A stretch of DNA of 64,000 nt from Bacteroidota bacterium (GTDB lineage: Bacteria > Bacteroidota > Bacteroidia > Flavobacteriales > Flavobacteriaceae), in NCBI GenBank assembly GCA_027620655.1, contig JAQCDS010000005.1, positions 62,001-126,000 on the forward strand, written 5' to 3'. Position 1 is the first letter of the stretch, and each line of letters opens with the position of its first letter. The position numbers were made by a program, and so were the translations under genes. Under the pieces are notes generated by a model. That model was given only the letters and a program-made list of their open reading frames with translations, made no database searches and was not told where the DNA came from. Of the stretch, positions 1 through 64,000 are shown piece after piece.

Positions 1-10
1 TTCTTAAGGA

Positions 11-42
11 TTGAAATATTGAATATAAAATACATATATTTG
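11..42 (+). promoter_or_regulatory. Predicted Bacteroidota promoter for the HU gene
   Basis: A TTG at 11-13 and TATATTTG at 35-42 match the -33 and -7 elements (TTG / TAnnTTTG) of the Bacteroidota primary sigma factor. The 21-base gap is the same as in the proposed metY, groES and miaB promoters here. Transcription would begin near 49, giving a leader of about 30 bases. Seen as a motif match only. Confidence 0.5.
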
Positions 43-80
43 CAAGCCTTTAAATGACATTAACTTAAAAGTGCTATATA

Positions 81-371
81 ATGACAAAAGCAGAAATTGT
101 AACAAAAATTTCTAATGATTTAGGAATTGAAAAAGCAGACGTTTTAGCAACGGTGGAGTCTTTTATGGACGAAGTAAAAGGATCTCTAGAATCTGGCAAC
201 AACGTATACCTCAGAGGTTTTGGTAGTTTCGTGATTAAAACACGTGCAGAAAAAATTGGTAGAAATATCTTAAAAAATACGTCTATCAAAATTCCTGCAC
301 ACAATATACCATCATTTAAGCCTTCAAAAGTATTTCTCGAAGGTGTAAAAAAGAAGGTTAAAGTAAATTAA
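81..371 (+). CDS. HU/IHF-family DNA-binding protein
   Basis: A 96-residue histone-like protein that would bind and bend DNA as a dimer in the nucleoid. The whole chain fits the HU fold: an N-terminal helical dimerisation part (residues 1-45), the typical RGFGSF stretch after the second helix (about 45-50), and a beta-arm region with basic residues and IPAHNIPSFKPSK near 70-83. The lysine-rich end is typical. HU and IHF cannot be told apart from this sequence alone, hence no gene symbol. It is followed 21 bases later by a 29-residue basic protein and then the RNase E/G gene, an order I recall as common in Flavobacteriaceae. Confidence 0.93.
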   Translation: MTKAEIVTKISNDLGIEKADVLATVESFMDEVKGSLESGNNVYLRGFGSFVIKTRAEKIGRNILKNTSIKIPAHNIPSFKPSKVFLEGVKKKVKVN

Positions 372-392
372 TTAATATTAAAAAAGGTATAT

Positions 393-482
393 ATGCCCAG
401 TGGTAAAAAACGTAAAAGACACAAGGTAGCTACGCACAAGCGTAAGAAACGTCGTCGTGCAAACCGACACAAAAAAAAGTAA
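393..482 (+). CDS. 29-residue basic AURKAIP1/COX24 (mS38-like) protein
   Basis: A very short gene whose product starts MPSGKKRKRHKVATHKRKKR and ends in RRANRHKKK. More than half of its residues are lysine or arginine. It matches the tiny Bacteroidota proteins annotated with the AURKAIP1/COX24 domain, which is the domain of the mitochondrial small-subunit ribosomal protein mS38. A ribosome-bound role is therefore likely, but this is inference from the family. It lies 21 bases after the HU gene and is followed directly by a terminator-like hairpin, so the two are probably one transcript. Gene callers often miss it because of its size. Confidence 0.85.
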   Translation: MPSGKKRKRHKVATHKRKKRRRANRHKKK

Positions 483-489
483 ACTGATC

Positions 490-511
490 AAGTAGCATTT
501 GCTACTTTTTC
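490..511 (+). terminator. Rho-independent terminator after the HU/COX24-like pair
   Basis: A stem AGTAGC (491-496) / GCTACT (501-506), extended by one A-T pair, closes an ATTT loop and is followed by T residues. It sits eight bases after the stop codon of the 29-residue gene. Confidence 0.7.
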
Positions 512-698
512 AGTTTTAAAACAAACGTTCATTGAAATCAAATTCATGTTTTGTTGATTTTACCTAATTGACAAACTGAATTTAACGGGATTAAATCCTG
601 TGAAAATTTAATTTACAAGAAAATATATTCGAGTAAATATAAATTATTGTATCATCCATCTGTGCAACACAACTGTTGTATAGATTAAAATTAACACT

Positions 699-2246
699 AT
701 GAATAAAGAATTAATAATTCGATCCAGTTCAGACAATGTTGATTTTGCCTTATTAAAAGATGGAAAACTAATTGAATTTCAAAAAGACAAGGAAAATAAT
801 AAATTTTCTGTTGGTGATGTGTTTTTAGCCAAAGTAAGAAAATCTATTCCAGGACTCAACGCTGCATTTGTTAATGTAGGTTATCACAAAGATGCATTTT
901 TGCATTATCATGATTTGGGACCAAAATTACCTTCATTATTGAAATTCATAAAATGTGTAAGCACAGGTAAACAAAAAGACTTTTCTCTTAAAGATTTTTC
1001 TTATGAAAAAGACATCCATAAAGATGGTAAAATAGATAAAGTTATTCATCCAAATCAAACTTTATTGGTTCAAATTGTAAAAGAACCAATATCATCTAAG
1101 GGGCCAAGAATTAGTTCAGAACTTTCATTTGCGGGGCGCTATCTGGTATTAGTACCATTTTCGGATCGCATTTCAATTTCTCAAAAAATTGAAAGTCGTG
1201 CAGAAAAAGAACGATTAAAACGATTGGTAAAAAGTATTACACCCAAAGGATTTGGGGTCATTATTAGAACTGTTGCCAAAGGCAAAAAGGTAGCAGAGCT
1301 TGATAAAGATTTACAAAATTTGTATTCAAAATGGGAAGCTGTTTGTAAAAGCATTCCAAAGGCGCATATGCCAAGCAAAGTTTTGGGTGAAATGAATAAA
1401 GCTTCCTCTATTTTGAGAGATATTTTTAATGACAGCTTTACAAAAATAACTGTAGATGATAAGGACCTTTGCGAAAAAATAAAAGATTATGTATTTGAAA
1501 TCGCACCCCACAAAGAATCTATAGTTAAACACTACAATTCCAAAACCCCAATTTTTGAAAAATATGGAATTGAGCGTCAAATAAAAACATCCTTTGGCAA
1601 AACAGTTTCATTACCAAAAGGAGCATATCTTATTGTAGAGCATACAGAAGCACTTCATGTTGTAGATGTCAATAGTGGCAATAGAACAAGTAAAGAAAAA
1701 AACCAAGAAGACACCGCTATAGAAGTCAATATGATTGCAGCAACAGAGCTTGCAAGACAATTTAGACTTCGCGATATGGGTGGAATTATTGTGGTGGATT
1801 TCATTGACATGAATAGTGCAGAGAATCGAAAAAAACTATTCAATCATTTAAGAGATGAAATGAAAGACGATCGGGCAAAACATAAGATTTTGCCACCAAG
1901 TAAATTTGGACTTATCCAAATCACACGACAGCGTGTTCGTCCAGAAATGAATATCAAAACAAAAGAAGCAAATCCAAACGGAATAAATGGTTCTGAGGTA
2001 GAAGCTCCAATTGTTTTGATAGACAAAATTAATCATCAACTCGATCAAATTATCAAAAAAGGCTATAAAAAGGTGACTTTAAACACACACCCTTTTATTG
2101 CCGCCTTTATTACAAAAGGGTTCCCATCAATTCGTTTAAAATGGTATTTTAAACACAAGAAATGGGTAAAAATTATGCCAAGAGATGCTTACACATATTT
2201 AGAATATCGTTTTAAAAACGATAACGGCAAAACCATTAAATTGTAA
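699..2246 (+). CDS. rng: Ribonuclease E/G family endoribonuclease
   Basis: A 515-residue single-strand endoribonuclease of the RNase E/G family, acting in rRNA processing and mRNA decay. The N-terminal part (about 35-150) holds the S1-type RNA-binding domain with VGDVFLAKV and PGLNAAFVN. The two catalytic, Mg-binding aspartates are visible: D323 in DVNSG and D367 in IIVVDFIDM, equivalent to D303 and D346 of E. coli RNase E. The length fits RNase G and lacks the long RNase E scaffold tail. Odd point: the zinc-link cysteines (CPxC) expected after the catalytic domain are absent; the region reads EVEAPIVLIDK instead. A strong bidirectional terminator follows. Confidence 0.93.
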   Translation: MNKELIIRSSSDNVDFALLKDGKLIEFQKDKENNKFSVGDVFLAKVRKSIPGLNAAFVNVGYHKDAFLHYHDLGPKLPSLLKFIKCVSTGKQKDFSLKDFSYEKDIHKDGKIDKVIHPNQTLLVQIVKEPISSKGPRISSELSFAGRYLVLVPFSDRISISQKIESRAEKERLKRLVKSITPKGFGVIIRTVAKGKKVAELDKDLQNLYSKWEAVCKSIPKAHMPSKVLGEMNKASSILRDIFNDSFTKITVDDKDLCEKIKDYVFEIAPHKESIVKHYNSKTPIFEKYGIERQIKTSFGKTVSLPKGAYLIVEHTEALHVVDVNSGNRTSKEKNQEDTAIEVNMIAATELARQFRLRDMGGIIVVDFIDMNSAENRKKLFNHLRDEMKDDRAKHKILPPSKFGLIQITRQRVRPEMNIKTKEANPNGINGSEVEAPIVLIDKINHQLDQIIKKGYKKVTLNTHPFIAAFITKGFPSIRLKWYFKHKKWVKIMPRDAYTYLEYRFKNDNGKTIKL

Positions 2247-2249
2247 CTA

Positions 2250-2285
2250 AAAAAGCCTTATGCATTTTTGCATAAGGCTTTTTTT
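2250..2285. terminator. Bidirectional terminator between rng and leuB
   Basis: A 14-base perfect stem (2251-2264 with 2269-2282) around a TTTT loop, with A-rich and T-rich flanks on both sides. It serves the convergent rng (+) and leu operon (-). Confidence 0.9.
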
Positions 2286-2304
2286 ATGGGTTATTTCAAA
2301 ACGA

Positions 2305-3423
2305 TTAAATAATCGTAGACTGTCCTAAATAAATATTTGAAAAATTCAAATTAGAATCATCAGGATTATTGATAAAATCTTCAATAAAATCGCCCACTTT
2401 ACTTGTCGTTACGTTATCGTATTTTTGATTTAAATCAGGGGTTGTAATCTTTAAATGTAAAGATTTGTCTACTGCTTTTCTTATCATATCGGCTTCTTCT
2501 TTCAAGTCAAAATGATCTAGCAGCATTGCAGCAGAAAGTATTGAAGCAATAGGATTTGCAATCCCTTTTCCTGTAGCTTGAGGATAAGACCCGTGTATAG
2601 GTTCAAACATTGCATATTTTTTTCCTACAGATGCAGAGGCCAATAGGCCAATGGAACCTCCTATAACGCTGGCTTCATCGCTAATGATGTCACCAAATAA
2701 GTTTTCGGTGAGGATCACGTCAAATTGAGTAGGATTTAAAATCATTTGCATGGCAGCGTTGTCAACAAATAGAAATGCAAGTTCTACATCAGAATATTCT
2801 TTTCCTATTTCAGTTACGACCTTTCGCCAAAGTCGAGAGCTTTCCAAAACATTGGCTTTATCGACGAGTGTTACTTTTTTGTTTCTTTTTTGAGCTGCTT
2901 TAAAAGCAAGGTGCGTTATACGTTCAATTTCTTCACGCGTATAGGTGCAAAGATCAGAGGCCATGTTGCCATCTTCACTTATTTTCTTTTCTCCAAAATA
3001 CAATCCGCCTGTAAGTTCTCTATAAATGCTAATATCTGTACCCTTAATGATGCTTTTCTTTAGAGGAGACTTTTTAAGTAACCTGTCATAAGCCTTAACG
3101 GGCCTAATATTTGCAAACAGTTCTAGTTCTTTTCTTAGCTTTAGTAAGCCTTGTTCTGGGCGTACTTTTGCCGATGGATTATTATCATATTTTGGATCAC
3201 CAATAGCGCCAAAAAGGATAGCATCAGTGGATTTGCACAAAGCGAGTGTGCTATTTGGCAATGGGTCGTTGTGGTTGTCTATTGCAATGGCACCAACATC
3301 GGCGTATGTGTATTCAAATTTATGATTGAAGTTTTGAGCAATTGCATCCAAAACCTTAACCGCTTGTTCTGTAACTTCTGGACCAATACCATCTCCTTGT
3401 AGTACAGCAATTTTTAAGTTCAT
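2305..3423 (-). CDS. leuB: 3-isopropylmalate dehydrogenase
   Basis: A 372-residue NAD-dependent decarboxylating dehydrogenase that turns 3-isopropylmalate into the precursor of 2-oxoisocaproate, the third enzyme of leucine synthesis. The start GDGIGPEV, the substrate region [11 protein letters not shown], the [16 protein letters not shown] block and the [19 protein letters not shown] motif are all typical of LeuB. Its start overlaps the end of leuD by four bases, which indicates translational coupling. It is the last gene of leuACDB. Length and motifs are complete. Confidence 0.97.
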
Positions 3424-4016
3424 AGTGAATGTGTTTTTTGAAGTTCAAAGGCTTCAATTTTATCTTTTTTGCTTAACAAATAATCAATATCATCGTATCC
3501 GTTGATAAGACATGTTTTTTTGTAGGGATCAATGTCGAAAGTTGTTTCGATTTGTGTGTCTAAAACAGTCAAAGTTTGTGTTTCAAGATTAATCTCGAAT
3601 TGTACTTTGGCATTATTGTTTATGGCTGTAAAGAGTTCCTCAAGAATTTTTTCAGAAACTTGAATGGGTAACAAACCATTGTTGAGTGCGTTTCCTTTAA
3701 AAATATCTGCAAAAAAACTAGAAATAATCACCTTGAAGCCGTATCCTACAAGTGCCCAGGCTGCATGTTCACGACTAGATCCACAACCAAAATTATCACC
3801 AGCAACAAGAATACTACCGCTATATTTGTTATTATTCAGAGCAAAATCTGGAATTAAATGATCTTGTTTATCATAGCGCCAATCTCTAAATAAATTATCT
3901 CCAAATCCCTTTTTATCAGTAGCCTTTAAAAAACGTGCAGGAATAATTTGATCGGTATCAACATTAGAGATATTTAATGGAATTGTTGTGGATATTAGGG
4001 TAGAAAATTTTTCCAT
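3420..4016 (-). CDS. leuD: 3-isopropylmalate dehydratase, small subunit
   Basis: A 198-residue swivelling-domain subunit of isopropylmalate isomerase, working with LeuC. It has the [14 protein letters not shown] start region and the [17 protein letters not shown] motif characteristic of LeuD. Its first codon abuts the leuC stop, and leuB overlaps its end, so leuC, leuD and leuB are translated together. The length is normal. Confidence 0.97.
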
Positions 4017-5398
4017 TATGCAAGTTGTTTTGAGATGTCTATTATTGTGCCTTCCACTGCAGTAGCTGCTGCAACCAGAGGACTTGCGAGTATTGTTCGA
4101 GATCCTTGCCCTTGTCGTCCTTCAAAGTTTCTGTTTGATGTAGATACACAATATTCTCCTTGTGGAATTTTATCATCATTCATTGCCAAGCAAGCTGAAC
4201 AACCAGGTTGTCTGAGTTCAAAACCTGCTGATTCAAAAATATCTTTTAGTCCTTCTTCAACAATTTGTGCTTCTACTTGTCGGCTTCCAGGAACTAGCCA
4301 TGCCGTAACATTTTTGGCTTTATGTTTACCTTTGATGTAGTCAGCTGCTACACGAAAATCTTCAATTCTAGAGTTCGTACAACTTCCAATAAAAACATAA
4401 TTTATAGGTTTTCCAATTAAAGATTCTCCTTCTGAAAAGTTCATGTAAGCCAAAGATTTTTTATCGGATTCATTTTCTGAATTTGGAATATTTTCAGAAA
4501 TTTTAATTCCCATTCCAGGATTTGTACCGTAAGTAATCATTGGCTCTATGTCTTCTGCATCAAAAACATACTCTTTGTCAAATGTAGCGCCCTCATCTGT
4601 AGGAAGTGTTTTCCAGTAGGCGACTTTGTTTTCAAAATCCTTTCCTTTAGGAGCAAATTCTCGGCCTTTTATATATTCAAATGTCGTTTCATCAGGCGCA
4701 ATCATACCGCCTCTAGCACCCATTTCAATACTCATATTACAGACGGTCATACGACCTTCCATACTCATATTTTCAAAAACATCGCCTGCATATTCACAAA
4801 AATAGCCTGTACCAGAATTTGTTCCTAGCTTAGAAATGATATACAAGATGACATCTTTGGGTAAAACACCTTTTTTTAGGATTCCATTTACGGTAACTCT
4901 AAGGCTTTTGGGCTTTGTTAAAAGCAGACATTGACTTGCAAAAACTTGTGCAACTTGACTGGTACCAATTCCAAATGCAATTGTTCCGAAGGCGCCGTGT
5001 GTAGAAGTGTGACTATCACCACAAACCATGGTCATACCAGGTTGAGTAATACCAAGTTCAGGTGCCATGACATGAACAATACCATTGTATTTATGCCCAA
5101 GTTCGTACAGGGTGATATTATTTTTTTTGCAATTTTTGGCCAATTGCTGCAATTGATGTCTTGACAAATCGTCTCTTACAGGTAGATGCTGATTTTGTGT
5201 TGGTGTGTTGTGGTCGGCAGTAGCCACAATTTGATTGGGTCTAAAGATTGGAATATTTCTATTTTCCAATTCACTAAATGCTTGAGGACTAGTGACCTCA
5301 TGAATCAAGTGTTTGTCAATATATAGGATTTGTGGGCCATTTTCAATAGTATCCACTACATGTGCATCCCAAACCTTATCAAATAAAGTTTTTTTCAT
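4016..5398 (-). CDS. leuC: 3-isopropylmalate dehydratase, large subunit
   Basis: A 460-residue aconitase-family protein that isomerises 2- to 3-isopropylmalate with LeuD in the cytoplasm. The 4Fe-4S ligands are visible in FIGSCTNSR and [10 protein letters not shown]. The ADHNTPT and [13 protein letters not shown] motifs near the N-terminus are also diagnostic. It lies 7 bases downstream of leuA and abuts leuD. The length agrees with LeuC from other bacteria. Confidence 0.97.
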
Positions 5399-5405
5399 GA
5401 TATAA

Positions 5406-6575
5406 TTAGCGAAGTTCGTTATAAATTGAACTAGATTCTATAATTGTATGTATGTCGTTATCATTGACTTCTTTTTTTGCATCAGCATATTTTAAAAAGT
5501 CTTTATAAACAACATCAAGTTGTAATTTTGTCAATTCGTAACCTACATTTTTGGCTCGGTAAGCCAATGCCGCTCGCCCACTTCTTGCAGTAAGTACAAT
5601 AGCGGATTCAGTGACTCCAACATCTTTAGGGTCAATAATTTCGTAAGTTTCTCTATTTTTTATCACACCATCTTGATGGATTCCAGAACTATGTGCAAAT
5701 GCATTTGCACCTACTATAGCTTTGTTTGGTTGAGCAAAAATACCCATGTGTTCTGATACAAGTTGACTCAATCCAAAAAGCATTGAAGTATTAATGTTGG
5801 TGTCTAGATTTAAGTATGGATGTTGTTTCATAATCATCACTACTTCTTCAAGCGCAGTATTACCAGCACGTTCTCCAATACCATTGATTGTACACTCAAT
5901 TTGTCTGGCGCCATTTATAGCACCTTCAATAGAATTGGCAGTGGCCAATCCTAAATCGTTGTGACAATGACAAGATAATATTGCTTTATCAATACCTTTT
6001 ACATTTTCTTTAAGGTACTTGATTTTTGCCCCATATTCGTGTGGAAGACAATAGCCTGTTGTATCTGGAATATTAAGAACAGTTGCTCCTGCTTTTATGA
6101 CTGCTTCACAAACTCTTGCAAGATATTCGTTGTCTGTTCGCCCAGCATCTTCTGCATAAAATTCAACATCTTCGACAAAAGATTTTGCATAAGCTACTGC
6201 TGCAACTGCTCGTTCAATGATAGCTTCTCTATTGGAGCGAAATTTAAATTTAATGTGTGAGTCTGAAGTGCCAATACCAGTGTGAATTCTTGGTTTTTTG
6301 GCATATTGAAGTGCTTCAGCAGCAACTTTGATGTCGTTCTCAACAGACCTTGTTAGGCCACAAACAGTAGCATTTTTAACAATTTTTGAAACTTCTTCAA
6401 CAGAAGAAAAATCACCTGGACTAGACACCGGAAATCCAGCCTCAATGATGTCAACACCCAACAAATCTAACTGCTCCGCAATAATGATTTTTTGATCAGT
6501 ATTTAACTTACACCCAGGGACTTGCTCTCCATCTCGTAAGGTTGTGTCAAATATTTGAACGTTTGTGTTAGACAT
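5406..6575 (-). CDS. leuA: 2-isopropylmalate synthase, short form
   Basis: A 389-residue HMGL-like TIM-barrel enzyme that condenses acetyl-CoA with 2-oxoisovalerate, the first step of leucine synthesis. [13 protein letters not shown] at the start, [23 protein letters not shown] and HSSGIHQDG are the family signatures. Odd point: classical LeuA is about 510 residues and has a C-terminal leucine-binding regulatory domain; this protein stops after the catalytic and linker parts and leuC begins 7 bases later, so no regulatory domain was split off. A related synthase (citramalate, homocitrate) is less likely given the leuCDB context. First gene of the operon, transcribed divergently from 6723. Confidence 0.93.
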
Positions 6576-6661
6576 ATCTGTAAATATATTATATATTGTC
6601 TTGCGAATTTAATTTTTTTAAAATATTTTACCTAAGATATTATTAATAATTTTACGACGTT

Positions 6662-6669
6662 TATCTTTG
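6662..6669 (+). promoter_or_regulatory. Predicted -7 element upstream of the 516-residue gene
   Basis: TATCTTTG is an exact TAnnTTTG match 54 bases before the start codon. No clear -33 element is present at the usual distance, so this is a weak call. Confidence 0.35.
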
Positions 6670-6722
6670 CATATTAAAAATTAATCAATTGATTTTCAGT
6701 TAATTGTGCCGAATTTTAAATT

Positions 6723-8273
6723 ATGACTAAACCACAAAAAGACAACTTATTTGTTTTAATTAGATCGCTTACGAAGTCCGAAAAGAGACAGTTTAAGCTC
6801 TACATTGGTCGTCTTGGGGTCAATGAAGACTCAAAATTCCTGTTATTATTTAAAGTTTTAGAAAAACTAAAAGTTTATGACGAACGTGCCATTTTAAAAG
6901 AAGGTTTTGTAAAAAAACAGCAGTTATCCAATCTTAAAGCACATTTGTATAAACAAATATTAATTAGTCTTCGCCTGAATCCTTCTCATCAAAATTTAAG
7001 AATTCAACTACGTGAGCAACTAGATTTTGCTACAATTCTATATCACAAAGGCTTGTATAAACAAAGTTTGAAAATTCTTGATAAAGCAAAATCTTTAGCG
7101 ATTACAAATCAAGAAAAAAATATTGCTTATGAGATTGTAGAACTTGAAAAAGTTGTTGAATCTCAATACATTACAAGAAGTTTGAGTAGTCGAGCAGATG
7201 AACTTACCTTACAGGCCAAATCTTTGAGTAGTCAAAATTTAATTGCGAGTAAACTTTCCAATTTATCGCTTCAACTTTATGGGTTGTTTCTAAAAACAGG
7301 ATATGTAAAAAACGATGCAGAATATCAAAAAGTAAAAAATTATTTTAATAAACGATTGCCTAAATTTGAAGTAAGTGAACTTGGTTTCCGTGAAAAATTG
7401 TGGCTTTACAAATCTTATTTATGGTACAGTTTTTTAATTCAAGATTTCAAATCTTGCTACAAATATTCAAGAAAGTGGGTTGATTTATTTTATGATAACG
7501 AATCAATGATTCGGCTCAATCCTGTTTTTTTTCTAAGAGGCTATCAATATTTACTGGAAGCTTTATTTTTTATAAAACATCATCAAAAATTTCAAGAGGC
7601 GTTAAAGGAATTAGAAGAAATTATTCAAAAACCATGGTTTCCTCGTGACGAAAATATTGACAGTTTAATATTCTTGTACGTATATTCAAACAAGTTGAAT
7701 TTGCATTTTATTGAAGGAAGTTTTGAGGAAGGCTTGCCTTTGATTGATGATGTTGTAGGTGGTTTAAAAGAACATTCTAATCAAATAGATGAACATCATG
7801 TTATGGTGTTCTATTATAAAATTGCCAGTCTTTATTTTGGAATGGAAGATTATAAAAATGCCATAAAATATCTTTCAAAGATTATTAATAATAAATCACT
7901 TCAAATGCGGGAAGATTTGCTCTGCTTTTCTAGAATTTTGAACCTTGTTGCACATTATGAAGCGGGAGAGGATCATGACTTAGACCGTCTGATAAAAAAC
8001 ACCTATAAGTTTCTAATAAAAATGCAAGATTTGTATGCTGTACAACAAGAAATGGTCAATTTTCTTAGAGGTCTTGGTGATATTTATCCACATCAATTGA
8101 AGGCAGCGTTTAAAGAATTGCATGCAAAATTAATTGCTTACGAAAACCATCCATACGAGCGTCGTGCTTTTTTATACCTTGATATTATTTCGTGGCTTGA
8201 GAGTAAAATAGAAAATAAATCTACTGCAGACATAATAAAAGAAAAATATTCTAAATCTACCTATTCAATTTAA
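6723..8273 (+). CDS. Helical protein of unknown function (TPR-like)
   Basis: A 516-residue protein I do not recognise by function. It has no signal peptide or membrane segment and is rich in Leu, Lys, Glu and Tyr. It reads as a chain of amphipathic helices, with repeat-like stretches such as YKQSLKILDKAKSLA (about 117-131) and YKNAIKYLSKI (about 379-389) that resemble TPR units. The first 90 residues (starting MTKPQKDNLFVLIRSLTKSEKRQ) may be a separate conserved domain. It is divergent from leuA and precedes the SAM riboswitch. A cytoplasmic scaffold or protein-interaction role is only a guess. Confidence 0.8.
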   Translation: MTKPQKDNLFVLIRSLTKSEKRQFKLYIGRLGVNEDSKFLLLFKVLEKLKVYDERAILKEGFVKKQQLSNLKAHLYKQILISLRLNPSHQNLRIQLREQLDFATILYHKGLYKQSLKILDKAKSLAITNQEKNIAYEIVELEKVVESQYITRSLSSRADELTLQAKSLSSQNLIASKLSNLSLQLYGLFLKTGYVKNDAEYQKVKNYFNKRLPKFEVSELGFREKLWLYKSYLWYSFLIQDFKSCYKYSRKWVDLFYDNESMIRLNPVFFLRGYQYLLEALFFIKHHQKFQEALKELEEIIQKPWFPRDENIDSLIFLYVYSNKLNLHFIEGSFEEGLPLIDDVVGGLKEHSNQIDEHHVMVFYYKIASLYFGMEDYKNAIKYLSKIINNKSLQMREDLLCFSRILNLVAHYEAGEDHDLDRLIKNTYKFLIKMQDLYAVQQEMVNFLRGLGDIYPHQLKAAFKELHAKLIAYENHPYERRAFLYLDIISWLESKIENKSTADIIKEKYSKSTYSI

Positions 8274-8289
8274 TTTTTATAGAAAAAAA

Positions 8290-8322
8290 TTTGGTTAATT
8301 GAATTTTATATTTGAATATTTG
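8290..8322 (+). promoter_or_regulatory. Predicted promoter for the SAM riboswitch-metY operon
   Basis: TTTG at 8290-8293 and AATATTTG at 8315-8322 are separated by 21 bases, the spacing also seen for HU, groES and miaB. A second TATATTTG at 8307-8314 overlaps it. Transcription would start close to 8330, just before the riboswitch. Confidence 0.45.
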
Positions 8323-8349
8323 CATTCATAAAGTTCAAAAACTTATTGA

Positions 8350-8487
8350 AGTGTTATCAAGAAAGGTGAAGGGATTAGACCCAGTGAAGCCTTAGCAACC
8401 CTCCACTCCAGTGGAGTAGGTGCTAAATTCTACTTTTTATTTTTAATAATTAGATAGATAACAACCAACATTTTTTTCGGATGTTGA
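8350..8487 (+). promoter_or_regulatory. SAM-I (S-box) riboswitch
   Basis: P1 pairs GTTATC (8353-8358) with GATAAC (8457-8462). Inside lies the S-box core: AAGAAAGGTGAAGGGA, GAAGCCTTAGCAACC, a CTCCACT/AGTGGAG hairpin, and GGTGCTAAATTC pairing back to TTAGCAACC. A possible expression platform is the CAACAT/ATGTTG hairpin (8466-8486). Its position before metY and metX fits repression of methionine synthesis when S-adenosylmethionine is plentiful. It fills most of the gene-free stretch 8274-8581. Confidence 0.92.
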
Positions 8488-8581
8488 TCATTTCTTAATA
8501 ACATTTTTCTTTTAAGTTCACCATAAAATGGTGCGTTTGACTTTTTGTTTTAATTATTTATTAACTCAAAAAAATAGAAAA

Positions 8582-9874
8582 ATGAGTACACAAAAATTTG
8601 CAACTAATGCATTACACGCGGGACACGATGTATCCCAAAACGCTGGTACTAGAGCAGTGCCAATTTATCAATCAACGGCTTATGTTTTTAATGATTCAGA
8701 TCATGCGGCAAACCTTTTTGCGCTAGCTGAAACAGGAAATATTTATACCCGTATTAATAACCCAACAAACGATATCCTTGAGCAACGTTTGGCAGCACTC
8801 GAAGGAGGAATTGCTGCTGTTGTTACAGCTTCTGGAACTTCTGCAATTGCAACATCCTTATTGACACTTCTAAAAGCTGGAGATCATATTGTGGCTTCTA
8901 GTAGTTTGTATGGTGGAACATACAATTTGCTTAGCGTTACCTTACCAAGACATGGTATTACAACAACATTTGTTGACCCTTCTGATGCAGAAAATTTTAA
9001 AAATGCAGCACAAGAAAATACACGTGCGTTTTTTATTGAGTCTTTAGGGAATCCAAAATTAGATGTATTAGATATTGAAGCTATATCTAACGAAGCGAAA
9101 GCCTACAAAGTACCTTTGATTGTAGACAACACAGTAGCTACACCATATTTATTAAATCCAATTGAGCATGGTGCAAACATTGTTATCCACTCACTTACAA
9201 AATACATCAACGGAAACGGAACAGCATTGGGAGGTGTAATTATCGATGCAGGGACATTTGATTGGGCGAATGGTAAATTCCCAGAATTTACAGAGCCATC
9301 TCCAGGGTATCATGGTCTTGTTTATAGCGAAGCTCTAGAAGCAGCAGCTTTTATTGCAAAAATCAGAATTGAAGGGTTAAGAGATTATGGTGCAGCACTA
9401 AGTCCTTTTAATGCATTTCAAATTATTCAAGGTCTTGAAACTCTTGAAATTAGAATCAAAAAGCACAGTGAAAACGCACTGGCTCTTGCCAAATGGTTAC
9501 ACCAACAAGAACAAGTAACTTGGGTCAATTATCCAGGACTTGAAACTAGCGCTTATAAATCTTTAGCAGATCGTTACTTACCAAATGGTCAAAGTGGATT
9601 GGTTACTTTTGGAGTAAAAGGAGGATTTGATGCGGCAAAGAAAATTGCAGATACTACAAAGTTATTTTCACTACTTGCAAATATTGGTGATACAAAGTCG
9701 CTTATCATTCACCCAGCGAGTACAACGCATCAGCAATTGAGCGATGAAGCACAAGAGTCTACAGGAGTTACAAAAGATCTTATTCGTCTTTCAGTTGGTC
9801 TTGAAGATATTGAAGATTTAAAAGCAGACCTGATTGAAGCTTTTAAGGCTGTTGATGCACTTGTTGAAGTTTAA
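8582..9874 (+). CDS. metY: O-acetylhomoserine sulfhydrylase (aminocarboxypropyltransferase)
   Basis: A 430-residue PLP enzyme of the Cys/Met metabolism family that makes homocysteine from O-acetylhomoserine and sulfide. TNALHAGHD at the start, the YTRINNPTND segment, and the PLP-lysine motif SLTKYINGNGTALGG point to the MetY branch. The in-frame ATG at 8528 would add 18 poorly fitting residues; I choose 8582 because MSTQKFATNALHAGHD is the usual family start and an A-rich leader precedes it. It is the first gene after the SAM riboswitch and is followed 17 bases later by the OsmC gene. The partner metX, which makes its substrate, is two genes on. Confidence 0.93.
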   Translation: MSTQKFATNALHAGHDVSQNAGTRAVPIYQSTAYVFNDSDHAANLFALAETGNIYTRINNPTNDILEQRLAALEGGIAAVVTASGTSAIATSLLTLLKAGDHIVASSSLYGGTYNLLSVTLPRHGITTTFVDPSDAENFKNAAQENTRAFFIESLGNPKLDVLDIEAISNEAKAYKVPLIVDNTVATPYLLNPIEHGANIVIHSLTKYINGNGTALGGVIIDAGTFDWANGKFPEFTEPSPGYHGLVYSEALEAAAFIAKIRIEGLRDYGAALSPFNAFQIIQGLETLEIRIKKHSENALALAKWLHQQEQVTWVNYPGLETSAYKSLADRYLPNGQSGLVTFGVKGGFDAAKKIADTTKLFSLLANIGDTKSLIIHPASTTHQQLSDEAQESTGVTKDLIRLSVGLEDIEDLKADLIEAFKAVDALVEV

Positions 9875-9891
9875 TTAATAAAAACATAAAA

Positions 9892-10341
9892 ATGAGTGAT
9901 TTAACATTTTCAGTACAAGGACAGAGTAACTCTGCAACAAAATTTACAGCCAAAGCAAGACAATTTAGTTTGGTAATAGACGAACCTGAAGCACTTGGTG
10001 GTAAAGATGAAGCTGCCAATCCAGTTGAGTTTATTTTAGCAGGACTTGCAGGTTGTCTCAACGTTGTTGGGCACCTTGTGGCAAAAGAGTTACAATTTGA
10101 ATTAAAACAATTGGATATTGAGATTTCTGGAGAAATCAATCCAAATAGGTTTTTGGGGATATCAAAAGATGAACGCGCAGGATTCAAATCTATCAATGTT
10201 TTATTGAAACCTCAAGCAACAATCGATGATGTAACTTTAGAAAAGTGGTTAGATATTGTTCAGGAGCGATGCCCTGTAAAAGACAATTTACTAAATCAAA
10301 CCCCTTTAAAATTAAAATTGGAACAGCTAATATATAATTAA
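9892..10341 (+). CDS. OsmC/Ohr-family protein
   Basis: A 149-residue protein of the OsmC family, small cytoplasmic thiol peroxidases. The two redox cysteines of the family are present: one in the helix motif LAGLAGCLNVVGH (about residue 62) and one in ERCPVKDNL near residue 126. NPVEFILAGLAGC is the typical OsmC core. It sits between metY and metX, inside the SAM-controlled unit, with gaps of 17 and 11 bases. That placement suggests a role linked to sulfur metabolism or sulfane sulfur rather than general peroxide stress; this is inference from context. Confidence 0.88.
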   Translation: MSDLTFSVQGQSNSATKFTAKARQFSLVIDEPEALGGKDEAANPVEFILAGLAGCLNVVGHLVAKELQFELKQLDIEISGEINPNRFLGISKDERAGFKSINVLLKPQATIDDVTLEKWLDIVQERCPVKDNLLNQTPLKLKLEQLIYN

Positions 10342-10352
10342 GCCCGTATATA

Positions 10353-11345
10353 TTGAGTGAAATTCAATACATAGAGATTCCAAAATACACCACAATATCT
10401 GGTAAGACAATGCCTATTTATTTGTCTTACCAGTTATTTGGTTGTGCCCTACATAGTGCCCCTGTGGTTTTAGTTAATCATGCCCTAACAGGCAATTCTA
10501 ATGTTGCAGGTTCTAAGGGGTGGTGGAATGCACTTATTGGTCCAAACAAACCCATTGACACCAACCACTTTACCGTTTTGGCATTTAATATTCCTGGAAA
10601 TGGATATGACGGTCATACAAATCACCTTATTGAAAATTACAAAGATTTTGTTGCGAGAGATATTGCAAAATTATTTTTATTGGGAATAGAAGCACTTGGA
10701 ATACATCAACTTTTTGCAGCTATTGGCGGTTCATTGGGTGGTGGTATCGCTTGGGAAATGGCAGCCCTTAATCCAAAAATTACAAAACATTTAATACCTG
10801 TTGCGAGCGACTGGAAATCAACGGATTGGATTATAGCAAATTGTCTTATTCAGGAACAATTTTTAGTGAATTCTAAACGCCCAATTCAAGATGCAAGAAT
10901 GCATGCAATGCTATGCTATAGAACTCCAGAATCATTAAAAAATAGATTTCAGCGTTCACAAAATGAGGCGTTTAATTTGTTTAATATTGAAACATGGTTG
11001 ATACATCACGGCGATAAGCTTCAAAAACGGTTTCAGTTGTCGGCATATAAACTCATGAATCATTTATTAAAAACCATTGATATTACAACAAATAGAGGCT
11101 CTGCATCCGAAGTATTAAAAACGATTGAAGCCGAAATTCATATTATTGGAATTGATTCAGATTTGTTTTTTGTTTCTGAAGAAAACACATCTACCCTAAA
11201 GCTTTTGCACCCAAATCTTACAAATGTTTCATATCATGAAATCACTTCCATACATGGGCATGATGCTTTTTTGATTGAATATGAGCAATTGAATGCCATC
11301 ATCAAAGAAATTTTCCAACCCGAATTAGTACGCACAGTATCCTAA
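10353..11345 (+). CDS. metX: Homoserine O-acetyltransferase-like alpha/beta hydrolase
   Basis: A 330-residue alpha/beta-hydrolase of the MetX type, which activates homoserine with acetyl-CoA. The nucleophile elbow GGSLGGG (serine near residue 125), an aspartate in GIDSDLFF and the histidine of IHGHDAFL form the expected triad. NHALTGNS near residue 50 fits the oxyanion loop. The start is a TTG at 10353, the only sensible start after the osmC stop. It closes the SAM-controlled metY-osmC-metX operon. Whether the acyl donor is acetyl- or succinyl-CoA cannot be settled here; acetyl is expected for MetY partners. Confidence 0.88.
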   Translation: MSEIQYIEIPKYTTISGKTMPIYLSYQLFGCALHSAPVVLVNHALTGNSNVAGSKGWWNALIGPNKPIDTNHFTVLAFNIPGNGYDGHTNHLIENYKDFVARDIAKLFLLGIEALGIHQLFAAIGGSLGGGIAWEMAALNPKITKHLIPVASDWKSTDWIIANCLIQEQFLVNSKRPIQDARMHAMLCYRTPESLKNRFQRSQNEAFNLFNIETWLIHHGDKLQKRFQLSAYKLMNHLLKTIDITTNRGSASEVLKTIEAEIHIIGIDSDLFFVSEENTSTLKLLHPNLTNVSYHEITSIHGHDAFLIEYEQLNAIIKEIFQPELVRTVS

Positions 11346-11398
11346 TTTTGAATGTTACTTTTAACATTTTAACTAAGACACAATTGATTTTATATGCT

Positions 11399-11406
11399 TA
11401 ATTTTG
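11399..11406 (+). promoter_or_regulatory. Predicted -7 element for the polyprenyl synthetase gene
   Basis: TAATTTTG fits TAnnTTTG and lies 16 bases before the TTG start codon, implying a very short leader. No -33 match at the usual spacing. Confidence 0.3.
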
Positions 11407-11422
11407 CGAAAAATTACGGCAT

Positions 11423-12400
11423 TTGAAAGTTATTGAGCGCATAAAAAAACCCATTAGTTATGAGATGGAACTTTTTGAAAAAAAGTTTCGCTTATCGATG
11501 TCTAGCAAAGTTGCGCTTCTCAACCGAATTACCCATTATATCGTCAATCGAAAAGGAAAACAAATGCGTCCAATGTTTGTTTTTCTTTCTGCCAAAATGA
11601 TTTCTAATGGTGAGATTAGTGAACGTACTTTTCGTGGTGCTTCTGTCATTGAGCTGATTCACACCGCAACTTTGGTGCATGATGATGTAGTTGATGATAG
11701 TAACCATCGTAGAGGATTCTTTTCAATTAATGCGTTGTGGAAGAATAAAATTGCAGTTTTAGTTGGAGATTTTCTTCTTTCAAAAGGGCTCTTGTTTTGT
11801 ATTGATAATAATGATTTTGATCTTCTAAAAATTATTTCTGTTGCAGTACGTGAAATGAGTGAAGGAGAACTCCTTCAGATAGAAAAAGCACGAAAACTAG
11901 ACATTACTGAAGAAGTCTATTATGAAATTATTCGTCAAAAAACAGCAACACTTATAGCAGCATGTTGTAGTTTGGGTGCTGCCTCTGTAAAACCCCATTC
12001 AAAAGAGGTCGAAACTATGCGTAAATTTGGAGAACTCATTGGAATGGCTTTTCAAATTAAGGATGACCTTTTTGATTATGGAACAGAAAAAATTGGAAAG
12101 CCAACGGGAATAGATATAAAAGAGCAAAAAATGACACTTCCATTAATTTATGTTCTGAATAATTGTTCAAAAAAAGAACAATCTTGGTTAATCAATTCCA
12201 TAAAAAATCATAACAAAAATCCAAAACGAGTAAAAGAAGTCATAGCGTTTGTAAAATCTCAAGGAGGTTTGGACTATGCCGTTTCAAAAATGAAAAGTTT
12301 TCAAGAAGAAGCCGTCAAACTTATTGGACATTACCCCGAATCAGAATACAAAAAAGCACTTCTTTTGATGGTGAATTATGTGATTGACCGCAACAAATAA
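11423..12400 (+). CDS. Trans-isoprenyl diphosphate synthase
   Basis: A 325-residue all-helical prenyltransferase that would elongate farnesyl diphosphate to a longer chain, probably for menaquinone. The first aspartate-rich motif is DDVVDD (residues 87-92) and the second is KDDLFDY near 213-219. GKQMRP around 45-50 binds the diphosphate of isopentenyl diphosphate. The spacing in the first motif fits a long-chain (octaprenyl-like) synthase, though product length cannot be read with certainty. The start codon is TTG. Downstream by about 96 bases is dnaG. Confidence 0.9.
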   Translation: MKVIERIKKPISYEMELFEKKFRLSMSSKVALLNRITHYIVNRKGKQMRPMFVFLSAKMISNGEISERTFRGASVIELIHTATLVHDDVVDDSNHRRGFFSINALWKNKIAVLVGDFLLSKGLLFCIDNNDFDLLKIISVAVREMSEGELLQIEKARKLDITEEVYYEIIRQKTATLIAACCSLGAASVKPHSKEVETMRKFGELIGMAFQIKDDLFDYGTEKIGKPTGIDIKEQKMTLPLIYVLNNCSKKEQSWLINSIKNHNKNPKRVKEVIAFVKSQGGLDYAVSKMKSFQEEAVKLIGHYPESEYKKALLLMVNYVIDRNK

Positions 12401-12496
12401 TTCAACATATATCCGCAAATATTTTGTTTATCATGTGTTTGATATTTTATATCTTAGCATTGATACAAATTTTAATTTCATCCAAAATATTCACAA

Positions 12497-14452
12497 TTGA
12501 TATCAAAGTCTACAATAGATCAAGTTTTTGATATGGCTCGCGTTGAAGAAGTCATAGGGGACTTTGTACAGTTAAAAAAAGCAGGGAGTAACTTCAAAGG
12601 GCTTAGTCCATTTAGTGAAGAACGTACACCAAGCTTTATGGTTTCGCCAGTAAAACAAATTTGGAAAGATTTTTCTACAGGAAAAGGAGGAACTGTGGTG
12701 TCATTTCTTATGGAACATGAGCATTTTACCTATCCTGAAGCCATTAAGTATTTGGCTAAAAAATACAATATTGAAGTCGAAGAAACAGTCCAATCTAACG
12801 AAGAAAAAGAAGCTGCAGGCGAGCGAGAAAGCATGTATCTAGTAAGTGAATTTGCAAATACTTATTTTCAAAATACACTACACAAAACCGATGCTGGAAA
12901 AGCCATTGGGTTGAGCTATTTTAAGGAAAGAGGATTTACAGAAGAAACGATCAAAAAATTTCAACTTGGATATTCTACAGACGATTGGAGCGGCCTAACA
13001 GATGCGGCTCTAAAAAAAGGATATCTGCTTGAATATTTGGAAACCACAGGTTTAACTATTGTTAAAGAAGAAAAACAATTTGATCGTTTCAAGGGTCGCG
13101 TAATGTTTCCTATTCACAGCATGTCTGGTCGTGTTCTTGGTTTTGGCGGACGTATTTTGGCAAAAAATGAAAAAGCAGCCAAATATTTAAACTCTCCAGA
13201 AAGCGATATATACCACAAAAGTAAAGTGCTTTATGGGATTTATTATGCCAAACAAACTATAGCAAAAGAAGATAATTGTTATTTGGTTGAAGGCTATACA
13301 GATGTCATTCAATTTCACCAAACAGGCATCAAAAACGTGGTGTCATCTTCAGGCACAGCGTTAACCTCAGAACAAATTCGATTGGTCAATCGATTAACCA
13401 AAAATATTACCGTACTTTTTGATGGTGATGCCGCAGGAATACGAGCTTCTTTGCGTGGAATTGATTTGATTTTGGAGCAAGGAATGAATGTAAAAGTTTG
13501 CACTTTCCCAGAAGGTGAAGATCCAGATAGTTTTGCCAAACAAAATACACATGAAGAACTACAAAAATATCTGAAAGATAATGCAAAAGACTTTATTGCC
13601 TATAAAGCTTCATTATTGATGGAGGAGGCGAATAATGATCCAATTGCAAAAGCCGATTTGATTCGTGATATGATTACTAGTATTTCTAAAATATCAGATC
13701 AAATAAAACAAGAGTTATATATTCGCGAGTGTGCAAGAATCATGGATATTAGCGAAGAAGTACTTTTTAGCACACTGGCTCAAATGAATAAAAAAGCACA
13801 ATTTGAGGCCAATAAAACAGCACAAAAGCAAAAGAAAGCTTTTGATGTTGTAAAAAACACAGCACCCACAAAAAAAATAGACTTACAATTTGAATTGGAG
13901 CAAAAAATAATAGAAATTTTATTGCTTTATGGAAGTCAAACGGAAGATTTTGAAGATTTAATTTTGAAGGAAAATGATGAAGGCATTTTGATTCTTGAGC
14001 CTGTTATTCATAAAGCCAAAGTTTTTGAGAAAATTTATTTAGATCTTCAAGAAGATGAAATGCAATTTAGTAATGAAAATTTTAAAACAATTTACTATTT
14101 AATCATAGATTATTTGAATCAAAATGACACTTTTATTGTAGAGAGTTTTATCCATGAAATTGATCCAAAATTAGCGCCATTTGTTTCAAATATTTTGATG
14201 AATGATGAGCGTTACAGACTTCACAATTGGGGAAAAAATAATATTTTTCCTAAACGAAAAGATGTCAATATTGCTCAATTAGTTAGTGAAACAATATTAA
14301 GTTTACGTTGTTTTTTAATTGATCAAAAGGTTAATGAATTCAAAGAAGCAACACACGAAAGCTTGACAGACAATACAAATGTCTTAGAAGATGTATTGAA
14401 TTATTCCAACCTAAAAATGTTACTTTCTCGAAAGTTAAACAGAGTTCTCTAA
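12497..14452 (+). CDS. dnaG: DNA primase lacking the zinc-finger cysteines
   Basis: A 651-residue primase that lays RNA primers at the replication fork. The N-terminal CHC2-type domain (1-100), the catalytic core with the RVMFPI...GRVLGFGGR stretch, and the TOPRIM motifs LVEGYTDVIQ and LFDGDAAG are clear. The C-terminal helicase-binding region is diverged. Odd point: the four zinc ligands of the CPFH...CFGC motif are replaced, reading SPFS at 37-40 and DFST at 58-61. The TTG start at 12497 gives MISKSTID, the form I recall from related primases. The gene is convergent with the response-regulator gene, with a one-base gap. Confidence 0.95.
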   Translation: MISKSTIDQVFDMARVEEVIGDFVQLKKAGSNFKGLSPFSEERTPSFMVSPVKQIWKDFSTGKGGTVVSFLMEHEHFTYPEAIKYLAKKYNIEVEETVQSNEEKEAAGERESMYLVSEFANTYFQNTLHKTDAGKAIGLSYFKERGFTEETIKKFQLGYSTDDWSGLTDAALKKGYLLEYLETTGLTIVKEEKQFDRFKGRVMFPIHSMSGRVLGFGGRILAKNEKAAKYLNSPESDIYHKSKVLYGIYYAKQTIAKEDNCYLVEGYTDVIQFHQTGIKNVVSSSGTALTSEQIRLVNRLTKNITVLFDGDAAGIRASLRGIDLILEQGMNVKVCTFPEGEDPDSFAKQNTHEELQKYLKDNAKDFIAYKASLLMEEANNDPIAKADLIRDMITSISKISDQIKQELYIRECARIMDISEEVLFSTLAQMNKKAQFEANKTAQKQKKAFDVVKNTAPTKKIDLQFELEQKIIEILLLYGSQTEDFEDLILKENDEGILILEPVIHKAKVFEKIYLDLQEDEMQFSNENFKTIYYLIIDYLNQNDTFIVESFIHEIDPKLAPFVSNILMNDERYRLHNWGKNNIFPKRKDVNIAQLVSETILSLRCFLIDQKVNEFKEATHESLTDNTNVLEDVLNYSNLKMLLSRKLNRVL

Positions 14453-14453
14453 A

Positions 14454-15074
14454 CTAATTTTTTAGTCGTCCCAAGTCAATTAAAGAAATCAAATTTGTGA
14501 CATTGAGTTTTGTCATTAATCGAGATTTATAGGTGCTTACGGTTTTTGGGTTGATATTGAGTTCTTCCGCAATTTGATTATTTTTCTTTCCGTTACAAAT
14601 AAGTTTTAAAACCTCAATTTCTCGAGTGGAAAGTTTGTGATACAAGTCTGCATCATCTATATTTTTGTCGAAAGTTAGTTTTTGAGCCATTGCATTGGTT
14701 ACATACATTCCCCCTTTATAGACTTTTAAAATGGCATTTTTTATGGTATTTGTAGATGCTGTTTTGGATAAAAATCCAGAGGCTCCAGCTCTTATTCCAC
14801 TAGAGGCATATATGTTTTCGGGCTGTGCACTAAAAATAATTACCCGTACGTTGTTGTAGTTTTTTTTGATTTTTCTCAAAATAGTAATTCCATTCATGTC
14901 GGGTAAATCCATGGACATAAGCACAACATCAACACTTCCCTTTTTTAGGTAGTTAATAAGTTGTTTTGCAGTGTCGACTGTACTGACAATTTTGATGTCA
15001 TTAGAACTATCAAAAAGCATTCGGATTCCATAATTGACAATCGGCTGATGATCTGCAACAAGAACCCTTATCAT
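14454..15074 (-). CDS. NarL/LuxR-type response regulator with degenerate receiver
   Basis: A 206-residue two-domain regulator: receiver (1-120) and LuxR-type helix-turn-helix (about 140-200, with LSTREIEVLKLICNGKKNNQIAEELNI split over its helices). The family's phosphate-accepting aspartate sits four residues before the conserved proline; here that position is Ser54 (SMDLPDMNG). The second acidic residue of the N-terminal pair is also missing (ADHQP rather than ADDHP). The T/S and lysine switch residues (FSAQ, SKTAS) remain. So it may act without phosphorylation. It follows nadE by three bases and is probably cotranscribed. No histidine kinase is nearby. Confidence 0.9.
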   Translation of the reverse strand: MIRVLVADHQPIVNYGIRMLFDSSNDIKIVSTVDTAKQLINYLKKGSVDVVLMSMDLPDMNGITILRKIKKNYNNVRVIIFSAQPENIYASSGIRAGASGFLSKTASTNTIKNAILKVYKGGMYVTNAMAQKLTFDKNIDDADLYHKLSTREIEVLKLICNGKKNNQIAEELNINPKTVSTYKSRLMTKLNVTNLISLIDLGRLKN

Positions 15075-15077
15075 AAT

Positions 15078-15869
15078 TTATTGTTTAAGAGTTTCTGGAA
15101 TAATACAAACAGGAATTGGGTTCATTTTGTGCGCATTGGATGTGTTGAATCGATTAAAAATTACAAAAACCTCTTTTTGTCTTCCCTCAAAATCATTTGC
15201 ATTTTTTCCTTCATCTTTCATTTTCATAGCCCATTCCAATTCATCATAGGATGCGCCAATTTGGTCTTCATCAGTTCGAGCATCTCCAAACAAACCATCG
15301 CTTGGTGCTGCAGTAATAATGCTGTTTGGCACTTCAAGGGCTTTTCCTAGGGCATACACCTCTGATTTTAGAAGGTCTGCAATAGGACTCAGATCTACAC
15401 CGCCATCACCATATTTTGTGTAAAATCCAACTCCAAAATCTTCTACCTTATTTCCTGTTCCTGCAACAAGAAAACCATTTAAACCTGCATAATAATAAAG
15501 CGTAGTCATGCGCAAACGAGCGCGTGTGTTGGCCAAAGCCATATCTACAATTTTTTGATCTTTTGTAGTGTCTATTTCAGATTTTAAAGACTCGAATACA
15601 GGGGTTAGATTAACACGTTTTGAGCTTACATTAGAGTAGTTTTTTTTCAAAAAACGAATATGTTCTTGAGCACGACTTACATGACTATCTGCCTGATGAA
15701 TTGGCATTTCCAAACATAATACTTTTAGTCCTGTTTTTGCACAAAGTGTCGATGTTACAGCAGAGTCAATACCCCCAGACACACCTACTACAAATCCGCC
15801 AATGTTAGCTTTATTGGCATAATTTTTCAACCAATTGATGATGTGCTGCACGACTGCGTTTGTATCCAT
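15078..15869 (-). CDS. nadE: Ammonia-dependent NAD synthetase
   Basis: A 263-residue enzyme making NAD from deamido-NAD, ATP and ammonia in the cytoplasm. The ATP-pyrophosphatase P-loop GVSGGIDSAVT (about 28-38) and the LANTRARLRM and GTGNKVEDFGVGFYTKYGDGG blocks are diagnostic. It has no N-terminal glutaminase domain, so it is the short NH3-dependent type. It is the first gene of a two-gene unit with the response regulator and is divergent from the large T9SS cargo gene. Confidence 0.95.
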   Translation of the reverse strand: MDTNAVVQHIINWLKNYANKANIGGFVVGVSGGIDSAVTSTLCAKTGLKVLCLEMPIHQADSHVSRAQEHIRFLKKNYSNVSSKRVNLTPVFESLKSEIDTTKDQKIVDMALANTRARLRMTTLYYYAGLNGFLVAGTGNKVEDFGVGFYTKYGDGGVDLSPIADLLKSEVYALGKALEVPNSIITAAPSDGLFGDARTDEDQIGASYDELEWAMKMKDEGKNANDFEGRQKEVFVIFNRFNTSNAHKMNPIPVCIIPETLKQ

Positions 15870-15895
15870 ATTTTTCGTAATGTATTGGTATGTAA

Positions 15896-15903
15896 CAAAA
15901 ATA
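15896..15903 (-). promoter_or_regulatory. Predicted -7 element for nadE
   Basis: Read on the minus strand this is TATTTTTG, matching TAnnTTTG, 27 bases before the nadE start. No clear -33 partner. Confidence 0.3.
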
Positions 15904-16045
15904 AACTATTCTATTCATCTTTGAAACATTTTATTTCAGATTAGTAAAAATTTAGAATTCAATTAACATTTTAGTAGCATTAGCATATTCATATATATTG
16001 TTTAAATTTATAACCTAATAAATTAACAAAACTTAAAAATCTGTA

Positions 16046-19000
16046 ATGAATCAACTTATAAAATACTTTTGTTTCAGATTAAGTTTATTAATTATATTTA
16101 CTTTCAGTAATTTTTCTTTTGCACAATTGAGCAGAACACACTATGTGCCACCAATTACTGTTGCCCCAAACGGAAACGCACTTCCACAAAATCAATTTTT
16201 ACATATTTCTACACCAAGTACAGAAGTCATAAGTATAGATGTCAATGACTTGGGAAATGGAACAACAACCTATACATTATCGAATGCTAATCCTTTAGAA
16301 CTATTTATTGGAAATGGTGATAATACTTCTTTTGTAGTATCATCATCAGATACTGGAACAAAAATCACAAATAGAGGATATATCATTCAATCTGAAAAGC
16401 CAGTTTATGTGTCAGCTCGACTTACTGCAGGGAATCAAAATCAAGCGGGATCTTTAGTTTCCAAAGGATTATCTGGATTGGGGCAAACGTTCAGAGCAGG
16501 AACATTTACTAATTTGAAAAATTTTACGTCAGCAAATCAGGATTATATCAATTTTATTACTGTTATGGCTACAGAAAATAATACTGATGTTAATTTTTCA
16601 GACTTACCAACAGATATAATTATTTTAAACAACACTCCACTATCGGTAAATCTTGATGCTGGTGAATCGTATATAATTGCTATAAATCCAGCTGATACAC
16701 CATCAAATAGGGATGGATTGATTGGAGCTCTTGTTTCTTCAAACAAACCTATTATAATGAACTGTGGTTCTTTCAATGGGAGTAACTCCACTGGTGGAGG
16801 CAGAGATGCTGGAATTGATCAGATTGCTCCTCTTGAAACTATTGCAATTGAGAATCAAGAATTTAGTGAGTATATATTCATTCGTGCCAATGGTTATGAC
16901 GATATTGAGCGCCCTCTCATTGTTGCACATTTTGACAATACAGAAGTTTGGGTTAGCGGCGAACCAGGATCTGCAACAGGGGCATATCATACAACACTTA
17001 ATGCAGGTGATTATGTCAGTTTAGGAGGGAATTTATTCAGTACTCAATCAACAAGTGGCTCTAATCCAGGTGGAAATTTATATGTTTGGACTTCTAAAAC
17101 AACGTTTGCCTACCAAGGTATTGGAGGGGTTAATAGCGAGGCCAATCAGGAATTATTTTTTGTTCCTCCCTTAAATTGTAAAGCACCTCGAGCAATTGAT
17201 AATATTCCACTTATTGAATCTTCAGGCTCAACAGGAACAAGTTTTACTGGAGGGATTACGATTGTTGCCGAAGCAGGTGCAGCCGTAAACATTAATGGAG
17301 TGCCAACGACGGCAACTGCACAGTCGGTTGTTGGAAACTCAAATTTTGTAACATATTTAATTAGCGGATTGTCGGGAAATGTAAGTGTAACATCAGATGG
17401 TCAAATTTATGTATCGTATTATGGCGCAAACGGTGCTGCAGCTCTTGGGGGTTTTTATTCTGGGTTTATTTTTAAACCTGAAATTACATCAACAGCATTA
17501 GATGTTACGGTAGATAATATCTGTATTCCATTTATTGAATTAAACCTTGGTAGCGAAGAAACTTTTGATGCTTACCAATGGTTTTTCAATGGTGTTCCAA
17601 TAGCTGGAGCTACATCCGAAACCCATATTCCTACAGTACCAGGATATTATCAGTTGGAGGGAATTATTACGGATTGTTCCACAGTGCTTTCAGATGATAT
17701 CCCTGTAAGTGGTTGTGCAGGAGATTCAGATGATGATGGCCAGAATAATAATATTGATATTGATATTGATAATGATGGAATTTTAAATTCACAGGAGTCC
17801 AACTGTAATTTTGATTTTGATCTTTCGGTTGATATTGGACCATATTTTACGTCATCTACAACAAATAGTGTAGAAAATGTTGCACCAATACCCTTTGAAG
17901 GTTTTACAAATCAAATTATGTACCTTAGTGCATCGCCAAAGGTTGGGAATTCTCAAAGCACTACAACTTATCAATTAGTGTTTGATGTACCAACACATTT
18001 TAAAATAGAGCAAGCTCCTTCAACATTTTCATCAGGTGAAATGAATGATGAAGAACAATATACACTAAGTGTTCCTCAAGATCAAACAATTACTGTTTTA
18101 AATCCTGATAATCAATTGCTTATAGATGTTAACTATGATGGAATTTATGATAATAATATTCAAGAATTTACAGCTTTTGAGATTCGATTTAAACTAAATT
18201 CAGCAGCTCTACCAAATGGAAACGGTACTTTTTCATTTCAATCGTATAGCGCAAGTCAATTTGAGATTGAATACAATAATATTTCAGAAATAAATTCTAA
18301 TAGCGTTGCTTTTCAATTGACACAAACCTGTCGATCTATAGATTCTGATGGAGATAGTATCGAAGATGCAATAGATTTAGATTCCGATAACGATGGTGTT
18401 TTTGATGTTGTTGAAAGTGGAAACTCAGCTCTGGACACTAGTGGTAATGGCAGGGTTGATGGCATGGACACAAATGATTCTGAATCAGACGGGCATCACG
18501 ATTTGGCGCAAACTCCTATTGACACAGATTTTGACTTAATATTTGATTATTTAGACTTGGATAGTGATAATGATGGACTTTTTGATCTTTTTGAAGCAGG
18601 AATTGGATTTAACACATTGGATTTAAATAATGATGGTCAAATTGATTTAGGTTTTACAGATGATAATTTTAACGGATCATCAGATATTGCAGAGACAATT
18701 ATTCCTTTAGATTCAGATGCCGATGGTTTGCCAGATTTTATCGAATTGGATTCAGATGCCGATGATTGTTATGATGTTGATGAGGCAGGATTTACAGGAA
18801 CTTTGGGAATACTAAACGGCACAAGTATAGATACAAATGGACTGGTTTTGGGTGGAGACGGATATGGCCTTGCAATTGACACCAATGCAGATGGGTTGTT
18901 TGACTATCAAGACTTAATAAATATAACAACACAATCTTTAAACTCCCCTTTATTTGTCTGCGAAGAAGGGAATACTAGTATTGAAATTAATTTAGAAAAC

Positions 19001-21166
19001 AACTCTGATGATTATGATACAATTTCTTGGGAATGGAGTTTTGATGGAGGATTAACATGGGCTTTTGTACCTGAAACACCATCTAGTTTTGAAAATGTAG
19101 CTACAAATACTTTGGAGATTTATAATGCTTCAGATACATATACAAACACCCTTTTTCGAGTACAAATGCAAAGAACGGATGTGGTGTGTAAATCATATTA
19201 TTCTGATGAAGTAGAGCTCGTTGTAAATCCATTGCCTATAATTGTTGAGAATGTAAGCCTTTATCAGTGTGATCAAGACACTGATGGAATTACAATATTT
19301 AATTTAAACGAAGCCAATGAACTTATTTCTGCAGATTATTTAAATGAAACCTTTACCTTTTATTTTGATGAATCAGAAGCACTTCTTGGAACTTCAAATA
19401 ATATAACAGACCCCGTAAATTATCAAAACACAAATTCAGATCTAACAATCAATCCAAACCAAATTTTTGTTCGAGTAGAAACAATTAATGGTTGTTCACG
19501 TGTGGCTCAGCTAGACCTTTTTGTTTCGACAACCCAAATTCCCTCTGGTTTTTCAATTCCTCCGTACCAAGAATGTTTTGATGATTCTGATGGTTCCACA
19601 ACTTTCGATTTTAGCAATTCTGAAGCTATTATTTTGGGGATTTTTCCACCCACTCAACCGCTTACTGTGACCTATTATGAGTCTGAATCGGATGCATTAT
19701 CCGAAATCAGCCCTATACTTGATATTCAAAATTATGAAAATACTTCAGGAGTCAATCAATTTATTTGGGTTCGTGTAGATTCCGACATTGATAATTCGTG
19801 TGTAGGTTTAGGACAGTATATCGATTTAATTGTTCATCCATTACCACAATTAAACACCCCAATAGACCAATATTTTTGTGTTGGCCCTCCAAATACTTTC
19901 GTTTTAGATTTAGCTAATGAATACGATACTTTTGTGTTAGACAGTCAATCTTCAACGGATTTTACAGTGAGTTATTTTTTAAGTTTAACAGATGCAGAAA
20001 GTTCTACCTCAGAAATTTTTTCAGTTTCCAATTCTAGTTCTATTGCACAGATTTTTTATAATATAACAAACAACGCTACAGGATGTTATGATATTGATAC
20101 TTTTGAAATTGATTTTATTGATATTCCAGTAGCAAATCAACCAGCAATTTTTTCAGAATGTGACACTAATAATGATGGAATTTATCTTTTTAACACTTCA
20201 ACTTTGGAAGCTCAAATTTTAGGAGGACAAACTACAATGAATATTGCATACTATGATGCCTTTGGAAATCCATTGCAAGACGAAAACGGACAAAATATTA
20301 CAAGTCCTTTTCCTAATGAGTTTTTATCGTCATCTCAAACTGTAACAGCAGTAGTTTCAAATGGAATTTGTCCAGATGCTTCAATTGATATTTCATTTTT
20401 AGTGAATCCCAATACAAATTTTTCTGTAGATGATATTGTCATTTGTGATGGATCTTCTGAACTAATACAACTCAATATGGAGAATTCTTCAACATCATTC
20501 AATTATACTTGGACTTTACCAGACTCTTCCATTACCAATACTCTACAACCAGAGCTTGATGTAACACAAATTGGCGTTTATGATATTACAGTTACAAACC
20601 TGAATGGAAGTTGTTCTTTTTCACAATCATTTGAGGTATTTGAATCTGAAGGACCGACAATTTCTATGGACAATATTACAATTTTGGAAGGGACTTCCAA
20701 TAATTCGATTACCATAGATGAGGCTGCACTTGGGTCAGCAAATTATGAGTTTAAACTTATTGACGAAAATGGAAATTTGGTATCTGGTTATCAAGATATT
20801 GGCTATTTTGGACAGCTAACAGGGGGGTTCTATTCGCTATATGTTCGTGACGAATTGCGCTGCGAGGAGGTTGTAATAATTGTACCTGTATTGTATATCA
20901 TGAATTTCTTTACGCCCAATGGAGATGGGTTCAATGATACTTGGAAAATCAAAGGGATACTTTCAAATAATTATATATTTTCGAAAATTTCAATTTTTGA
21001 TCGTTATGGTAAGTTGTTGAAAAACATGACCATTAACTCAAACTTTTGGGATGGAACTTACAATGGTGTATTGATGCCAACAAATGATTATTGGTATAGT
21101 ATCGAACTGACCAAAAATGACGGAAGTAGTTTTATTCGTCAAGGGCATTTTACTTTGCGCCGCTAA
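16046..21166 (+). CDS. Large T9SS type-B cargo protein with IgGFc-binding-like and TSP3 regions
   Basis: A 1706-residue secreted protein. It has a signal peptide (1-26, cut after SFA), an N-terminal region like the IgGFc-binding domain family (about 30-480, all-beta, with repeated RANGYDD- and SKTTFAYQG-type strands), and five or more aspartate-rich TSP3-like calcium repeats (about 555-575 and 760-960, such as DLDSDNDGVFD). Four tandem modules of about 100 residues follow, each opened by a cysteine (1075, 1177, 1278, 1372). An Ig/PKD-like segment precedes a C-terminal gliding-type sorting domain (from 1619, FFTPNGDGFNDTWKI to the end), which directs export by T9SS and surface attachment. It likely acts as a surface adhesin; the ligand is unknown. 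It lies 71 bases before gldB. Confidence 0.9.
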   Translation: MNQLIKYFCFRLSLLIIFTFSNFSFAQLSRTHYVPPITVAPNGNALPQNQFLHISTPSTEVISIDVNDLGNGTTTYTLSNANPLELFIGNGDNTSFVVSSSDTGTKITNRGYIIQSEKPVYVSARLTAGNQNQAGSLVSKGLSGLGQTFRAGTFTNLKNFTSANQDYINFITVMATENNTDVNFSDLPTDIIILNNTPLSVNLDAGESYIIAINPADTPSNRDGLIGALVSSNKPIIMNCGSFNGSNSTGGGRDAGIDQIAPLETIAIENQEFSEYIFIRANGYDDIERPLIVAHFDNTEVWVSGEPGSATGAYHTTLNAGDYVSLGGNLFSTQSTSGSNPGGNLYVWTSKTTFAYQGIGGVNSEANQELFFVPPLNCKAPRAIDNIPLIESSGSTGTSFTGGITIVAEAGAAVNINGVPTTATAQSVVGNSNFVTYLISGLSGNVSVTSDGQIYVSYYGANGAAALGGFYSGFIFKPEITSTALDVTVDNICIPFIELNLGSEETFDAYQWFFNGVPIAGATSETHIPTVPGYYQLEGIITDCSTVLSDDIPVSGCAGDSDDDGQNNNIDIDIDNDGILNSQESNCNFDFDLSVDIGPYFTSSTTNSVENVAPIPFEGFTNQIMYLSASPKVGNSQSTTTYQLVFDVPTHFKIEQAPSTFSSGEMNDEEQYTLSVPQDQTITVLNPDNQLLIDVNYDGIYDNNIQEFTAFEIRFKLNSAALPNGNGTFSFQSYSASQFEIEYNNISEINSNSVAFQLTQTCRSIDSDGDSIEDAIDLDSDNDGVFDVVESGNSALDTSGNGRVDGMDTNDSESDGHHDLAQTPIDTDFDLIFDYLDLDSDNDGLFDLFEAGIGFNTLDLNNDGQIDLGFTDDNFNGSSDIAETIIPLDSDADGLPDFIELDSDADDCYDVDEAGFTGTLGILNGTSIDTNGLVLGGDGYGLAIDTNADGLFDYQDLINITTQSLNSPLFVCEEGNTSIEINLENNSDDYDTISWEWSFDGGLTWAFVPETPSSFENVATNTLEIYNASDTYTNTLFRVQMQRTDVVCKSYYSDEVELVVNPLPIIVENVSLYQCDQDTDGITIFNLNEANELISADYLNETFTFYFDESEALLGTSNNITDPVNYQNTNSDLTINPNQIFVRVETINGCSRVAQLDLFVSTTQIPSGFSIPPYQECFDDSDGSTTFDFSNSEAIILGIFPPTQPLTVTYYESESDALSEISPILDIQNYENTSGVNQFIWVRVDSDIDNSCVGLGQYIDLIVHPLPQLNTPIDQYFCVGPPNTFVLDLANEYDTFVLDSQSSTDFTVSYFLSLTDAESSTSEIFSVSNSSSIAQIFYNITNNATGCYDIDTFEIDFIDIPVANQPAIFSECDTNNDGIYLFNTSTLEAQILGGQTTMNIAYYDAFGNPLQDENGQNITSPFPNEFLSSSQTVTAVVSNGICPDASIDISFLVNPNTNFSVDDIVICDGSSELIQLNMENSSTSFNYTWTLPDSSITNTLQPELDVTQIGVYDITVTNLNGSCSFSQSFEVFESEGPTISMDNITILEGTSNNSITIDEAALGSANYEFKLIDENGNLVSGYQDIGYFGQLTGGFYSLYVRDELRCEEVVIIVPVLYIMNFFTPNGDGFNDTWKIKGILSNNYIFSKISIFDRYGKLLKNMTINSNFWDGTYNGVLMPTNDYWYSIELTKNDGSSFIRQGHFTLRR

Positions 21167-21215
21167 TTGTTTGGGAATTGCTTCAAATTCCTGTTTTCAT
21201 TTGAATACTAATGAC

Positions 21216-21223
21216 TATTTTTG
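21216..21223 (+). promoter_or_regulatory. Predicted -7 element upstream of gldB
   Basis: TATTTTTG matches TAnnTTTG. It ends only 14 bases before the first gldB ATG, so transcription could start just ahead of it. The -33 region is weak. Confidence 0.3.
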
Positions 21224-21237
21224 TTATATAGTTTCAG

Positions 21238-22236
21238 ATGAGTTACACCATGATTCAAACTAATTATTTGACAAATTATTTTAAAAAAATAGGTATCTTT
21301 CTTATCCTATTTATCTGTTTTTCATGTAATAAAAATGCTCAATTAGAAAAAGAAATTGAAGCTGTTCCAATGGATTTAAAAGTTGAACGTTTCGATCAAG
21401 TTTTTATGAAGTCAACTAAAGAAAGCTTACCTACTTTGAAAACGCAACATCCTTTTTTGTTTCCTAAACAAACTCCAGATTCTATTTTTTTGGAACGTAC
21501 ACAAGACCCTATTCAAAAATTGATTCAAAAGTCAGTTGACAGTGTTTTTAGTAATTTTCAAGATACTGAAGCGGAGTTGATAGCTTTTTACAAACACCTA
21601 AAATATTATAATCCATCATTAAAAAAACCACGTGTCATCACAGTTTTTTCGGATGTAGATTATCGCAATAAAGTTATCGTTACAGACTCTATAGCTTTAA
21701 TTAGTATTGATAATTATTTGGGTGCTGATCATGAGTTTTATGAAAGCTTTTACAATTATATTCGAAAAAATTTAAAGAGGGATCAAATTGTAATGGATCT
21801 TGCTGATGCTTATGCAACTCGTTTAATTAATCAACCAAGGCGAAAGACGTTTTTGGAAGAATTGATATATCACGGAAAAAAATTATATCTAAAAGATCTT
21901 TGGGTGCCGTTGGCAGAGGACAGTACCAAAATTGGCTATACCAATGATGAACTCTTGTGGGCCAATGACAATGAGTTTTATATCTGGCAATATTTTATAG
22001 AAAACGAATTGTTGTATAGTACAGATACCAAACTTGTTGGACGTTTTATTGCTCCTGCACCATTTTCACGTTTCAATTTGGAGCTCGATAGTGAATCTCC
22101 AGGAGCATTGGGACAATATATTGGTTGGAAAATTGTACGTTCATACATGGAAAATAATCCTTCTTCATTACTGCAAATGCTTCAAATGAATGCACAAACA
22201 CTATTTAACAAAGCAAAATATAAACCAAAAAAATAA
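21238..22236 (+). CDS. gldB: Gliding motility lipoprotein GldB
   Basis: A 332-residue lipoprotein required for gliding and T9SS function in Flavobacterium johnsoniae. A hydrophobic stretch ends in ICFSC (Cys30), the lipid-attachment site. The mature part has the GldB hallmarks DLKVERFDQVF, FSDVDYRNKV and GQYIGWKIVRSYM. A second in-frame ATG at 21250 (MIQTN) would give 328 residues and may be the true start, since a -7 element lies very close upstream. The stop codon overlaps the gldC start, so the two are translationally coupled. Confidence 0.93.
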   Translation: MSYTMIQTNYLTNYFKKIGIFLILFICFSCNKNAQLEKEIEAVPMDLKVERFDQVFMKSTKESLPTLKTQHPFLFPKQTPDSIFLERTQDPIQKLIQKSVDSVFSNFQDTEAELIAFYKHLKYYNPSLKKPRVITVFSDVDYRNKVIVTDSIALISIDNYLGADHEFYESFYNYIRKNLKRDQIVMDLADAYATRLINQPRRKTFLEELIYHGKKLYLKDLWVPLAEDSTKIGYTNDELLWANDNEFYIWQYFIENELLYSTDTKLVGRFIAPAPFSRFNLELDSESPGALGQYIGWKIVRSYMENNPSSLLQMLQMNAQTLFNKAKYKPKK

Positions 22237-22574
22237 TGGCTAAAGCACACACTTCAAAAATTGAATTGAACGTAGAATTGGACGAAAATCGCATACCGGA
22301 AAAATTATCTTGGACAGCGCAGGATGGTGGAATTTCAAATGCTGAGGCCAAAGCAATTTTTCTTTCCGTTTGGGATGCCAAGGCGCAAGAATCTTTACGC
22401 ATCGATTTGTGGACAAAAGACATGCCAGTGGATGAGATGAAATTGTTTTTTTATCAAACACTTACAGCCATGAGCGATACTTTTATGCGTGCCACACAAG
22501 ATGAAAAAATGATGGCAACAATGAAGGATTTTTGTGATTATTTTGCAGAAAAACTAGATTTAAAGAAGCCTTAA
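22236..22574 (+). CDS. gldC: Gliding motility protein GldC
   Basis: A 112-residue cytoplasmic protein without signal peptide, known from F. johnsoniae as a helper of gliding whose loss only reduces motility. The start SKIELNVELDENRIPEKLSW and the segment YQTLTAMSDTFMRAT are characteristic of the family. It overlaps the last base of the gldB stop. The biochemical role is not known. It is convergent with rodA, with nine bases between the stops and no clear terminator. Confidence 0.93.
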   Translation: MAKAHTSKIELNVELDENRIPEKLSWTAQDGGISNAEAKAIFLSVWDAKAQESLRIDLWTKDMPVDEMKLFFYQTLTAMSDTFMRATQDEKMMATMKDFCDYFAEKLDLKKP

Positions 22575-22583
22575 AACTACTGT

Positions 22584-23864
22584 TTACCAAACATTTAGAC
22601 GATTTGAGTCTAGCTTTAGGAAAATAAACACCAAAATTGTAAAAGCTAGAAGTCCAGATCCCCCATAACTAAAAAAGGGTAAAGGGATGCCTATTGTTGG
22701 AATAAGCCCCATTACCATTCCGATATTAATTAAAAAATGTACAAAAACAATAGAGGCTACTCCATAACCATAAGCTCTACTAAATTGTGATTTATGCCGT
22801 TCGGCCAAAAACAAAATTCTACTAATCATTAATACAAAAAGCACAACAACAATACTACTTCCCAAAAACCCCCATTCTTCTGCCACTGTACTAAAAATAT
22901 AGTCGGTGTGTTGTTCTGGAACAAATTTTCCTTTAGTTCGTGTGCCTTCTTTAAACCCTTTTCCTGTAAGACCACCAGAGCGAATAGCTTGTTCAGATTG
23001 ATTGAGATTGTAAGAAATATTACGTTTCATAATTTCCAGTTTTTCTGGGTCTTTTTCAAGCCTGAGCCAAACTTCAATGCGATCTTTTTGATGTTTTTGT
23101 AGTACGTTGTTAAAACTCCATTCTGTTCCAAAACTAAGCCCAGAACACAAAATGAGAATTAATACAGATAGTGTAATTTTTTTCTTTTTTCGCTTAAAAA
23201 ATAATTGATAAATCACAATAAAACTTGCTACAATGCTTATGACAGTTAGCGCCGAAAATTTTAGAGTAGCAATAGTTATAATCAATAGTGAAGCGCCAAA
23301 TAAAATGTATTTTTGTGGAATACCTTCTCTGTAAAATACAAATATTAGGCCTGCAAAAACAAGTGTACTTCCTGCATCATTTTGTAGTAAAATCAAAACG
23401 GCAGGGACTGCCACAATAAGTGCAGCACGAAATTGATCCATACTGTCTTTAATATTGGTTTGAAGGTCACTCATGTATTTAGCTACGGCCAATGCAGTTG
23501 TAAATTTTACAAACTCACTAGGTTGTAACGTTGCTCCTCCAATTTCATACCACGACAAAGCCCCATTAACTTTTTTACCAAATACAAAAAGCCCTGCCAG
23601 CGCAGCTAATGATAACAAGTAAATAATACTTGCAAAGCGTTCATAAAATTTTGCATCAATTGATAAAATAAGTACAATTGAAATAAATGATAAACCAATA
23701 AATACAGATTGTTTTCCGTAGGGTTCAGACAGGTCAAAATATGAACTAAAAGCACCGTCTGTAGAGGCCGATAAAATATTGAAATAGCCAAAAAGAACTA
23801 GGGCCAAATAAATCAAAACGACTACCCAATCCAACTGAAAACTATGTGCTCTATTTAAGTTCAT
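22584..23864 (-). CDS. rodA: Rod-shape peptidoglycan glycosyltransferase RodA
   Basis: A 426-residue SEDS-family polytopic membrane protein that polymerises lipid II for lateral wall growth together with PBP2. About ten membrane segments are visible. LQPSEFVKF, the LLQNDAGSTLVF stretch and the C-terminal GLIPTIGIPLPFFSYGGSG motif are the SEDS signatures. A larger-than-usual loop (about 235-325) between transmembrane segments holds charged residues. The gene overlaps the PBP2 stop by one base and ends the mre operon. Confidence 0.95.
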   Translation of the reverse strand: MNLNRAHSFQLDWVVVLIYLALVLFGYFNILSASTDGAFSSYFDLSEPYGKQSVFIGLSFISIVLILSIDAKFYERFASIIYLLSLAALAGLFVFGKKVNGALSWYEIGGATLQPSEFVKFTTALAVAKYMSDLQTNIKDSMDQFRAALIVAVPAVLILLQNDAGSTLVFAGLIFVFYREGIPQKYILFGASLLIITIATLKFSALTVISIVASFIVIYQLFFKRKKKKITLSVLILILCSGLSFGTEWSFNNVLQKHQKDRIEVWLRLEKDPEKLEIMKRNISYNLNQSEQAIRSGGLTGKGFKEGTRTKGKFVPEQHTDYIFSTVAEEWGFLGSSIVVVLFVLMISRILFLAERHKSQFSRAYGYGVASIVFVHFLINIGMVMGLIPTIGIPLPFFSYGGSGLLAFTILVFIFLKLDSNRLNVW

Positions 23865-25726
23865 TATTGATTGATTTTAAAGGGTTTGCCACTGTAAGGC
23901 TTTAAGTATTCATCTTCTAAATTTTTGTTTAAAACAAGACGTTCCATGTATTTTAAACTGACTTCACCTTTTAGATATTTTTCTATCATCAAACTTGCAA
24001 TTCGTCCAGCCCATCGTGCGCCATAATATCCATTTTCTACCAGTACAGCAATGGCTATTTTTGGATCTTCTTTTGGTGCAAAAGCAACAAAAATGGAGTG
24101 GTCAGTAAGCTGTGTTTTAACGCCATCAATCTCTGTAAAATTTTCAGCGGTTCCAGTTTTTCCACAAATTTCAATTCCTGGGACTTTCAAAAAACTTGCC
24201 GTTCCTTTGGTGTACACTTGGTGCATGCCTTCAATTATAGGTTCAAAATGTGTAGAATCAATTGAAGTTTCTTTTTTGGTTGTAAAATTTTTATCAATAG
24301 TTTCACCATCAATAGATTTGATGATATGAGGGGTGTAGTAAAAGCCTTTGTTGGCAATTGCGGCTGTCATGTTTGCCAATTGAATGGGTGTTACCAAAAT
24401 TTCACCCTGACCAATTGAATTCGATAAAATTGTAGTAGGTCCCCATTTGAAATCGGGGTACCAAGCATCGTAATAAGCACCGTCTGGAATATTTCCTTTT
24501 TTACCTACTGGCAAATCATTTCCCAAAAAGTTACCAAGACCAAAACTTTTAATGTGATTACTCCATATATCCATCCCCATTGAGGCATCATTATATTTGT
24601 CGATGGTTTTTCCGAATGCTGTCGCAAAATATGAGTTGCATGAATTACTGATTCCAGAAAACAAATTCCTGTATCCACCTCCACAATGGCATTTCATTAC
24701 ACGTCTATTTTTGCCATAAATGTATTTTTCAGCACAATAAATAGTTTCACGAGTTGTAATTACATTTTCCTGAAGTGCTGCTAGTGCCACCAAGGTTTTA
24801 AAAGGCGAGCCAGGAACATGCATTCGGATTAGCGCTTTATCAAAAAGTGGTCTATAGATAGAATCTGTATAAAGCTTGGTATAATTTTTTGAGCGTTCTC
24901 TACCCACCAAAAGTGCGGGGTTGTATGATGGTGCAGATACTAGAGTTAATAATTCTCCAGAAGAAGGTTCGATAGCGACTATACCTCCCATTTTATTTTG
25001 CATCAATTGTTCTCCATATTCTTGAAGCGTTGCATCTATGGTAATTGTAATGTTTTTCCCAGGAATTGGAAGTGTATCAAATTGACCATTTTTGTACGAA
25101 CCAATATCTCTGTTATAGATGTCTTTTTGAATATACTTTACTCCTTTTTCGCCACGCAATTCTTTTTCGTAAGATTTCTCAACACCTTGTTTTCCAATTA
25201 AATCGCCCAATTTATAATATCCATCTTTTGAAATATTATCGGGGGTGACTTCGGCAATGTAGCCCAAAACATTGGCGCCAATTTCAGTTTGATAGTCTCT
25301 TACAGCTCTTTTTTGCACATAAAAGCCTTTGAATTTTCGAAGTTTCTCAGACAAAAAAGCATAATCTTCTTTGGAAAGATGAGCTAAGAATATTGATGGT
25401 AATCGTGGAGAGTAGCGTTTAGCACGGTTGAAAGATTTTAAAAACTGAGCTTTATCGATGTCTAGCAATGAACAAAACATCAATGTATCAAGCGCCTCAA
25501 CTACTCTTGGAATAACAACAACATCATAGGTGGGTTGATTGGCGACAAGTAATTTTCCATTGCGGTCATAAATATAACCTCGTTTTGGGTGTTGATAGAT
25601 TTTTCGAATGGCATTGTCATTTTCTAGACTATTAGATTCGTCTTGATAAACTTGCAAATAGAACAATCGTCCAACGAAGATAATACCAGTAAAAACTACA
25701 AATCCTAAGAGGAGAAATTTTCTCAT
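23864..25726 (-). CDS. mrdA: Penicillin-binding protein 2 (transpeptidase)
   Basis: A 620-residue class B PBP that cross-links peptidoglycan with RodA in the elongasome. It has one N-terminal membrane anchor (5-25), a PBP dimerisation domain (about 50-225) and a transpeptidase domain (from about 245). The active-site serine is S307 in SPFK (SxxK), the SxN motif is in SNSCNS, and the KTG motif is in CGKTGTAEN. The proline in SPFK where many PBP2 have threonine is a small variation. The gene overlaps mreD and rodA by a few bases. Confidence 0.95.
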   Translation of the reverse strand: MRKFLLLGFVVFTGIIFVGRLFYLQVYQDESNSLENDNAIRKIYQHPKRGYIYDRNGKLLVANQPTYDVVVIPRVVEALDTLMFCSLLDIDKAQFLKSFNRAKRYSPRLPSIFLAHLSKEDYAFLSEKLRKFKGFYVQKRAVRDYQTEIGANVLGYIAEVTPDNISKDGYYKLGDLIGKQGVEKSYEKELRGEKGVKYIQKDIYNRDIGSYKNGQFDTLPIPGKNITITIDATLQEYGEQLMQNKMGGIVAIEPSSGELLTLVSAPSYNPALLVGRERSKNYTKLYTDSIYRPLFDKALIRMHVPGSPFKTLVALAALQENVITTRETIYCAEKYIYGKNRRVMKCHCGGGYRNLFSGISNSCNSYFATAFGKTIDKYNDASMGMDIWSNHIKSFGLGNFLGNDLPVGKKGNIPDGAYYDAWYPDFKWGPTTILSNSIGQGEILVTPIQLANMTAAIANKGFYYTPHIIKSIDGETIDKNFTTKKETSIDSTHFEPIIEGMHQVYTKGTASFLKVPGIEICGKTGTAENFTEIDGVKTQLTDHSIFVAFAPKEDPKIAIAVLVENGYYGARWAGRIASLMIEKYLKGEVSLKYMERLVLNKNLEDEYLKPYSGKPFKINQ

Positions 25727-26229
25727 TTTTCTTTTTGGCTAAAAAGTGTTTGCAATATAAGAGTAAGAAAAAGAGTAAAAACCCCCGAGCTTAAAGCTCG
25801 TGAAACAATCATATTTGTTTTTGTGCCATCAAAAACAACAAGTATAAACAAAATGAGGTGATGAATAAGAATCAATAATGCAAAATAGATTATGCGTTGC
25901 AAAATTTCAGAATCATTAAACTTAATGGCTTGATATTCATATGCAGAACCAAAAGAAAATTTTAAAAATATTGGTCGAAAATAGGCAATTGACACACTTG
26001 CTGCAGCATGTGCGCCGCCAGAATCTAAAAAAATATCAATGATTAATCCTAAACAAAAACTAAAAAAAATAAAGCTGACTCTGTTGTTTTTAACAGGATA
26101 TAATAGAATGAATAAAATATAAATATAGGGGTTAATATTCCCAAAAAAATTCATTTGATTACAGATGAATACTTGAAATAAAATAAGCAAAACAAATCGA
26201 ACCGTATTTGAAAACAATATGCTATTCAT
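25723..26229 (-). CDS. mreD: Rod shape-determining protein MreD
   Basis: A 168-residue inner-membrane protein with about five hydrophobic segments, part of the MreBCD elongasome. Sequence conservation in MreD is low; the call rests on its size, the membrane pattern, the motif LGLIIDIFLDSGGAHAA and its place between mreC and PBP2. It overlaps mreC by eight bases and the PBP2 gene by four. Confidence 0.9.
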   Translation of the reverse strand: MNSILFSNTVRFVLLILFQVFICNQMNFFGNINPYIYILFILLYPVKNNRVSFIFFSFCLGLIIDIFLDSGGAHAAASVSIAYFRPIFLKFSFGSAYEYQAIKFNDSEILQRIIYFALLILIHHLILFILVVFDGTKTNMIVSRALSSGVFTLFLTLILQTLFSQKEK

Positions 26230-27028
26230 TGGCTGGATTTAGAGTTTGTAATTCATCAATATCTAAATTATTGATTACATGAACATGACGTAAATTGGTC
26301 ATGTCATTAAATAATCGAACATTGACAACATATAAGTCTTTGGTATCATTCAATTTGTAGGACTCTACTGTGCCTATAGGAATATTTTCTGGAAAAGTGT
26401 AAGAAAACCCACTAGTAACAATTGTGTCACCAATTGCTATTTCTGCCAAATCTTGGATATCATTCAGTTGAACAATGTTGTGGTTAATGCCATCCCAACC
26501 CAACGTTCCAAAATGATTGCTTTGTTTTATTTTAGCATTGATCTTACTTTTAGTGTTCAAAATAGACAGAACTCGGGCATATTTTGATGAGGTTTGGTCT
26601 ATAATTCCAACAATTCCTTTGGAAGTAATAACTCCAAAATCTTCTTTAACACCATCATTTTCACCTATATCTAATGTGATGTAATTTTCTAAATACTGAT
26701 AACTATTTTTATTCACTAGAGTTGGCGTAAGTTTGAATTTTTTTTCAAACTCCAAAGTGTCAATAATTTTAATTATTGAATTAAAAACCTGTGATTTCAA
26801 CCAGTTATTTTCTTCAAGGAGTAGAGTATTTTCTTGTTTCAGATTGAAGTAATTTCCAATGCTTGAAAACACGCCGTGTATACTTCCAGAAATTTGATTT
26901 GATGAATTGAGTAATTTACTTTTATGATAATCATGCGATTGAGTGGTAATCGTAAATGCAACTAAAAACAAAATCAAAAACAAGACTGTTGTCCTATTTT
27001 TAAAGAAGAAATTTAGGAGTTGTTGCAT
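26222..27028 (-). CDS. mreC: Rod shape-determining protein MreC
   Basis: A 268-residue protein with one N-terminal membrane segment (about 12-28), a coiled-coil stretch (about 60-85, LLLEENNWLKSQVF) and a periplasmic beta-barrel core, with GVVGIIDQTSSKYARVLSI-type repeats split over the two subdomains. It links MreB to the periplasmic wall enzymes. It starts 11 bases downstream of mreB and overlaps mreD. Confidence 0.93.
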   Translation of the reverse strand: MQQLLNFFFKNRTTVLFLILFLVAFTITTQSHDYHKSKLLNSSNQISGSIHGVFSSIGNYFNLKQENTLLLEENNWLKSQVFNSIIKIIDTLEFEKKFKLTPTLVNKNSYQYLENYITLDIGENDGVKEDFGVITSKGIVGIIDQTSSKYARVLSILNTKSKINAKIKQSNHFGTLGWDGINHNIVQLNDIQDLAEIAIGDTIVTSGFSYTFPENIPIGTVESYKLNDTKDLYVVNVRLFNDMTNLRHVHVINNLDIDELQTLNPANE

Positions 27029-27038
27029 GACTCAATAA

Positions 27039-28067
27039 CTATTTGATCAAGACACTCTTATATTTTACGATATTTTTTAGAACAATACCTGTTCCTCGAA
27101 CAACTGCTCTAAGCGGGTCTTCGGCAATGTAGACGGGGAGGTCTGTTTTTTGCGACAGTCGTTTGTCCAGCCCTCTAAGCATAGAACCACCACCGGCAAG
27201 ATATATTCCAGTATTATAAATATCTGCAGCCAATTCAGGAGGTGTTTGCGAGAGGGTTTCCATTACAGAGTCTTCAATTCTAAGAATGGATTTATCCAAT
27301 GCTTTTGCTATTTCACGGTGCGAAATCTGTACTTGTTTTGGTTTTCCTGTTAGCAAATCTCGTCCTTGAACATTCATTTCATCTGGGGGAAGTTCTAAAT
27401 CTTCTGTAGCAGCACCAATTTGAATTTTGATTTTTTCTGCAGTTCGATCACCCACATATAAATTGTGTTGTGTGCGCATGTAGTATATGATATCGTTTGT
27501 AAAAACATCACCAGCAACTTTCACAGATTTATCACACACAATACCTCCGAGTGCTATAACCGCAATTTCGGTCGTTCCACCACCAATATCTACAATCATA
27601 TTCCCTTTGGGTTGCATGATATCTACTCCAATACCAATAGCTGCTGCCATGGGCTCATGAATGAGATAGACTTCTTTGCCGTTTACGCGTTCTGCAGATT
27701 CTTTAACCGCACGCATTTCAACTTCTGTAATTCCTGAGGGAATACAAATGACCATCCTCAAAGACGGAGCAAATAATTTTTTCTTTAGTGCAGGAATACT
27801 CTTGATGAACATACTAATCATCTGCTCGGACGCATCAAAATCAGCAATTACACCATCTTTGAGTGGGCGAATTGTTTTGATGTTTTCGTGAGTTTTACCT
27901 TGCATCAAATTGGCTTCTTTTCCAACTGCAATAATTTTTCCAGAAACACGATCTCTAGCAACAATTGATGGACTATCAATAACTACTTTGTCATTATGAA
28001 TAATGAGTGTATTGGCTGTACCCAAATCGATGGCAATTTCCTCAGTTAAGAAGTCAAAAAATCCCAT
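27039..28067 (-). CDS. mreB: Rod shape-determining protein MreB
   Basis: A 342-residue bacterial actin that forms membrane-bound filaments guiding lateral wall synthesis. The actin-fold nucleotide motifs are visible: IDLGTANTLI (phosphate 1), IVDIGGGTTEIAVI (phosphate 2) and TGIYLAGGGSMLRGLD (adenosine). An N-terminal amphipathic stretch (GFFDFLTEE) fits membrane binding. It opens the mreB-mreC-mreD-mrdA-rodA operon. A terminator-like hairpin at the purH stop suggests it has its own promoter in 28068-28150, though I could not identify it. Confidence 0.97.
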   Translation of the reverse strand: MGFFDFLTEEIAIDLGTANTLIIHNDKVVIDSPSIVARDRVSGKIIAVGKEANLMQGKTHENIKTIRPLKDGVIADFDASEQMISMFIKSIPALKKKLFAPSLRMVICIPSGITEVEMRAVKESAERVNGKEVYLIHEPMAAAIGIGVDIMQPKGNMIVDIGGGTTEIAVIALGGIVCDKSVKVAGDVFTNDIIYYMRTQHNLYVGDRTAEKIKIQIGAATEDLELPPDEMNVQGRDLLTGKPKQVQISHREIAKALDKSILRIEDSVMETLSQTPPELAADIYNTGIYLAGGGSMLRGLDKRLSQKTDLPVYIAEDPLRAVVRGTGIVLKNIVKYKSVLIK

Positions 28068-28148
28068 AGGAAGTAAAAATTATGTTGGTGTTCTAAAAAA
28101 ATATATGCTTAGGCGTAAATGTACTAAAAATAAATTTTAGTCAATCCT

Positions 28149-28171
28149 CAAAAAAGCATTTTTTTAATGCT
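28149..28171 (-). terminator. Terminator overlapping the purH stop codon
   Basis: On the minus strand AGCATT-AAAAA-AATGCT is followed by six T residues. The purH TAA stop lies within the hairpin, so terminator and stop codon share sequence. Confidence 0.6.
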
Positions 28172-29696
28172 TAAAGTGACGTGTTTTTGTAAATACCATT
28201 GCCACCTTATTTTCATTACAATAATCGATACTGAGTTGATCTTTTATAGAACCTCCTGGTTGTATTACTGCTGTAATTCCTGCTTGATGAGCAATTTCTA
28301 CACAATCTGGGAATGGAAAAAAGGCATCACTTGCCATTACGGCACCATTTAAGTCAAAATCAAAAGAGTTTGCCTTATGAATTGCTTGATTTAGAGCGTC
28401 AACACGACTAGTTTGACCTGTTCCACTCGCACATAATTGTTTATTTTTGGCTAAAACAATTGTGTTGGATTTTGTGTGTTTACAGAGTTTTGAAGCAAAA
28501 AGTAAGTCTTCAATTTCTTCTTGTTTTGGACGAATTTTGGTAGTCGTTTCTAGTATTTCTTCAGAATCTGTAATGTTATCTTTGTCTTGCACCAAATACC
28601 CATTAAGACAAGTTCGGACCGAATTTTTAGGCAATTCTGTTAATTTTTGAATCAGTAAAATTCTATTCTTTTTGCATTTCAAAAGTTCTAAAGCTTCCGC
28701 ACTAAAACTTGGCGCTATTACGACTTCACAAAATAATTTGTGGATTTCTTCGGCGGTTGCCAAATCAATTTCGGTATTGCATATTAGAACTCCACCAAAA
28801 GCAGATACAGGATCGCCGGCCAATGCATCTACATAAGCTTGATGTAGGGTGTCTCTTTGAGCCAAACCACAAGCATTGTTGTGCTTTAGAATGGCAAAAG
28901 TTGGAGCTTCGTTTAAGAATTCGTTCATTAAATTTACAGCTGCATCGACATCAAGTAAGTTATTGTAACTTAATTCTTTACCATGTAATTTATCGAACAT
29001 TTTGTCAAAATTTCCAAAGAAAAATCCTTGTTGGTGAGGGTTTTCACCATAGCGCAATGTTTTTCCATTTTGCTCGCTTAATTTCAAAACAACTTCTTCG
29101 TTATTTTGGTTGAAATAATTAAAAATGGCACTGTCATAGTGTGATGAAATATTGAATGATTTTGTAGCAAATCGTTGGCGATCTTCGTAAGAAATAGAAC
29201 CATTATCTTTTGAAATCAAATCTAGAAGTTCTGCATAATCGTCTACTGAAGATACACACAAGACGTCTTTAAAGTTTTTGGCAGCAGCACGAATCAATGA
29301 AATTCCACCAATGTCAATTTTTTCAATAATATCTTGATGACTTGCCCCAGAAGCAACAGTTTTTTCAAAGGGATATAGATCCACAATGACTAGGTCAATT
29401 TGTGGAATATTGAAGCTGTTCATTTCTTCTACATCAGAGGGGTTGTCTTGACGGTTCAGAATTCCACCAAAAATTTTGGGGTGTAGAGTTTTTACACGTC
29501 CACCCAAAATGGAGGGATAGTCTGTTATATCTTCAACAGGGACAACATCAATACCAAGATCGTTAATGAATTTTTGGGTCCCACCAGTAGAATAAATAGT
29601 AACGCCTTGTTCGTTTAATTTTTTTACGATGGGTTCTAGACCATCTTTGCTAAATACTGAAATTAATGCGGAAGATATTGTTTTGTTTTGGCTCAT
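28164..29696 (-). CDS. purH: Bifunctional AICAR transformylase / IMP cyclohydrolase
   Basis: A 510-residue enzyme carrying out the last two steps of IMP synthesis. The N-terminal MGS-like cyclohydrolase domain (1-190) has ALISVFSKDGL, STGGT and GGRVKTLHPKIFGGIL. The C-terminal transformylase has LRYGENPHQ, LKHNNACGLA, the lysine motif of CKHTKSNTIVLAK, and DAFFPFPD. It lies upstream of the mre operon on the same strand but is separated by a terminator-like hairpin. Confidence 0.97.
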   Translation of the reverse strand: MSQNKTISSALISVFSKDGLEPIVKKLNEQGVTIYSTGGTQKFINDLGIDVVPVEDITDYPSILGGRVKTLHPKIFGGILNRQDNPSDVEEMNSFNIPQIDLVIVDLYPFEKTVASGASHQDIIEKIDIGGISLIRAAAKNFKDVLCVSSVDDYAELLDLISKDNGSISYEDRQRFATKSFNISSHYDSAIFNYFNQNNEEVVLKLSEQNGKTLRYGENPHQQGFFFGNFDKMFDKLHGKELSYNNLLDVDAAVNLMNEFLNEAPTFAILKHNNACGLAQRDTLHQAYVDALAGDPVSAFGGVLICNTEIDLATAEEIHKLFCEVVIAPSFSAEALELLKCKKNRILLIQKLTELPKNSVRTCLNGYLVQDKDNITDSEEILETTTKIRPKQEEIEDLLFASKLCKHTKSNTIVLAKNKQLCASGTGQTSRVDALNQAIHKANSFDFDLNGAVMASDAFFPFPDCVEIAHQAGITAVIQPGGSIKDQLSIDYCNENKVAMVFTKTRHFKH

Positions 29697-29805
29697 TTTT
29701 AGTGGAAATTTTAAGTTTCAAAAATAGGAAAATTAGGCGCAATTAAAATCGTGATTTTCATGAAATACAACATAATTTTTAAACAAAAACAGGAGTTATT
29801 AACAT

Positions 29806-30258
29806 CTAAAGCAATGTGGCGACTTTTGCACACACAAATTCCAGAAATTCTTCATCTTTTTTAGAAAAGGGGTCTAAAGTGTTAGAATCAATATCAATCT
29901 GTCCAATATTCTTTCCATCAACAAAAATGGGAATTACAATTTCAGATTTAACCGTAATGCTACAGGCAATATAATTGTCTTGTGCTTTAACGTCTGGCAC
30001 TACAAAATTTTTGTTACTCACCGCCACTTGTCCACAAATCCCTTTTCCAAAAGGAATTATGGTATGATCTGTAGGTGCACCAGCATAGGGTCCTAGTTTG
30101 AGTTCGTTTTTATCACCATTTTTAAAATAAAACCCTACCCAATCGTAGTAGGAAACTTCTGATTTTAGGAGGTTGCAAATTTCTAATAATGTATAATCAA
30201 CATCTGAAGAATTTTCGATTAATTGTGTTATCGTTGGCTTTAAAGATTGTAAATTCAT
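29806..30258 (-). CDS. GAF domain protein, free methionine-R-sulfoxide reductase-like
   Basis: A 150-residue single GAF domain. WVGFYF, LGPYAG, GKGICGQ and YIACSITVKSEIVIP match the fRMsr (YebR) family, which reduces free methionine-R-sulfoxide. Of the three family cysteines, two remain (C75 in GKGICG and C99 in YIACS, the latter being the catalytic one in E. coli numbering C118). The C84 equivalent is replaced: GAPTDHT instead of a GxxxCxxI form. It could still work with one resolving cysteine, or be a plain GAF sensor. It is 109 bases upstream of purH. Confidence 0.82.
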   Translation of the reverse strand: MNLQSLKPTITQLIENSSDVDYTLLEICNLLKSEVSYYDWVGFYFKNGDKNELKLGPYAGAPTDHTIIPFGKGICGQVAVSNKNFVVPDVKAQDNYIACSITVKSEIVIPIFVDGKNIGQIDIDSNTLDPFSKKDEEFLEFVCAKVATLL

Positions 30259-30370
30259 GTAATAAATTTTGTCAAATGTATTAAATCAAAAGATTAAACA
30301 CGAGTTAAAGTTTATTTAATAATATGGGTGTTACAATCTTTGGTTTTGTAAAAATTTATAAATTTGCACT

Positions 30371-30784
30371 ATGAAACATTCTGTGTTCACAAAAATTATA
30401 TCTACCACTATGGCACTTGCTGTGGTATTATCCTCGTTTACTTTTAAAATAGAGCAACATTTTTGTGGGTCAAATTTGGTGGATGTTTCGGTTGTATCTA
30501 AAGTTGAAACTTGTTGTAAAGTTGGCGATCCAAAGGATAATACATTACAATTTACAGAAAAACCGTGTTGTACAACAATAAGTATCTTTGTAGATGGATT
30601 TGACAATTACCAAAACGCTTTTGTTTCTGAATTTACAACCCTGCCATTTTTTGTTGCAACACCATCTATTCAAATCCCTGTTGATTACATTTTTGAAACA
30701 GAATCAGAATTTTCGTATTCCAACTACAATCCTCCGCCACTGATATTCGACATACAGCTGCGCGATCAGGTTTTTTTGATTTAG
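30371..30784 (+). CDS. HYC_CC_PP family exported protein
   Basis: A 137-residue protein of the Bacteroidota family named for its motifs. It has a signal peptide (about 1-24), then EQHFCG, two paired cysteines (ETCCK and KPCCT), and a YNPPPLIFDIQLRDQVFLI end. Function is unknown; members often sit next to TonB-dependent receptors, as here, and cysteine pairs suggest metal binding. A TAAATTTG (-7-like) lies just three bases before the start codon, so the transcript may be nearly leaderless or the start may be downstream. Confidence 0.78.
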   Translation: MKHSVFTKIISTTMALAVVLSSFTFKIEQHFCGSNLVDVSVVSKVETCCKVGDPKDNTLQFTEKPCCTTISIFVDGFDNYQNAFVSEFTTLPFFVATPSIQIPVDYIFETESEFSYSNYNPPPLIFDIQLRDQVFLI

Positions 30785-30876
30785 ATTATTTTTTTAAATC
30801 AAACTCTTTTTGGAGTATGTTGTATACATCATTATGTATACCCCAATTCTTTAAAAATAATTTTAAATTTCTAATA

Positions 30877-33117
30877 ATGAAAAACCTATTCATCATCTTA
30901 TTTTTCATGCCTGCCTTGATTTTTGCACAAGACAAAATCAAAGGTATGGTCATGGAACCCTCGCCACAAGGGCAACACTTTCCACTTTCTGGTGCTAATG
31001 TCATTTGGGAAGGCACTTCGGTGGGCACTATCACCGATATTGATGGCAATTTTACATTGCCTTATGAATCTTCATATAAAAGATTAATCATTAGTTATAT
31101 AGGCTATAAATCAAAAATAATTGATGTAAAAAATCTGAATACAGTTATTCACATACTGTTGCAACCGACCGATGATTTGGAGGAAGTAACGGTTACAACT
31201 CGAAAAAAAGCATCGGCAACATCTTACCTTGCATCGCAAAATATTACAACTATCAGTAGCAAAGAGTTGCTGAAAGCGGCTTGTTGTAATCTTTCGGAAA
31301 GTTTTGAAACCAATCCATCTATTGATGTCAATTTTACGGACGCTATATCCGGGACAAAGCAAATTAAAATGCTTGGCCTTACCAGTCCATATATTTTGAT
31401 AGCAACTGAAAATGTACCCTCAGTCAGGGGGGCATCACAAGCCTATGGCCTCAGCTTTATTCCAGGAACTTGGGTGGAAAGCATTCAGGTAACAAAAGGT
31501 GCTGGAAGCGTTACCAATGGTTTTGAAAGTATCGCTGGTCAAATCAATGCAGAACTTGTTAAACCTTCATCGGATAAAAAGTTTTTTGTAAATGCATATG
31601 GCTCAATTAATGGTCGTTTGGAACTCAACACCCATTTTAATACCAAACTGAACGAAAAATGGAGCACTGGAGTGTATATTCATGGTGACAGACGTGGCGA
31701 AAAATTTGACAATAACCGAGATTCATTTTTGGATTTACCCGTTGGGAATCAAATTAATGTCATGAACCGTTGGCAATACACCAATCTTGAAAAGGGATTG
31801 ATTAGTTTTTTGAATTTTCGATTTTTAGATGATAAAAAACAATCGGGTCAAATAAACTACGACCCTAATGTTCATAAGTTTGGCAACGCTGTTTGGGGGA
31901 GTGAAGTGGACACCAGGCGATTTGATTTTTCTGGAAAATTTGGATATGTGAATCCAAAAATTCCTTACCAGAGTTTAGGGTTACAATTGTCTTACAGCAG
32001 GCATGACCAAAATTCTTATTTTGGAAACAGAATCTATGATATAAATCACAAGAGCTTATATTCTAATTTGGTTTATAATTCCATCATTAGTGATTCAAGA
32101 CATAAAATAAAAACAGGAATTGGTTTTTCTCACGACACTTACGAAGAGCAAGTGAATACAACAGATTATTCAAGAAACGAAAATTCTATTGGAGGGTTTT
32201 TCGAATATTCTTTTGATGATTTAGATGCTATAAATTTAACAGCTGGAGTTCGTATAGACCACCACAATTTGATGGGAACATTTGTTACACCTCGTTTTCA
32301 TGCACGTTACACCCCTTGGGAAAAATCGGCACTTAGATTTTCATTTGGGCGTGGTAAGCGAGCAGCCAATATCTTTGCAGAAAACCAACGTTTGTTTGCC
32401 TCATCGCGAACCATAAATATTCAAAATACTGGGGGTAATATCTATGGGCTAAATCCTGAAATTGCATGGAATTATGGAATTTCATTTTTGCAAGGCTTTC
32501 AGTTATTCGACCGAAAAGCAGATATAAATATTGATTTTTATAGAACAGATTTCCAAAATCAGGTGGTTGTAGATTATGAAACCCCTACAGAAATTAATTT
32601 TTATAATTTAGATGGGGAGAGTTTTGCAAACAGCTTTCAAGTGGAGTTCAACTATACACCATTAGAACGATTGGATCTCAAATCGGCCTATAAATATTAT
32701 GATGTTAAAACACAATATCAAAGTGGGAAATTACAAAAACCTTTAACCCCTAAGCATCGTGTATTTGCCAATGCGTCCTACGAAACACAACCTTCAACAA
32801 AAGGGGGTCTTTGGAAATTTGATGCCACCTACAATTGGATAGGAGAGCAGCGTTTTTCGTCCACAATGCAAAGTCCAGAGGCATTTCGTTTGAATTCCCA
32901 TTCCCCAACATTTTCTACTTTAAACGCTCAGGTTACAAAAGTGTTTTCCGATCAGTTTGAGGTGTATCTTGGAGGAGAAAATATTACAAATGTAAGACAG
33001 GAAAATCCGATTTTGAGTGCTAATAACCCGTTTGGCGCAAACTTTGATAGTACTTTTGTATATGGCCCAATTTTTGGCAGCATGTATTATGCAGGATTAA
33101 GATTTAAATTAAATTAA
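30877..33117 (+). CDS. TonB-dependent outer-membrane receptor, probably for copper or a related metal
   Basis: A 746-residue outer-membrane barrel. It has a signal peptide (MKNLFIILFFMPALIFAQ), an N-terminal carboxypeptidase-regulatory-like beta domain (about 22-105), a plug domain and a 22-strand-type barrel ending in an aromatic-poor GLRFKLN strand. I start it at the ATG at 30877, since the 30817 start would bury the signal peptide. The ligand is not shown by the sequence; the flanking HYC_CC_PP and HMA genes make a metal such as copper likely. It lies 93 bases after the HYC_CC_PP gene and 11 bases before the HMA gene. Confidence 0.88.
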   Translation: MKNLFIILFFMPALIFAQDKIKGMVMEPSPQGQHFPLSGANVIWEGTSVGTITDIDGNFTLPYESSYKRLIISYIGYKSKIIDVKNLNTVIHILLQPTDDLEEVTVTTRKKASATSYLASQNITTISSKELLKAACCNLSESFETNPSIDVNFTDAISGTKQIKMLGLTSPYILIATENVPSVRGASQAYGLSFIPGTWVESIQVTKGAGSVTNGFESIAGQINAELVKPSSDKKFFVNAYGSINGRLELNTHFNTKLNEKWSTGVYIHGDRRGEKFDNNRDSFLDLPVGNQINVMNRWQYTNLEKGLISFLNFRFLDDKKQSGQINYDPNVHKFGNAVWGSEVDTRRFDFSGKFGYVNPKIPYQSLGLQLSYSRHDQNSYFGNRIYDINHKSLYSNLVYNSIISDSRHKIKTGIGFSHDTYEEQVNTTDYSRNENSIGGFFEYSFDDLDAINLTAGVRIDHHNLMGTFVTPRFHARYTPWEKSALRFSFGRGKRAANIFAENQRLFASSRTINIQNTGGNIYGLNPEIAWNYGISFLQGFQLFDRKADINIDFYRTDFQNQVVVDYETPTEINFYNLDGESFANSFQVEFNYTPLERLDLKSAYKYYDVKTQYQSGKLQKPLTPKHRVFANASYETQPSTKGGLWKFDATYNWIGEQRFSSTMQSPEAFRLNSHSPTFSTLNAQVTKVFSDQFEVYLGGENITNVRQENPILSANNPFGANFDSTFVYGPIFGSMYYAGLRFKLN

Positions 33118-33128
33118 AACGAAATATT

Positions 33129-33488
33129 ATGAAACTTATAAAATTTACTGTTCTATTGCTGATGATATCATCAATAGGCTATGCCCAAAACAAAAATGCA
33201 AAAGCCACTATTGAAGTTGACGGTGTTTGTATGATGTGTAAAAACAGAATAGAAAAAGCATGTTTAAAAACAAAAGGCGTAAAATCGGCTGTTTGGAATG
33301 TTGAAACTCACAATTTGAGTCTAATTTATGACGAACGAAAAGTGAATTTAGAAACTATAAATTCAAAAATAGCAGAAGCAGGGCATGACACTAAAATTAT
33401 AAAAGCTACAGATGAGGCTTATGAGGGCTTACATCCGTGTTGCAAGTATCGCGATGAAGAAATTCAAGAAGATCATAAATCAAATTGA
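33129..33488 (+). CDS. Exported heavy-metal-associated (HMA) domain protein
   Basis: A 119-residue protein with a signal peptide (1-20, ending GYAQ) and one ferredoxin-like HMA domain (about 25-95). The metal site is GVCMMCKNRIE, with C34 and C37 spaced as in copper chaperones. A further CC pair lies near the C-terminus (HPCCKYRD). Because it is exported it should act in the periplasm, unlike classical cytoplasmic CopZ. It ends the cluster with the TonB receptor and is followed by a terminator. Confidence 0.88.
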   Translation: MKLIKFTVLLLMISSIGYAQNKNAKATIEVDGVCMMCKNRIEKACLKTKGVKSAVWNVETHNLSLIYDERKVNLETINSKIAEAGHDTKIIKATDEAYEGLHPCCKYRDEEIQEDHKSN

Positions 33489-33501
33489 TCGATGTAATTA
33501 C

Positions 33502-33537
33502 AAAAAAAAAGCACTTTCAAAAGAAGCGCTTTTTTTA
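33502..33537. terminator. Terminator between the HMA gene and groEL
   Basis: An imperfect stem AAAAAAAGC-a-CTT / AAG-c-GCTTTTTTT with a loop of about seven bases lies between the two convergent genes. Confidence 0.6.
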
Positions 33538-33555
33538 TTGTTGTTTGTGATGTTT

Positions 33556-35483
<1,928 letters not shown>

Positions 35484-35522
35484 ATGATTATTTTATTTTT
35501 TAAATTTTGTATTTAAATTTAC

Positions 35523-35555
35523 CAAAACTATGCCATTAAAATTAAGACTGACAAA
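35523..35555 (-). promoter_or_regulatory. Predicted promoter for groES-groEL
   Basis: On the minus strand TTTG (35552-35555) and TAGTTTTG (35523-35530) are 21 bases apart, a full match to the Bacteroidota -33/-7 pattern. No CIRCE inverted repeat was seen in the leader. Confidence 0.55.
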
Positions 35556-35615
35556 CTTTCAGTAACAAAAAATGCCAACTAAGTGTTGTCATTTTTTAAT
35601 ATTTTTCTTCAGATT

Positions 35616-35969
35616 TTACTCTGAGTCTTCACTAGACTCTTCAGTCAAAGGGATATCTTCTGCTGGAGTTTCAGCAGCTGGCACTGTTGTACTTTCTGAA
35701 TCTAATGCCTTGGATTCTTGATTGTCACTAGAACCACCACCTATGGCAACATTTGAAAGTAAAATCAATGCCAAAAGTAGAGTTGCAAGTGCCCAAGTAC
35801 TTTTGTCTAGGAAATCTGTTGTTTTTTTGACACCACCGAGTTGCTGGCCACCGCCACCACCAAATGATGAAGACAGACCTCCACCCTTTGGGTTTTGTAC
35901 CATAATCACTACGACTAATAAAAATGCGACAATGACTATTAATACCAAAAATATTGAAAACGTACTCAT
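35616..35969 (-). CDS. secG: Preprotein translocase subunit SecG
   Basis: A 117-residue inner-membrane part of SecYEG. Two membrane segments are visible (about 3-22 and 55-75) around the glycine-rich loop QNPKGGGLSSSFGGGGGQQLGGVKK that is typical of SecG. The C-terminal tail is acidic and longer than in E. coli. It overlaps the upstream gene by four bases. Confidence 0.93.
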   Translation of the reverse strand: MSTFSIFLVLIVIVAFLLVVVIMVQNPKGGGLSSSFGGGGGQQLGGVKKTTDFLDKSTWALATLLLALILLSNVAIGGGSSDNQESKALDSESTTVPAAETPAEDIPLTEESSEDSE

Positions 35970-36784
35970 GAGTTTTTATTTTTTTCTTGTAATTGCTGTA
36001 TTGCTTTAATTTGGTTTGCAAATAAACCACTTTTTTCTGGATATTTCAAACTTAAAATAGTGTAGGATTGAATAGCTCTTTCGTAGTTTTTTTGTTCGAC
36101 ATAAATTCGTGCAAGAGTCTCGGTCATCAATTGTTCGGGTTCTTCTGTTCTTTGTTCGGCAATATTCTCAATAATTCCTTCTTTTTGTACAGGTTTTATT
36201 TTAGGATTTTTTGAGATAAAAGCATCAATCAAATCAAAGTTTTTTGATTGTTTTGAAGAAGTTTCTTTGTTGTTTTCCGATCGATCAATTGGTTTTGCTT
36301 TTGTCAATTGTAGCCATTGTACAAAAGAAAGCGTATCATTTTTGTCAAATTCTAATGACGCCCCAAGATTTAATATTTCAGCAGCCTTAAGGTTTGAATC
36401 ATCAACTTCGTCTGTAGAATCAATCCCCATTTTAAGCAGTGCTTCTTCTCTTTTTGAATGATTAGAAATATCCTGATAGTCAGTTACTTCAAGTGTTTTT
36501 AGACCTTCGTGATTATTTTTTATTTGATCAGAAATAACATTTTGAAGAAATGCTTCTGATGTAATAAAGTCGAACAAAATACTACGATCTGTGGTATAGG
36601 CCGCAGTGGTTTTTAATGCTTTGTTGTATTTGTAACTATCAATAGATTTTAAACTTTTTAGATGTAATGCATATGCCGATTGAAAATAAGGAAATTCTTC
36701 AATCAGTGATTCAATTGAAGCCAGCTGTTTTTTCTTCAATTTTGAAGGCGAATGAAGTAATTTTGTAAAGTTCAGTGTGTTCAT
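35966..36784 (-). CDS. Hypothetical cytoplasmic protein with a C-terminal TPR-like repeat
   Basis: A 272-residue protein with no signal peptide. The N-terminal half is helical and charged; the C-terminal region (about 220-265) has one clear TPR-like unit, ARIYVEQKNYERAIQSY followed by LKYPEKSGLF. I use the ATG at 36784 rather than a TTG nine bases upstream that would overlap lptE. It sits between lptE and secG, an arrangement I recall in other Flavobacteriaceae. Function unknown; an envelope-assembly helper is a guess from context. Confidence 0.82.
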   Translation of the reverse strand: MNTLNFTKLLHSPSKLKKKQLASIESLIEEFPYFQSAYALHLKSLKSIDSYKYNKALKTTAAYTTDRSILFDFITSEAFLQNVISDQIKNNHEGLKTLEVTDYQDISNHSKREEALLKMGIDSTDEVDDSNLKAAEILNLGASLEFDKNDTLSFVQWLQLTKAKPIDRSENNKETSSKQSKNFDLIDAFISKNPKIKPVQKEGIIENIAEQRTEEPEQLMTETLARIYVEQKNYERAIQSYTILSLKYPEKSGLFANQIKAIQQLQEKNKNS

Positions 36785-36786
36785 TA

Positions 36787-37299
36787 TTACCAATTAGCTA
36801 GTGAAGCATTTATGATGTCTTGTGTCAAACGTTCGTAAATTTCTGTAATGGCTGTTGTTTTTTGGGAGCCAACAAGTTGTTCACTTCCTGAATAGTCATA
36901 AAAAAACGAGAACCGTTTTTCAAAATCAGCTTCTTCATCATTTGTATTTATAAAACGAACATTTACTGTAATTGTCAATCTGTTTTGAGCAGCAGTATTG
37001 TTGGCAGTTGCTGTTGTTGGAGCTATTCTATATTCAACAATTTCCCCTTCATAAATAATATCACCATTAGATTTTACTAAGTCCAAATTGGTTTGATTTA
37101 AAATCAAATCTTGAAGTGCAAGCGTAAAATCACGTTCAATTCCAGGTTCAATTAAGTTGGCTGTATTTTGAAAATAATTCACCTGAAATGTTTTGGTGTT
37201 GCTATCTATTGAAATTCCTGTAAATGAATACGGACCACAACCAAAGTATGTAGCGAAAACGCCAAACAAAAAAACTGTGCGAAGCGCTTTATAAATCAT
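36787..37299 (-). CDS. lptE: LptE-family LPS assembly lipoprotein
   Basis: A 170-residue lipoprotein that would plug the LptD barrel during lipopolysaccharide export. The lipid-attachment cysteine is C21 (TYFGCGPYSFTG), and CGPYSFTG is the characteristic start of the Bacteroidota LptE family. The rest is the alpha-beta LptE fold with QVNYFQNTANLIEPG and a C-terminal helix. Its start overlaps the end of the sigma-54 activator by about 11 bases. Confidence 0.88.
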   Translation of the reverse strand: MIYKALRTVFLFGVFATYFGCGPYSFTGISIDSNTKTFQVNYFQNTANLIEPGIERDFTLALQDLILNQTNLDLVKSNGDIIYEGEIVEYRIAPTTATANNTAAQNRLTITVNVRFINTNDEEADFEKRFSFFYDYSGSEQLVGSQKTTAITEIYERLTQDIINASLANW

Positions 37300-38551
37300 A
37301 TTGCTTTATTTTTCTATACAGTGTGCGTTCAGAAATCCCTAGTTCATCTGCAGCAAGTTTTCGTTTGCCATTGTGCCGTTCCAGAGATTTTTTTATCAAT
37401 TCTATTTCTTTGTCATGTAAAGATAGTGTTTCTTCCTCTTCCTCAACATCTTCAATGAAATCAAATTTTTCTTTTGAATCAACAATTTCAATTGAGGACT
37501 CATCAGTGCTATGTCCTGAAAGAGCCAAAACTTCCTCTTTTTGCGGAGTGTTTTTGGACGATTGATCGCTGTATATTTTTTTAATTAAATGTTCTTTTTT
37601 TTCTTGAACATCTTTGTAATTATCGTTTTGCATCAATTCCATTGTAAGTTTTTTGAGATCATTCAAATCACTTTTCATGTCAAAAAGAACTTTGTACAAA
37701 ATTTCACGTTCTGTGCTAAAATCGCCTTCAGTTTTTTCTTTTTTGATGACCGCAGGGAGTTGATTTCCAAAATTTGGGAGGTAAGTTTTAAGCGTGCTAG
37801 CATCAATCAATCTAGAAGATTCTAGAACAGAAATTTGTTCGGCAATATTTCGCAATTGCCTGATATTTCCCGACCAACGATAGTTTTGAAGCAATTGAAC
37901 AGCATTATCGTCCAAACGAATCGTTGGCATTTTATACTTCAATGCAAAATCACTCGAAAATTTTCTAAACAACAAATGAATGTCATCTTTTCTTTTGCGT
38001 AATGCAGGGATAGGAATTTCTATAGTACTTAGGCGGTAATACAAATCCTCACGAAATTTTTCTTTTTCGATGGCTTCAAACATATTGACATTTGTTGCTG
38101 CCACAATACGAACATCTGTTTTTTGAACCTTACTTGATCCTACTTTGATAAATTCTCCATTTTCTAGTACTCGCAATAAGCGGACTTGTGTGGTAAGAGG
38201 AAGTTCGCCAACTTCATCCAAAAAAATAGTGCCCCCATCGGCAACTTCAAAATATCCCGAGCGTGTTTGTGTAGCTCCCGTAAATGCTCCTTTTTCATGT
38301 CCAAAAAGCTCACTATCAATGGTGCCCTCTGGAATTGCACCACAGTTTACAGCTATATATTTTCCATGTTTTCTGTGCGAAAGTTGATGTATTATTTTCG
38401 GCACAACTTCTTTTCCAACACCACTCTCACCCGTAACTAAAACAGAAATATCTGTTGGTGCTACTTGAATTGCTTTTTCAATAGCACGATTTAGACCTTT
38501 ATCGTTTCCGATAATCCCAAAGCGTTGTTTTATAGATTGAACAGTTTCCAT
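37289..38551 (-). CDS. Sigma-54-dependent transcriptional activator without a sensor domain
   Basis: A 420-residue enhancer-binding protein. The AAA+ domain starts almost at the N-terminus: Walker A GESGVGKE (41-48), GAFTGA loop (88-93) that contacts sigma-54, and a Walker B FLDEVGELP. A Fis-type helix-turn-helix ends the protein (about 380-420, LAADELGISERTLYRKIKQY). Between them is a long linker with an acidic run (about 340-375). No receiver, GAF or PAS domain precedes the AAA+ part, so the input signal is unclear. It follows miaB by three bases and overlaps lptE. Confidence 0.93.
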   Translation of the reverse strand: METVQSIKQRFGIIGNDKGLNRAIEKAIQVAPTDISVLVTGESGVGKEVVPKIIHQLSHRKHGKYIAVNCGAIPEGTIDSELFGHEKGAFTGATQTRSGYFEVADGGTIFLDEVGELPLTTQVRLLRVLENGEFIKVGSSKVQKTDVRIVAATNVNMFEAIEKEKFREDLYYRLSTIEIPIPALRKRKDDIHLLFRKFSSDFALKYKMPTIRLDDNAVQLLQNYRWSGNIRQLRNIAEQISVLESSRLIDASTLKTYLPNFGNQLPAVIKKEKTEGDFSTEREILYKVLFDMKSDLNDLKKLTMELMQNDNYKDVQEKKEHLIKKIYSDQSSKNTPQKEEVLALSGHSTDESSIEIVDSKEKFDFIEDVEEEEETLSLHDKEIELIKKSLERHNGKRKLAADELGISERTLYRKIKQYDL

Positions 38552-38554
38552 ACC

Positions 38555-40000
38555 TTACATGTTTTTTGAATATCCAATAGCTTTTCCCTTAAGGGTAGCA
38601 CTGGTACAATCTTCAATTTTTACCATAACAAAATCACCTACTTTGTAGTTTTCCTTTGGAAAAACAACAGTTGTGTTTTGTGGATTTCTACCCGACCACT
38701 CTTCGTCAGATTTTTTGGATGTTTTTTCAATAAGAACTTCTGTTACTTGATTTAAAAATTCTTGACTTCTATACAAGCTGTGTTTTTGTTGCAATTCTAC
38801 AACTTCACTAAGGCGTCGTTTTTTGACTTCTTCAGGGATATCATCTTCCATTTTGCGTTCAGCTAATGTGCCTGGACGTTCCGAATAGGCAAACATATAA
38901 CCAAAACTATACTTTACATATTCCATAAGACTTAGTGTGTCTTTATGGTCCTCTTCAGTTTCTGTTGGAAAGCCACAGATGATATCATGAGAAATTGAAC
39001 AATCTGGTAGTAGTGTTTTGATGTTATCAATCAACTCAAAATATTCTTCGCGAGTATGCTGTCGATTCATAGCTTTAAGAATATTGTTGCTACCACTCTG
39101 AACCGGCAAGTGAATATAGTTGCAAATATTATCGTATTTCTCCATTGTTTTAATGACATCCAAAGACATATCTTGTGGATTTGATGTCGAAAAGCGAAAA
39201 CGCATTTTTGGTTGTGCTTTGGCGCAGAGTTCAAGCAAGGCTGCAAAATCTACAGCAGTCGCTTTTTGTAAATCAGATGCTTTTGAAAAATCCTTTTTTA
39301 GTCCACCACCATACCACAGAAAGCTGTCGACGTTTTGTCCTAATAGTGTTACTTCCTTAAACCCTCTTTGGGCTAAATCATTGATTTCTTCCAAAATACT
39401 CTGTGGATCTCTACTACGTTCGCGACCTCTTGTAAATGGGACCACACAAAATGTACACATATTGTCGCAACCTCGAGTGATAGATACAAACGCAGAAACA
39501 CCATTGGAATTCAAGCGAACTGGAGCAATATCGCCGTACGTTTCATCTTTAGATAAGATGACATTTACCGCATTTCGACCTTCTTCGACTTCTGCAATGA
39601 GGTTTGGTAAGTCTTTGTAGGCATCTGGGCCAACGACAAGGTCAACTATTTTTTCTTCTTCCAAAAACTTACTCTTTAAGCGTTCTGCCATACACCCAAG
39701 AACTCCAACTTTCATTTTTGGATTTTGACGCTTTACAGCATTGTATTTTTCAAGACGTTTTCGAACAGTTTGTTCCGCTTTATCCCTTATAGAGCATGTA
39801 TTGACCAATACCAAATCAGCATCTTCAAGTTGAGATGTGGTATTAAACCCCTCTTTTTGAAGGATTGAAGCTACAATTTCGCTATCGCTAAAATTCATTT
39901 GACAGCCGTAGCTTTCAATGAATAATTTTTTGCTGTTCTCTGGCTTTAAAGCCAATTCTAGCGATGTTCCTTGCTTGTTTTCGTCAATAACTTTTTCCAT
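38555..40000 (-). CDS. miaB: tRNA-2-methylthio-N6-dimethylallyladenosine synthase
   Basis: A 481-residue radical-SAM methylthiotransferase that modifies A37 of tRNAs reading U-starting codons. The N-terminal UPF0004 domain carries one 4Fe-4S cluster (YGCQMN, NTCSIRD, GCMAER), the radical-SAM centre is in CDNMCTFCVVPFTRG, and a TRAM domain lies at the C-terminus. I choose the start at 40000 (MEKVIDENKQG); the longer form from 40045 would begin upstream of the likely transcription start set by the promoter at 40035-40067. Confidence 0.96.
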   Translation of the reverse strand: MEKVIDENKQGTSLELALKPENSKKLFIESYGCQMNFSDSEIVASILQKEGFNTTSQLEDADLVLVNTCSIRDKAEQTVRKRLEKYNAVKRQNPKMKVGVLGCMAERLKSKFLEEEKIVDLVVGPDAYKDLPNLIAEVEEGRNAVNVILSKDETYGDIAPVRLNSNGVSAFVSITRGCDNMCTFCVVPFTRGRERSRDPQSILEEINDLAQRGFKEVTLLGQNVDSFLWYGGGLKKDFSKASDLQKATAVDFAALLELCAKAQPKMRFRFSTSNPQDMSLDVIKTMEKYDNICNYIHLPVQSGSNNILKAMNRQHTREEYFELIDNIKTLLPDCSISHDIICGFPTETEEDHKDTLSLMEYVKYSFGYMFAYSERPGTLAERKMEDDIPEEVKKRRLSEVVELQQKHSLYRSQEFLNQVTEVLIEKTSKKSDEEWSGRNPQNTTVVFPKENYKVGDFVMVKIEDCTSATLKGKAIGYSKNM

Positions 40001-40034
40001 ATCTATATTTGTATCATCTGGAACAATAAGTGTG

Positions 40035-40067
40035 CAAAGATACAATATTTTTCTTTTTTATGACAAA
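40035..40067 (-). promoter_or_regulatory. Predicted promoter for miaB
   Basis: On the minus strand TTTG (40064-40067), 21 bases, then TATCTTTG (40035-40042), an exact TAnnTTTG. This is one of the best matches in the window and sets the miaB start. Confidence 0.6.
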
Positions 40068-40119
40068 GTGTCATGTTTTCTATTACTGTTTTAATTTGAT
40101 TATTCAAAAAACTAAACCA

Positions 40120-40881
40120 ATGTCATCGTTTAATATTATTTCAAAAAAAATTGCTGAAGCACCAAAAATTGATTTTGCTGATTTGTTTAATGAATCTGTT
40201 CAAGTATTTAAAAAAGTTTGGCTACAAGGATTTCTTCTTCAGTTATTGACTATTGGGATAAGCATACCTCTTATGTTTTTAAATTTTAGTATGTTTCAAG
40301 ATGAAGGAGTTGATTTTAATGCTCAGTACAATATTCAAAATATATTGACCGATGATGCCATGACTCAACAACATGGCTCGGCTCTCATTCTATATTATTT
40401 GCTAACTATTGTTGTTGGAATTATTTCATCGCTTCTGTCTTTTGGTTTTTTTAAGGTTGTTGGACAAATGGACCAAGGACAAGATTTTATGTTTTCAGAT
40501 TTTTTCTACTTTTTTAGGAATGGAAGATTTACAAAATCATTTCTATTGGTTTTGGCCAACTTTGGAGTTGCAATTTTGGCGGTTCTAATGTGTGTGCTAC
40601 CAATTTTTTATGTTATGATTCCGCTCATGTTTATTACACCATTTTATGTATATAACTCAGAGCTGTCCATTTCAGAAGTTTTAAAAAGCTCATTTGCTCT
40701 TGGGCACAAAAAATGGGGGATTACCTTTGCAATTACATTACTTAATATTATCACTTTATATATCCTAATTATATGCACTTGCGGGCTAGGAGCACTGTTT
40801 TTTGGTTGCTTTTTACAAATTCCAATTTATGTTTTGTACAAAAAAATAATTTCTTTTGAGAGTTTGGAAAATCAATTATAA
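40120..40881 (+). CDS. Integral membrane protein of unknown function
   Basis: A 253-residue protein with about five to six membrane segments (for example at roughly 37-55, 85-115, 140-170 and 200-240). The N-terminus (IISKKIAEAPKIDFADLFNESVQVFKKVW) precedes the first segment and looks amphipathic. The upstream ATGs at 40030 and 40060 lie in the miaB promoter region and code for a poor extension, so I start at 40120. I cannot name a family with confidence. It precedes topA. Confidence 0.8.
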   Translation: MSSFNIISKKIAEAPKIDFADLFNESVQVFKKVWLQGFLLQLLTIGISIPLMFLNFSMFQDEGVDFNAQYNIQNILTDDAMTQQHGSALILYYLLTIVVGIISSLLSFGFFKVVGQMDQGQDFMFSDFFYFFRNGRFTKSFLLVLANFGVAILAVLMCVLPIFYVMIPLMFITPFYVYNSELSISEVLKSSFALGHKKWGITFAITLLNIITLYILIICTCGLGALFFGCFLQIPIYVLYKKIISFESLENQL

Positions 40882-40921
40882 ATCATTGATTTACAGATAG
40901 TTAGATTATATTTTTTTAAAC

Positions 40922-40947
40922 TTTATCAAAGAGGTTTTTTTGATAAA
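40922..40947. repeat. 9-bp inverted repeat upstream of topA
   Basis: TTTATCAAA (40922-40930) pairs perfectly with TTTGATAAA (40939-40947) across an eight-base spacer. It is not followed by a T run on the plus strand, so it is not an obvious terminator; it could be an operator or a weak terminator of the membrane protein gene. Confidence 0.5.
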
Positions 40948-40994
40948 AAACGAATTTTGGGAAAAAATTAAAAAACAAAATTGAAAAATTCGAC

Positions 40995-41002
40995 TACATT
41001 TG
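40995..41002 (+). promoter_or_regulatory. Predicted -7 element for topA
   Basis: TACATTTG, an exact TAnnTTTG match, 20 bases before the topA start. No -33 match at the usual distance. Confidence 0.4.
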
Positions 41003-41022
41003 TTCCTTCAATAAAATAATTT

Positions 41023-43503
41023 ATGGCCAAAAATCTTGTAATTGTCGAGTCGCCTGCAAAGGCAAAAACAATAGAAAAATTTCTAGGGAATGACTTCAAA
41101 GTGGAATCTAGTTTTGGACACATTGCAGATCTTCCGTCCAAAGAACTAGGGATAGATGTTGATGGAGATTTTAAGCCAAAATATGAGGTTTCTAAAGACA
41201 AAAGACCAGTTGTTAAAAAACTAAAAGATTTAGCAAAAAAAGCAGAAGTTGTTTGGCTTGCAAGTGATGAAGATCGAGAAGGAGAGGCCATTGCTTGGCA
41301 CTTAGCAGAAACACTAAATTTGGATAAAGCCAAAACAAAACGCATTGTTTTTCATGAAATTACAAAATCTGCTATTGAAAAAGCAGTGCAAAATCCAAGA
41401 AGTATAGACTATGATTTAGTTTATGCTCAGCAAGCAAGAAGAGTTTTGGACCGAATTGTAGGATACGAACTTTCACCAGTGCTTTGGCGCAAGGTTAAAG
41501 TTGGACTTTCTGCGGGAAGAGTTCAGTCTGTTTCTGTTCGATTAATTGTTGAGCGTGAGCGCGAAATTCATTCATTTCAGCCAATAGCGTCATTCAAAGT
41601 TGATGCGGCATTTACTACACCTAATGGGCAAATTTTTAAGGCCAATCTTCCAAAGCCATTTGACACCCAAGAAGAAGCAAAAGCATTTTTGGAACGTAAC
41701 AAAAATGCATCATTTTCTGTTGCTTCATTAGACAAAAAACCAGCAAAAAAATCACCTGCACCACCGTTTACAACATCAACACTTCAGCAAGAAGCAGCTA
41801 GAAAATTATATTTTTCTGTAAGCAAGACCATGAATATGGCACAGCGTTTATACGAAGCAGGATTGATTACCTACATGAGAACCGATAGTGTAAATTTATC
41901 TCAAGAAGCTCGAAATGCAGCCGCCAAAGAAATTGTATCTGCATTTGGTGATAATTATAGTAAAACACGAAATTTTAAAGGCAAATCTAAAGGCGCTCAA
42001 GAAGCACATGAGGCCATTAGACCAACAAATTTTTCGACACATTCAGTCAATCTGGAGCGTGATCAAGCGCGCCTGTATGAGCTTATTTGGAAACGTGCTA
42101 TTGCTTCACAAATGAGTGACGCCCAATTGGAGCGAACTAACGTTAAAATTGTAACTTCAAATCACGATAAACCATTTACAGCAAACGGTGAAGTCATTAA
42201 ATTTGATGGGTTTTTAAAAGTATACCTCGAAGGGACAGATGATGAAAATACCGAACAAGAAGGAATGCTACCTGCCATGGCAATAAATGAAGTTGTGACC
42301 AATAATTATATAGTTGCAACGGAGCGTTTTTCACGTCCACCGTATAGATTTACTGAAGCCTCACTAGTTAAAAAATTAGAAGAACTAGGTATTGGTCGTC
42401 CATCGACTTATGCCCCTACAATTTCAACAATTCAAAATAGAAATTATGTAGAAAAGGGAACAGTTGAGGGCAAAGAACGACACTATCGTTCGTTGACACT
42501 CAAAGACAATCTTTTAGAAGAAAAAACGCTTTCTGAAAATTTTGGTTCGGATAAAGGGAAGCTTGTTCCAACTGATATAGGAATGATTGTTACAGATTTT
42601 TTAGTAAATCATTTTGAAGCAATTTTGGATTATAATTTTACGGCCAAAGTTGAAGCAGATTTTGATGCAATAGCTACTGGAAATGCCGATTGGACCAAAA
42701 TGATGAAATCTTTTTATGGTACTTTTCACTCTCAAGTAGAGGATGTTCAAGAAAATGCCGACAGAGAATCTGGAGAACGAATACTAGGAACAGACCCTGC
42801 TACAGGGAGACAACTTAGTGTGCGTTTAGGGAAGTTTGGACCAATGGCACAAATTGGAACTGCTGATGAGGAAGAAAAGCAAGTTTTTGCTAGTGTTCCT
42901 CCTACATTGCAATTGAGTTCAATTACTTTTGAGCAGGCATTAAATTTGTTTAAACTGCCAAAAGATTTGGGTGTATATGAAGGAGAAGATGTTTTAGTCA
43001 ATAATGGTAGGTTTGGACCTTATGTCAAGTTCGGTAAGAATTTCATTTCCCTTCCAAAGGGTGTGGATCCACTAAGTGTTGAAATGGAAGAAGCCATAGA
43101 ACTAATCAAGGATAAGGAAAAAGCTGATGCACCAATTTATGAATATGAAGGGCTTCCAGTACAAAAAGGGAAGGGGCGTTTTGGTCCTTTTATTAAGTGG
43201 AATAATATGTTCATCAATGTTAATAAAAAATACGGTTGGGATAATCTTTCATCGGACGATATAGAGACTTTGATAAAGGACAAGATTCAAAAAGAAATTG
43301 ACAAAATTGTCCATGACTGGGAAGATGAAGGGATTCGTGTTGAAAAAGCACGTTGGGGCCGACATAGCATCATAAAAGGAAAAATAAAAATTGAACTTCC
43401 CAAAACGGTTGATGCGTCTAAACTTACTTTAGAAGAAGTCAAAGAACTATTAGAAAAACACACCCCCAAAAAAGCATCACGAAGTAGAAAAAACAAGAAA
43501 TAG
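41023..43503 (+). CDS. topA: DNA topoisomerase I
   Basis: An 826-residue type IA topoisomerase that relaxes negative supercoils. The TOPRIM domain (LVIVESPAKAKTIEKFLG, then ASDEDREGEAIAWHL) and the active-site tyrosine Y284 in TYMRTDSVNLS are clear. The C-terminal part (about 585-810) holds repeats of the Toprim C-terminal type (GRFGPYVKFG, GRFGPFIKW, ARWGRHSIIKG). No CxxC zinc ribbons occur, unlike E. coli TopA. A lysine-rich tail ends it. The arginase-fold gene starts three bases later and is probably coupled. Confidence 0.97.
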   Translation: MAKNLVIVESPAKAKTIEKFLGNDFKVESSFGHIADLPSKELGIDVDGDFKPKYEVSKDKRPVVKKLKDLAKKAEVVWLASDEDREGEAIAWHLAETLNLDKAKTKRIVFHEITKSAIEKAVQNPRSIDYDLVYAQQARRVLDRIVGYELSPVLWRKVKVGLSAGRVQSVSVRLIVEREREIHSFQPIASFKVDAAFTTPNGQIFKANLPKPFDTQEEAKAFLERNKNASFSVASLDKKPAKKSPAPPFTTSTLQQEAARKLYFSVSKTMNMAQRLYEAGLITYMRTDSVNLSQEARNAAAKEIVSAFGDNYSKTRNFKGKSKGAQEAHEAIRPTNFSTHSVNLERDQARLYELIWKRAIASQMSDAQLERTNVKIVTSNHDKPFTANGEVIKFDGFLKVYLEGTDDENTEQEGMLPAMAINEVVTNNYIVATERFSRPPYRFTEASLVKKLEELGIGRPSTYAPTISTIQNRNYVEKGTVEGKERHYRSLTLKDNLLEEKTLSENFGSDKGKLVPTDIGMIVTDFLVNHFEAILDYNFTAKVEADFDAIATGNADWTKMMKSFYGTFHSQVEDVQENADRESGERILGTDPATGRQLSVRLGKFGPMAQIGTADEEEKQVFASVPPTLQLSSITFEQALNLFKLPKDLGVYEGEDVLVNNGRFGPYVKFGKNFISLPKGVDPLSVEMEEAIELIKDKEKADAPIYEYEGLPVQKGKGRFGPFIKWNNMFINVNKKYGWDNLSSDDIETLIKDKIQKEIDKIVHDWEDEGIRVEKARWGRHSIIKGKIKIELPKTVDASKLTLEEVKELLEKHTPKKASRSRKNKK

Positions 43504-43506
43504 ACA

Positions 43507-44664
43507 ATGGATTTTAGTTTACTTTCTCCAGTTTCTGATCGCCTTTTCGATTCCATCAAATTGTCTCATTTTCAGTCGCTTGGCCGAAAGTTAAAACTTC
43601 ATACCTCTCAATCTCTTCCAGATTTAGAGGATGTGAATATTGCAATTTTTGGCGTTCTTGAAACCAGAAATGCAACTGACGATATTGGAGAAACTTTTCA
43701 ACTTGATGAGGTTCGAAAATCATTGTATTCTTTGTTTCCCGGAAATTGGAGTGTAAACATAGCAGATTTAGGAGATTTAAAAAATGGTGCATCAGTAAAT
43801 GATACTTATTTTGCTGTAACTCAACTTATAAAATCATTGCTTGAGCAAAAAATTATTCCAATAATTATTGGTGGAAGTCAAGATCTTACCTATGCAAATT
43901 ATCGTGCTTATGACACCATTAGACCAATGATTAATATTGTAAATATTGATAAAAGTTTTGATTTGGGCGATTCGTCAAAGCCCATTACAAACTCAAGCTA
44001 TATAGGCAAAGTTATTTTAGAAAAGCCCTATAACTTGTTCAATTATACAACATTAGGATACCAGACCTATTTCAATGCCCAAGAGGAAATAGACTTAATG
44101 GAAAAATTATATTTTGAGTACTATCGTTTAGGCAATATAAATAAAAACATAAAAACTGTAGAACCTGCACTTCGAGATGCCGATTTGGTAACGATTGATT
44201 TAAAATCTGTTAAATCTTCTGAAGTAAGTATCAAACAAAAATACTCTCCAAATGGTTTTGATGGGAAGGAAATATGTGCCATTGCACGTTATGCTGGTAT
44301 AAGTAACAGAGTATCATCATTTGGTATCTACGAATATAACCCATCGCCAGATGATGAAGCCACATCAATGCTTATAGCCCAAATGATTTGGTATTTTATA
44401 GAAGGATATTGTTGCCGTCAACAAGACGATCAATTTCAAAACACGGATGATTTTAATAAATATACAGTTTTAGTTGAGGATCAAGAGTTGGTATTTTATA
44501 AGAGTTTAAAAACTGGACGTTGGTGGATTGAAACACCATTTTTAGCATTTACAAATACTAAACAAAAAAAATATTCGTTATTAGCATGTATGCACGAAGA
44601 TTACGAGCAAGCAACAAAAGGTATAATTCCCGAACGCTGGTATAAAGCATGTAAAAAAAATTAA
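43507..44664 (+). CDS. Arginase/formimidoylglutamase-fold protein with degenerate metal site
   Basis: A 385-residue protein of the ureohydrolase fold. The landmarks of arginases are recognisable but altered: the GGDH motif reads GGSQ (122-125), the DAHxD motif is D148-K-S-F-D152, so the histidine is gone, and the SxDxDxxDP loop is D231-L-K233...K236, keeping one aspartate of three. At least four of six Mn ligands are therefore lost and hydrolase activity is doubtful. It sits between topA and the gldK operon, suggesting a conserved non-catalytic role, which is inference. Automatic annotation would call it formimidoylglutamase. Confidence 0.85.
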   Translation: MDFSLLSPVSDRLFDSIKLSHFQSLGRKLKLHTSQSLPDLEDVNIAIFGVLETRNATDDIGETFQLDEVRKSLYSLFPGNWSVNIADLGDLKNGASVNDTYFAVTQLIKSLLEQKIIPIIIGGSQDLTYANYRAYDTIRPMINIVNIDKSFDLGDSSKPITNSSYIGKVILEKPYNLFNYTTLGYQTYFNAQEEIDLMEKLYFEYYRLGNINKNIKTVEPALRDADLVTIDLKSVKSSEVSIKQKYSPNGFDGKEICAIARYAGISNRVSSFGIYEYNPSPDDEATSMLIAQMIWYFIEGYCCRQQDDQFQNTDDFNKYTVLVEDQELVFYKSLKTGRWWIETPFLAFTNTKQKKYSLLACMHEDYEQATKGIIPERWYKACKKN

Positions 44665-44704
44665 CACTTTATGTTTTCATTAGGATTATTAAATAAAAAA
44701 AAAG

Positions 44705-44735
44705 TTGTAATTCTGAAAATATATAAATAAGTTTA
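44705..44735 (+). promoter_or_regulatory. Possible promoter of the gldKLMN operon
   Basis: TTG (44705-44707), 20 bases, then TAAGTTTA (44728-44735), which differs from TAnnTTTG in the last base. A short hairpin TGGG/CCCA (44751-44764) lies in the leader. Weak match. Confidence 0.3.
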
Positions 44736-44776
44736 CAAACTTTAAAAGACTGGGGGTTTTCCCAAACTAAATACTT

Positions 44777-46126
44777 ATGAAAAAAATCATATTTTTAACC
44801 ATGGCATTGGCCATTTTCAGCAGTTGTGGTTCTAGAGATAAAGGAGAACTTGTTGGTGTCAAAGGCAAAAGATGGCATCCAGAAAAGCCTTATGGAATGA
44901 GTCTAATTCCAGGTGGTGCATTTGTGATGGGTAAAGCAGATGATGACGTTGTTGATTTACAAGACGCTCCAACCAAAACAGTTACTGTACGTTCTTTTTA
45001 CATGGACGAAACAGAAATTACAAATAGTGAATATCGTCAATTTGTACATTGGGTTAGAGATTCTATTTTGAGAGAAAAACTTGCAGAAATGGCCGATTTA
45101 GAAGGAAAAACTTCTGAAGATGAAGGTATTGGTCAATTTGCATATCTTGATTCTGGAGATGAAGAAGAATTGACACCATATCAACGCTATATGCTAGATA
45201 CTTATGGTGATGAACAACGAAAAATCAATAGAGATGTAGATCTTATTTTTGACACTGAAGATTATCCAGATGAGCTGTATGCAGAAGTAATGGATGGAAT
45301 GTACCTTCCGCCAGATGAGTGGTATAACGGTCAGCGTACATGGGATGTAAGTCAATTTGTGTTTGAATTTACTTACATGGACATTGAAGAAGCTGCAAAA
45401 TATAGAGAATTAAAACGTAGTGACTTTATTGAAAAATATCCAGTAAAGGTCTATCCAGACACAACGGTTTGGATTCGTGATTTTGAATATGCCTACAACG
45501 TTCCGATGCATAACGATTACTTTTGGCATGAAGCTTATGGCGATTATCCAGTAGTTGGAATTTCATTTGAGCAAGCACAAGCTTTTTGTCAGTGGCGAAC
45601 ACTCTACAAAAATGGCTATCAAAAATCTAAAGGAAAGCAAAACGTTAATATGTTTCGATTGCCTTCTGAGGCGGAATGGGAATATGCTGCTCGAGGAGGT
45701 TTAGATGGTGCGGCATTTCCTTGGGGTGGTCCATATGCAAAAAATGACAGAGGCTGTTTCCTAGCAAATTTCAAACCATTAAGAGGAAACTATGCAGCAG
45801 ATCAGGCACTTTACACGGTAGAGGCAGATGCTTACGAGCCCAACGACTACAATCTATATAATATGGCAGGGAATGTGTCAGAGTGGGTAAACTCATCTTA
45901 TGATGCATCATCTTATGAATATACGGCATCATTTAACCCTAACGTAAATGACAAAGATAATCCTCGTAAAGTTGTTCGTGGTGGTTCTTGGAAAGATGTT
46001 GCCTATTTCTTACAAGTTAGTTCTAGAGACTATGAAAATAAAGACTCTGCTCGAAGCTACATAGGTTTTCGTACGGTTCAGGATTACTTGGGGACAGACG
46101 CTACCGCAAACGACGCAACAAATTAA
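44777..46126 (+). CDS. gldK: T9SS ring lipoprotein GldK
   Basis: A 449-residue outer-membrane lipoprotein (lipid cysteine C17, SSCGSR) that forms the periplasmic ring of the type 9 secretion system with GldN. It has the formylglycine-generating-enzyme-like (SUMF1) fold without known catalytic use: MSLIPGGAFVMG, MDETEITNSEYRQF, MFRLPSEAEWEYAARGG and GNVSEWVNSSY are the typical blocks, and VVRGGSW is near the end. The order gldKLMN matches F. johnsoniae. Confidence 0.96.
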   Translation: MKKIIFLTMALAIFSSCGSRDKGELVGVKGKRWHPEKPYGMSLIPGGAFVMGKADDDVVDLQDAPTKTVTVRSFYMDETEITNSEYRQFVHWVRDSILREKLAEMADLEGKTSEDEGIGQFAYLDSGDEEELTPYQRYMLDTYGDEQRKINRDVDLIFDTEDYPDELYAEVMDGMYLPPDEWYNGQRTWDVSQFVFEFTYMDIEEAAKYRELKRSDFIEKYPVKVYPDTTVWIRDFEYAYNVPMHNDYFWHEAYGDYPVVGISFEQAQAFCQWRTLYKNGYQKSKGKQNVNMFRLPSEAEWEYAARGGLDGAAFPWGGPYAKNDRGCFLANFKPLRGNYAADQALYTVEADAYEPNDYNLYNMAGNVSEWVNSSYDASSYEYTASFNPNVNDKDNPRKVVRGGSWKDVAYFLQVSSRDYENKDSARSYIGFRTVQDYLGTDATANDATN

Positions 46127-46160
46127 ATATAATAAACATATAATACTTAAAAATTAAACT

Positions 46161-46679
46161 ATGGCTTTTAAAATAAATAAAAAGGTGATGAATATGGCAT
46201 ACGGATTAGGTGCAGCAGTAGTAATTATTGGAGCACTTATGAAAATTATACACAAAGACTTAGGTCCACTGACTGGAAGTATGCTCTTGACAATCGGTCT
46301 AGTTACTGAAGCTTTAATTTTTGCCTTATCTGCATTTGATACTCCAGATGAGGAGTACAAGTGGGAAAGAGCTTTCCCAGTTTTAACTGATCCAGACGCA
46401 CTATCGCCCACTGGTTCAGACTCACCTTCTGTAAGTGCACCCGAGGAAATTCAAAAGAAATATAATGAGCAAATTAAAAAAGCTACAGATCATATGAAAT
46501 CAATTAATGATGTATATAAATCTCAGCTTGAAACTGCCAGTCAACAAGCAGAAATCAACATGAGCTCCATGGAAAATGCAACTAAAGTTCAAGAGCAAAT
46601 GGAATCATTAGCATCAAACTTATCATCTTTGAATGGTATCTATGGGGGAATGTTATCTGCTATGAAAACAAAAAATTAA
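46161..46679 (+). CDS. gldL: T9SS motor protein GldL
   Basis: A 172-residue inner-membrane protein that forms, with GldM, the proton-driven motor of T9SS and gliding. Two membrane segments are visible (about 13-30 and 38-58) with the conserved charged residue in GSMLLTIGLVTEALIFALSAF (Glu near 50). A cytoplasmic coiled-coil tail follows (about 95-165). It is somewhat shorter than F. johnsoniae GldL (about 215), mostly in the linker after the membrane part. It follows gldK by 34 bases. Confidence 0.95.
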   Translation: MAFKINKKVMNMAYGLGAAVVIIGALMKIIHKDLGPLTGSMLLTIGLVTEALIFALSAFDTPDEEYKWERAFPVLTDPDALSPTGSDSPSVSAPEEIQKKYNEQIKKATDHMKSINDVYKSQLETASQQAEINMSSMENATKVQEQMESLASNLSSLNGIYGGMLSAMKTKN

Positions 46680-46723
46680 CAGACATTTTTTTCAATAATT
46701 TAATTAACTAAAACTAAAAAAAA

Positions 46724-48325
46724 ATGGCTGGAACTAAAGAGAGTCCAAGGCAAAAAATGATAAACCTAATGTATTTGGTGTTTATTGCTATGTTAGCCTT
46801 AAATATGTCAAAGGAAGTTTTAACTGCTTTTGGTCAGATTACTGAACAAGTTGAAGAAAACAATGCTGCACTTATCGATAGAATTGAAACCTTTGAAGAG
46901 ACCATTGAAAAAAATTACAACAGCGAGGGACAGCAAGACGTCTGGGCTGAAAAAAAATGGGCTAAAGATATAATTAGTGAAGTTACTTTAAACTTTGTAA
47001 CACATCTAAATTCTTTACCAGATCCAAATCCACCCAAAAAAGATGTCAAAGGTCGCGGGGAGATATTGGACTACGAAGTTATGGATAAGTCAAGTTGGTA
47101 TGATAAGAAATTTTTCTTAAACTCTGCTGCAGATGCTAAATTAACTGAAGATGGTGAAGCATTTGTCAATAATGTTAGAGACTTTAAAGAAAACTTTGAT
47201 GAGGTTATAGATTCTTTGTTATTAAGCGATCAAAACAATCTTGATTACAAGAAATTAAAAGAGGAGATTGATCAAGTTTTTAATCCTGACGATCAGATTA
47301 TTGATAGCGAGGGAATTAAAAGAAACTGGATGGAACTATTTCATGGTTACCCCGAAGTGACAACCAACACCAGGTTAGCTATGATGAAGTCTAATGCATT
47401 ATCATTTAAAGCCCAGCTGCTTTCTTTTATGATTGGTGGTCAATATAAAGTTAATGCAACCCTAGCTAACTTTGACGCATATGTGGTTTCTGATAGGAAT
47501 GCCTATTTTCCTGGGTCAAAATTTCAAGGTAAAATTATATTAGGAAAAAAATCTAAAGATTTAAAGCCAAAGTCTGTTAAAATTAATGATATAGACGTTG
47601 ACCCAAACCAATCGTTGGATAGTGAAGGCGCCATTATTTTAGATTTCCCTGTTGGACGTGTCGGTACCAACAAAATTCAGGGAACTGTATTTTTTGAGGA
47701 AAAGGGGGAGATAATCCCTATCGAAGTAGATTCTGAATATGATGTTATTTCTAAACCTAACTCCGCATCAGTTGAAGTTGTTGGTAGAAATACATTGTTT
47801 AGAAATCATAACAATGAGGTTTTAATTTCTGTTCCTGGAATAGCCTCAAACGATATTGGTTTGTCAACAGTGGATAACAATGCTAAAATTACAAATAATG
47901 GGAATGGACAATACACAATTCGTCCCGAGCAAGGACAAAAAATTGATTTAATTATCAATGGAGAGTTCAGCACTGGAGATAAATTTACTGACAAGAAAGA
48001 ATTTTTTATCCGAAGACCTCCAGAGCCTACGGTATTTTTTAACGGTAAAGAAGCTGGTAAGATGGCCAAAAGAACCATACAAAATGCTGCAGTATCAGCA
48101 ATTTATCCGCCTGCTTATGGTATTTCTCAAAAAGTTACCATTACATCATTTAAAGTCAAAATTGGTGCTAGAACATTTGAGTGCTCTGGAAACAGATTAT
48201 CACAACAGGCTAAAAATTACTTACAAAGAGCTCCTGTTGGTTTTGATATCACCATCAAAGATATTTTGTACGCAGGGATTACGTCTGGAACCAAAATATC
48301 GGGGCCGTCCATAACCATAAATTAA
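46724..48325 (+). CDS. gldM: T9SS motor/periplasmic shaft protein GldM
   Basis: A 533-residue protein with one N-terminal membrane helix (about 15-36, MINLMYLVFIAMLALNMS) that sits in the GldL pentamer and a long periplasmic rod of helical and beta domains. The C-terminal domains include KKEFFIRRPPEPTVFFNGK. Length is close to the F. johnsoniae protein. It lies 44 bases after gldL and 7 bases before gldN. Confidence 0.96.
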   Translation: MAGTKESPRQKMINLMYLVFIAMLALNMSKEVLTAFGQITEQVEENNAALIDRIETFEETIEKNYNSEGQQDVWAEKKWAKDIISEVTLNFVTHLNSLPDPNPPKKDVKGRGEILDYEVMDKSSWYDKKFFLNSAADAKLTEDGEAFVNNVRDFKENFDEVIDSLLLSDQNNLDYKKLKEEIDQVFNPDDQIIDSEGIKRNWMELFHGYPEVTTNTRLAMMKSNALSFKAQLLSFMIGGQYKVNATLANFDAYVVSDRNAYFPGSKFQGKIILGKKSKDLKPKSVKINDIDVDPNQSLDSEGAIILDFPVGRVGTNKIQGTVFFEEKGEIIPIEVDSEYDVISKPNSASVEVVGRNTLFRNHNNEVLISVPGIASNDIGLSTVDNNAKITNNGNGQYTIRPEQGQKIDLIINGEFSTGDKFTDKKEFFIRRPPEPTVFFNGKEAGKMAKRTIQNAAVSAIYPPAYGISQKVTITSFKVKIGARTFECSGNRLSQQAKNYLQRAPVGFDITIKDILYAGITSGTKISGPSITIN

Positions 48326-48332
48326 TATCACG

Positions 48333-49589
48333 ATGAAAAAGTTATTTTCAGTTTTATTACTCACTCCATTTTTTTGCTTTTCACAAGCTAACTTGTTAAA
48401 CACCAAATCATCTTTTGAAATTGAAAATGTATCTAAACAAGTTGATGAGGATGCCAAACCCTTGGACTACGAGTACGTTTCTGATGACGATATTTTGTTT
48501 TCATTTACAACTTGGGAAGTCATCGATTTGAATCAGCGGGTCAATTTTCCGTTATATTTTCCCACTGAGATTAGCTTAGTTTCTGATGATCGTCGTCCGC
48601 TAATCCATTATCTATTACAAGCCATAGAAGATCCACTGATTGGGGCGCAAGCATATTTCGACCACAATTTTACAGACCCTATGGAATTGGAAGACGTTAA
48701 CAGAATTCGTGAATATAAAAGACTTAAAAAAGGAATTGATGCCGATGGTATTACAGAGGGTGAAGAACATTTTTATGAAACAGGATCAACAAAAACATAT
48801 TTGGAGACCTTAGGCTATGTTTTTCCTGAAGACGAAGAATGGGTCAATTATGACCCTATTTCTGACGAGTTTTTAGATCTTCAACGAAATGGTGATAATG
48901 ACACAGCTACACTCTACAAAGAAAAATGGGATGCTGCAGCATCCGAGGTCATGCCTGATGAAAACTTTGATTTCGCTGAATTTGATTATTCTGATGTCAG
49001 AAAATATCTACTTAAAGGAATTTGGTATTTTGATAAAAAAGCGACACAGTTAAAATACAGACCGATAGCTCTAGGCCCTGTAGGGATGAATGCTGAGGAA
49101 AAATTCCAAAGACAAAACTCTGATGATCAATCTAACCCTAGTTCTAGCGCTGTTGAAATGGATGAATTTGGAGCATTTGACGACGAGCCTCAAGACAATC
49201 AAGACGTAGCCGTTTCTGCAGATTCTGATGAAGAAATAACAGATGGATTCGATTCTTTTTCTGAAGAATCTACAGATTTTTCTGATTCAACACAGTTGGA
49301 TGAAGATAAAGAATATCGTGCCATGTTTTGGGTATTTTTCCCAGAAGTTAGAAATTTATTACACCGATCTTATGCCTTTAACGACAAGAACATGTCTAAA
49401 CCTATTTCTTTTGATCATTTAATAAACTCAAGACGTTTTTCTGGGACAATTTACAGAGAAGCAAATGTTTATCAAGATAGAGATATAAGAAAATATATTA
49501 GCGAGGGGGGTTCTTTAATGCAACTTCTAGAATCGCAGCGGATCAAAGAAAAGATCAGAAACTTGGAACAAGATATGTGGAGTTATTAA
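48333..49589 (+). CDS. gldN: T9SS ring protein GldN with an acidic insertion
   Basis: A 418-residue periplasmic protein (signal peptide to about residue 18) that forms the T9SS ring with GldK. The family core is in the N-terminal part (FTTWEVIDLNQRVNFPLYFP) and the C-terminal part (YRAMFWVFFPEVRNLLHRSYAF). It is longer than the usual 320-340 residues. Between about 262 and 335 lies a very acidic, Ser/Asp-rich low-complexity stretch that I do not know from other GldN proteins. The terminator at 49608-49633 ends the operon. Confidence 0.94.
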   Translation: MKKLFSVLLLTPFFCFSQANLLNTKSSFEIENVSKQVDEDAKPLDYEYVSDDDILFSFTTWEVIDLNQRVNFPLYFPTEISLVSDDRRPLIHYLLQAIEDPLIGAQAYFDHNFTDPMELEDVNRIREYKRLKKGIDADGITEGEEHFYETGSTKTYLETLGYVFPEDEEWVNYDPISDEFLDLQRNGDNDTATLYKEKWDAAASEVMPDENFDFAEFDYSDVRKYLLKGIWYFDKKATQLKYRPIALGPVGMNAEEKFQRQNSDDQSNPSSSAVEMDEFGAFDDEPQDNQDVAVSADSDEEITDGFDSFSEESTDFSDSTQLDEDKEYRAMFWVFFPEVRNLLHRSYAFNDKNMSKPISFDHLINSRRFSGTIYREANVYQDRDIRKYISEGGSLMQLLESQRIKEKIRNLEQDMWSY

Positions 49590-49607
49590 GTCTCTTAAAT
49601 AAAATTT

Positions 49608-49633
49608 AAAACCCACAAATTGTGGGTTTTTTT
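49608..49633 (+). terminator. Terminator of the gldKLMN operon
   Basis: A ten-base perfect stem AAAACCCACA / TGTGGGTTTT closes an AAT loop and is followed by T residues, 19 bases after the gldN stop. Confidence 0.88.
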
Positions 49634-49659
49634 AATTTTTCTAATCAAATAAAATTTAA

Positions 49660-50670
49660 ATGAAAAAAGCTATACTATTAATTATTTTAATGACTTTTTT
49701 GAATTCATTTAGTCAATGTATTGATGGAGATTGTGATAATGGTTTTGGAACCTATATTTATAGTGATCGTAGCACATACGACCGCTATGAAGGGCAATGG
49801 AAAAATCGTAAGATGAATGGTACGGGTAAACTTTATTTTACTAATGGATGGATTTATGAGGGGGGAATAGAAAACGATTCTATCAAAGGAAAAGGAAAAC
49901 TTGAATCAAATTCATTTACAAAGGAGGGTTTGTTTATAGAAATACATGACGACAATATAGTCTTCATCGCATTAAATGGTTCCAATGGTCTCTATATTGA
50001 TAAATTAAATTCTATCACATATGTTGGAAATTTTATTAATGATAAGCTGAACGGTGAAGGGGAGATTAGGTATGAGTCTTACACAATAACTGGTAATTTC
50101 ATTGATAATAAACTTGAGGGAAGAGGGGTTATTAAATTTATTAACGGAGATAGATTTGAAGGTATTTTTAAAAATGGTAAAAGAAACGGTTATGGGGTTT
50201 TTACATTTGCTAAAGGTGGCGAGTTACGTGGTCGCTGGCTCAATGACGAATTTATTGATGGTTCCGATTATGATAATCCTAATGCTATTGACCTTATTTT
50301 ACAAGGACCAGGAGCTTACAGTATCCAAGTCAACTTTCAAGGTCAACTAACAATACCTATGGTTTTGGACACTGGTGCGGATTTGGTTTTACTTAAACGA
50401 GAAAATTTTGCCTCTTTGTTGGCAGAAGGTAACATTAAAGAAATAATTACTGATGATGCTAATTTTTCTGACGCTAGTGGTAATACAAACAAAGGAATTA
50501 TTTATGTGATTAGTGAAATTACAATTGGAAACTATACAATTTCAAATATTCCGTGTGCTGTAAACCCTTCAGTTGACCAGGCGCCTAATCTTTTGGGAAT
50601 GAGTGCGCTTAGAAAACTAGGAGACTTTATTAAAATCGATTTTATCAAAAACCAATTAATAGTCGATTGA
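49660..50670 (+). CDS. Exported MORN-repeat / retropepsin-like aspartic protease fusion
   Basis: A 336-residue exported protein with a signal peptide (1-19). Residues about 40-200 hold MORN repeats (YEGQWKNRKMNGTGKLYF, YVGNFINDKLNGEGEIRY, FEGIFKNGKRNGYGVFTF and others). Residues about 215-336 form a single retropepsin-like domain: the active-site motif is D237-T-G-A-D with the flap strand (DASGNTNKG) and the LLGMSALRKLG end typical of clan AA proteases. It should act as a dimer outside the cytoplasm, perhaps held at a membrane by the MORN part. Substrate unknown. The fusion is unusual in my experience. It lies between the gldN terminator and an FAD oxidoreductase. Confidence 0.87.
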   Translation: MKKAILLIILMTFLNSFSQCIDGDCDNGFGTYIYSDRSTYDRYEGQWKNRKMNGTGKLYFTNGWIYEGGIENDSIKGKGKLESNSFTKEGLFIEIHDDNIVFIALNGSNGLYIDKLNSITYVGNFINDKLNGEGEIRYESYTITGNFIDNKLEGRGVIKFINGDRFEGIFKNGKRNGYGVFTFAKGGELRGRWLNDEFIDGSDYDNPNAIDLILQGPGAYSIQVNFQGQLTIPMVLDTGADLVLLKRENFASLLAEGNIKEIITDDANFSDASGNTNKGIIYVISEITIGNYTISNIPCAVNPSVDQAPNLLGMSALRKLGDFIKIDFIKNQLIVD

Positions 50671-50679
50671 ATTTATTAA

Positions 50680-51720
50680 ATGAAAGTTGATTACCTCATT
50701 GTTGGCTCTGGGCTATCAGGGTTAATGTTCTGCGAGCAACTCCGCGCAAGAGGCAAGTCTTTTGTAGTAGTTAGTAATACTTCTCAGCAAGCCTCCATTG
50801 TTGCTAGTGGGTTGTATAACCCAGTTGTGCTAAAGCGTTTTAATATGGCTTGGAATGCAGATCAGCAGCTTCCCCCAGCACTTTCTGCTTATAAAAAAAT
50901 AGAGTCACTATTAGGGATTAAAGTTGACGATCAACGGCCTATTTATCGAATTTTTAATTCCATTGAAGAGCAAAATAATTGGTTTTTGGCTTGCGATAAA
51001 CCAAAGTTGCAACAGTTTTTAGTTCCAAAAATTTTGGACAATAACAACCCTAGTATTCAAGCACCTTTTGGTTGTGGTGAAGTTAAATTCACAGGGCGCG
51101 TAGATACTAAATTGCTTTTGGAAGCCTACATAAATCATTTAAAATCCAAAGATCTATTTGTTGAAGAAACTTTTGATTATTCTTTATTGGAATTAAATCA
51201 TGAAGTAAACTATAAAAAAATTACAGCCAAGAACCTCATTTTCACCGAAGGTTTCGGATTGAGGAATAACCCATTTTTTAACACATTGCCTTTGGAAGGG
51301 ACAAAGGGTGAACTCTTGGTTGTACATGCGCCAGATTTAAAATGTGATGTAATTTTGAAAGCGGCCGTATTTATAATACCTATTGGTAACGACAATTATC
51401 TTGTAGGCTCTACTTATGCTTGGAACGATTACAGCAATACCCCCACAGAAAGTGCCAAAAATGAACTTTTAGAAAAACTAAAAAAACTGATTTTATGCCC
51501 TTTTAAAGTTGTGCAACAACGTGCTGGAATTCGACCAACGGTTGCGGATCGCCGCCCTTTAGTAGGACAACACGAAACATACAAAAATTTATATGTGATG
51601 AACGGTCTAGGGAGTCGGGGTGTTCTTATAGCGCCAATTATTGCTAAAGATTTAATCGCTCATATTGAAGACGATATTACACTTCCAAAAGAAATTGATA
51701 TCAATAGATTTAAGTCTTAG
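50680..51720 (+). CDS. FAD-dependent oxidoreductase (DAO family)
   Basis: A 346-residue flavoprotein of the D-amino-acid-oxidase/glycine-oxidase fold. The N-terminal dinucleotide motif VDYLIVGSGLSGLMFCEQL binds FAD, and the C-terminal RAGIRPTVADRRPLVG and NGLGSRGVLIAPI blocks complete the fold. The substrate is not visible; relatives act on amino acids or carry out tRNA MnmC-type oxidation, so no symbol is given. It starts 9 bases after the MORN-protease gene and overlaps the end of the DUF983 gene on the other strand by 11 bases. Confidence 0.88.
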   Translation: MKVDYLIVGSGLSGLMFCEQLRARGKSFVVVSNTSQQASIVASGLYNPVVLKRFNMAWNADQQLPPALSAYKKIESLLGIKVDDQRPIYRIFNSIEEQNNWFLACDKPKLQQFLVPKILDNNNPSIQAPFGCGEVKFTGRVDTKLLLEAYINHLKSKDLFVEETFDYSLLELNHEVNYKKITAKNLIFTEGFGLRNNPFFNTLPLEGTKGELLVVHAPDLKCDVILKAAVFIIPIGNDNYLVGSTYAWNDYSNTPTESAKNELLEKLKKLILCPFKVVQQRAGIRPTVADRRPLVGQHETYKNLYVMNGLGSRGVLIAPIIAKDLIAHIEDDITLPKEIDINRFKS

Positions 51721-52102
51721 ACTTGTTGGCTAAATTAGGATCGTAGCTCATAAAAATATTAATCCAAATATTTCTCGATAACCGCATAATAACGGGCATA
51801 AAACAAACTAATGTTCCAACAATGCAAATAAATGAAACTATAAGACTACTCCCAAAAAAGAGGTTAGAAATAATAAATGCCGCAACCGCAAACGCAATTC
51901 CTACTGCGTAGCTTACGTACATAGAGCCATAAAAAAATGAAGGTTCAATTTTATATTTTGTTCCGCAGTGCCTGCAGCGGCCATGCATTTTTAATGTATC
52001 GGAAATGTGGTAGGGGTTTCTGTTTTGATACATCGATTCTCGATGACATTTAGGGCAATTTCCAAATAAAATGGAGTAGAGCTTATTTCCTTTTTTTAAC
52101 AT
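51710..52102 (-). CDS. DUF983 membrane protein
   Basis: A 130-residue protein with two CxxC zinc-type knuckles (CPKCHRESMY and CRHCGTKY) followed by two membrane segments (about 60-80 and 85-105) and a short tail. PSFFYGSMYVSYAVGIA is the DUF983 core. Function unknown. I prefer the start at 52102 (MLKKGNKL) over the ATG at 52132, which would add ten residues of poor fit. It is convergent with the FAD oxidoreductase. Confidence 0.85.
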   Translation of the reverse strand: MLKKGNKLYSILFGNCPKCHRESMYQNRNPYHISDTLKMHGRCRHCGTKYKIEPSFFYGSMYVSYAVGIAFAVAAFIISNLFFGSSLIVSFICIVGTLVCFMPVIMRLSRNIWINIFMSYDPNLANKSKT

Positions 52103-52113
52103 GGTAATTTGGT

Positions 52114-52121
52114 TATTTTTG
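52114..52121 (+). promoter_or_regulatory. Predicted -7 element for the ABC-F gene
   Basis: TATTTTTG matches TAnnTTTG, 52 bases before the start codon. The -33 element is not evident. Confidence 0.3.
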
Positions 52122-52173
52122 CAGTGCTTCAAAATTACAAAAATGTAACCAAATGGAAGCTAAAACCTAAAAA

Positions 52174-54087
52174 ATGCTAAACGTCCATCAACTTACCATT
52201 TCTTTTCAAGGCGAAGACCTTTTTGAAAACATATCATTTCGATTGCAATCGGGACATCGTGTGGGTTTGATTGGGAAGAATGGTGCTGGAAAATCCACTC
52301 TCCTCAAAATTATTTCTGGTGAACTTGAGCATAATTCTGGTCAAATTAGTTTTGAGAAAAAGGATTTAAAAATCGGATTTTTAAAACAGGATATTGATTT
52401 CGTGTATGGGCGCACTATTTTGGAAGAGTCTTACGAAGCCTTTTCAGAACTTAAAGCCCTTGAACTACAGTTAGAGAACATCAACACACATTTAGCTGAG
52501 CGCAGCGATTATGAAAGTCAAAGTTACAACGACCTTATGGTGGATTTGAACGAGGTACAACAACAATACGAAATATTAGGGGGCTATAACTATCAAGGCG
52601 AAACAGAGAAAATTTTAATTGGTTTAGGCTTTAAAAGAGAAGACTTTGACAAGCTTACGGATACATTTTCTGGAGGTTGGCGTATGCGTATCGAGTTGGC
52701 TAAACTTTTGCTTCAGCAAAATGATATTTTACTTTTGGATGAGCCCACAAACCATTTGGATATTGAATCAATCATGTGGTTAGAGCAATTTTTAAAAAAT
52801 TATTCTGGTGCTGTAGTGATTGTTTCGCACGATAAAATGTTTTTGGATAATGTGACGAATCGCACTATTGAAATTGTTTTAGGTCAAATTTACGATATGC
52901 CTAAACCATATTCTCAATATCTAAAACTCCGTGACGAACAAAAAGCATTGCAAATTGCGGCACAAAAAAATCAACAAAAACAAATAGAACAAACCGAAAA
53001 ACTTATTGAAAAGTTTAGAGCCAAAGCTTCCAAAGCAACTATGGCGCAATCACTCATTAAGAAATTAGATAAAATAGAACGTATCCGTGTAGATGAGGAC
53101 GACAATAGCGTGATGAGTGTCCGTTTTCCAATCTCAATACAGCCTGGCAAAGTTGTTTTGGAAGCCCATAATGTGTCAAAGTCTTATGGTGATTTAGACG
53201 TTTTAAAAAATGTTGATTTAATGGTTGAAAGAGGGCAGAAAGTTGCTTTTGTAGGTCAGAACGGACAAGGAAAATCTACGCTGGCCAAAATTTTAGTTGG
53301 AGAACTTTCTGCAGAAGGCAATGTTAAGCTAGGGCATAATGTACAAGTGGGCTATTTTGCACAAAATCAGGCTGAATATTTGGATGGAAAGAAGACGGTT
53401 TTGGATACGATGATTGATGAAGCCAATGAATCATACCGTTCCAAAGTACGTGACATTTTAGGGGCATTTTTATTTTGTGGAGAGGCCGTAGAAAAGTATG
53501 TAAGTGTATTGTCTGGAGGGGAGCGCAACAGATTAGCTTTAGCAAAATTATTACTAAAACCACTCAATGTTTTGGTAATGGACGAGCCTACAAACCACTT
53601 AGACATTCAATCTAAGAATGTATTAAAATCTGCTTTACAAAATTTTGAAGGCACATTACTTCTGGTGTCACATGATCGCGAGTTTTTGCAAGGATTGAAT
53701 GATGTTGTTTACGAATTTAAGGATCAAAAGATAAAACCCTATTTGGGCGATATTGACTTTTATTTAGAACAGCGGCAGCTAGAAAATTTACGCGAAGCTG
53801 AACGCAAAACAATTGTAAAAATAGAATCTAAAATAAGCAGTAATAAGCAGTCCTATGAAGCTCAAAAACAATTAAAATCATTGAATAATCGCTTGAGCAA
53901 AGTAGAGTCTTCCATTTCTTCTTTAGAAAAAGAGATTAAAGCCATTGATTTGGAACTCGAAATCAACTATGATAAAACTGTTGCAGACCCCAATTTTTTT
54001 GATGCCTATCAAGCAAAAAAAACAAAATTAGAGGAACTTATGAGCCAATGGGAGACGCTTACTGAGTCAATAGAACAATACAATTAA
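52174..54087 (+). CDS. ABC-F family ATPase
   Basis: A 637-residue soluble protein with two ABC ATPase domains and no membrane part, so it belongs to the ABC-F class that acts on ribosomes. First domain: Walker A GKNGAGKST, signature FSGGWRMR, Walker B LLLDEPTNHLD. Second: GQNGQGKST, LSGGERNRLAL, LVMDEPTNHLD. A charged linker (about 240-310) joins them, and a C-terminal coiled coil (about 540-637) follows, as in the Uup type. Whether it is Uup-like or a resistance-type factor cannot be decided. It overlaps the next gene by one base. Confidence 0.93.
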   Translation: MLNVHQLTISFQGEDLFENISFRLQSGHRVGLIGKNGAGKSTLLKIISGELEHNSGQISFEKKDLKIGFLKQDIDFVYGRTILEESYEAFSELKALELQLENINTHLAERSDYESQSYNDLMVDLNEVQQQYEILGGYNYQGETEKILIGLGFKREDFDKLTDTFSGGWRMRIELAKLLLQQNDILLLDEPTNHLDIESIMWLEQFLKNYSGAVVIVSHDKMFLDNVTNRTIEIVLGQIYDMPKPYSQYLKLRDEQKALQIAAQKNQQKQIEQTEKLIEKFRAKASKATMAQSLIKKLDKIERIRVDEDDNSVMSVRFPISIQPGKVVLEAHNVSKSYGDLDVLKNVDLMVERGQKVAFVGQNGQGKSTLAKILVGELSAEGNVKLGHNVQVGYFAQNQAEYLDGKKTVLDTMIDEANESYRSKVRDILGAFLFCGEAVEKYVSVLSGGERNRLALAKLLLKPLNVLVMDEPTNHLDIQSKNVLKSALQNFEGTLLLVSHDREFLQGLNDVVYEFKDQKIKPYLGDIDFYLEQRQLENLREAERKTIVKIESKISSNKQSYEAQKQLKSLNNRLSKVESSISSLEKEIKAIDLELEINYDKTVADPNFFDAYQAKKTKLEELMSQWETLTESIEQYN

Positions 54088-54269
54088 TGGAAGAGCATTT
54101 TTATCAGTGTCCACATTGTTGGGAACAGGTTTCAGTTTTGGTAGATGTGTCACAATCTTCTCAAACGTATATTGAAGATTGTGAAGTATGTTGCAATCCT
54201 ATTCAATTTTATATTCAATGTTCAGGTCAAGTTCTACAGACTCTAGATGCTCAAAGTATCGAGCAATAA
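54087..54269 (+). CDS. CPXCG-motif cysteine-rich small protein
   Basis: A 60-residue protein with two cysteine pairs, CPHC (8-11) and CEVCC (32-36), that look like a small zinc ribbon. It matches the family named for its CPXCG motif, of unknown function; here the first motif reads CPHCW, so the glycine is replaced. It starts at the last base of the ABC-F stop codon and is therefore translationally coupled. Confidence 0.8.
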   Translation: MEEHFYQCPHCWEQVSVLVDVSQSSQTYIEDCEVCCNPIQFYIQCSGQVLQTLDAQSIEQ

Positions 54270-54313
54270 GAAGATATTTCTATAAAAGTTCTTTTTAAAT
54301 AGGAAAAAGGTTG

Positions 54314-54321
54314 TATATTTG
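54314..54321 (+). promoter_or_regulatory. Predicted -7 element for the tRNA gene
   Basis: TATATTTG, an exact TAnnTTTG match, 11 bases before the mature tRNA end. This is the spacing expected for direct transcription of the tRNA with a very short leader. Confidence 0.5.
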
Positions 54322-54332
54322 TCGTCCAATAC

Positions 54333-54405
<73 letters not shown>

Positions 54406-54411
54406 CAACTA

Positions 54412-54445
54412 AACCTTCAACCCTTTTTGAGTTGAAGGTTTTTTT
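54412..54445 (+). terminator. Terminator of the initiator tRNA gene
   Basis: A ten-base perfect stem AACCTTCAAC (54412-54421) / GTTGAAGGTT (54431-54440) with a nine-base loop, then a T run. Confidence 0.88.
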
Positions 54446-54544
54446 GTTTTCAATAATCATTAATATTTTTCTAAAAATCTGAAGTTTTAGTTTTTTTGTT
54501 TTTCATTTAAATAAATTATTATAAATTTACTAAATACATTAATT

Positions 54545-54982
54545 ATGAAGTACTTAGCCTTAATCTTTGGGTTTGTTTCTTTGCTTTCATTTGGCCAAAA
54601 TTGGGAAACTTCCTTTTCCAAAGCTAAAGATTTAGCCAGTCAACAAAACAAACCAATAGTATTAGTATTTCAAGGGTCTGATTGGTGTGCGCCTTGTATC
54701 AAGATGGATCGTGAAATTTGGAGTACAGAAATATTTAAAACTTATGCTTCCAAGCATTACATCATGCTCAAAGCAGATTTTCCAAGGCGAAAGAATAATA
54801 AGCTTTCCGAGAGTCAAACAAAAGCCAATGCAGAACTTGCTGAAAAATATAATAATCAAGGATTTTTTCCTTTTGTTGTGATGTTAGATAAAGAAGGAAA
54901 TGTTTTAGGCCAAAGAGGTTATTCAAAAATAACTCCAAGTCAATTTATAAATGATCTAAATTCTATGACTAATTTAAATTAA
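54545..54982 (+). CDS. Exported thioredoxin-fold protein
   Basis: A 145-residue protein with a signal peptide (1-18, cut after SFGQ) and a thioredoxin domain. The redox site is C48-A-P-C51 in GSDWCAPCIKMDREIW, the form seen in DsbD-gamma/thioredoxin_7-type periplasmic proteins. The cis-proline is in FFPFVVMLD. It should reduce disulfides in the periplasm. It is first in a compact run with the Rieske protein (two-base gap), ApbE, DUF4266 and DUF3570 genes, so it may serve cysteines in those proteins. Confidence 0.9.
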   Translation: MKYLALIFGFVSLLSFGQNWETSFSKAKDLASQQNKPIVLVFQGSDWCAPCIKMDREIWSTEIFKTYASKHYIMLKADFPRRKNNKLSESQTKANAELAEKYNNQGFFPFVVMLDKEGNVLGQRGYSKITPSQFINDLNSMTNLN

Positions 54983-54984
54983 AC

Positions 54985-55404
54985 ATGAAACGAAAAGAAT
55001 TTTTAAAAACACTTGGTGGAGCTGCAGCATTTGCTGTTACCGCTTCCTGTCTTGGTGGCTGTTCTAAAAGTGATGATTCAGTTACTGAAAATCCTGTTGC
55101 TGGATTACCTTTTTCTATAGACTTAACAGATTCCTCATCTAGCCCCCTAGCCACCAACGGGGGATATATAATTGTAAATAACACTGTTGTTGCAAGAGAC
55201 CTTTCTGGAAACTACGTGGCGGCTACTAATTTGTGTAGTCATGAGCAAAAAAGAAAAGTAATTTTTCAAAATAACGAATACTTTTGTACAGAGCATGGGG
55301 CACGCTTTAGTCTTTCTGGGAATGGGTTAAATAGCGACGCAAGTGCTGGTTTGACTATTTTTCAAACAGTCTTGGAGGGTAATATTTTAACGATTAGTGC
55401 ATAG
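54985..55404 (+). CDS. Rieske 2Fe-2S lipoprotein
   Basis: A 139-residue exported lipoprotein. The N-terminus has a basic start (MKRKEF), a hydrophobic stretch and a lipobox LGGC26. The Rieske ligands are C84-S-H86 and C101-T-E-H104, so a 2Fe-2S cluster with two His and two Cys is expected. The fold is short and has no extra domain. It is a free-standing electron carrier at the cell envelope; no bc1 complex genes are nearby. Spacing of 2 bases to the thioredoxin gene and 9 to apbE implies one operon. Confidence 0.9.
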   Translation: MKRKEFLKTLGGAAAFAVTASCLGGCSKSDDSVTENPVAGLPFSIDLTDSSSSPLATNGGYIIVNNTVVARDLSGNYVAATNLCSHEQKRKVIFQNNEYFCTEHGARFSLSGNGLNSDASAGLTIFQTVLEGNILTISA

Positions 55405-55413
55405 TATTTAAAT

Positions 55414-56394
55414 TTGAAAAAAGCATTTTACGCTCTTTTATTACTATTTTCTTTAGCCATAAGTGCTCAGCAACCTTACAAAAAGGTTTTGAAGCTTATG
55501 GGTAGCCGCTTTGAAATCACTGTTGTTGCAAAAGATGACTCAGAAGCAAATCAGTTTATTAACTTAGCCATAAATGAAATCTCTAGGATTGAACAATTGA
55601 TATCATCTTGGGATTCTAAATCTCAGACTTCGGAAATCAATCGGAATGCTGGGTTGAGCGCTGTAAAAGTAGATACTGAACTTTTTCAACTTATCGAGCG
55701 GGCGTTACACATCTCTAAATTGACCGATGGAGCTTTCGATATTAGTTATGCCTCTATGGATAAGGTTTGGGTTTTTGATGGAAGTATGACAGCAATGCCA
55801 TCAGATGAAGAAATTTTAAAATCTGTTGAAAAAATAGGGTATAAAAACATCATTTTGGACCAAAAAAAACAAACTGTTTTTTTGAAACATAAAGGAATGA
55901 AAATAGGTTTTGGTGCTATTGGAAAAGGTTATGCTGCGGACAAAGCAAAGGCGTTATTAATATCCAATGGGGTAGCATCAGGAATCATTAATGCCTCAGG
56001 CGATTTAAATGCATGGGGAAAACAACCTGACGGATCCCCCTGGAAAGTTGCCATAACTAATCCCCTGGATCAAAATAAGATTTTTGCTATGTTACCCATA
56101 AAAAATGGAGCAGTTGTAACCTCTGGTAATTATGAAAAAAGAGTATTGCTTAACGGCAAACAATATTCCCACATTATTGACCCCAGAACAGGGTATCCTT
56201 CTACTGGAATAGTTAGTGTAACCATTTTTGCGCCTAAAGCAGAGGTGGCAGATGCTCTTGCAACTTCAGTGTTTGTAATGGGTAAATCTACAGGTTTGGA
56301 TAGAATTAATCAATTACCCAACATAGAATGCATTATTATTGATGATGATGGAGTAATTTTTAAATCTCAAAATATAGAAATCACAACACAATGA
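55414..56394 (+). CDS. apbE: ApbE-family FAD:protein FMN transferase
   Basis: A 326-residue exported enzyme (signal peptide to about residue 18, ending ISAQ). It would split FAD and attach FMN covalently to a Thr or Ser of a partner protein. The family blocks are MGSRFEITV, the KIGFGAIGKGYAADKA substrate region, ASGDLNAWG, and HIIDPRTGYPS, and the metal-binding ADALATSVFVMG near the C-terminus. The start is TTG. The obvious flavinylation target (a D/E-x-x-[ST]-G-A-[TS] motif) is not apparent in the neighbours. Its stop overlaps the DUF4266 start by four bases. Confidence 0.92.
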   Translation: MKKAFYALLLLFSLAISAQQPYKKVLKLMGSRFEITVVAKDDSEANQFINLAINEISRIEQLISSWDSKSQTSEINRNAGLSAVKVDTELFQLIERALHISKLTDGAFDISYASMDKVWVFDGSMTAMPSDEEILKSVEKIGYKNIILDQKKQTVFLKHKGMKIGFGAIGKGYAADKAKALLISNGVASGIINASGDLNAWGKQPDGSPWKVAITNPLDQNKIFAMLPIKNGAVVTSGNYEKRVLLNGKQYSHIIDPRTGYPSTGIVSVTIFAPKAEVADALATSVFVMGKSTGLDRINQLPNIECIIIDDDGVIFKSQNIEITTQ

Positions 56395-56606
56395 AAAAAA
56401 ACAACATTTTAATTGCATCTGTATTGGCTTTTTCACTGAACAGTTGCGTTGTCGTCAAAGAATATGAAAAAGTAAATATCAATGATCCAGATATGGTACT
56501 TTCTGAAAAAAAATGTGATCGGAATTTGATTACAGCCCATTCTTACCGCGAAGCTGCTGTTGGAGCCAATGGTGGTAAAACAGGCGGAGGTTGTGGGTGC
56601 AATTAA
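56391..56606 (+). CDS. DUF4266 small lipoprotein
   Basis: A 71-residue lipoprotein (lipid cysteine C19, LNSC). After about 25 conserved residues including YEKVNINDPDMVLSEKK it ends in a glycine-rich tail with GGGCGCN, two cysteines separated by one glycine. Function unknown. It is coupled to apbE by a four-base overlap and followed 72 bases later by the DUF3570 gene, a pairing I recall from other genomes. The tail could bind a metal or be a substrate of the neighbouring thioredoxin or ApbE. Confidence 0.85.
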   Translation: MKKNNILIASVLAFSLNSCVVVKEYEKVNINDPDMVLSEKKCDRNLITAHSYREAAVGANGGKTGGGCGCN

Positions 56607-56678
56607 AATCAATTGCATCTGTTGTAATTTAAATATATTATAACATAAAAGTTTAACTAATTAAGACTAAAAAATAAA

Positions 56679-57995
56679 TTGAAACAGATTTTAACATATG
56701 TATTTACCCTAGTATGCATTAGCGTAAATGCACAAATTCAGAAAGATACGATTCAGACCTACAAAAAGCGAGTGTTAGAAACTGTAGAAGTGGATTTTTT
56801 AAGCAGCTACTACACTCAAGAAGGAGATAATGCTTCTGTAAGTGGAGGTATTGGCACAGAGGCACTCACGGATGCGACAGGAACAATTATTGTTGCAATT
56901 CCACTGAATGACGATGATATTTTAACTATCGATGCAGGAGTTTCTGCTTACAGTTCTGCATCTTCAAGTAATGTAGGCCCTTTCGATGGCCAACAAGCTG
57001 CCGATCCTTTTGTGGCAAGCTCTGGTGCATCAAGTTCAGACGTATGGTCTAGTGTTTCAGTTGGGTTTGCTCACAGCTCAGATGATAGAAACAAGTTGTG
57101 GTCTGTCAATACTTCATTTGCTTCAGAATACGATTATTTTTCAGTGGGTTTTGGTGGAAGTTACACAAGATTGTTTAATGAAAAAAACACAGAACTTAGT
57201 TTAAATGTATCGGTATTTTTGGATACTTGGACAGCCATTTATCCTACAGAGTTACGTCCATTTTATGGAGGGAACGGGATTAATAATACTTTATTTGTAA
57301 ACAATGCTGTTACAGGAAATGCCAATTATAATCCACAATTTACGCCATTTAACAATGTGCAAAGAAATTCTTATGCATTTGGAATAAACCTTTCTCAAAT
57401 ATTACACAAAAACATACAAGGGTCTCTTTCTCTTGATCTGGTGCGTCAGGATGGTTTGCTTTCTACACCATTCCAAAGAGTGTATTTTAAAGATATTGCA
57501 GACTCGTTTATTGAAAACTTTCATTTAGCCGATGCTATTGAGCAACTACCAAACGAACGTTTTAAAGTAGCTATTGGAGGTCGCTTGAATTGGTATATAA
57601 ACCAAAACATTACAGTAAGAACATTTTATCGATATTATTTTGACGATTGGGGAATTAATTCTAATACTGTTTCAATTGAACTCCCTTTAAAATTAAGTGA
57701 TAAGTTTACTTTCTATCCTTCTTTTAGATTTTATAACCAATCATCAGCCGATTATTTTAGCCCTTACAATGAAGCTTTATCTACGGATGACTACTACACC
57801 TCAGATTATGATTTATCAAATTATTCTGCAAATCAAATTGGATTTGGTTGCTCTTATACTGATATTTTTACAAAAGCTCATTTGTGGAAGTTCGGCCTTA
57901 AAGCAATTGACCTTAAATTTTATAAATACGACAGAAACACTACATTTGGTTTTAACATCATCACAGCGGGAGTTAAATTTGTTATGGACAACTAA
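56679..57995 (+). CDS. DUF3570 predicted outer-membrane barrel
   Basis: A 438-residue exported protein with a signal peptide (1-18, ISVNAQ) and alternating beta strands throughout, ending in a strand (GVKFVMDN). It looks like an outer-membrane barrel of the DUF3570 family. Segments such as YRYYFDDWGINSNT are family landmarks. Ser/Asp-rich stretches occur early (about 90-125). The start is TTG. It ends the apbE cluster. Function is unknown; a channel or scaffold for the redox lipoproteins is inference. Confidence 0.85.
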   Translation: MKQILTYVFTLVCISVNAQIQKDTIQTYKKRVLETVEVDFLSSYYTQEGDNASVSGGIGTEALTDATGTIIVAIPLNDDDILTIDAGVSAYSSASSSNVGPFDGQQAADPFVASSGASSSDVWSSVSVGFAHSSDDRNKLWSVNTSFASEYDYFSVGFGGSYTRLFNEKNTELSLNVSVFLDTWTAIYPTELRPFYGGNGINNTLFVNNAVTGNANYNPQFTPFNNVQRNSYAFGINLSQILHKNIQGSLSLDLVRQDGLLSTPFQRVYFKDIADSFIENFHLADAIEQLPNERFKVAIGGRLNWYINQNITVRTFYRYYFDDWGINSNTVSIELPLKLSDKFTFYPSFRFYNQSSADYFSPYNEALSTDDYYTSDYDLSNYSANQIGFGCSYTDIFTKAHLWKFGLKAIDLKFYKYDRNTTFGFNIITAGVKFVMDN

Positions 57996-58038
57996 ATCCA
58001 AAAACTTATAGTCATTGCCGTTTTAATTATTTTAGAAT

Positions 58039-58308
58039 ATGTCAAAAAAACTTTTTTATCCTCTTTTTTTGTTATTAATCCCTTTAATAGGGATGACTGT
58101 CTCTGACGAAATTAACTGGAGTCCGTTTGATTTTATTGTAATGGGTTTTCTGCTAATTTTACTTAGTATTGGAATTAATTTTGTTAGAAATCGTTTTAAG
58201 GGTTTAAAAGACCGAGTTCTATATATTGGAATATTAGTTATAATATTTATGCTCATATGGGCAGAGTTGGCAGTAGGTATTTTTGGGACTCCCTTTGCAG
58301 GAAGTTAA
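58039..58308 (+). CDS. Small membrane protein of unknown function
   Basis: An 89-residue protein with three membrane segments (about 5-20, 31-49 and 60-80) and a basic loop (RNRFKGLKDR) between the second and third. I recognise no family. It follows the DUF3570 gene by 43 bases and could belong to the same transcript. Confidence 0.7.
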   Translation: MSKKLFYPLFLLLIPLIGMTVSDEINWSPFDFIVMGFLLILLSIGINFVRNRFKGLKDRVLYIGILVIIFMLIWAELAVGIFGTPFAGS

Positions 58309-58436
58309 GACAACAATTGCTTCAGTTGCGCTATATTCTTACTCATATGGGTAAGGAAAATCAAAATCATATTAATTTAAGTTTTTACAATTAAATTAAA
58401 ACTAAAATATTAATTTTAAAATGCAATTGATTTTGT

Positions 58437-58444
58437 TATATTTG
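58437..58444 (+). promoter_or_regulatory. Predicted -7 element for the 248-residue exported protein
   Basis: TATATTTG, an exact TAnnTTTG match, 29 bases before the start codon. The -33 region has only T-rich sequence. Confidence 0.35.
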
Positions 58445-58473
58445 AAATTATTAACCAAATATTTTTAAATAAA

Positions 58474-59220
58474 ATGAAAAAACTAATTTTTTTATTATTT
58501 GTGTTTGCAGGAGCAAACCTATCGGCTCAAGTCGCAAAATCACGTTATATTAAAGTTGATGAAGACAAAGGTGAACTGGTATACGAAGCCATTAAAGCAA
58601 AAACTCAGAAGTATAACCAATCTGCAGAAAAAGGAGCACATTATACATTCTATATTGAAACCGGTCCTCGAGCAGGACAATTATTTAGAGCTCGTATAGA
58701 ACAAGATATGGCAGGATTTGATGTCGATGGCGATCCAGAAGAATACCAAATGTGGAACGAAACTGTAGCACCTCATGTTACAAACGATTTATTTCAAGTA
58801 TGGTACTACAACAAAAATGTTTCACATGAAATTACAGACCTTTGCAAAAAACCATTACGCCAAGTTTTATTGTATACCATAGACCCTGCAAAAGCCGATG
58901 ATTTTTGGACCTTCCGTAAGCGTGTCTATGATGCTATTGTAAAGTCCGACGCTCAAATCGATATGGGTGTGTGGACTGTTTTTGCTGGAAATCGTGGTTT
59001 GAATGTCTTAGTAGGATTTGCTCACGAAAACCATGCTGAAATGGAATTAGACGGTTCAGAAGAATGGTCTAAAGTGGTTGAAGCTTATAATGAAACACAC
59101 GGTGAAGGACAATTCAAAGCAGACAATGCAAAACTAAGAGAAAGCATGTCTGAATGGGGCAACAGTACGCAGCTTTGGACATTTTTACCAGAGTTAAGTT
59201 CGCCTTGTGTGACACCTTAA
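58474..59220 (+). CDS. Exported protein of unknown function
   Basis: A 248-residue protein with a signal peptide (1-18, NLSAQ). The rest is an acidic alpha-beta protein with a possible duplicated half: an aromatic-rich FRARIEQDMAGFDV part followed by DFWTFRKRVYDAIV and WTVFAGNRGLNVLVGFAHEN. I recognise no family. Cysteines lie at about 122 and 245. It is a single-gene unit with its own terminator. Confidence 0.78.
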   Translation: MKKLIFLLFVFAGANLSAQVAKSRYIKVDEDKGELVYEAIKAKTQKYNQSAEKGAHYTFYIETGPRAGQLFRARIEQDMAGFDVDGDPEEYQMWNETVAPHVTNDLFQVWYYNKNVSHEITDLCKKPLRQVLLYTIDPAKADDFWTFRKRVYDAIVKSDAQIDMGVWTVFAGNRGLNVLVGFAHENHAEMELDGSEEWSKVVEAYNETHGEGQFKADNAKLRESMSEWGNSTQLWTFLPELSSPCVTP

Positions 59221-59242
59221 ATTCTTACAACAATGATTTTAT

Positions 59243-59274
59243 ACAGCCCGAAGCATTGCTTCGGGCTGTTTTTT
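59243..59274 (+). terminator. Terminator after the 248-residue protein gene
   Basis: A 12-base perfect stem ACAGCCCGAAGC / GCTTCGGGCTGT with an ATT loop, followed by seven T residues. Confidence 0.92.
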
Positions 59275-59635
59275 TATTACAAAAAACTCATAATGAACTT
59301 CCCTAAATGAAAGAACACAAAGGCGACATTGTTTTTCAAAATTTAAAAATAGAAATGGTAGTGTTGTAGTAAAATGAGCAGTTTTGATGTGTTTTTAGCA
59401 CATTAAAAATTATTTTGTTTTTTTCTTTAGTTCTCCATTTTACAGGTTAAAATAATACAATTATATATTTTTACAGATTACAAAATAAATTTATTTTGTA
59501 TACTAATTGTAGTGTTTTATTTGTTAACCAGACTGAAAAATAGCAGTATTTTGACATGGTGTTTTTTTGTGAATATACACACGTACATTTTTTTTAATTC
59601 AATACAACCAATTGTTTATTACTTATAAATTTTAA
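59275..59635. other. Gene-free AT-rich stretch before the phosphorylase gene
   Basis: About 360 bases with no convincing coding sequence or structured RNA. Several near-matches to the -7 element occur (TATTTTG forms near 59490 and 59547) but none with a fitting -33 partner. It probably carries the promoter and any regulatory sites for the glucan-related genes that follow. Confidence 0.5.
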
Positions 59636-62600
59636 ATGGATTTAAACAACACGATATACATAGGAAAGAGTCCTGCTCGTTTTTCTAATCAAGAAGTTTC
59701 TGGCGATGAAGTTATTATTGGCGAAGAGGTTTTTTATAAAATTTCAAACTATAATAAAATGCGCCCATTTTTCATGAGCATTGTCAGCAATTCAGATCAC
59801 TGGATGTTTATTTCAAGTACTGGAGGACTTTCTGCTGGAAGAAAAAACAGTAACTATGCTCTTTTTCCTTATTACACAGACGATAAAATAACAGAATCTA
59901 GTGAATACACAGGCAGCAAGTCAATTTTTTTGGTAAACAAAGGCGATAAAACTTTTTTGTGGGAACCATTTTCTAGTAGACAAGACGGTGTTTATGAGAT
60001 GACTAGAAATTTATATAAAAATGCTTTCGGAAATAAGGTCATTTTTGAAGAAATAAATCATGATTTAGAGGTTGTATATTCCTATGAATGGAATTCTAGT
60101 GACGCCTATGGATTTGTTCGAAAATCGACATTAAAAAATGTGGCCAAAACGGCTGTCGATATCCGTTTATTGGACGGAATTCAAAATATTTTGCCCTACG
60201 GTGTTGAAGATGCTCTTCAAAATAGCACGAGTAATCTTGTAGATGCCTATAAAAAATGTGAATTGGAAACTGATAGTGGAGTTGGAATATACTCTCTAAG
60301 TGCCATTATTGTAGATAAAGCAGAACCAAGTGAAGCATTAAAAGCCAATATTGTTTGGTCTGTTGGACTAAAAAATTCAAAAAAACTACTTTCATCTGCT
60401 CAAATTGATAGTTTTAGAAGAGGAAATACAATCACTGAAGAAATTGATGTAAAAGCAGAACGAGGAGCATACCTTTTGACTGCCGATGTAACCCTAGCTG
60501 AAAATGCTCAAGAAGAATGGACTTTGGTGGCTAATGTAAATCAGTCTATAAATGATATCACTCGGATTAAAAAAAGTATTAAAAATCAAGCCTCCTTGTT
60601 GGAGGAATTAACAGCCTCTATTGAGCAAGGTACACAGCAACTTATTGCATTGGTTGGCGCTTCAGATGGTTTGCAACTGACTTCCGATCGTGCAAGAAAT
60701 ACAAGGCATTTTGCCAACACCATGTTTAACATCATGCGTGGAGGAATTTTTGATGATAATTATACTATAGAAAAAGAAGACTTTAGAAAGTATATAGAAA
60801 ATGCAAATCACAAAGTGTATTTCAAAAAGTCAAATGTAATCGCTGCTCTCCCCGAAACGTTTGATTTGAATCACTTAAAATCAATTGCTCAAAGCGATGA
60901 CGATAAAAATTTCAAACGCTTGTGTTATGAATATCTTCCATTAAAATTTAGTAGACGCCACGGTGATCCTAGTCGTCCTTGGAATAAATTTTCAATAAAC
61001 ACACGTAACGAAGACGGTTCAAAAATTTTAGATTATCAGGGAAATTGGCGTGATATTTTTCAAAACTGGGAAGCCCTTGTCCATTCATATCCAGAATTTA
61101 TTGAAGGGATGATTCATAAGTTTTTGAATGCTACAACTTTTGATGGTTATAATCCTTATCGTGTAACAAAAGATGGTTTCGATTGGGAAACTATCGAGCC
61201 AGATAATCCTTGGTCTTATATTGGATATTGGGGAGATCACCAAATCATCTATTTACTTAAGTTCTTAGAGTTTATAGAAACTTATTACCCAAATAAATTA
61301 GAGAGCTATTTTTCTAAAGATTTGTTTGTTTATGCAAACGTTCCATACAGAATAAAATCTTACGACCAAATTCTTAAAGATCCAAAATACACAATTGACT
61401 TTGATCACGAAACAGAAACACGAATTCAGCTGAAGCGTGAGGAAATTGGTGTAGATGGCGCATTACTTCGCGATAAAAATATATTCATATATAAGGTCAA
61501 CTTTATTGAGAAAATTCTAGCCACTGTTTTGGCCAAAGTATCCAACTTTATTCCTGAGGGTGGAATTTGGATGAATACCCAACGTCCAGAGTGGAACGAT
61601 GCAAATAATGCACTTGTTGGAAATGGAGTTTCAATGGTTACTTTATATTACTTACGTAGATTTTTAAAATTCTTTGAAACTACTTTGAAAAATACTTCCA
61701 CCAAGGAAGTTGAGATTTCTGTAGAACTAATTGAGTTTTTCAATCAGGTTTCAGAAACGCTTCAAAATAATACAGCTCTTCTTTCTGGATCGATTTCAGA
61801 CCAAGACAGAAAGAATGTTTTGGATGGTCTTGGAAAAGCTGCAAGTCATTATAGAACTACAATTTATGAGAAGAGTTTCTCTGGCGAGAAAAACACCCTC
61901 AATTTAGATGAGATTTCAACCTTTGTAAGTGTAGCTTTAGAACATTTAGAACATTCAATTGAAGCCAACAAAAGAGCAGATAACCTATACCATGCATACA
62001 ACCTGATGACTATAAAAGGGAATGATGCAGTTTCGATTTCGTACCTACCTGAAATGTTAGAAGGTCAAGTTGCGGTACTAAGTTCGGGCTATCTTTCTAC
62101 TAAAGAAGCATTGAGTGTATTAGATGCGCTAAAGGCAAGTGAATTATTTAGACCAGATCAGTACAGTTATATCTTATATCCAAATAAAACGCTACCACGA
62201 TTTGTTGATAAAAATACAATTTCGAAAGAACATGTTCAATCTTCAAGTCTATTACAAAAACTTGTTGAAGTCGGAAATACTCAAGTGATTACAAAGGATT
62301 GTAATGGAGAATTTCACTTCAATGGGAACTTCAATAATGTAGACAATTTAAGAGAGGCATTGAAGAACTTACCTGAAGAATTTTCAGATTTAGCATCAAA
62401 AGAAGCTGAAGTAATTTATGGAATTTTTGAAGCCATTTTTGATCACAAATCCTTTACAGGTCGTTCGGGAACTTTCTTTGGTTATGAAGGTCTTGGTTCT
62501 ATTTATTGGCACATGGTATCCAAATTATTATTGGCAGCATTTGAAACAACAAAACAAGCCATGGATGAAAACAATGCGCCAGAGATAATTGGCAAACTTT

Positions 62601-63094
62601 TTGATCATTATTTTGAAATCAATGCAGGTATTGGAGCTCACAAATCCCCCGAACTTTATGGTGCTTTTCCAACAGATCCATACTCACATACACCCGTAGG
62701 GAAAGGGGCGCAACAACCAGGAATGACAGGCCAGGTAAAAGAAGACATTTTATGTCGATTTGGAGAACTTGGTGTACGAGTGGCTGATGGTATTCTTGGT
62801 TTTGATGCAGGCATTTTAAAAGCATCAGAATTTTTACAAGCAGCAGAAAACTTTAATTATGTAGATGTAGATCAAGAGAAACAGAGTATTGCATTAGAAA
62901 AAGACAGTTTGGCGTTTACAATTTGTCAAGTTCCAATAGTTTATAAAAAAGCATCTGAGCCTTCAATTTCAGTTGAATTTTTTGATGGCCCTACAAAAAT
63001 GTTTGATGCTAATACATTAGATATAGAAACAACAAAACATGTATTTGAAAGAACACATAAAATAAAACAAATTACTGCTTTTGTGGTAAAATAA
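59636..63094 (+). CDS. GH94/GH149-like glycoside phosphorylase
   Basis: A 1152-residue protein without signal peptide, so cytoplasmic. The overall layout is that of clan GH-Q phosphorylases: an N-terminal beta-sandwich (about 20-290), a helical linker (to about 380) and an alpha/alpha barrel. The motif EWNDANNALVG (W653-N-D655) matches the DWND general-acid motif of GH94 enzymes. NPWSYIGYWGDHQ near 520-535 and GAHKSPELYGAFP near 1000 are further barrel motifs. The length is nearest to GH149, beta-1,3-glucan phosphorylases, and the neighbouring GH17 gene supports this. It would cleave imported beta-1,3-oligosaccharides with phosphate. GH94 or another clan member remains possible. Confidence 0.8.
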   Translation: MDLNNTIYIGKSPARFSNQEVSGDEVIIGEEVFYKISNYNKMRPFFMSIVSNSDHWMFISSTGGLSAGRKNSNYALFPYYTDDKITESSEYTGSKSIFLVNKGDKTFLWEPFSSRQDGVYEMTRNLYKNAFGNKVIFEEINHDLEVVYSYEWNSSDAYGFVRKSTLKNVAKTAVDIRLLDGIQNILPYGVEDALQNSTSNLVDAYKKCELETDSGVGIYSLSAIIVDKAEPSEALKANIVWSVGLKNSKKLLSSAQIDSFRRGNTITEEIDVKAERGAYLLTADVTLAENAQEEWTLVANVNQSINDITRIKKSIKNQASLLEELTASIEQGTQQLIALVGASDGLQLTSDRARNTRHFANTMFNIMRGGIFDDNYTIEKEDFRKYIENANHKVYFKKSNVIAALPETFDLNHLKSIAQSDDDKNFKRLCYEYLPLKFSRRHGDPSRPWNKFSINTRNEDGSKILDYQGNWRDIFQNWEALVHSYPEFIEGMIHKFLNATTFDGYNPYRVTKDGFDWETIEPDNPWSYIGYWGDHQIIYLLKFLEFIETYYPNKLESYFSKDLFVYANVPYRIKSYDQILKDPKYTIDFDHETETRIQLKREEIGVDGALLRDKNIFIYKVNFIEKILATVLAKVSNFIPEGGIWMNTQRPEWNDANNALVGNGVSMVTLYYLRRFLKFFETTLKNTSTKEVEISVELIEFFNQVSETLQNNTALLSGSISDQDRKNVLDGLGKAASHYRTTIYEKSFSGEKNTLNLDEISTFVSVALEHLEHSIEANKRADNLYHAYNLMTIKGNDAVSISYLPEMLEGQVAVLSSGYLSTKEALSVLDALKASELFRPDQYSYILYPNKTLPRFVDKNTISKEHVQSSSLLQKLVEVGNTQVITKDCNGEFHFNGNFNNVDNLREALKNLPEEFSDLASKEAEVIYGIFEAIFDHKSFTGRSGTFFGYEGLGSIYWHMVSKLLLAAFETTKQAMDENNAPEIIGKLFDHYFEINAGIGAHKSPELYGAFPTDPYSHTPVGKGAQQPGMTGQVKEDILCRFGELGVRVADGILGFDAGILKASEFLQAAENFNYVDVDQEKQSIALEKDSLAFTICQVPIVYKKASEPSISVEFFDGPTKMFDANTLDIETTKHVFERTHKIKQITAFVVK

Positions 63095-63125
63095 AACGAC
63101 ATCAACAAGCAAAAAAAAATACATA

Positions 63126-64000
63126 ATGGCCATAAACAAACAAATAAAGATTCTCTTTGTTTTGTGTTGTTTTTTAAATACATCATGTATTAACAAAACA
63201 AAAGAAGAATTGAATCTTAAACACAAAACAGCGGCGCAAATTTTGGGTAATCCAGAATATTTAGCGATTTCTTATGGAGGCTATCGCATGACATCAAGAG
63301 AGATTCAGCCTTCATTGGAAGCCTTGAAAGAAGATTTGAAAATCATGTATGCCATGGGAATTAGAATCATAAGGACTTACAATTTGCAGTTTCCACATGC
63401 ATCAAATATTCTTAAAGCCATAAAGGAACTGAGAGAAGAGAATAAAAGTTTTGAAATGTATGTGATGTTGGGGGCATGGATAGATTGCGCTAATGCATGG
63501 ACAGACCTTCCACCAAATCATGATATAGAAGACGAAAAAAACAATGCTTCTGAAATAGCTAAAGCCATAGAGTTTGCAAATAAATATCCAGAAATTGTAA
63601 AAATAATTGCCGTTGGTAATGAGGCTATGGTGCACTGGGCAACCCCTTATTTTGTAAAGCCAAAAGTTATATTGAAATGGGTTAATTATTTACAAGAAAA
63701 AAAAGCACAAGGACATCTTTCGGATTCATTGTGGATTACCAGTTCAGATAATTTTGCCTCTTGGGGAGGAGGAAGTTCGGATTATCACAATAATGATTTG
63801 GAACAATTAATTGCTGCAGTAGATTATATTTCTGTACATACCTACCCCTTTCATGACACACACTACAATTCTGGTTTTTGGCTTACGCCAGAAAAGGAAT
63901 CTTCACTTTCTGAAATTGAAAAAATTGATGCAGCAATGGAACGTGCAAAGTCCTACGCAGTTAGTCAATATCAAAGGGTAAAAAACTATGTAAATTCATT
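63126..64000 (+). CDS. GH17-like beta-1,3-glucanase lipoprotein, 3' end outside the window
   Basis: A partial gene; 291 codons are visible and the reading frame is open at the window end. The product has a lipoprotein signal with the lipid cysteine C21 (LNTSC), so it is anchored in the envelope. After it comes a TIM-barrel start: YGGYRM, MYAMGIRIIRTYN (beta-strand with R-x-Y), and the proton-donor motif AVGNEAM with E166. SVHTYPFHDTHYN fits a later strand. This is the pattern of GH17 enzymes, which cut or transfer beta-1,3-glucans such as laminarin. It starts 31 bases after the phosphorylase gene and is probably in the same operon. Confidence 0.82.
   Translation, partial: MAINKQIKILFVLCCFLNTSCINKTKEELNLKHKTAAQILGNPEYLAISYGGYRMTSREIQPSLEALKEDLKIMYAMGIRIIRTYNLQFPHASNILKAIKELREENKSFEMYVMLGAWIDCANAWTDLPPNHDIEDEKNNASEIAKAIEFANKYPEIVKIIAVGNEAMVHWATPYFVKPKVILKWVNYLQEKKAQGHLSDSLWITSSDNFASWGGGSSDYHNNDLEQLIAAVDYISVHTYPFHDTHYNSGFWLTPEKESSLSEIEKIDAAMERAKSYAVSQYQRVKNYVNS

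Follow-up and report, generated by a model that had tools for sequence, protein, structure and literature searches.

Five consecutive genes for exported redox proteins, encoded in a window of 64,000 nucleotides (the whole stretch of DNA that was analysed), raise the question of what such a set may do at the cell envelope and which part of it is new. The initial annotation described five same-strand open reading frames with gaps or an overlap of 2, 9, -4 and 72 bases, which the ORF coordinates confirm (Table 1). Pfam matches bear out all five family identities, and the export of all five proteins is in keeping with N-termini that look like signal peptides or lipoboxes when the translations are read by eye. 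GGGCGCN is indeed the C-terminal end of the DUF4266 translation.

Table 1. Features of the operon and its immediate surroundings, in window positions
Feature	Coordinates	Strand	Evidence
tRNA-Met (CAT)	54333..54406	+	ARAGORN
Thioredoxin-like, predicted periplasmic	54545..54982	+	Thioredoxin_7 2.3e-15, CAPC
Rieske [2Fe-2S] lipoprotein	54985..55404	+	Rieske 1.4e-5; CxH...CxxH, lipobox-like LGGC, tail SKSDDS
ApbE FAD:protein FMN transferase, exported	55414..56394	+	ApbE 1.4e-85; TTG start
DUF4266 small lipoprotein, C-terminal GGGCGCN	56391..56606	+	DUF4266 2.2e-17
DUF3570, modelled 16-strand outer-membrane barrel	56679..57995	+	DUF3570 5.5e-40; TTG start
Putative flavinylation site 1, S92-S-A-S95	56952..56963	+	Alignment; coordinates from codons 92-95
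Putative flavinylation site 2, S115-G-A-S118	57021..57032	+	Alignment; coordinates from codons 115-118
89-aa membrane-like protein	58039..58308	+	No family over cut-off; segment not found in G339

The window carries a flavobacterial copy of a published flavinylation cluster, together with an extra Rieske lipoprotein that is also found in some relatives. The system had been put forward as undescribed, but the set of thioredoxin, ApbE, DUF4266 and DUF3570 is already present in the main text of PMC8238504 (Meheust et al. 2021), which gives 316 ApbE/DUF3570/PF13899/DUF4266 clusters without a linked DsbD. By Pfam, ApbE (PF02424) adjoins DUF3570 (PF12094), and PF13899 and DUF4266 (PF14086) lie in the same cluster. 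The window thus shares with the clusters of that text ApbE, DUF3570, the thioredoxin-like PF13899 and DUF4266 together, and differs from them in having a Rieske gene within the operon. The main text, as distinct from the supplementary tables, has no occurrence of ‘rieske’ or of ‘barrel’, and the accessible text of PMC11334425 has none of DUF3570 or DUF4266. In main articles, taken apart from their supplements, nothing relevant beyond PMC8238504 was found on Rieske proteins with flavinylation, on flavinylated outer-membrane barrels or on Rieske surface lipoproteins. The Rieske protein, flagged in the initial annotation and confirmed here, is precisely the part absent from the PMC8238504 main text, relative to which its occurrence in DUF3570 loci is new. 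The reading preferred here, held tentatively as falling a little short of probable, is of a flavin redox unit at the outer membrane with electron transfer from thiol to flavin and the Rieske protein outside as a one-electron relay.

The flavin is expected on DUF3570. It had been stated that no protein of the set has a classical flavinylation motif; this is wrong, as DUF3570 has SGAS at residues 115-118. In the main text of PMC8238504, ApbE flavinylates the C. luteolum DUF3570, and the modification is lost only when both [ST]GA[ST] serines are changed. S92-S-A-S95 and S115-G-A-S118 of the window protein align with the [ST]GA[ST] columns of distant homologues, and both tested positions are kept, one strict and one as S-S-A-S. 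Among the 121 aligned DUF3570 proteins (2 of 122 fetched DUF3570 ORFs were left out by length), the strict motif is kept at site 2 in 91 and found at the site 1 column in 9; A94 and S95 of site 1 are invariant in all 121. It counts against the preferred reading that site 1 departs from strict [ST]GA[ST] and that the C. luteolum protein lies outside the alignment. By homology, DUF3570 is nevertheless well supported as the predicted flavin target.

The enzyme can be matched to this target by what else the genome encodes. A second ApbE lies within an nqr-like operon, so that the ApbE of the window operon probably serves DUF3570. The initial annotation had left its target open, a view overtaken by the demonstration in the main text of PMC8238504 that DUF3570 is a target and by the sites kept in the window copy. 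A role for this ApbE solely in flavinylating some FMN-binding protein outside the operon looks unlikely, since FMN_bind is matched just once in the genome, within an nqr-like operon that has an ApbE of its own.

The AF2 model of DUF3570 is a 16-strand outer-membrane barrel with a pLDDT of 93.6, and outer-membrane barrels come up as its matches; together these support the barrel predicted earlier, and an envelope redox system that reaches the outer membrane is likewise supported. Both flavin sites share one loop of the model, on the side opposite the termini of the protein. The mean pLDDT of residues 111-120 is 64, which counts against the preferred reading. NqrC, NqrB and other ApbE substrates have an acceptor of the [ST]GA[ST] type, as in DUF3570 (PMC8238504, main text), whereas DUF3570 is a modelled outer-membrane barrel and not a soluble or inner-membrane domain.

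DUF4266 had been proposed as a possible flavin substrate, but the window copy has no [ST]GA[ST] and the conserved feature of the family is a C-terminal CxC, which all 119 proteins compared have as CGC. For the window thioredoxin, the closest NCBIfam model is DsbH (95.8 bits, below the cut-off of 190) and the best solved relative is 2ju5 (1.1e-19). DsbD has a single genomic match, on another contig, which places the window operon outside the DsbD-linked subset.

DUF3570 and DUF4266 are each matched in 97 of 249 genomes of the family, and these are the same 97 genomes (for DUF3570, 96 of the 97 exceed the curated cut-off), a co-occurrence far from random and in line with the association suggested earlier. 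The 99 DUF3570 places yielded 94 fetched stretches, the rest being the window, G309, G344 twice and G414 (fragments or weak), and a further 26 DUF3570 loci were chosen, not random. Across 121 loci, picked for having DUF3570 and in stretches of mostly about 15 kb, DUF4266 is in the same stretch in 118, ApbE in 114, the thioredoxin in 99 (with CxxC in 98) and the Rieske protein in 24. The thioredoxin is missing from 22 of these loci, which counts against the preferred reading, and the Rieske protein from 97, where the core therefore does without it.

Within the genome, the search for Rieske proteins matched the window protein alone. It scores 25.3 bits against PF00355 (cut-off 20.3), with C84, H86, C101 and H104 as ligands. 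The Rieske subunits of bc1 and b6f complexes have disulphide cysteines beside the ligand pairs. No extra cysteine lies between the pairs in the window protein, or in any of the 103 proteins, out of 104, whose motif could be recognised, and the five operon genes include no cytochrome b partner. The protein shares its fold and CxH/CxxH ligands with PetC3 and the Rieske-type ferredoxins of ring-hydroxylating dioxygenases, from which it differs in being a lipoprotein, in an operon without an oxygenase and in lacking a cysteine between the ligand pairs. By sequence profile its best solved match is the b6f-type 5cxm, so that a ferredoxin-like role is no more than a possibility.

The two lipoproteins are predicted to face opposite ways. 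In the accessible text of PMC5080379, the surface-export signal of Bacteroidota is C-X-K-(D/E)2-X at the lipidated cysteine. This strict form is found in 40 of 104 Rieske proteins (100 distinct sequences), in 0 of 87 background lipoprotein-like ORFs and in 0 of 119 DUF4266 proteins, and at least two acidic residues after the lipid cysteine in 93 of 104, 39 of 87 and 0 of 119, respectively. The tail of DUF4266 is not acidic, and the protein is thus predicted to face the periplasm. The Rieske protein is probably on the cell surface, judging by these tails; against this, the window tail, C-S-K-S-D-D-S, comes close to the best export signal without matching it, and the other lipoprotein-like ORFs that are acidic too (the same 39 of 87) weaken the case.

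In the preferred thiol-to-flavin reading, ApbE would attach FMN to S95 and S118 of DUF3570 before or during barrel assembly. The barrel would lie in the outer membrane, and a single loop at its outward rim would hold the two FMNs. A DsbD encoded elsewhere would recharge the thioredoxin, which would keep the CGC thiols of DUF4266 reduced, and the periplasm-facing DUF4266 would hand electrons to the FMNs. A Rieske lipoprotein that is probably at the surface would then deliver electrons one at a time to a partner outside the cell, perhaps a metal ion, or take them from it, and in this way the extra protein may lengthen the electron path as far as the cell surface. We infer the thiol-to-flavin step, the direction of flow, the acceptor and the outward placing of flavins and Rieske alike.

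Most accounts of how electrons leave through the outer membrane invoke haem proteins, and in the porin-cytochrome conduits MtrCAB and Cyc2 electrons are moved at an outer-membrane barrel. The window operon would resemble these in moving electrons at such a barrel, but with flavin, thiol and Rieske centres instead of haem; no CXXCH haem motif was seen by eye in the five operon translations. A stronger, and unlikely, version is a haem-free conduit in which the glycine-rich CGC tail of DUF4266 would act as a thiol ‘piston’, reaching into the DUF3570 barrel from the periplasmic side and passing electrons to the two covalent FMNs at the outer rim and on to the surface Rieske, with DUF4266 and DUF3570 forming an obligate plug-and-barrel pair. 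More generally, a flavin barrel and its partner thiol lipoprotein, present in 97 of the 249 sampled family genomes, would together with the Rieske lipoprotein add a haem-free exit route, and the function of DUF3570 would become directly testable through a search for the outside partner.

Metal handling is a rather doubtful alternative, in which DUF3570 would be a metal-selective porin whose flavins reduce iron or copper, the CGC of DUF4266 would bind metal, the thioredoxin or the Rieske protein would supply electrons, and the system would cooperate with transporters for the efflux of heavy metals or the storage of iron. Its evidence lies in the neighbours: 15 of the 121 loci (raw count) have an RND permease cluster at 0.8-4 kb from the operon, with RND adaptors in 16 of 121 and VIT-like proteins, named by reading, in 6, alongside 25 DUF3570 clusters with VIT1 in the main text of PMC8238504. 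One of each kind was scanned: the permease belongs to the CusA/CzcA family (871 bits, cut-off 701), the adaptor passes the cut-off for RND adaptors and has CzcB as its second match, and the VIT-like protein matches TIGR00267 weakly. However, these neighbours are non-independent events, and the fetched stretches of 106 of the 121 loci, the window included, have no RND permease. It is unlikely that the system serves thiol maintenance, with the thioredoxin and DUF4266 reducing the periplasm and protecting envelope proteins, and with flavins and Rieske doing no more than draw off or sense electrons. The thioredoxin is DsbH-like, and in four loci a protein of 652-665 aa with a thioredoxin-like part lies directly 3' of DUF3570, the one scanned matching DsbD below cut-off; yet a flavinylated barrel with both sites conserved is left unexplained, and ApbE, DUF4266 and DUF3570 occur without a thioredoxin in 15 of 121 loci.

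A further question is whether the Rieske gene belongs to the pathway at all. It is somewhat unlikely that it is a passenger, linked by shared synteny and descent and not by a common pathway, an explanation favoured by the same purM-like gene upstream in 17 of the 24 Rieske-bearing DUF3570 loci. A quick tree, with SH-aLRT support alone and Rieske scored only if within the fetched stretch, was built from L061-L160 plus the window, using the 98 of these 101 loci that have both ApbE and DUF3570 (L161-L180 left out), and one clade takes 18 of the 22 Rieske-bearing loci on it. Against a passenger, the Rieske label needs five changes on the tree, all five forced by starred branches, and the window gene is at another position, inside the operon and away from the purM-like site. 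The order thioredoxin-Rieske-ApbE is found only in the window among the 24 Rieske-bearing loci, and the window falls in a group of 31 loci (SH-aLRT 99) of which the remaining 30 have no Rieske, so the gene probably entered the window operon separately. The tree suggests that the operon acquired the Rieske lipoprotein on more than one occasion.

The full operon with Rieske is found in 45 of the best 80 of 113 Rieske relatives, a biased rate since the scan query was the N-terminus of operon Rieskes; Cellulophaga fucicola (L229) is one of the carriers. Rieske-ApbE pairs without thioredoxin, DUF4266 or DUF3570 in the stretch make up 25 of the same best 80, and these pairs, found at the same purM-like site, also favour a passenger and count against the preferred reading; six are in genomes with no DUF3570 match at all, where the pair must serve something else. 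Three of the best 80 are partial (L196 and L266 run off their contigs, and L233 has no DUF4266 or DUF3570 within 12.4 kb), and seven are ‘alone’ (L262 and L271 are cut by contig ends).

Composition across the operon gives no clear foreign signature. A megablast search of plasmid records found none with 80% of the query, the 20 listed of 144 matching the tRNA region only. Integration marked by a repeated tRNA-Met 3' end was rejected, because that end has a single match, the tRNA itself. In blastn comparison with the same-genus genome G339, whose corresponding stretch (L190) is without the operon, synteny stops exactly at the tRNA-Met 3' end, at 54406. The purM-like gene (TIGR00878, below cut-off), considered as part of the operon, looks like shared synteny, as do the prfA and pyrF genes, which were named by reading alone.

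The five-gene operon of the window is a known kind of flavinylation cluster, and its Rieske gene makes it a new variant by comparison with the literature searched. The initial annotation had suggested that the system may be undescribed, but the available text of PMC8238504 (Meheust et al. 2021) describes both cluster and flavinylation, so the core of the finding is already known. That text proposes a hybrid thioredoxin/flavin system, highlights the CXC motif of DUF4266 and reports that C. luteolum DUF3570 is flavinylated, a modification that stopped only when the serines of both [ST]GA[ST] motifs were changed. The recombinant protein, found mostly in the lysed cell pellet and purified denatured, was still flavinylated, and hence modification prior to barrel assembly is chemically possible. 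No further paper naming DUF3570 or DUF4266 was found in the literature searched. Reading of the ORFs gave the same spacing as the initial annotation (2, 9, -4 and 72 bases between successive genes), Pfam confirmed all five of its family names and, by inspection, all five proteins have exported-looking N-termini.

Coordinates of the operon and of associated features
Feature	Location	Coordinates	Remark
Thioredoxin gene	window	54545-54982 (+)	
Rieske gene	window	54985-55404 (+)	
ApbE gene	window	55414-56394 (+)	TTG start codon
DUF4266 gene	window	56391-56606 (+)	
DUF3570 gene	window	56679-57995 (+)	TTG start codon
Segment without match in G339 (same genus)	window	54407-58406	operon and gene for an 89-aa protein
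Gene for exported-looking 248-aa protein	window	58474-59220	no Pfam match; inside flank common to G339
nqr-like operon with own FMN_bind protein and ApbE	G000:C16 (L193), same genome as window	82922-90424	
Operon-linked Rieske homologue	L175	4266-4763	cysteine of CxxH lost
RND permease genes	L073, L077, L078, L081, L094, L105, L106, L110, L111, L154, L156-L158, L172, L175		

When 121 DUF3570 proteins are aligned, with the window as first row, the columns of putative flavinylation site 2 (S115-G-A-S118) hold a strict [ST]GA[ST] in 91 proteins, and those of site 1 (S92-S-A-S95) hold it in 9 and [ST]SAS in 107, A94 and S95 being invariant. The window protein has SSAS and SGAS, and the earlier statement that no classical flavinylation motif is present was wrong. 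All nine rows of a distant group, f17, which may be linked to Chlorobium, have SGAS or TGAS at site 1. Besides the operon's own ApbE, the window's genome has one more match to this family, within a stretch of genes judged nqr-like on inspection of their ORFs and near the genome's only FMN_bind match. The target of the window ApbE had been left open; given the kept sites and the setting of the second ApbE, it is likely to be DUF3570.

The AF2 model of DUF3570, built with 121 sequences (mean pLDDT 93.6), has 16 long strands when 343-345 and 348-354 are taken as one. Outer-membrane barrels are among its Foldseek and VIA-align matches, with the BamA model 9a2o at Z 21.3 (3.6 A, 278 residues) and the polysaccharide secretin 4y25 at Z 21.2 (3.1 A, 253 residues). 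Both flavin sites fall in the modelled loop that joins strands 3 and 4 (94-121), with S95 two residues past strand 3 and S118 four ahead of strand 4; mean pLDDT in this region is 83 (91-100), 85 (101-110) and 64 (111-120). As read from the strand list, short turns are mostly on the side of the termini and long conserved loops are opposite; provided that the termini are periplasmic, as in the matched barrels, the flavin loop would face outward.

Of 249 genomes of the family, 97 have DUF3570, and these same 97 have DUF4266. Among 121 loci chosen for having DUF3570, thioredoxin, ApbE, DUF4266 and DUF3570 stand together without Rieske in 74 and with it in 24, ApbE, DUF4266 and DUF3570 lack both thioredoxin and Rieske in 15, and other combinations account for 8. 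The linkage of the two DUF genes is not absolute, as they are ~41 kb apart in genome G461. CGC lies at the DUF4266 C-terminus, with at most two residues beyond, in 119/119 proteins, and 115 of the 119 end in GCGCN. Genomes of f17 (e.g. L164, L180) carry several DUF3570 genes each, with as many as 9 matches, although some of these are fragments of a single gene; their fetched loci have DUF4266 and often ApbE alongside DUF3570, and thioredoxin is absent. A 652-665-aa protein with a thioredoxin-like part is encoded 25-57 bases after DUF3570 in L078, L110, L111 and L118; that of L110, the only one scanned, is DsbD-like, below the cut-off.

The flagging of the Rieske protein was borne out. It keeps the ligands C84-x-H86 and C101-x-x-H104, its model (pLDDT 81.9) finds Rieske ferredoxins and the Rieske domains of oxygenases at similar E-values, and its sequence profile ranks b6f-type 5cxm first; the window's genome gave no second Rieske match. 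All but one of the 24 operon Rieskes retain the ligands, and the gene comes first in 23 of 24 Rieske-bearing loci, the order thioredoxin-Rieske-ApbE occurring in the window only. A tree of ApbE and DUF3570 covering 98 loci places the window within an SH-aLRT-supported set of 31 rows, 30 of them without Rieske. The Rieske label requires five changes, each forced by supported branches, whereas shuffled labels require 20.2 on average; such a count is blind to gain versus loss. From gene position and company on the tree, the simplest account is that Rieske joined the window operon separately.

The best 80 of 113 Rieske relatives, taken as loci, comprise 45 full operons, 25 Rieske-ApbE pairs (that of L203 with a broken ApbE frame), seven Rieske genes alone and three partial loci. 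These pairs adjoin a purM-like and a prfA-like gene, the purM-like one being the same as that beside 17/24 Rieske-bearing operons. The 25 loci with such two-gene Rieske-ApbE cassettes between the two include L200, L202, L205-L208, L212, L223, L224, L226 and L228. Within this best-80 set, DUF3570 occurs elsewhere in 19 of the 25 pair genomes, has no match in six, and is present in 2 of 5 tested genomes of the Rieske genes alone. For three of the pair genomes, the contig place of the distant DUF3570 is that of a Rieske-less locus (G564/L071, G554/L077, G550/L100), which suggests possible action of Rieske in trans; a fourth (G557, L147) carries a further Rieske gene within the distant operon itself. 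The six pair genomes without DUF3570 speak for a link of Rieske to ApbE and against a strict one to DUF3570, and their ApbE needs another substrate.

The operon is preceded by a tRNA-Met, at whose last base (54406) synteny with G339 ends, to resume from 58407 some ~120 kb off on the same contig. A search for a repeat of the tRNA found none. DUF3570 is present in 1/11 genomes of the genus, the window's own, and in 1/6 of the more complete ones. The intervening ~4-kb segment was either gained in the window lineage or lost in G339.

In the available text of PMC5080379, the optimal lipoprotein export signal of C. canimorsus is C-X-K-(D/E)2-X, and SDDFE is predicted for F. johnsoniae. At least two acids at +2 to +7 occur in 93/104 Rieske proteins, 0/119 DUF4266 proteins and 39/87 other lipoprotein-like ORFs of the loci, the last picked by a loose pattern; strict X-K-(D/E)2 occurs in 40/104, 0/119 and 0/87, respectively. 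From these tails, Rieske is predicted to lie outside and DUF4266 inside. The R-K-x-F-L start of Rieske is similar to a Tat signal, and there is a TatC, which may point weakly to Tat export.

The window stretch examined has neither an RND permease nor a VIT-like gene. VIT-like genes occur in 6/121 loci, and RND permeases lie 0.8-4 kb from the operon in 15/121, neighbours that offer a lead towards metals; the L081 permease, the only one scanned, belongs to the CusA/CzcA family.
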